NCBI GenBank assembly: GCA_023818995.1
Contig: JAMWDA010000022.1
Span: 1 to 13,577, forward strand
DNA from: Candidatus Omnitrophota bacterium
Lineage (GTDB): Bacteria; Omnitrophota; Gorgyraeia; Duberdicusellales; 4484-171
DNA: 13,577 nucleotides
Direction: 5' to 3'
Part shown: one piece after another, positions 1-13,577 of the stretch
Layout of the letters: the number at the start of each line of letters is the position of its first letter
How positions within the stretch are numbered: position 1 is the stretch's first letter
Notes under the pieces: model-generated
Databases searched by the model: none
Seen by the model: the letters and a program-made list of their open reading frames with translations, nothing else
Told to the model about the DNA's origin: nothing
Program-made: the position numbers and the translations under genes

Positions 1-599
1 GAAGAGTTACTTCACTCTTCCACAAGTTAAGTTTAGGAGAAAAGTTAGGGGTAAGGGGACCATACGGTAACGGTTACCCTGTAGATATTTTTGTTAACAA
101 AGAGATTCTTATTGTAGGAGGAGGGGTAGGATTAGCTCCTCTTCGTTCTTTAATTTTTACCCTGTTTAGCCGTATAGAACAATTTAAGAATATAGTTATA
201 TGTTATGGGGCGAGAACTCCTCAAGATATTGTTTATAAATACCAGCTGGAGAGTTGGTTAAAATTTAAGAATGTCAAGTTACGTATCACTGTGGATAGAG
301 GAGATGAGAACTGGCGGGGTAACGTAGGAGTGGTAACTACTATTCTAAACGATTTACCTTTGTTAACCAAACAAGCAGTGGGAGTGGTATGTGGGCCACC
401 CATAATGATGAAGTTTACTACCTTAAGACTCTTAGAGTTAGGGTTTTTGCCAGAGAATATATATCTTTCAATGGAGAAAAATATGAGTTGTGGTTTAGGT
501 AAATGTGGGCACTGTAGATTGGGTAAATACTATGTATGTAAGGATGGACCGGTGTTTAGATTTGAAGATATAAAGGAGATAGAGGATATATGGGATTAG
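1..599 (+). CDS. FAD/NAD(P)-binding oxidoreductase subunit, HydG/AsrB-like (5' end missing)
   Basis: This is the C-terminal 198 residues of a ferredoxin-reductase-type electron-transfer subunit; the first complete codon is at position 3 and the gene begins upstream of the window. The visible part holds the turn GPYGNG, a nucleotide-binding glycine-rich stretch (ILIVGGGVGLAPLRS), the VCGPP motif at about 384-398 expected near the nicotinamide, and a C-terminal [2Fe-2S] site with four cysteines whose codons start at 489, 504, 513 and 537 (spacing C-x4-C-x2-C-x7-C). This layout is known from the gamma subunit of archaeal sulfhydrogenases, anaerobic sulfite reductase subunit B and PyrK-type proteins. 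The FAD-binding part would lie upstream and is not visible. Placed just before hydrogenase genes, it probably moves electrons between NAD(P)H and Fe-S subunits of the complex. Whether it prefers NADH or NADPH cannot be read here. The family call is firm; the role is inferred from context. Confidence 0.88.
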   Translation, partial: RVTSLFHKLSLGEKLGVRGPYGNGYPVDIFVNKEILIVGGGVGLAPLRSLIFTLFSRIEQFKNIVICYGARTPQDIVYKYQLESWLKFKNVKLRITVDRGDENWRGNVGVVTTILNDLPLLTKQAVGVVCGPPIMMKFTTLRLLELGFLPENIYLSMEKNMSCGLGKCGHCRLGKYYVCKDGPVFRFEDIKEIEDIWD

Positions 600-652
600 T
601 ATATATAACGGATGAGTGTAAATTAAAAAGGCCATTATTTAAATCAAAGTAG
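590..652 (+). other. Possible 20-codon leader or relict ORF in the gap before the polyferredoxin gene
   Basis: An ATG at 590 overlaps the end of the flavoprotein gene by 10 bases and opens a 20-codon frame ending in tandem stops (TAG at 650, TAA at 653). A purine-rich AAAGGAG lies at 572-578, 11 bases upstream. The peptide starts MGLVYITDECK, which resembles the beginning of many 4Fe-4S proteins, but it contains a single cysteine and no cluster motif. It may be the remnant of a ferredoxin-like start, a small peptide that couples translation to the next gene, or chance. The stretch 600-665 otherwise shows no terminator hairpin or convincing promoter. Confidence 0.18.
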
Positions 653-665
653 TAAAGAGCTGTTT

Positions 666-1160
666 ATGAAAAGATTATTTTTTGATTTAGAAAAATGTGA
701 TAGTTGTCCTGAATGCGTAATAAAGTGTAGTTATATCTACCATTTTGAAAATGCTGGTATTACTTCTCTTAGAGAGTTTGTTACTTTTGCTTTGATATGT
801 AGGAGGTGCCAAGAAGCTCCTTGTGTTAATTCTTGCTATCGTAAAGCTTTAAAAAAAGAGACTACTGGTGTGGTTAAGAGGAGTAGTTTCTTATGCACTT
901 CTTGCAAAACTTGTAGTATTGCTTGCCCATTTGGAGTTATTTTGCCCGATTTTTTAACTTTTCTTGTTCCTAAATGTGATTTATGTATAGGTAGGGATAA
1001 TATTTCTTGTATAGGAAGTTGCCCTTACAATGCTATTTCTCTTGAGAATATAGAAGTTGAAAACTTAGATGAGAATATATATATTGTTTCTGATTATTTA
1101 GCTGTGCACAGTAAGAATAGATGGTTATTCGATGATAGAGTTCTCTATAAGAAGAAATGA
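666..1160 (+). CDS. Four-cluster [4Fe-4S] electron-transfer protein, HycB/CooF/HydN-like
   Basis: A soluble 164-residue protein with sixteen cysteines arranged as four [4Fe-4S] sites: C11/C14/C17/C21, C45/C48/C53/C57, C77/C80/C83/C87 followed by Pro, and C104/C107/C115/C119 followed by Pro. The mix of C-x2-C-x2-C-x3-C with looser C-x2-C-x4-C-x3-C and C-x2-C-x7-C-x3-C is typical of the HycB/CooF/HydN/DmsB family, which wires catalytic subunits to partner redox proteins. Its place between the flavoprotein and the hydrogenase membrane and catalytic genes suggests that it carries electrons between them. No in-frame alternative start exists upstream before the stop at 624-626, so ATG 666 is the start; its ribosome-binding site is weak. 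The last four bases (ATGA) overlap the start of the next gene, a sign of translational coupling. Confidence 0.9.
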   Translation: MKRLFFDLEKCDSCPECVIKCSYIYHFENAGITSLREFVTFALICRRCQEAPCVNSCYRKALKKETTGVVKRSSFLCTSCKTCSIACPFGVILPDFLTFLVPKCDLCIGRDNISCIGSCPYNAISLENIEVENLDENIYIVSDYLAVHSKNRWLFDDRVLYKKK

Positions 1161-2059
1161 AGGGTGAGGATTTAATTCTTTTCGGGTTATTATTTTTTTC
1201 CTTCTTTATAGGAGGCTGGGGATGGTGGTTAGAAAGGAAACTTACTGCCCGTTTCCAATATAGGGTAGGACCCCCTTGGTACCAAAATTTTATTGATATC
1301 TTAAAACTTTTCTCCAAAGAACAGATAATACCTTCCCCAGCAAATAGAGTAATCTTTATCCTTTCTCCCATAGCAACTTTATCTTCGGTAATTTTAGTTA
1401 CGATTATATTAGATAGAATTATTTTTTTAAGAGAAGGTTTTTTAGGAGATTTATTCGTTATCCTTTATCTATTGATTATCCCCTCACTTTTTATTATTTT
1501 AGGTGCTTTTTCTTCTTCTAATCCTTTAGCCACTGTTGGTGGGACAAGGGAGATAAAGCTTATGCTTGCTTATGAGTTTGTTTTTATTTTAAGTTTACTA
1601 ATTGTGATTATTAAATCAGGAGGTGTTTTTTCTTTAGAAAAAATATTGGATAAACAGATGAGCACTTCTTACATTAATAGCTTTTCAGGAATTATAGGTT
1701 TTTTGTTAGCATTGTTTTATCTACAGGCTAAATTAGGTATTGTCCCTTTTGATGTGAGCGAGGCAGAGCAAGAGATAATGTCGGGTGTATTTATTGAGTA
1801 TGGTGGTCCACTCTTAGGATTTTATAGATTAGCACGAGCTTTCTTATATTTTTCTCTACCAATGTTAGTTATAGCTTTTTTTATGGGGAAAAATTTAGGT
1901 TGGCAAATTGCTTACAAATACCTTATAATAATTTTAATTATTTCCGTAATCAAGAATATCAATCCTCGTTTAAGGGTTAAAGATGTGCTTAGTCTATTCT
2001 GGTTTTTTTTGTTCCCTTTGGGAATAGTGGGAATGTTTTTATCAATTTTAGGTTACTAA
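1157..2059 (+). CDS. NuoH/HycD/MbhM-like membrane anchor subunit of group 4 hydrogenase
   Basis: A 300-residue integral membrane protein with about eight hydrophobic segments, related to complex I subunit NuoH and to HycD/HyfC/EchB/MbhM of energy-converting hydrogenases. Family signatures are visible: the LERKLTARFQYRVGPP segment at residues 25-40, TVGGTREIKLMLAYE at 126-140 with a buried glutamate (E140), and PFDVSEAEQEIMSG at 197-210, followed by EYGGP. In this family the subunit docks the hydrogenase arm on the membrane and supplies the charged residues linking redox chemistry to ion movement. It overlaps the previous gene by ATGA and is followed after one base by the small-subunit gene. 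NuoH itself is excluded as the context name, because the catalytic subunits here carry hydrogenase cysteines. Confidence 0.93.
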   Translation: MKGEDLILFGLLFFSFFIGGWGWWLERKLTARFQYRVGPPWYQNFIDILKLFSKEQIIPSPANRVIFILSPIATLSSVILVTIILDRIIFLREGFLGDLFVILYLLIIPSLFIILGAFSSSNPLATVGGTREIKLMLAYEFVFILSLLIVIIKSGGVFSLEKILDKQMSTSYINSFSGIIGFLLALFYLQAKLGIVPFDVSEAEQEIMSGVFIEYGGPLLGFYRLARAFLYFSLPMLVIAFFMGKNLGWQIAYKYLIIILIISVIKNINPRLRVKDVLSLFWFFLFPLGIVGMFLSILGY

Positions 2060-2060
2060 C

Positions 2061-2483
2061 ATGGGTTTAAGAGAGAAAATCTTAACAAAGTCCCTTTGGG
2101 TATACCATATAAGTGCTGGTTCCTGTAATAACTGTGATATAGAGATTCTTGATTGTCTTACCCCTCGTTTTGATATTGAACGATTTGGGATGCAACTTAT
2201 AGGGAGTATAAGACAGGCAGATGTGCTGTTGGTTACAGGAGCAATGAACAAGAAATCTTTAGGGAGATTAAAAATCTTATACGAACAGGCACCTAAACCT
2301 TGTCTTGTTGTAGCTGTGGGTAGTTGTGCAACAAGTCAGCATATGTTTAGACCAAGTTACGCTCTGGAGGATGCTTTAGATAAGATTATACCCGTAGACC
2401 TATATATTGCCGGCTGTCCACCCAAACCGGAGGCAATAATTGCTGGTATAGTAAAATTGATTAATAAGGTAAATAAATTATGA
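2061..2483 (+). CDS. [NiFe] hydrogenase small subunit, NuoB/HycG/MbhJ-like
   Basis: A 140-residue protein of the NuoB/HycG/EchC/MbhJ family that binds the single proximal [4Fe-4S] cluster next to the active site. The four likely ligands are C22 and C25 in SAGSCNNCD, C89 in AVGSCATS and C119 in AGCPPKPE. The C-x2-C start is the hydrogenase type; complex I NuoB has adjacent cysteines instead. Like other group 4 small subunits it is short and lacks the C-terminal medial and distal clusters of uptake hydrogenases, and it has no Tat signal, which places it on the cytoplasmic side. It begins one base after the stop of the NuoH-like gene and overlaps the NuoC-like gene by four bases. Confidence 0.95.
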   Translation: MGLREKILTKSLWVYHISAGSCNNCDIEILDCLTPRFDIERFGMQLIGSIRQADVLLVTGAMNKKSLGRLKILYEQAPKPCLVVAVGSCATSQHMFRPSYALEDALDKIIPVDLYIAGCPPKPEAIIAGIVKLINKVNKL

Positions 2484-2950
2484 TTAAAGAGGAAGTAAAG
2501 AAAAGACTTACAGGGAAATTTAAGGATTGGTTAATAAAATCTCCTAAAAGAGTTTATTTTGTTATTGATAAAAAAGATTTGAAAGAAGTAGCTACTATTC
2601 TCTATAAAGATATGGGATTAAGATTATCCACGGTAACCGGTTTGGAAAATGAGAAGAATTTTGAGTTGATATACCATTTTGGTTACGATAAGAGTGGAGA
2701 GTTGTTTAATCTTAGAGTATTTATTGAGGATAAGATTAATCCCGAGATTGATTCTTTAACGGATATTTTTAAAGCAAGCAATTGGGTTGAACGAGAGATA
2801 AATGAGATGTTAGGTATAAATTTTATTGGTCACCCTAATTTAAACCATCTTTTATTAGAGGATAGCTGGCCAAAGGGTGAATTTCCTTTAAGGAAAGATT
2901 TTCCTTTAAAACAATCTTACCCTTTAGAGGAGGATAGAGAAGGTGAGTAA
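2480..2950 (+). CDS. NuoC-like (30 kDa-type) hydrogenase subunit, MbhK/HycE-N-like
   Basis: A 156-residue soluble protein of the complex I 30 kDa family. The diagnostic stretch is in the C-terminal half: the segment around W102-VEREINEMLG followed by FIGHPNL and a WPKGEFPLRKDF tail at about 130-141. In this family the subunit is structural: it clamps the small and large catalytic subunits together and shapes the quinone or hydrogenase cavity. In E. coli HycE the equivalent domain is fused to the large subunit; here it is a separate gene, as in Mbh. It overlaps the preceding gene by four bases, and its last eight bases contain the GTG start of the large-subunit gene. Confidence 0.92.
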   Translation: MIKEEVKKRLTGKFKDWLIKSPKRVYFVIDKKDLKEVATILYKDMGLRLSTVTGLENEKNFELIYHFGYDKSGELFNLRVFIEDKINPEIDSLTDIFKASNWVEREINEMLGINFIGHPNLNHLLLEDSWPKGEFPLRKDFPLKQSYPLEEDREGE

Positions 2951-4130
2951 GAAAAAAATTGTTCCTATAGGTCCTTATCATCCCCTACAGGAGGAACCAG
3001 AATTTTTTAAGCTCATTGTAGAAGGAGAGAAAGTTAACGAATTGGAGATAGAGATAGGTTATAATCATCGGGGAATTGAAAAACTCTCGGAAACAAAACA
3101 TTGGGATCAGGTAACTTTCTTGGTAGAGCGTATATGTGGCATATGTTCCACCTCGCATCCTTTTGCTTACGTTTTAGCCGTAGAGGACCTTTTAGGTATT
3201 ACGCCTCCACCAAGAGCTAATTACATAAGAATGATCATTGATGAGTTACAGAGGTTGCATTCCCATCTTCTTTGGTTAGGTTTAGTCGGACACTTTATTG
3301 GTTATAATACTGTATGGATGTGGGCATGGAAAGCAAGGGAACCTATATTGGATATTTTTGAGTTAGTTAGTGGTAATCGCAATAATTACGCGATGATGAA
3401 GATTGGCGGTGTAAGAAGAGATATTAAGGATGATGACCTATTAGCTTTAAAGAAAGTTATTAAGCAACTTTATGGTGAGCTAAAACTTTTCCAGAAAGCG
3501 ATAGAGGATGACCCTGTTATTCATAAGAGAACAAAGGATGTAGGTATTTTGAGCAAAGAAGAGGCAATATCTTTTGGAGCAGTTGGTCCTACAGCAAGAG
3601 CATCGGGTGTAGATATAGATGTACGTAGAGATGATGTTTATGCTAATTACGATAAGGTTAACTGGTCAGTAGTAACTTTAACTGATGGTGATATTTATGC
3701 TAAGGTAATAGTGAGAATACTGGAGATGTTTGAATCCTGTTCAATAATTGAGCAGTGTATGGAAAGATTGCCTAAAGGTGAGATTGCTTTAGAGATTATA
3801 GAGATACCTCAAGGTGAGGGTATTGGTAGAGTGGAAGCACCGCGTGGGGAATGCTTCCATTATGTGCGTAGTGATGGAACTAACCGGCCGGTTCGTCATA
3901 AGATAAGAGCACCCTCTTATGTTAATGTTCCTACTAATTTAGTGAGTGTACCAGGATACACTATATCCGATGCAGCAATCATTTTAGCTGCCGTTGACCC
4001 TTGTTATTGTTGTACCGAACGCAGTGTAGCATTTTCTAAAGAAGGGAGAAAAATATTAAGAGGTGAAGAGTTGATAAAATTATGTCAACAAAAGACTTTT
4101 AAGCTAAAAGAGAGCTATGATAATAGGTGA
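2943..4130 (+). CDS. Group 4 [NiFe] hydrogenase large (catalytic) subunit, NuoD/HycE-C/MbhL-like
   Basis: The 395-residue catalytic subunit carrying the Ni-Fe site. It has the N-terminal motif RICGICSTSH, with C65, C68 and H72, and the C-terminal motif DPCYCCTER, with C354 and C357, so all four metal-binding cysteines are present. Complex I NuoD lacks them, which makes this a hydrogenase rather than a dehydrogenase subunit. The overall sequence (GPYHP start, NHRGIEKLSE, GAVGPTARASG) is of the energy-converting type that reduces protons with ferredoxin-level electrons or runs in reverse. After R360 there are 35 more residues, suggesting that a maturation protease must cut near R360; a HycI-like domain is encoded at 11375-11782. 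An additional cysteine (C356) lies between the two C-terminal ligands. The start is GTG at 2943, overlapping the previous gene by eight bases; the conserved region begins within ten residues of it. Confidence 0.96.
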   Translation: MSKKKIVPIGPYHPLQEEPEFFKLIVEGEKVNELEIEIGYNHRGIEKLSETKHWDQVTFLVERICGICSTSHPFAYVLAVEDLLGITPPPRANYIRMIIDELQRLHSHLLWLGLVGHFIGYNTVWMWAWKAREPILDIFELVSGNRNNYAMMKIGGVRRDIKDDDLLALKKVIKQLYGELKLFQKAIEDDPVIHKRTKDVGILSKEEAISFGAVGPTARASGVDIDVRRDDVYANYDKVNWSVVTLTDGDIYAKVIVRILEMFESCSIIEQCMERLPKGEIALEIIEIPQGEGIGRVEAPRGECFHYVRSDGTNRPVRHKIRAPSYVNVPTNLVSVPGYTISDAAIILAAVDPCYCCTERSVAFSKEGRKILRGEELIKLCQQKTFKLKESYDNR

Positions 4131-5748
4131 TTTGTTTATTTTCGATAACTTATCTAAGTTGGTAGCAACTTTTATAGCTTTCTTCATTTTGATTATTCTT
4201 ATCTATTCGTTTGGTTATATCAAAGAGAGAAAGTTTTCCTATTACTTCTGGTTTTTGATCACGGGTATTTTAAGTATAGGGGTAGTTTTCACAAGAAATG
4301 TATGGATTATTATAAGTTTATGGGGTTTCTTAGGATTTACTCTTTTTCAATTAATAAATCTCTCTGATGATGATAAAGCCTCCTCTACAGCAAAAAAGAC
4401 TTTTATTGTTGTAGGTGGGAGTGATGGACTGATGCTCTTGGGTTTTATTTTATATGCGCATTTAACTTCCTCTCTATCGTTTAATCTCGCTGTTGATAAA
4501 CAACCTTTGATAATAAACAATGGGTTAACTCTTTTATCTTTTATTTTTATTGCCCTTGGTTGTTTCGCTAAAGCAGGTGCTATCCCCTTACATACTTGGA
4601 TACCCCATGTAGCTAAAGATGCACCTGTAACTGTGGTAGCTTATCTACCGGCTTCTTTGGATAAACTTTTAGGTATATATCTATTAGCGAGAATAGTAAA
4701 GGATACATTTATTTTAGATAATTGGGCAAAAGCTTTTCTTCTCGTTATGGGAGCATTAACTGTGATTTTTGCTGTAATGATGGCATTGATTCAGCATAAT
4801 ATAAAAAAACTATTAGGGTACCATGCTGTTTCCCAAGTAGGTTATATGATTCTGGGGATAGCTTCGGGGACATCCTTAGGGTTAGCTTCAGGATTATTCC
4901 ATATGGTTAATCACGCCATTTATAAATCGTGCCTTTTCTTATGTGCTGGTAATATAGAAAAGGAGACGGGCAGTAGTCAATTAGAGGATTTAGGAGGTAT
5001 TGGTAAATTTATGCCCCTTACCTTTATCTTTACCTTGATTGCTTCTTTTTCTATCTCAGGAATACCTCCTTTCAATGGTTTTGTTTCTAAATGGACGATC
5101 TATCAGAGTTTGTTAGATTTATTTAACACCACTACATTTATAACCCTAAAGGTTATCGTATCTTTATCTTTGGTTATGGCGTTGGTTGGTTCGGGTTTGA
5201 CTTTAGCTTCTTTCCTAAAATTGATTTCTTCGGTATTTTTAGGTAAACCTAAAAAAATTGTTAGAGAGGTAGGTTTCAGTCTTTATTTTCCTCCTTTTAT
5301 TCTCTCCTTACTATGTATAATTTTCGGTTTATTTGCCTACTCTACGATATTGAAGTTCATAGAGAAAGGAGCAGGAGGAATTTACTTCTCTGGATTATGG
5401 CGACCACTTCTTTCTACAGGTTTAATTGTTTTAGGGGTAGTTTTAGGTTTAATTTTATTCTTCTTTTCCGCAAGAATTACTCGCTATAGTCCCTCTTATA
5501 TAGGAGGAGAAGTATTAGAAGATGAGGTTAAGAGTGAAGATTTTTACAATACGATAAAAGATTTATCCCTACTTAAAAAAATTTACAATTGTGCAGAGAA
5601 TAAATATTTTGATATATACGAACAAGGTAAGAGATTAATTTTTTTATTGGGTAGATTTTTAAGTTTCCTTCATAATGGAGTTTTACCTACGTACTTAGTT
5701 TGGTGTTTGATAGGGATGTTAGGGTTGTTATATTTATTTTTTAGGTAG
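4117..5748 (+). CDS. NuoL/MrpA-type antiporter-like membrane subunit with NuoL-like C-terminal tail
   Basis: A 543-residue polytopic protein of the proton-conducting antiporter family (NuoL/M/N, MrpA N-terminal part, HyfB). Core features are present: TM7 lysine K152 in AKAGAIPLHTW, K183 in the ASLDKLLG helix, the KKLLGYHAVSQVGYM helix (230-244), LFHMVNHAIYKS (260-271) and K368 in SFLKLI. The conserved TM5 glutamate is missing: where relatives have W-E the sequence reads W69-G70. The N-terminus is short, so the helices before the IYSFGYIKE stretch are reduced. Residues about 470-517 form a long charged, amphipathic region followed by a final hydrophobic helix (523-541), recalling the lateral helix and last TM of NuoL. 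It overlaps the large-subunit gene by 14 bases and sits exactly where mrpA would begin in an Mrp operon. It probably takes part in ion translocation, but its channel may be altered. Confidence 0.9.
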   Translation: MIIGDLFIFDNLSKLVATFIAFFILIILIYSFGYIKERKFSYYFWFLITGILSIGVVFTRNVWIIISLWGFLGFTLFQLINLSDDDKASSTAKKTFIVVGGSDGLMLLGFILYAHLTSSLSFNLAVDKQPLIINNGLTLLSFIFIALGCFAKAGAIPLHTWIPHVAKDAPVTVVAYLPASLDKLLGIYLLARIVKDTFILDNWAKAFLLVMGALTVIFAVMMALIQHNIKKLLGYHAVSQVGYMILGIASGTSLGLASGLFHMVNHAIYKSCLFLCAGNIEKETGSSQLEDLGGIGKFMPLTFIFTLIASFSISGIPPFNGFVSKWTIYQSLLDLFNTTTFITLKVIVSLSLVMALVGSGLTLASFLKLISSVFLGKPKKIVREVGFSLYFPPFILSLLCIIFGLFAYSTILKFIEKGAGGIYFSGLWRPLLSTGLIVLGVVLGLILFFFSARITRYSPSYIGGEVLEDEVKSEDFYNTIKDLSLLKKIYNCAENKYFDIYEQGKRLIFLLGRFLSFLHNGVLPTYLVWCLIGMLGLLYLFFR

Positions 5749-5750
5749 TT

Positions 5751-6296
5751 ATGTTGGAATTAAATATTCTTTTAATATTTATGATTTTAGGAGCGATTAT
5801 CGCTCTTGAGGTAAAAGATTTACTCTCGGCAGTAGTGGCATTGGGAGCGAGCGGTTTAGGTTTATGTGTCGTGTTTTTGATATTGAAAGCACCTGATTTA
5901 GCAATTACTCAGTTGGTAGTAGAGATACTCTGTTTAATAATTTTAATTAGAGCTACTATTAAAAAAGATTTACCATTTTCTACCTCGGGGAGATGGATAT
6001 TTAATACAATTGTTTCTTTTGTATTTATAATAATTTTTCTCTACTTAGGTTATTTAGCTATAAAAGATTTACCACCTTTCGGGTACCCCATTATGCGCGT
6101 ATCCCAATTTTATCTTGATCATGCTAAAGAATTGGTTAGATCAGCTAATTTGGTTTCTTCCATAATTCTAAATTTTAGAGCCTATGATACTTTAGGAGAG
6201 GCAACTGTACTTTTTGCCAGTGTAGTAGGAGTGATGACAGTAATGAGGAAGAAAGGTAGGAAAAAGCTTGAGGAGAAAGAAGAAGATGAGTTGTGA
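5751..6296 (+). CDS. MrpA C-terminal-like protein (MbhD + MbhE fused)
   Basis: A 181-residue membrane protein corresponding to the C-terminal end of MrpA. The first part (about residues 5-70) is a DUF4040/MbhD-like domain with the segment KAPDLAITQLVVE, containing D49 and E58. The second part (about 83-166) is MbhE-like, with the conserved RAYDTLGEATVLF around D146 and E150. In Pyrococcus Mbh these parts are two proteins and in typical Mrp antiporters they are fused to the NuoL-like part of MrpA; here they are joined to each other but separate from the antiporter half, which is the preceding gene. The C-terminus is a highly charged cytoplasmic tail rich in Lys and Glu. In structures of relatives, these helices lie near the proposed sodium path, so they may help set the ion coupled. 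The gene starts two bases after the previous stop. Confidence 0.88.
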   Translation: MLELNILLIFMILGAIIALEVKDLLSAVVALGASGLGLCVVFLILKAPDLAITQLVVEILCLIILIRATIKKDLPFSTSGRWIFNTIVSFVFIIIFLYLGYLAIKDLPPFGYPIMRVSQFYLDHAKELVRSANLVSSIILNFRAYDTLGEATVLFASVVGVMTVMRKKGRKKLEEKEEDEL

Positions 6297-6741
6297 TAAT
6301 AAACACAAAGGGATGACATTAATTGTAAAGACAATTACACGTTTAACTGTGGGATTAATTCTTCTCTATGGATTATATATTACCCTTCACGGTCATATCT
6401 CTCCGGGAGGAGGATTTGCAGGAGGAGTAATCGTTGCTATATCTTTTATTCATCTTATGCTTGCTTTTGGAAGAGAAGAGGCATTGAGAATTTTACCTAA
6501 ATCGTTTATAGCAGTTTTAGAGAGTGTAGGCGCTTTGTTGTTTTTAGGTATTGCTATTTTAGGGTTTATGGGAGGATACTTCTTCTTAGATTGGTTTAGC
6601 AAAGGTAAACCATTTGAGTTATTCTCTGCAGGAAGTATAATCTTCTCTAATATCGCTATTGCCTTAAAGGTAGGATTAGGATTATTTGGAATATTTTTAG
6701 TCTTGATATTGTTAAAGTTTACTTCTAAAGATGAACAATAG
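6286..6741 (+). CDS. mrpB: Mrp antiporter subunit B (MnhB/MbhF-like)
   Basis: A 151-residue membrane protein of the MrpB/MnhB family. The hallmark is LHGHISPGGGFAGGV at residues 34-48, followed by two further hydrophobic helices ending near the C-terminus. MrpB is an obligatory part of Mrp-type Na+/H+ antiporters and of Mbh/Mbs complexes. The frame is open from a TTG at 6268, but the ATG at 6286 is the better start: AGGAGA at 6271-6276 lies nine bases before it, and the extra six residues upstream would be only basic (Arg/Lys). From this start the gene overlaps its predecessor by 11 bases. Confidence 0.9.
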   Translation: MSCDNKHKGMTLIVKTITRLTVGLILLYGLYITLHGHISPGGGFAGGVIVAISFIHLMLAFGREEALRILPKSFIAVLESVGALLFLGIAILGFMGGYFFLDWFSKGKPFELFSAGSIIFSNIAIALKVGLGLFGIFLVLILLKFTSKDEQ

Positions 6742-7081
6742 TTATCTACCATATTTTTTGTGTTTAGTTTTCTTTTGCGTGGGGCTATACGGAGTTCTGC
6801 GTAAGAGAAACATTATTAAAATCATTATTGGTCTGGTGATATGCGAATATGCAGTTAATCTTTTTTTAGTTCTTGTAGGATATAAGATACGTGGACGTTC
6901 TCCTTTATATTCACCTGAACAATCAATTATTGATATGGTTGACCCTTTGCCGCAAGCTTTAGTTCTAACATCAATAGTTATCGGTTTAGCTACTACAGCC
7001 TTGGTTGTGGGGATTGCCATAAGAATATACGAGAAGTATGACACATTCGATATTACCAGAATTAGGAAACTGAAAGGTTAA
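6731..7081 (+). CDS. mrpC: Mrp antiporter subunit C (NuoK/MbhG-like)
   Basis: A 116-residue protein with three hydrophobic helices, homologous to NuoK and MrpC/MnhC. The second helix carries the expected buried glutamate, E39, in LVICEYAVNLFL; the loop before helix three contains the strongly conserved DPLPQALVLTSIVIG (71-85). The C-terminus is short and charged. In complex I and Mrp structures this subunit is part of the central charged axis between the redox arm and the antiporter subunits. It overlaps mrpB by 11 bases and is followed one base later by mrpD. Confidence 0.94.
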   Translation: MNNSYLPYFLCLVFFCVGLYGVLRKRNIIKIIIGLVICEYAVNLFLVLVGYKIRGRSPLYSPEQSIIDMVDPLPQALVLTSIVIGLATTALVVGIAIRIYEKYDTFDITRIRKLKG

Positions 7082-7082
7082 T

Positions 7083-8579
7083 ATGGTAATTATTCCTTTT
7101 TTTACTATTCTACCTCTTTTGGGTGCATTTATTATATACTTGTGTGGAAGGCGCTCTAAATTGTTTACTGATATTTTTGCCAATATTACTACCTTTGTTT
7201 TGTCCTTGTTATCTTTGGTTATCTTATTTCTTAATCCATTTCAGCCTATACTGTATAAAGTTGGAGGATGGTTACCTCCTTGGGGGATAACTTTGGTTGT
7301 GGATGGATTAACAAGGTTTATGTTAATTACGGTTAATTTTATTGCTTGGACGATTACTCTTTTCTCTGTGAATTATATGGAGAAATTCACTTCTAAGTAC
7401 AAGTTTTATACTTTGTTCCTTTTTATGCTTGCCGGTATGAACGGTTTGCTTATCAGTGGTGATATTTTTAATGTATTTGTTTTTTTAGAGATTGCTTCTG
7501 TGGCAAGTTATGCTTTAGTAGCTTATGGTGTAGAAGCAGAGGAATTAGAAGCTTCTTTTAAATATTTAGTAATGAGCTCCTTTGCTTCCCTATGTATTCT
7601 CTTAGGTATCGCTCTATTATATTCTTATACTTCCACTTTAAATATTGCTGATATGGGAGCAGTTCTGTCAGAGAAAGGGATAGTGCCGGTAGTGATATTT
7701 TCTGCGGTTTTATTTTTCTTAGGGGTGGGATTAAAATCTGCTATTGTGCCTTTTCATGCTTGGTTGCCCGATGCTCACCCTTCAGCGCCCGCACCCATCT
7801 CGGCAACCTTATCAGGAGTACTTATTAAAACTTTAGGAGTATATTTACTTTTAAGAATTTTCTATAACCTTTTAGGAGTAAGCCAGGTTTTTCTTAATAT
7901 TCTTATGTTCTTAGGAGTTTTATCTATAATGGTGGGTGTAATTATGGCTATTAGTCAGATGGATATTAAGCGTTTATTAGCCTACCATTCTATAAGTCAA
8001 ATTGGTTATATAATATTGGGGATTGGTTTAGGTACACCCTTAGGTATTTTAGGTGGTCTATTTCATCTATTTAATCACTCAGTGTTTAAGTCTTTACTTT
8101 TTCTTAATTCAGGAGCAATAGAGTACACTATAGGAACAAGAGAACTTTCTAAGATGGGAGGTTTACGTAAGAATATGCCTATAACTGGGGGAACATCTCT
8201 AATTGCCTCTTTAAGTATCTCTGGCATACCACCGTTCAATGGTTTTTTTAGTAAGCTTTTAATTATTATTGCTTGTATTCAAAGGGGATATGTCGGTTAT
8301 GCGATTTGGGCAATTATTGGTAGTATTCTTACTCTTTCTTCCTTTATGAAGGTGCAAAAATTTGCTTTCTTTGGTAGATTAAACCCTTTATACAAAGAGG
8401 TTAAAGAAGTGCCCATCTTTATGAAAACCGCTATGGTAATTTTATCTATTATCTGTATTTTAAGTGGGGGGATGCTTATACCATATTTAAACAATTATTT
8501 GCTTTTGCCGGCACAAAAAGTTATTTTAGGTGGTTTAGATTACAAGAATATAAACGAGAGTATAAGCAATGAAAAGTAG
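7083..8579 (+). CDS. mrpD: Mrp antiporter subunit D (NuoN/NuoM/MbhH-like)
   Basis: A 498-residue polytopic membrane protein of the antiporter family, of normal MrpD length. All the usual ionisable residues are visible: TM5 glutamate E136 in VFVFLEIASVASY, TM7 lysine K218 in GLKSAIVPFHAWLPDAHPSAP, K249 in GVLIKTLG, the DIKRLLAYHSISQIGY helix (294-309), LFHLFNHSVFKS (326-337) and TM12 lysine K423 in SFMKVQKF. It should therefore be a competent ion-pumping module, in contrast to the upstream paralogue at 4117-5748, which has lost the TM5 glutamate. Its conserved loop motif SGIPPFNGF (380-388) is shared with that paralogue. The end overlaps mrpE by 11 bases. Confidence 0.95.
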   Translation: MVIIPFFTILPLLGAFIIYLCGRRSKLFTDIFANITTFVLSLLSLVILFLNPFQPILYKVGGWLPPWGITLVVDGLTRFMLITVNFIAWTITLFSVNYMEKFTSKYKFYTLFLFMLAGMNGLLISGDIFNVFVFLEIASVASYALVAYGVEAEELEASFKYLVMSSFASLCILLGIALLYSYTSTLNIADMGAVLSEKGIVPVVIFSAVLFFLGVGLKSAIVPFHAWLPDAHPSAPAPISATLSGVLIKTLGVYLLLRIFYNLLGVSQVFLNILMFLGVLSIMVGVIMAISQMDIKRLLAYHSISQIGYIILGIGLGTPLGILGGLFHLFNHSVFKSLLFLNSGAIEYTIGTRELSKMGGLRKNMPITGGTSLIASLSISGIPPFNGFFSKLLIIIACIQRGYVGYAIWAIIGSILTLSSFMKVQKFAFFGRLNPLYKEVKEVPIFMKTAMVILSIICILSGGMLIPYLNNYLLLPAQKVILGGLDYKNINESISNEK

Positions 8580-9063
8580 AACGATTCTATTAATTTTAGG
8601 ATTTGTTGTGTGGCTTCTGCTTACAGGTTCTTTAGATTGGCAGCATCTAATAACAGGGTTGATTGTATCAGGTTTTGTTGCTTACTTAACCGGTGAACTA
8701 TTCACACAGAGGCCGAACCTTTTCTTCCATCCTCAGCGATATTTTTGGTTTCTATATTACATACCTGTATTCTTGTGGGAGTGTTTTAAGTCTAATATAG
8801 ATGTTGCTTTAAGAGTTATTCACCCTAATAAGCCTTTAAATCCTGGGATTATAAGAGTGAAAACAACTTTAAGGAGTGATACAGCTCTAACCTTCTTAGC
8901 TAATTCTATTACTTTAACTCCCGGGACATTAACTGTGGATATAGACAAAGAAAATGGCTACCTGTATATCCATTGGATTGATATAAAGACAACCGATGTA
9001 GATAAAGCAACAGAGATGATTGTAAAGAGGTTTGAGAGGATTCTAAAAAAAATATTTGAATAA
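8569..9063 (+). CDS. mrpE: Mrp antiporter subunit E (MnhE/MbhA-like)
   Basis: A 164-residue protein with two hydrophobic N-terminal segments (about 5-22 and 28-42), a third near 58-72 and a soluble C-terminal domain. The family signature is clear: NPGIIRVKTTLRSDTALT (91-108) followed by LANSITLTPGTLTVD (110-124). MrpE is the least hydrophobic Mrp subunit and supports assembly of the antiporter module; the equivalent MbhA is part of the sodium-translocating section of Mbh. The start overlaps mrpD by 11 bases, and the TAA stop shares one base with the ATG of mrpF (TAATG). Confidence 0.94.
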   Translation: MKSRTILLILGFVVWLLLTGSLDWQHLITGLIVSGFVAYLTGELFTQRPNLFFHPQRYFWFLYYIPVFLWECFKSNIDVALRVIHPNKPLNPGIIRVKTTLRSDTALTFLANSITLTPGTLTVDIDKENGYLYIHWIDIKTTDVDKATEMIVKRFERILKKIFE

Positions 9064-9428
9064 TGAAGTTAAGATATTTTTTAGGTTTAATCATTATCGT
9101 TTCTCTCTTGGTAGTAGTGATAATTTTCCCTTTAGATATGCTCATTTATCCAAAGCTTTCCTATTTATGGTTATTGAAACGAGGGATGGGGATAATTATA
9201 ATAAGCGCTTTTTTCTGTTTATTCCGTATCTTAAGAGGTCCTACAGCCTCTGATAGAATTGTTAGTATAGATATGTTAGGAATATTAATTTTAGGTATAT
9301 GTGCTCTTTTAACTATCTCTACCAAACGTAACTGGTATATAGATATAGGGATTGCCTGGGCATTACAGAGTTTTATTTCTACTTTAGCGTTAGCAAAATT
9401 TTTAGAGGGGAAGGATTTTGATGATTGA
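9063..9428 (+). CDS. mrpF: Mrp antiporter subunit F (MnhF/MbhB-like) with N-terminal extension
   Basis: A 121-residue membrane protein. The MrpF core is recognised by RILRGPTASDRIVSIDMLG (55-73), with the conserved GPT, D64-R65 and D70, then a helix and the YIDIGIAWALQSFISTLALAKFL end (92-114). The usual MrpF is about 90-95 residues; here about 30 extra residues at the N-terminus add a hydrophobic segment (6-28), giving four helices instead of three. The upstream start is supported by the TAATG junction with mrpE. A shorter start at M26 (9138) or M42 (9186) is possible and would give a conventional length. It overlaps mrpG by eight bases. Confidence 0.9.
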   Translation: MKLRYFLGLIIIVSLLVVVIIFPLDMLIYPKLSYLWLLKRGMGIIIISAFFCLFRILRGPTASDRIVSIDMLGILILGICALLTISTKRNWYIDIGIAWALQSFISTLALAKFLEGKDFDD

Positions 9429-9750
9429 GGTAATAGGTATAATTTTTATAGTTATGGGGATAGTTTTTGATTTTTTAGGTTGCTTGGGACTGGTGCGTTT
9501 CCCTGATGTATATAATCGTCTTCAGGCATCTACTAAATGTGTTACTTTTGGAACAGCAAGTATTCTTTTTGGTACATACGTAATGGTAGGATTTAATCCT
9601 ACAGGTATAAAGTGCATACTTGCATTAATTTTTGTTTTGCTTACTTCTCCTACAGCCTCTCATGCATTGGCAAGGGCTTCTTATAAGGGAGGAATAAAAC
9701 TTTGGGAGAAAAGTAAGTGCGATTTTTATTCAGATAAAAATAAAATTTAA
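9421..9750 (+). CDS. mrpG: Mrp antiporter subunit G (MnhG/MbhC-like)
   Basis: A 109-residue three-helix membrane protein of the MrpG/MnhG family. The diagnostic stretch GLVRFPDVYNRLQASTKC (23-40) is followed by a TFGT helix and the LLTSPTASHALARASYKGG end (73-91). A TTG at 9418 would add one residue, but the ATG at 9421, which overlaps mrpF as ATGATTGA, is the natural start. It completes a seven-part Mrp set in the canonical gene order. The C-terminal tail (KSKCDFYSDKNKI) is polar. Eight bases separate it from the ferredoxin-like gene, with no terminator between. Confidence 0.94.
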   Translation: MIEVIGIIFIVMGIVFDFLGCLGLVRFPDVYNRLQASTKCVTFGTASILFGTYVMVGFNPTGIKCILALIFVLLTSPTASHALARASYKGGIKLWEKSKCDFYSDKNKI

Positions 9751-9758
9751 GTGTTTTT

Positions 9759-10361
9759 ATGAAGTATCCTAAACTGAGAGAGATAAAAGAAGCAGTAAAG
9801 GCTTTGCTGAGTAAACCATATACCACAAAATTCCCTTACCAAAAGCATATTCCTTATCCTTCTTTTAGAGGTAAACCATATTTTCACGAGAATGATTGTG
9901 TAGGTTGCACTGCTTGTGTAAATGTATGTCCTACGGGAGCATTAAGCTTTAAAGAGGTAAAGAGCGATTCGGGATATAAAAGGATATTAAAAGTTAGATG
10001 GGATATCTGTATTGAATGTGGGCAATGCCAGCTTCATTGTTTGACAGAGAAGGGTATAATTCTTTCTAACGAATTTGATATTTCTGTAACGGAGAATAGG
10101 GGACAGCTCTTCCAGATAATTGAAAAAGAATTGTCCGTTTGTGAAATATGTGAGAAGCCAATTGCCCCTTTAGAGCATATTTTTTGGACAATAAATAAGT
10201 TAGGTCCTCTTTCTGTTTCTAATACCTCCCTAATCTCTCTTCACCAAAAAAAACTATTAGTAAGAGACGATTTGGGTAAGGGAGAAGAGAAGATTTTTCG
10301 TTACGATCGGTTCCGGATTATCTGTCCTCACTGTAGGAGAAAAGTGGTAATTACTTCTTAA
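9759..10361 (+). CDS. NuoI/HycF/MbhN-like 2[4Fe-4S] ferredoxin subunit
   Basis: A 200-residue cytoplasmic subunit linking electron donors to the hydrogenase small subunit. Two classical [4Fe-4S] sites are present: C47/C50/C53/C57 followed by Pro, and C84/C87/C90/C94. The N-terminal KFPYQKHIPYPSFRGKP segment (24-40) is the NuoI-family membrane-proximal strap that precedes the first cluster. Beyond the ferredoxin domain there are about 100 further residues with two C-x2-C pairs (C128/C131 and C189/C192). A similar cysteine-bearing tail occurs in E. coli HycF and could bind an additional metal. The gene lies at the far end of the Mrp block, separated from the other catalytic genes, and closes the hydrogenase locus. 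The start has no clear ribosome-binding site. Confidence 0.92.
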   Translation: MKYPKLREIKEAVKALLSKPYTTKFPYQKHIPYPSFRGKPYFHENDCVGCTACVNVCPTGALSFKEVKSDSGYKRILKVRWDICIECGQCQLHCLTEKGIILSNEFDISVTENRGQLFQIIEKELSVCEICEKPIAPLEHIFWTINKLGPLSVSNTSLISLHQKKLLVRDDLGKGEEKIFRYDRFRIICPHCRRKVVITS

Positions 10362-10376
10362 AGATTATCTAAATAA

Positions 10377-10694
10377 ATGAAGAAGGTAAAAGATAAAATT
10401 TCTCTAAAAGAGATTATTGCAAACTGTTACTCTATTGCTAAATCTAAAGGGTGGTGGGATAGACCGCGTAACGACGCAGAGTTAATCGCTCTTATGCATT
10501 CTGAACTTTCGGAAGCGTTAGAAGCGTTACGGGAACATCAACCCAAAGAGGTGGTGGCAGAAGAGTTAGCTGATTGTTGTATAAGAATTTTTGATTACTG
10601 CGGTAGAAAGGGGATAGATTTAGGAAAAGCAATTCTTAAGAAGATGGAGAAAAATAGAAAAAGGCCCTATCGACATGGGAATAAAAGATATTAG
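10377..10694 (+). CDS. MazG-like nucleotide pyrophosphohydrolase
   Basis: A 105-residue all-alpha protein of the MazG-like NTP pyrophosphatase superfamily, which hydrolyses nucleoside triphosphates to monophosphate and pyrophosphate with Mg2+. The metal-binding pattern is HSELSEALEAL, with E43 and E46, and EELADCCIR, with E63 and D66; the first Glu of the textbook EExxE is Ser (S42). The end, NRKRPYRHGNKRY, resembles the substrate-side C-terminus of short MazG-like proteins. It fits the single-domain subgroup rather than tandem-domain E. coli MazG. The substrate cannot be deduced. It begins 15 bases after the ferredoxin-like gene and is probably cotranscribed, but nothing in the sequence links it to hydrogenase function; a house-cleaning role is as likely. 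Confidence 0.82.
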   Translation: MKKVKDKISLKEIIANCYSIAKSKGWWDRPRNDAELIALMHSELSEALEALREHQPKEVVAEELADCCIRIFDYCGRKGIDLGKAILKKMEKNRKRPYRHGNKRY

Positions 10695-10711
10695 GGGGAA
10701 ATTAAATTATT

Positions 10712-11815
10712 ATGAAATGTTTAGCATTTGATTTAGGTAAAGTTATATTTGATTTTGATTACAATATTGGTTTAGCTAAGATAAGGGATAAATTAGGAGT
10801 AAGTCAAGATAAAGTTATTCATACACTTTTCTATGAGGATTTCACCTTAGATTTTGAGCGAGGCTTAGTTTCGTGCGAAGATTTCTATGAAGATTTTGTT
10901 AGGGAATTTAAAGCAAATTTAGGATACGAAGAATTTATAGATATTTGGTGTAACATTTTCTCTCCTAAGTTAGAAATGGTAGATTTGGTTCGTAAAGCGA
11001 GATTAATCTACCCCACCTATTTAATTTCCAATATTAACCGTATTCATTTTGAGCATCTTAAGAATAGTTTTGGAGAGATATTCTCTCTCTTTGATGATTT
11101 AATTCTTTCCTTTGAAGTAAAAGCAGTTAAGCCCCAAAGACAAATTTACGAAGTTCTTAGAGAGAAAGCTCAAACGTCTTTCGATAGTATAGTTTATATA
11201 GATGATAGAGAGGAGTTAGTTAACGAAGCTAAAAAATTAGGAATTAGATGTATAAAATTTGTTTCTCTACCACAACTTGTTGCTGAAATGGAATCTTATA
11301 ATGTATTTATCCCATCTAATGAAGAGAGTATGATTATGGAAAGGTTGAAGGAGAAGATAGATAGTAATCAAAATAACTTTATCTTGGTAGGGATAGGTAA
11401 TCTTCTTCGTGAGGATGATAGTGTGGGTCCTCTTATAATAAGTTCTTTAAAAGATAAAGTTTCTTTTAAAGTTTACGATGCTGGTAATTCCTTAGAGAAC
11501 CATTTAGATAAGCTCGCTCATCAAAATAATAGATTTATTGTATTTGTTGATTGTTCTCACTATTACGATAATTGTCGTTTCAAGTTATTTTCTCCACAGA
11601 GCTTAGAGGATTTAAATTTATATTTTACACATAATTCCTCTTTAAAATTAGCAATTCAATACTTGCAAGAACATAATCGTATTGATATACTAATTTTAGG
11701 TATTAGAGGGAATAGATTTGGCACAGGAGAAGCTTTAAGTAGAGAGGTTTTTATAGCTAAAGAAATCTTAGAGAGTTTTTTTTTGAAACATTATTCTAAA
11801 AGGAGTATCTCTTAA
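10712..11815 (+). CDS. Fusion of HAD-like phosphatase (YihX type) and HycI-type hydrogenase maturation endopeptidase (M52)
   Basis: A 367-residue protein of two domains. Residues 1-200 are a HAD-IA hydrolase like E. coli YihX: motif I FDLGKV with nucleophile D7 and Gly in place of the second Asp, as in YihX; motif II SN at 106-107; K140 in VKPQRQIYEVL; and D164-D165 in YIDDREE. After a linker (201-220) residues 222-357 match M52 peptidases: VGIGNLLREDDSVGP (226-240), VDC around D280 and FTHNSSLKLAI around H307. D236, D280 and H307 correspond to the three nickel-sensing ligands of HycI. HycI-type enzymes remove the C-terminal tail of the large subunit after nickel insertion; the large subunit here has such a tail. 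The frame runs through without a break, so the fusion looks real; an internal start at 11330 or 11336 could also yield the peptidase alone. The HAD substrate is unknown. Confidence 0.88.
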   Translation: MKCLAFDLGKVIFDFDYNIGLAKIRDKLGVSQDKVIHTLFYEDFTLDFERGLVSCEDFYEDFVREFKANLGYEEFIDIWCNIFSPKLEMVDLVRKARLIYPTYLISNINRIHFEHLKNSFGEIFSLFDDLILSFEVKAVKPQRQIYEVLREKAQTSFDSIVYIDDREELVNEAKKLGIRCIKFVSLPQLVAEMESYNVFIPSNEESMIMERLKEKIDSNQNNFILVGIGNLLREDDSVGPLIISSLKDKVSFKVYDAGNSLENHLDKLAHQNNRFIVFVDCSHYYDNCRFKLFSPQSLEDLNLYFTHNSSLKLAIQYLQEHNRIDILILGIRGNRFGTGEALSREVFIAKEILESFFLKHYSKRSIS

Positions 11816-12180
11816 TGAGATATATTCTTTGGCTTGGATTTATATTAATTTTGGGATGTACACCTCTGTTAGTAGGTACAGGGGTAGTTACAGGCTATGT
11901 TTTAAGTAATGATTCCGCTACGGGCTTCCTCACTGCCAGCTATAGGGATGTTTGGGATGCCTCTATTGGTAAATTAGAGGAGAGAAAAGTAGAGATAATT
12001 AAAACTGTGGAGTCAAAGGGATTGATTAAAGCAAAATTATCCGATGCGGATATAACTATAAAGATTTATACCATTAAACCTGATATTCAAAAACTGCGTG
12101 TTTCTAGTCGAAAGTATCTTTTACCTAAACCAAATATTGCTCAGGAGATTTTTTTTGCCATTATTAAAGAATTAGAGTGA
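11815..12180 (+). CDS. Small DUF3568-like lipoprotein
   Basis: A 121-residue predicted lipoprotein. The N-terminus is a short basic start, a hydrophobic run and a lipobox-like ILGC with C15 as the candidate lipidation site. A glycine-rich segment (GTGVVTGYV, 21-29) follows, then the ASYRDVWDASIGKLEE stretch (41-56) and a beta-rich end, a layout that recalls the DUF3568 family of small bacterial envelope proteins of unknown function. AGGAG at 11801-11805 gives it one of the better ribosome-binding sites here. It shares one base with the stop of the HAD/peptidase gene (TAATG). I cannot assign a function; the family call rests on pattern memory and is moderate. Confidence 0.68.
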   Translation: MRYILWLGFILILGCTPLLVGTGVVTGYVLSNDSATGFLTASYRDVWDASIGKLEERKVEIIKTVESKGLIKAKLSDADITIKIYTIKPDIQKLRVSSRKYLLPKPNIAQEIFFAIIKELE

Positions 12181-12935
12181 TAGTAATCTTATTTCTTAGT
12201 ATATTTTTCCTCAGTTGTTCTTCCGTAGATAATTATTCTCAGATAAAAGTAAAGGAAGTTATTGATGGAGACACGGTTATCCTTGCTAATGGTAAAATTT
12301 TGCGTTATATAGGTATAGATACTCCTGAAGTAAGGATTAAGCAAGATAAGGGGTTCACTTACGACCCACAACCTTTTGCCTTAGAGGCAAAGGAAGCTAA
12401 CCGCAAATTAGTAGAAAATAAATTTGTAAGGATAGAATTTGATGTGGAGAAAAACGATGAACACAAAAGGTTATTGGGGTACTGTTTTGTAGATGACCTA
12501 TTTGTTAATGCTAAGTTAGTTGAAGATGGTTTAGCTGTTCTTTATACGAGGCCGCCCAACGTAAAATATGCTGACCTATTTGTAGAGCTTCAAAAGAAAG
12601 CGCGTCTTTCTAAAAAAGGTATCTGGGGAACATACGAGGTTATTTCTAGTGATGAGGCGCACAAATTTATAAATTCTATAAGAAGAGTTAGAGGTAGGGT
12701 AATTGATACATATCAATCCTCAAAAGCGGTATTCTTAAATTTTGGTAAAGATTATCGTAAAGATTTTACTGTGGTTATTTTTAACGATTGCCTAAAGTTT
12801 TTTAGAGAAAAAAATATTGAGCCAGCCATATTCTATCGAGGTAAAACCATAGAAGTAAGTGGTAGAATAAAAGAGTATAATGGTCCGGAAATAATAGTAT
12901 GCACACCTTACCAGATAGAATTGGTGAAAGAGTAG
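12177..12935 (+). CDS. Thermonuclease-family lipoprotein with C-terminal OB-like domain
   Basis: A 252-residue exported nuclease. The GTG start at 12177 overlaps the previous gene by four bases and opens a hydrophobic leader ending in FFLSC, with C14 as a plausible lipidation site. Residues about 22-152 are a staphylococcal-nuclease-like domain with VIDGDTV (D30, D32 for calcium), R43 in LRYIGIDTPE, E51, and R98 in HKRLLGY; these match the catalytic Arg, Glu, Arg set. The remaining ~85 residues (171-250, RGRVIDTYQSSKAVFLNF through TIEVSGRIKEYNGPEIIV) look like a second OB-type beta barrel, seen in some SNase-family nucleases and possibly nucleic-acid binding. It should act on DNA or RNA in the periplasm or at the cell surface. 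The activity is inferred from intact residues. Confidence 0.87.
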   Translation: MIVILFLSIFFLSCSSVDNYSQIKVKEVIDGDTVILANGKILRYIGIDTPEVRIKQDKGFTYDPQPFALEAKEANRKLVENKFVRIEFDVEKNDEHKRLLGYCFVDDLFVNAKLVEDGLAVLYTRPPNVKYADLFVELQKKARLSKKGIWGTYEVISSDEAHKFINSIRRVRGRVIDTYQSSKAVFLNFGKDYRKDFTVVIFNDCLKFFREKNIEPAIFYRGKTIEVSGRIKEYNGPEIIVCTPYQIELVKE

Positions 12936-12939
12936 AGTT

Positions 12940-13577
12940 ATGGAGAGAGTAAAAATATTTACCATCTTACTCATATTATTAGTTATCTTCGCAGGATGTA
13001 TAACTATAGATAATCCTGCTCCCCAGAGAAGAGAAATTTACTTTATCGACGATAATACAGAGGTTATGATTGGCAAGAATATGGCAGAGAGTATAGTAAG
13101 AGAAAACGAGATGGTTTATGATCGCAAGCTTTTATCTTACTTAACAAGTATCGGTAAAAAAATAGCATCTTTATCTGACAGAAGTTATTTAAACTACGAG
13201 TTTTATATAATTCGTGATGAAAGTATAAATGCCTTTGCTTTACCTGGTGGATATATTTTTGTCCATAGGGGGACTTTGGAAGATTTGGATAAAGATGAAC
13301 TTGCCTTTGTGCTTGCCCATGAGATAGGGCATATATGTGCAAGGCATTCAATTAAAAAGCTACAGGCTTCTTTAGGAGTTAATTTAATTTTAGCTATAGC
13401 ATTAAAAGATGTCCAAAGTGATTTGGTAAAGAAAGCTATAGATGTAATGTATAATGTTATATTTTTAGGATATTCTCGCCAGGATGAGTTTTTAGCAGAT
13501 TCTTTAGCAGTTAAATATACAATTAAGGCAGGTTATGATCCTCGTTCGGGATTAAGTTTAATGGAAAAGTTAAAGAA
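12940..13577 (+). CDS. M48-family zinc metalloprotease lipoprotein (3' end missing)
   Basis: The first 212 codons of an open frame running off the window. The ATG at 12940 follows the thermonuclease stop by four bases. A signal peptide ends in the good lipobox VIFAGC, with C20 lipidated. The family is shown by SINAFALPGGYIFVHRGTL (95-113), the zinc motif HEIGH (H127, E128, H131) and the third-ligand region SRQDEFLAD, with E183 and D187. This is the arrangement of BepA/LoiP-like periplasmic peptidases, which take part in outer-membrane protein quality control and commonly have a C-terminal TPR region; that part would be beyond 13577. Zinc ligands and the catalytic glutamate are intact, so activity is expected. 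Its substrate and link to the upstream hydrogenase genes are unknown. Confidence 0.93.
   Translation, partial: MERVKIFTILLILLVIFAGCITIDNPAPQRREIYFIDDNTEVMIGKNMAESIVRENEMVYDRKLLSYLTSIGKKIASLSDRSYLNYEFYIIRDESINAFALPGGYIFVHRGTLEDLDKDELAFVLAHEIGHICARHSIKKLQASLGVNLILAIALKDVQSDLVKKAIDVMYNVIFLGYSRQDEFLADSLAVKYTIKAGYDPRSGLSLMEKLK

Follow-up and report, generated by a model that had tools for sequence, protein, structure and literature searches.

A predicted Mrp-linked membrane [NiFe] hydrogenase from an Omnitrophota bacterium, with one standard antiporter subunit and a second that has altered key residues

In Pyrococcus Mbh, the Mrp-like genes come first and the hydrogenase genes last. The Mbs/Mbx system of P. 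furiosus (6u8y) has two antiporter-type domains, one of which (MbsH') carries a tail made of a loop, a lateral helix and a TM helix. A group 4 locus from Saganbacteria RX5A, related to loci of Omnitrophica and Zixibacteria, was reported in 2019 to contain hydrogenase and Mrp-like subunits together with cooF, asrA and asrB (PMC6349859), and Mrp-linked hydrogenases of group 4g were described in 2021 in Omnitrophota, the phylum of the DNA studied here (PMC8542988), a class also assigned to some Omnitrophota elsewhere (PMC10066038). The gene set described below, whose earlier description a previous reading, the earlier note on this DNA, had missed, has therefore been in print since 2019/2021. What we found no report of is a group of residue changes in one antiporter-type subunit, here called Y, of which the accessible portions of those two papers (PMC6349859, PMC8542988) make no mention. 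Our literature search found no report of the TM5 change in Y among titles and abstract beginnings, and no biochemistry for any member of this group.

The window, that is, the whole 13,577-nucleotide stretch analysed, contains the following genes:

1–599, + strand: AsrB/HydG-like FAD/NAD-binding subunit with [2Fe-2S] tail (PF00175, PF10418), its 5' end missing at the contig start
666–1160, + strand: CooF/HycB-like ferredoxin subunit (Fer4_11 and others), overlapping the NuoH start
1157–2059, + strand: NuoH/MbhM-like membrane anchor (PF00146, 190.6 bits)
2061–2483, + strand: NuoB/MbhJ-like small subunit (PF01058; Cys positions below)
2480–2950, + strand: NuoC/MbhK-like (PF00329)
2943–4130, + strand: NuoD/MbhL-like [NiFe] large subunit (PF00346, PF00374)
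4117–5748, + strand: Y, NuoL-like, with MbsH'-like antiporter domain and MbhI-like tail (PF00361)
5751–6296, + strand: MrpA-C / MbhD+MbhE-like, cation path subunit (PF13244, PF20501)
6268–6741, + strand: MrpB/MbhF-like (MnhB; PF04039), TTG start according to the ORF tool
6731–7081, + strand: MrpC/MbhG/NuoK-like (PF00420)
7083–8579, + strand: Z, MrpD/MbhH-like antiporter subunit (PF00361, 221.2 bits; MbhH 6cfw_H, E 1.3e-78)
8569–9063, + strand: MrpE/MbhA-like (PF01899)
9063–9428, + strand: MrpF/MbhB-like (PF04066; MbhB 6cfw_B, E 5.6e-13)
9418–9750, + strand: MrpG/MbhC-like (PF03334)
9759–10361, + strand: NuoI/HycF/MbhN-like (Fer4 models; HycF 7z0s_F, E 1.1e-14)
10712–11815, + strand: HAD phosphatase fused to HycI-type hydrogenase maturation protease (PF00702; TIGR00072, 62.4 bits, cut-off 47.45), likely an accessory gene

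All genes between 1157 and 10361 lie on the + strand, match Pfam or NCBIfam models and overlap or stand at most 8 nt from their neighbours, confirming the genes named in the earlier note, their order and the gapless passage from hydrogenase to antiporter genes; the AsrA-AsrB-CooF electron-input genes had been missed. On sequence grounds, positions 666–10361 are most of a single operon whose true extent goes beyond 1157–10361, in the order CooF-like, NuoH, B, C, D, Y, MrpA-C, B, C, D, E, F, G and NuoI. A promoter or terminator splitting the hydrogenase and Mrp blocks, which the earlier note had named as a possible refutation, was rejected: terminator-like sites (5, against a shuffle mean of 7.8, sd 3.2) and promoter-like sites (50 against 52.9) were not in excess, and the two + strand terminator-like sites inside 1157–10361, at 4634 and 5973, are both intragenic. 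AsrA and the 5' part of AsrB were located on contig C129 of the same genome, the end of which matches the window start with few mismatches; unlike the RX5A locus, the 6 kb of C129 examined held no molybdopterin oxidoreductase. The truncated AsrB-like protein scored 195.6 bits with TIGR02911, under the cut-off of 288.6. The CooF/HycB-like protein contains 16 Cys, room for four [4Fe-4S] clusters, and the NuoI-like protein two [4Fe-4S] motifs and a four-Cys zinc-ribbon-like tail.

None of the four Ni-ligand Cys is missing from the large subunit (C65, C68, C354 and C357, in the two CxxC motifs CGIC and DPCYCC; invariant in 12/12 aligned sequences), which identifies it as a group 4 [NiFe] hydrogenase and sets it apart from the hydrogenase-related (Ehr) proteins, where these ligands are lost. 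A C-terminal tail extends beyond DPCYCCTER. In the NuoB-like subunit, C22, C25, C89 and C119 are the likely cluster ligands. The best solved match of the large subunit was MbhL (6cfw_L, E 2.2e-88); in the large-subunit tree, where long branches meet, MbhL joins loci L046/L047 (99/80), outside the 85-row clade of the window (98/97), and would not be its nearest relative. The MbhA-H and I-N set that defines group 4d Mbh is represented in full, with relatives of all 14 P. furiosus subunits (6cfw), MbhD and MbhE being one ORF and MbhI a weak match to the Y tail, and the Na+-path carboxylates of MrpA-C/MbhD-E are shared, as are the Ni ligands. The locus differs from Mbh in its gene order, in having one more antiporter domain, to which the MbhI part is attached, and in the AsrAB-CooF input; from Mbs/Mbx, which lacks Ni ligands, it differs in its intact Ni site and in the absence from Y of the TM5 Glu present in MbsH'.

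Gene order was compared in the 80 nearest named loci, which are the best 80 of at least 575 and not an even sample, with genes labelled by best phmmer match to the window proteins instead of Pfam. AsrA-AsrB-CooF-H-B-C stood directly upstream of D in 50/51 informative loci, the full Mrp block downstream of D in 36/43, with NuoI beyond it in 36/43, and this synteny, a comparison that the earlier note had proposed, was kept in loci titled with several phyla. In the single exception (L033/L053) AsrA and part of AsrB seemed lost; since this stretch is interrupted by a series of Ns and fragments of AsrA can be matched to other parts of the assembly, it provides no evidence of loss. On one hydrogenase core, the antiporter-type subunits occur as X+Y+Z, Y+Z or Y only. 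Relatives with the third subunit, X, are scattered over the hydrogenase tree (10 changes, possibly too many, as rows with a contig end after D were scored as lacking X), and relatives with no Mrp at this locus fall inside it, a pattern more suggestive of loss or exchange having happened repeatedly. The proposal of a machine intermediate between Mbh and Mbs is partly right for its anatomy, with relatives of the 14 Mbh subunits and, as in MbsH', one more antiporter domain, but finds no support as an evolutionary intermediate.

The earlier note had also described a complete Mrp operon, A to G. MrpA-C, B, C, D, E, F and G of the Mrp (CPA3) antiporter are indeed present, whereas the slot of MrpA-N, upstream of MrpA-C, is taken by Y. 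Grouping of Y with MrpA was rejected by the AU test (p 0.003, with two MrpA references only), so that Y is probably not MrpA-N; grouping with MbsH' (p 0.21) or with HyfB/HycC (p 0.145) was not rejected. X+MrpA was rejected as well (p 0.009), so these trees, built on a small number of references and containing long branches, carry little weight. Rows under 300 aa were excluded from the antiporter set, and X was told apart from Z by label and score, one X-labelled row (L102_7634) lying outside the X clade. When the profile of the Y tail was compared with solved chains, the only significant match was Pyrococcus MbhI (whole-chain E 2.3e-4, 24.6 bits; best single stretch E 0.011), co-linear with it, the next PDB match being at E 0.38. 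In a local set of 24, MbhI came first and the MbsH' tail second (E 0.094), with NuoL, HycC, HyfB, X and Z not among the matches. MrpA references had been cut before their tails in this set and in the antiporter alignment and tree; their full chains were included in the PDB search. Homology of the Y tail to MbhI is thus supported but weak, and, as the tree with MrpA was rejected and the tail matches MbhI, Y looks to be of the MbsH' kind, in which MbhI is fused to an antiporter domain.

MrpD has the standard Glu/Lys/Lys/Lys set, its TM5 Glu, TM7 Lys and TM8 Lys each being present in 43/43 Z rows. The MrpA-C alignment shows that the counterparts of three A. flavithermus MrpA residues described as essential (E706, D792 and E796; PMC7419157) have been retained. 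In Y, the PF00361 match begins at profile position 11, and about 60–75 N-terminal residues are absent. The TM5 Glu, found in 11/11 reference subunits and in every other antiporter-type subunit compared, is Gly in 66/70 Y rows (Gly70 in the window), whereas TM7 Lys and TM8 Lys are each kept in 69/70. Asp182, beside the TM8 Lys, is present in 69/70 Y rows, with an acidic residue at this position in 0/43 Z, 0/11 X-labelled and 0/11 reference rows. Loss of the TM5 Glu was not a clean single event, since the Y of L117 has Glu while its close relatives have Gly. Nor was it simply a consequence of Mrp arrival, as Gly or Val is also found in six Mrp-less loci (L065, L077, L079, L089, L095 and L096). 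Asp103 of Y was discarded as a new feature because E. coli NuoL also has Asp there.

Our preferred reading, to which we give a probability of about two in three, is a single Mbh/Mbs-type membrane [NiFe] hydrogenase, of the class filed by others as Mrp-linked 4g, with one standard antiporter unit and a rewired Y. That it would be one complex, as the earlier note proposed, is suggested by the cross-phylum synteny, by the absence of any sign of a break between the blocks and by the finding of no other PF00361 protein in the rest of the 92%-complete genome. The loci where the Mrp block is absent (5/43; in four of those genomes, and in that of a sixth locus, MrpE was not found) would fit an alternative in which the Mrp antiporter stands alone and has only its operon in common with an Ech-like hydrogenase. 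Against it stand the position of NuoI past the Mrp block, the overlapping genes, the complete set of Mbh relatives and the MbhI-like tail of Y, which in Mbh/Mbs joins both arms (PMC7684303), so we consider it very improbable.

The earlier note's suggestion of two ion channels is unsupported in its standard form because Y has lost the TM5 Glu. Independent channels in Y and MrpD would parallel the pumps that the MBS authors proposed in each of MbsH and MbsH' (PMC7684303), and Y keeps TM7, TM8 and TM12 Lys and three His positions in most rows; however, the residue replaced belongs to the Lys/Glu pair described for Mrp as invariant and essential (PMC7419157), and the sequence of helices 1 and 2 is absent from the window's Y and from 37/70 rows, which makes this reading distinctly unlikely. 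The same N-terminal absence, the resemblance of the tail to MbhI and the retention of Y even in the five loci whose genomes show no MrpE would suit a non-functional antiporter remnant kept for its tail, in an arm heading to the Mbh state with MbhI alone. Yet the nearly invariant Lys and Asp182 are not a decay pattern, only L065 having changed further (TM7 Glu, TM8 Arg), and the conserved Lys argue that Y is not simply dead; we regard the remnant as unlikely. Somewhat better placed, if still tentative, is Y as a working proton conductor with a moved acid, in which the TM8-adjacent acid would have come first, as in the L046/L047 type, where Glu stands next to the TM8 Lys and the TM5 Glu is still there, and the TM5 Glu would have been dropped later.

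In the single-complex reading, electrons would pass between NAD(P)H (through the AsrB flavin, AsrA and CooF) and/or ferredoxin and the NuoI and NuoB clusters, and from these to the Ni site (2H+ <-> H2). Coupling of this redox part to the membrane arm would be the task of NuoH and of the Y tail with its loop and lateral helix, and in that arm one standard unit, MrpD with MrpA-C, B, C, E, F and G, would swap Na+ and H+. Because Y keeps its Lys and most His, has lost the TM5 Glu and carries an Asp beside the TM8 Lys, it is best read as an MbsH'-like domain plus MbhI clamp that may act as a rewired proton relay or a clamp, not as a second standard pump. As for the donor, the AsrA-AsrB-CooF module could make the enzyme mainly NAD(P)H-linked and H2-oxidising, storing the energy of H2 as an ion gradient, which is compatible with the other readings. 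Its adjacency in 50/51 loci, the sulfhydrogenase I gamma of P. furiosus as the best solved match of AsrB (E 1.8e-40), whose NCBIfam model is named NADPH-dependent, favour this, but sequence cannot give direction, and in HydDB group 4 stands under the heading H2-evolving, with 4g given as putatively ferredoxin-coupled (PMC5037454). We consider the NAD(P)H-linked, H2-oxidising option rather doubtful. Rnf, whose RnfC is present in this genome, could in addition connect the ferredoxin and NADH pools, and the donor is uncertain.

Complex I and its relatives still pose the question of how redox energy becomes ion movement in antiporter-type subunits and what number of ions each of these transports. 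The MBS authors speculated that adding or inactivating one pump alters the energy conserved, with experiments then in progress (PMC7684303). This clade is a natural version of such changes, with X+Y+Z, Y+Z and Y-only arrangements on one core and the TM5 Glu of Y widely replaced; if the acid in Y has indeed moved, its one-, two- and three-antiporter members would form a natural series for relating subunit number to ion stoichiometry. The genus Endomicrobium has a cultured species. As a group 4g enzyme was reported in that genus (PMC11257099), tests may not need to await Omnitrophota cultures. HycC of E. coli FHL-1, also an antiporter-type subunit, has likewise lost one member of the TM5 Glu/TM7 Lys pair, but there the Lys is lost and Glu135 kept (PMC9474812), the opposite of Y.

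The operon is real, and of a kind already described though uncharacterised. All the genes that an earlier note had named from the sequence, in a hydrogenase block and an Mrp antiporter block, were recovered by family scans, packed closely and on a single strand. With a probability of roughly two in three, we read it as encoding one Mbh/Mbs-type hydrogenase-Mrp complex with one standard antiporter unit and a rewired or clamp-like Y, the product of the NuoL-like antiporter-type gene at 4117-5748. The closest match of the NuoD-like large subunit (80% identity) is a protein named Candidatus Omnitrophota, which makes Omnitrophota the probable phylum of the genome. The large subunit carries both CxxC motifs, with C65, C68, C354 and C357 invariant in 12 of 12 aligned sequences. 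It extends 35 residues past DPCYCCTER, while in the Mbh structure (PDB 6cfw) the chain stops at the equivalent arginine; this fits removal of the tail by a HycI-type protease, and the one encoded at the end of 10712-11815 is predicted to cleave it off. Two genes were seen beyond NuoI:

10377-10694, a MazG-like gene, between NuoI and the following gene
10712-11815, a HAD phosphatase domain and a HycI-type hydrogenase maturation protease in one fusion

Several more distant relatives have a separate HycI-like gene directly after NuoI, and a MazG-like gene also lies near the HycI-like gene in the relatives' loci L041, L065, L077 and L089.

The operon is longer than the stretch described in the earlier note. 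Upstream of NuoH, the window encodes a CooF/HycB-like protein with 16 cysteines, preceded by an AsrB-like flavoprotein truncated at the contig start. The full window is contig C80 of a draft genome of 1.58 Mb in 222 contigs, 92% complete, and a search of this genome for AsrA gave a match near the end of contig C129, where AsrA is followed, in the correct direction, by AsrB residues 1-110. The final 120 nt of C129 match the first 120 nt of the window with a few mismatches; as the two ends do not overlap exactly, strain variation may have broken the assembly here. As the gene beyond AsrA on C129 runs in the opposite direction, AsrA is probably the first gene of the operon. Among solved structures, AsrB is closest to the P. 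furiosus sulfhydrogenase I gamma subunit, a likeness that suggests NAD(P)H as a partner.

A large-subunit scan, with one genome per species, yielded at least 575 relatives, and the best 80 were kept. The titles among these best 80 were mostly Omnitrophota, the others being Elusimicrobia/Endomicrobia, Nitrospirota, Latescibacterota, Bacteroidales, Planctomycetales/Planctomycetota, Clostridia and NPL-UPA2. At least 5500 nt of upstream sequence was available for 51 of the best 80 loci, and in 50 of these AsrA-AsrB-CooF-NuoH-NuoB-NuoC immediately preceded the large subunit, the lone exception having a run of N in that stretch. Downstream, 43 of the best 80 loci reached at least 6500 nt: MrpA-C-B-C-D-E-F-G followed by NuoI was present in 36, Mrp genes were missing from the locus in five (L065, L077, L079, L089, L095), one had NuoI ahead of the antiporters and one had MrpD split over two frames. 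This conserved synteny on both sides indicates that the hydrogenase and Mrp blocks belong together, as the earlier note had proposed, and the pattern that the note had named as refuting its proposal was not seen. The first labelled gene after the large subunit in the best 80 loci was Y in 62, X (a further antiporter-type gene) in 10 and NuoI in 3, while 5 loci ended too soon. Across the phylum, a Y-like protein (E up to 1e-60) was found in 86 of 285 sampled genomes, a count that includes the Y-like protein of a second hydrogenase type. In some relatives a PhoU-domain gene separates the large subunit from the antiporter genes (L077:11181-11807, L083:3308-3928 and L039:12306-12905), called by Pfam on the L077 copy and by position and sequence likeness on the other two.

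X was marked in 14 of the 96 rows of the large-subunit tree, requiring 10 changes (a count that may be too high, since rows with a contig ending after the large subunit were scored as lacking X), of which branches with good support force 9. Judged from these sequences, X has been lost or exchanged more than once. The Mrp-less loci L065, L077, L079, L089 and L096 form one nested clade (100/95), and L095, without Mrp genes at the locus, is placed elsewhere. MrpE was not found in the genomes of the five clade members; in that of L065, Y was the only protein found of the antiporter-type family PF00361, and the other four genomes encode additional PF00361 proteins outside this locus. Two PF00361 proteins were found in the window genome, both in this operon.

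In a tree of 56 antiporter-type proteins, Y formed its own clade (24 rows, support 100/100), apart both from X, which grouped with MrpA, NuoL and HyfD (100/98), and from MrpD (97/92 for the MrpD side). In tests with few references and several long branches, a tree joining Y to two MrpA references, as if Y were MrpA-N, was rejected (p 0.003), but a tree joining X to MrpA was rejected as well (p 0.009). Trees joining Y to MbsH' (p 0.21) or to HyfB/HycC (p 0.145) were not rejected. A profile of the Y tail had one significant match in the PDB, P. furiosus MbhI, with E 2.3e-4 over the full chain and 0.011 in its highest-scoring stretch. This match runs co-linearly through 112 of 115 residues, and the next one has E 0.38. 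Among 24 local sequences, MbsH' came after MbhI, below significance (E 0.094), and no match was reported for NuoL, HycC, HyfB, X or MrpD; L047_Y, also in this set, had been part of the profile. In Mbh and Mbs, such a tail bears a loop and lateral helix by which the hydrogenase arm is tied to the membrane arm (PMC7684303). Taken with the MbhI match, this makes Y best read, on sequence likeness, as an antiporter domain plus an MbhI clamp, the same build as MbsH' of Mbs. Stretches L046 and L047, from the same family, carry a second group 4 hydrogenase type, whose three antiporter-type genes fall with X, Y and MrpD in the tree; MrpE, MrpF and MrpG were not found there.

The Glu/Lys pair of Mrp is called invariant and essential (PMC7419157). 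The residue counts for Y cover 69 of the 80 loci and 70 rows, each at least 300 aa long, with helix numbers following the literature via alignment. At the TM5 position 66 of the 70 rows have Gly and two have Val, while the broken row L086 has Arg and L117 has Glu; the lysines of Y are kept in TM7 (69/70), TM8 (69/70) and TM12 (68 of the 68 rows reaching that site). All 43 MrpD rows have the TM5 Glu and the lysines of TM7 and TM8. TM5 Glu is also present in all 11 references and in all 11 X-labelled rows, among them L102_7634, which lies outside the X clade. Moreover, Asp182, next to the TM8 Lys, occurs in 69/70 Y rows, with an acid at that position in none of the 43 MrpD rows, 11 X-labelled rows or 11 references. 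An acid at 182 accompanies TM5 Glu in L046_Y and L047_Y (Glu) and in L117_Y (Asp), suggesting from the alignment that the acid arose before the Glu was lost. L117 sits beside Gly relatives, however, which requires either repeated loss or a reversal. Histidine is conserved at three positions of Y, in 64 to 68 of the 70 rows, and Asp103, common to NuoL, in 64/70. The first 60-75 residues, equal to the first two helices by alignment and hydropathy, are missing in 37/70 rows and in the window Y. E. coli FHL has instead lost the Lys of this pair and kept the Glu, the reverse of Y; mutating the remaining Glu of FHL caused no significant drop in in vivo H2 production (PMC9474812). By alignment, the Y at L065:2462-4198 has further changes, TM7 Lys to Glu and TM8 Lys to Arg.

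Earlier papers report a Saganbacteria locus with the same gene set (hydrogenase, Mrp-like subunits, cooF, asrA and asrB; 2019), closest to Zixibacteria and Omnitrophica (PMC6349859), and Mrp-linked group 4g enzymes of Omnitrophota and Cloacimonadota (2021, PMC8542988); a further report of 4g in Omnitrophota followed in 2023 (PMC10066038). No report of the residue change in Y was found in the parts of the literature searched; the new part is the rewired Y, together with the natural series in antiporter number. In the working that we infer, as to electron donor, direction, ion and the role of Y, H+ and H2 would be interconverted with electrons exchanged with NAD(P)H and/or ferredoxin. Coupling of this transfer to the membrane would fall to NuoH and the tail of Y, and the Na+/H+ step to MrpD together with MrpA-C, B, C, E, F and G. 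Y itself may act as a rewired relay, or else as a clamp that still carries the remnant of a pump. MrpA-C keeps the equivalents of A. flavithermus E706, D792 and E796, carboxylates called essential (PMC7419157).

The window genome also contains RnfC and a second [NiFe] hydrogenase on a different contig. This hydrogenase, at L146 (contig C206), consists of a small subunit (with some N), a large subunit and a maturation-protease-like gene, and adjoins a TatC-like gene; it may be group 1-like. Two V/A-type ATPase proteolipids are encoded at L138 and L139 (contigs C3 and C158), of which the C158 protein presumably has residues resembling a Na+-binding site and the C3 protein does not.
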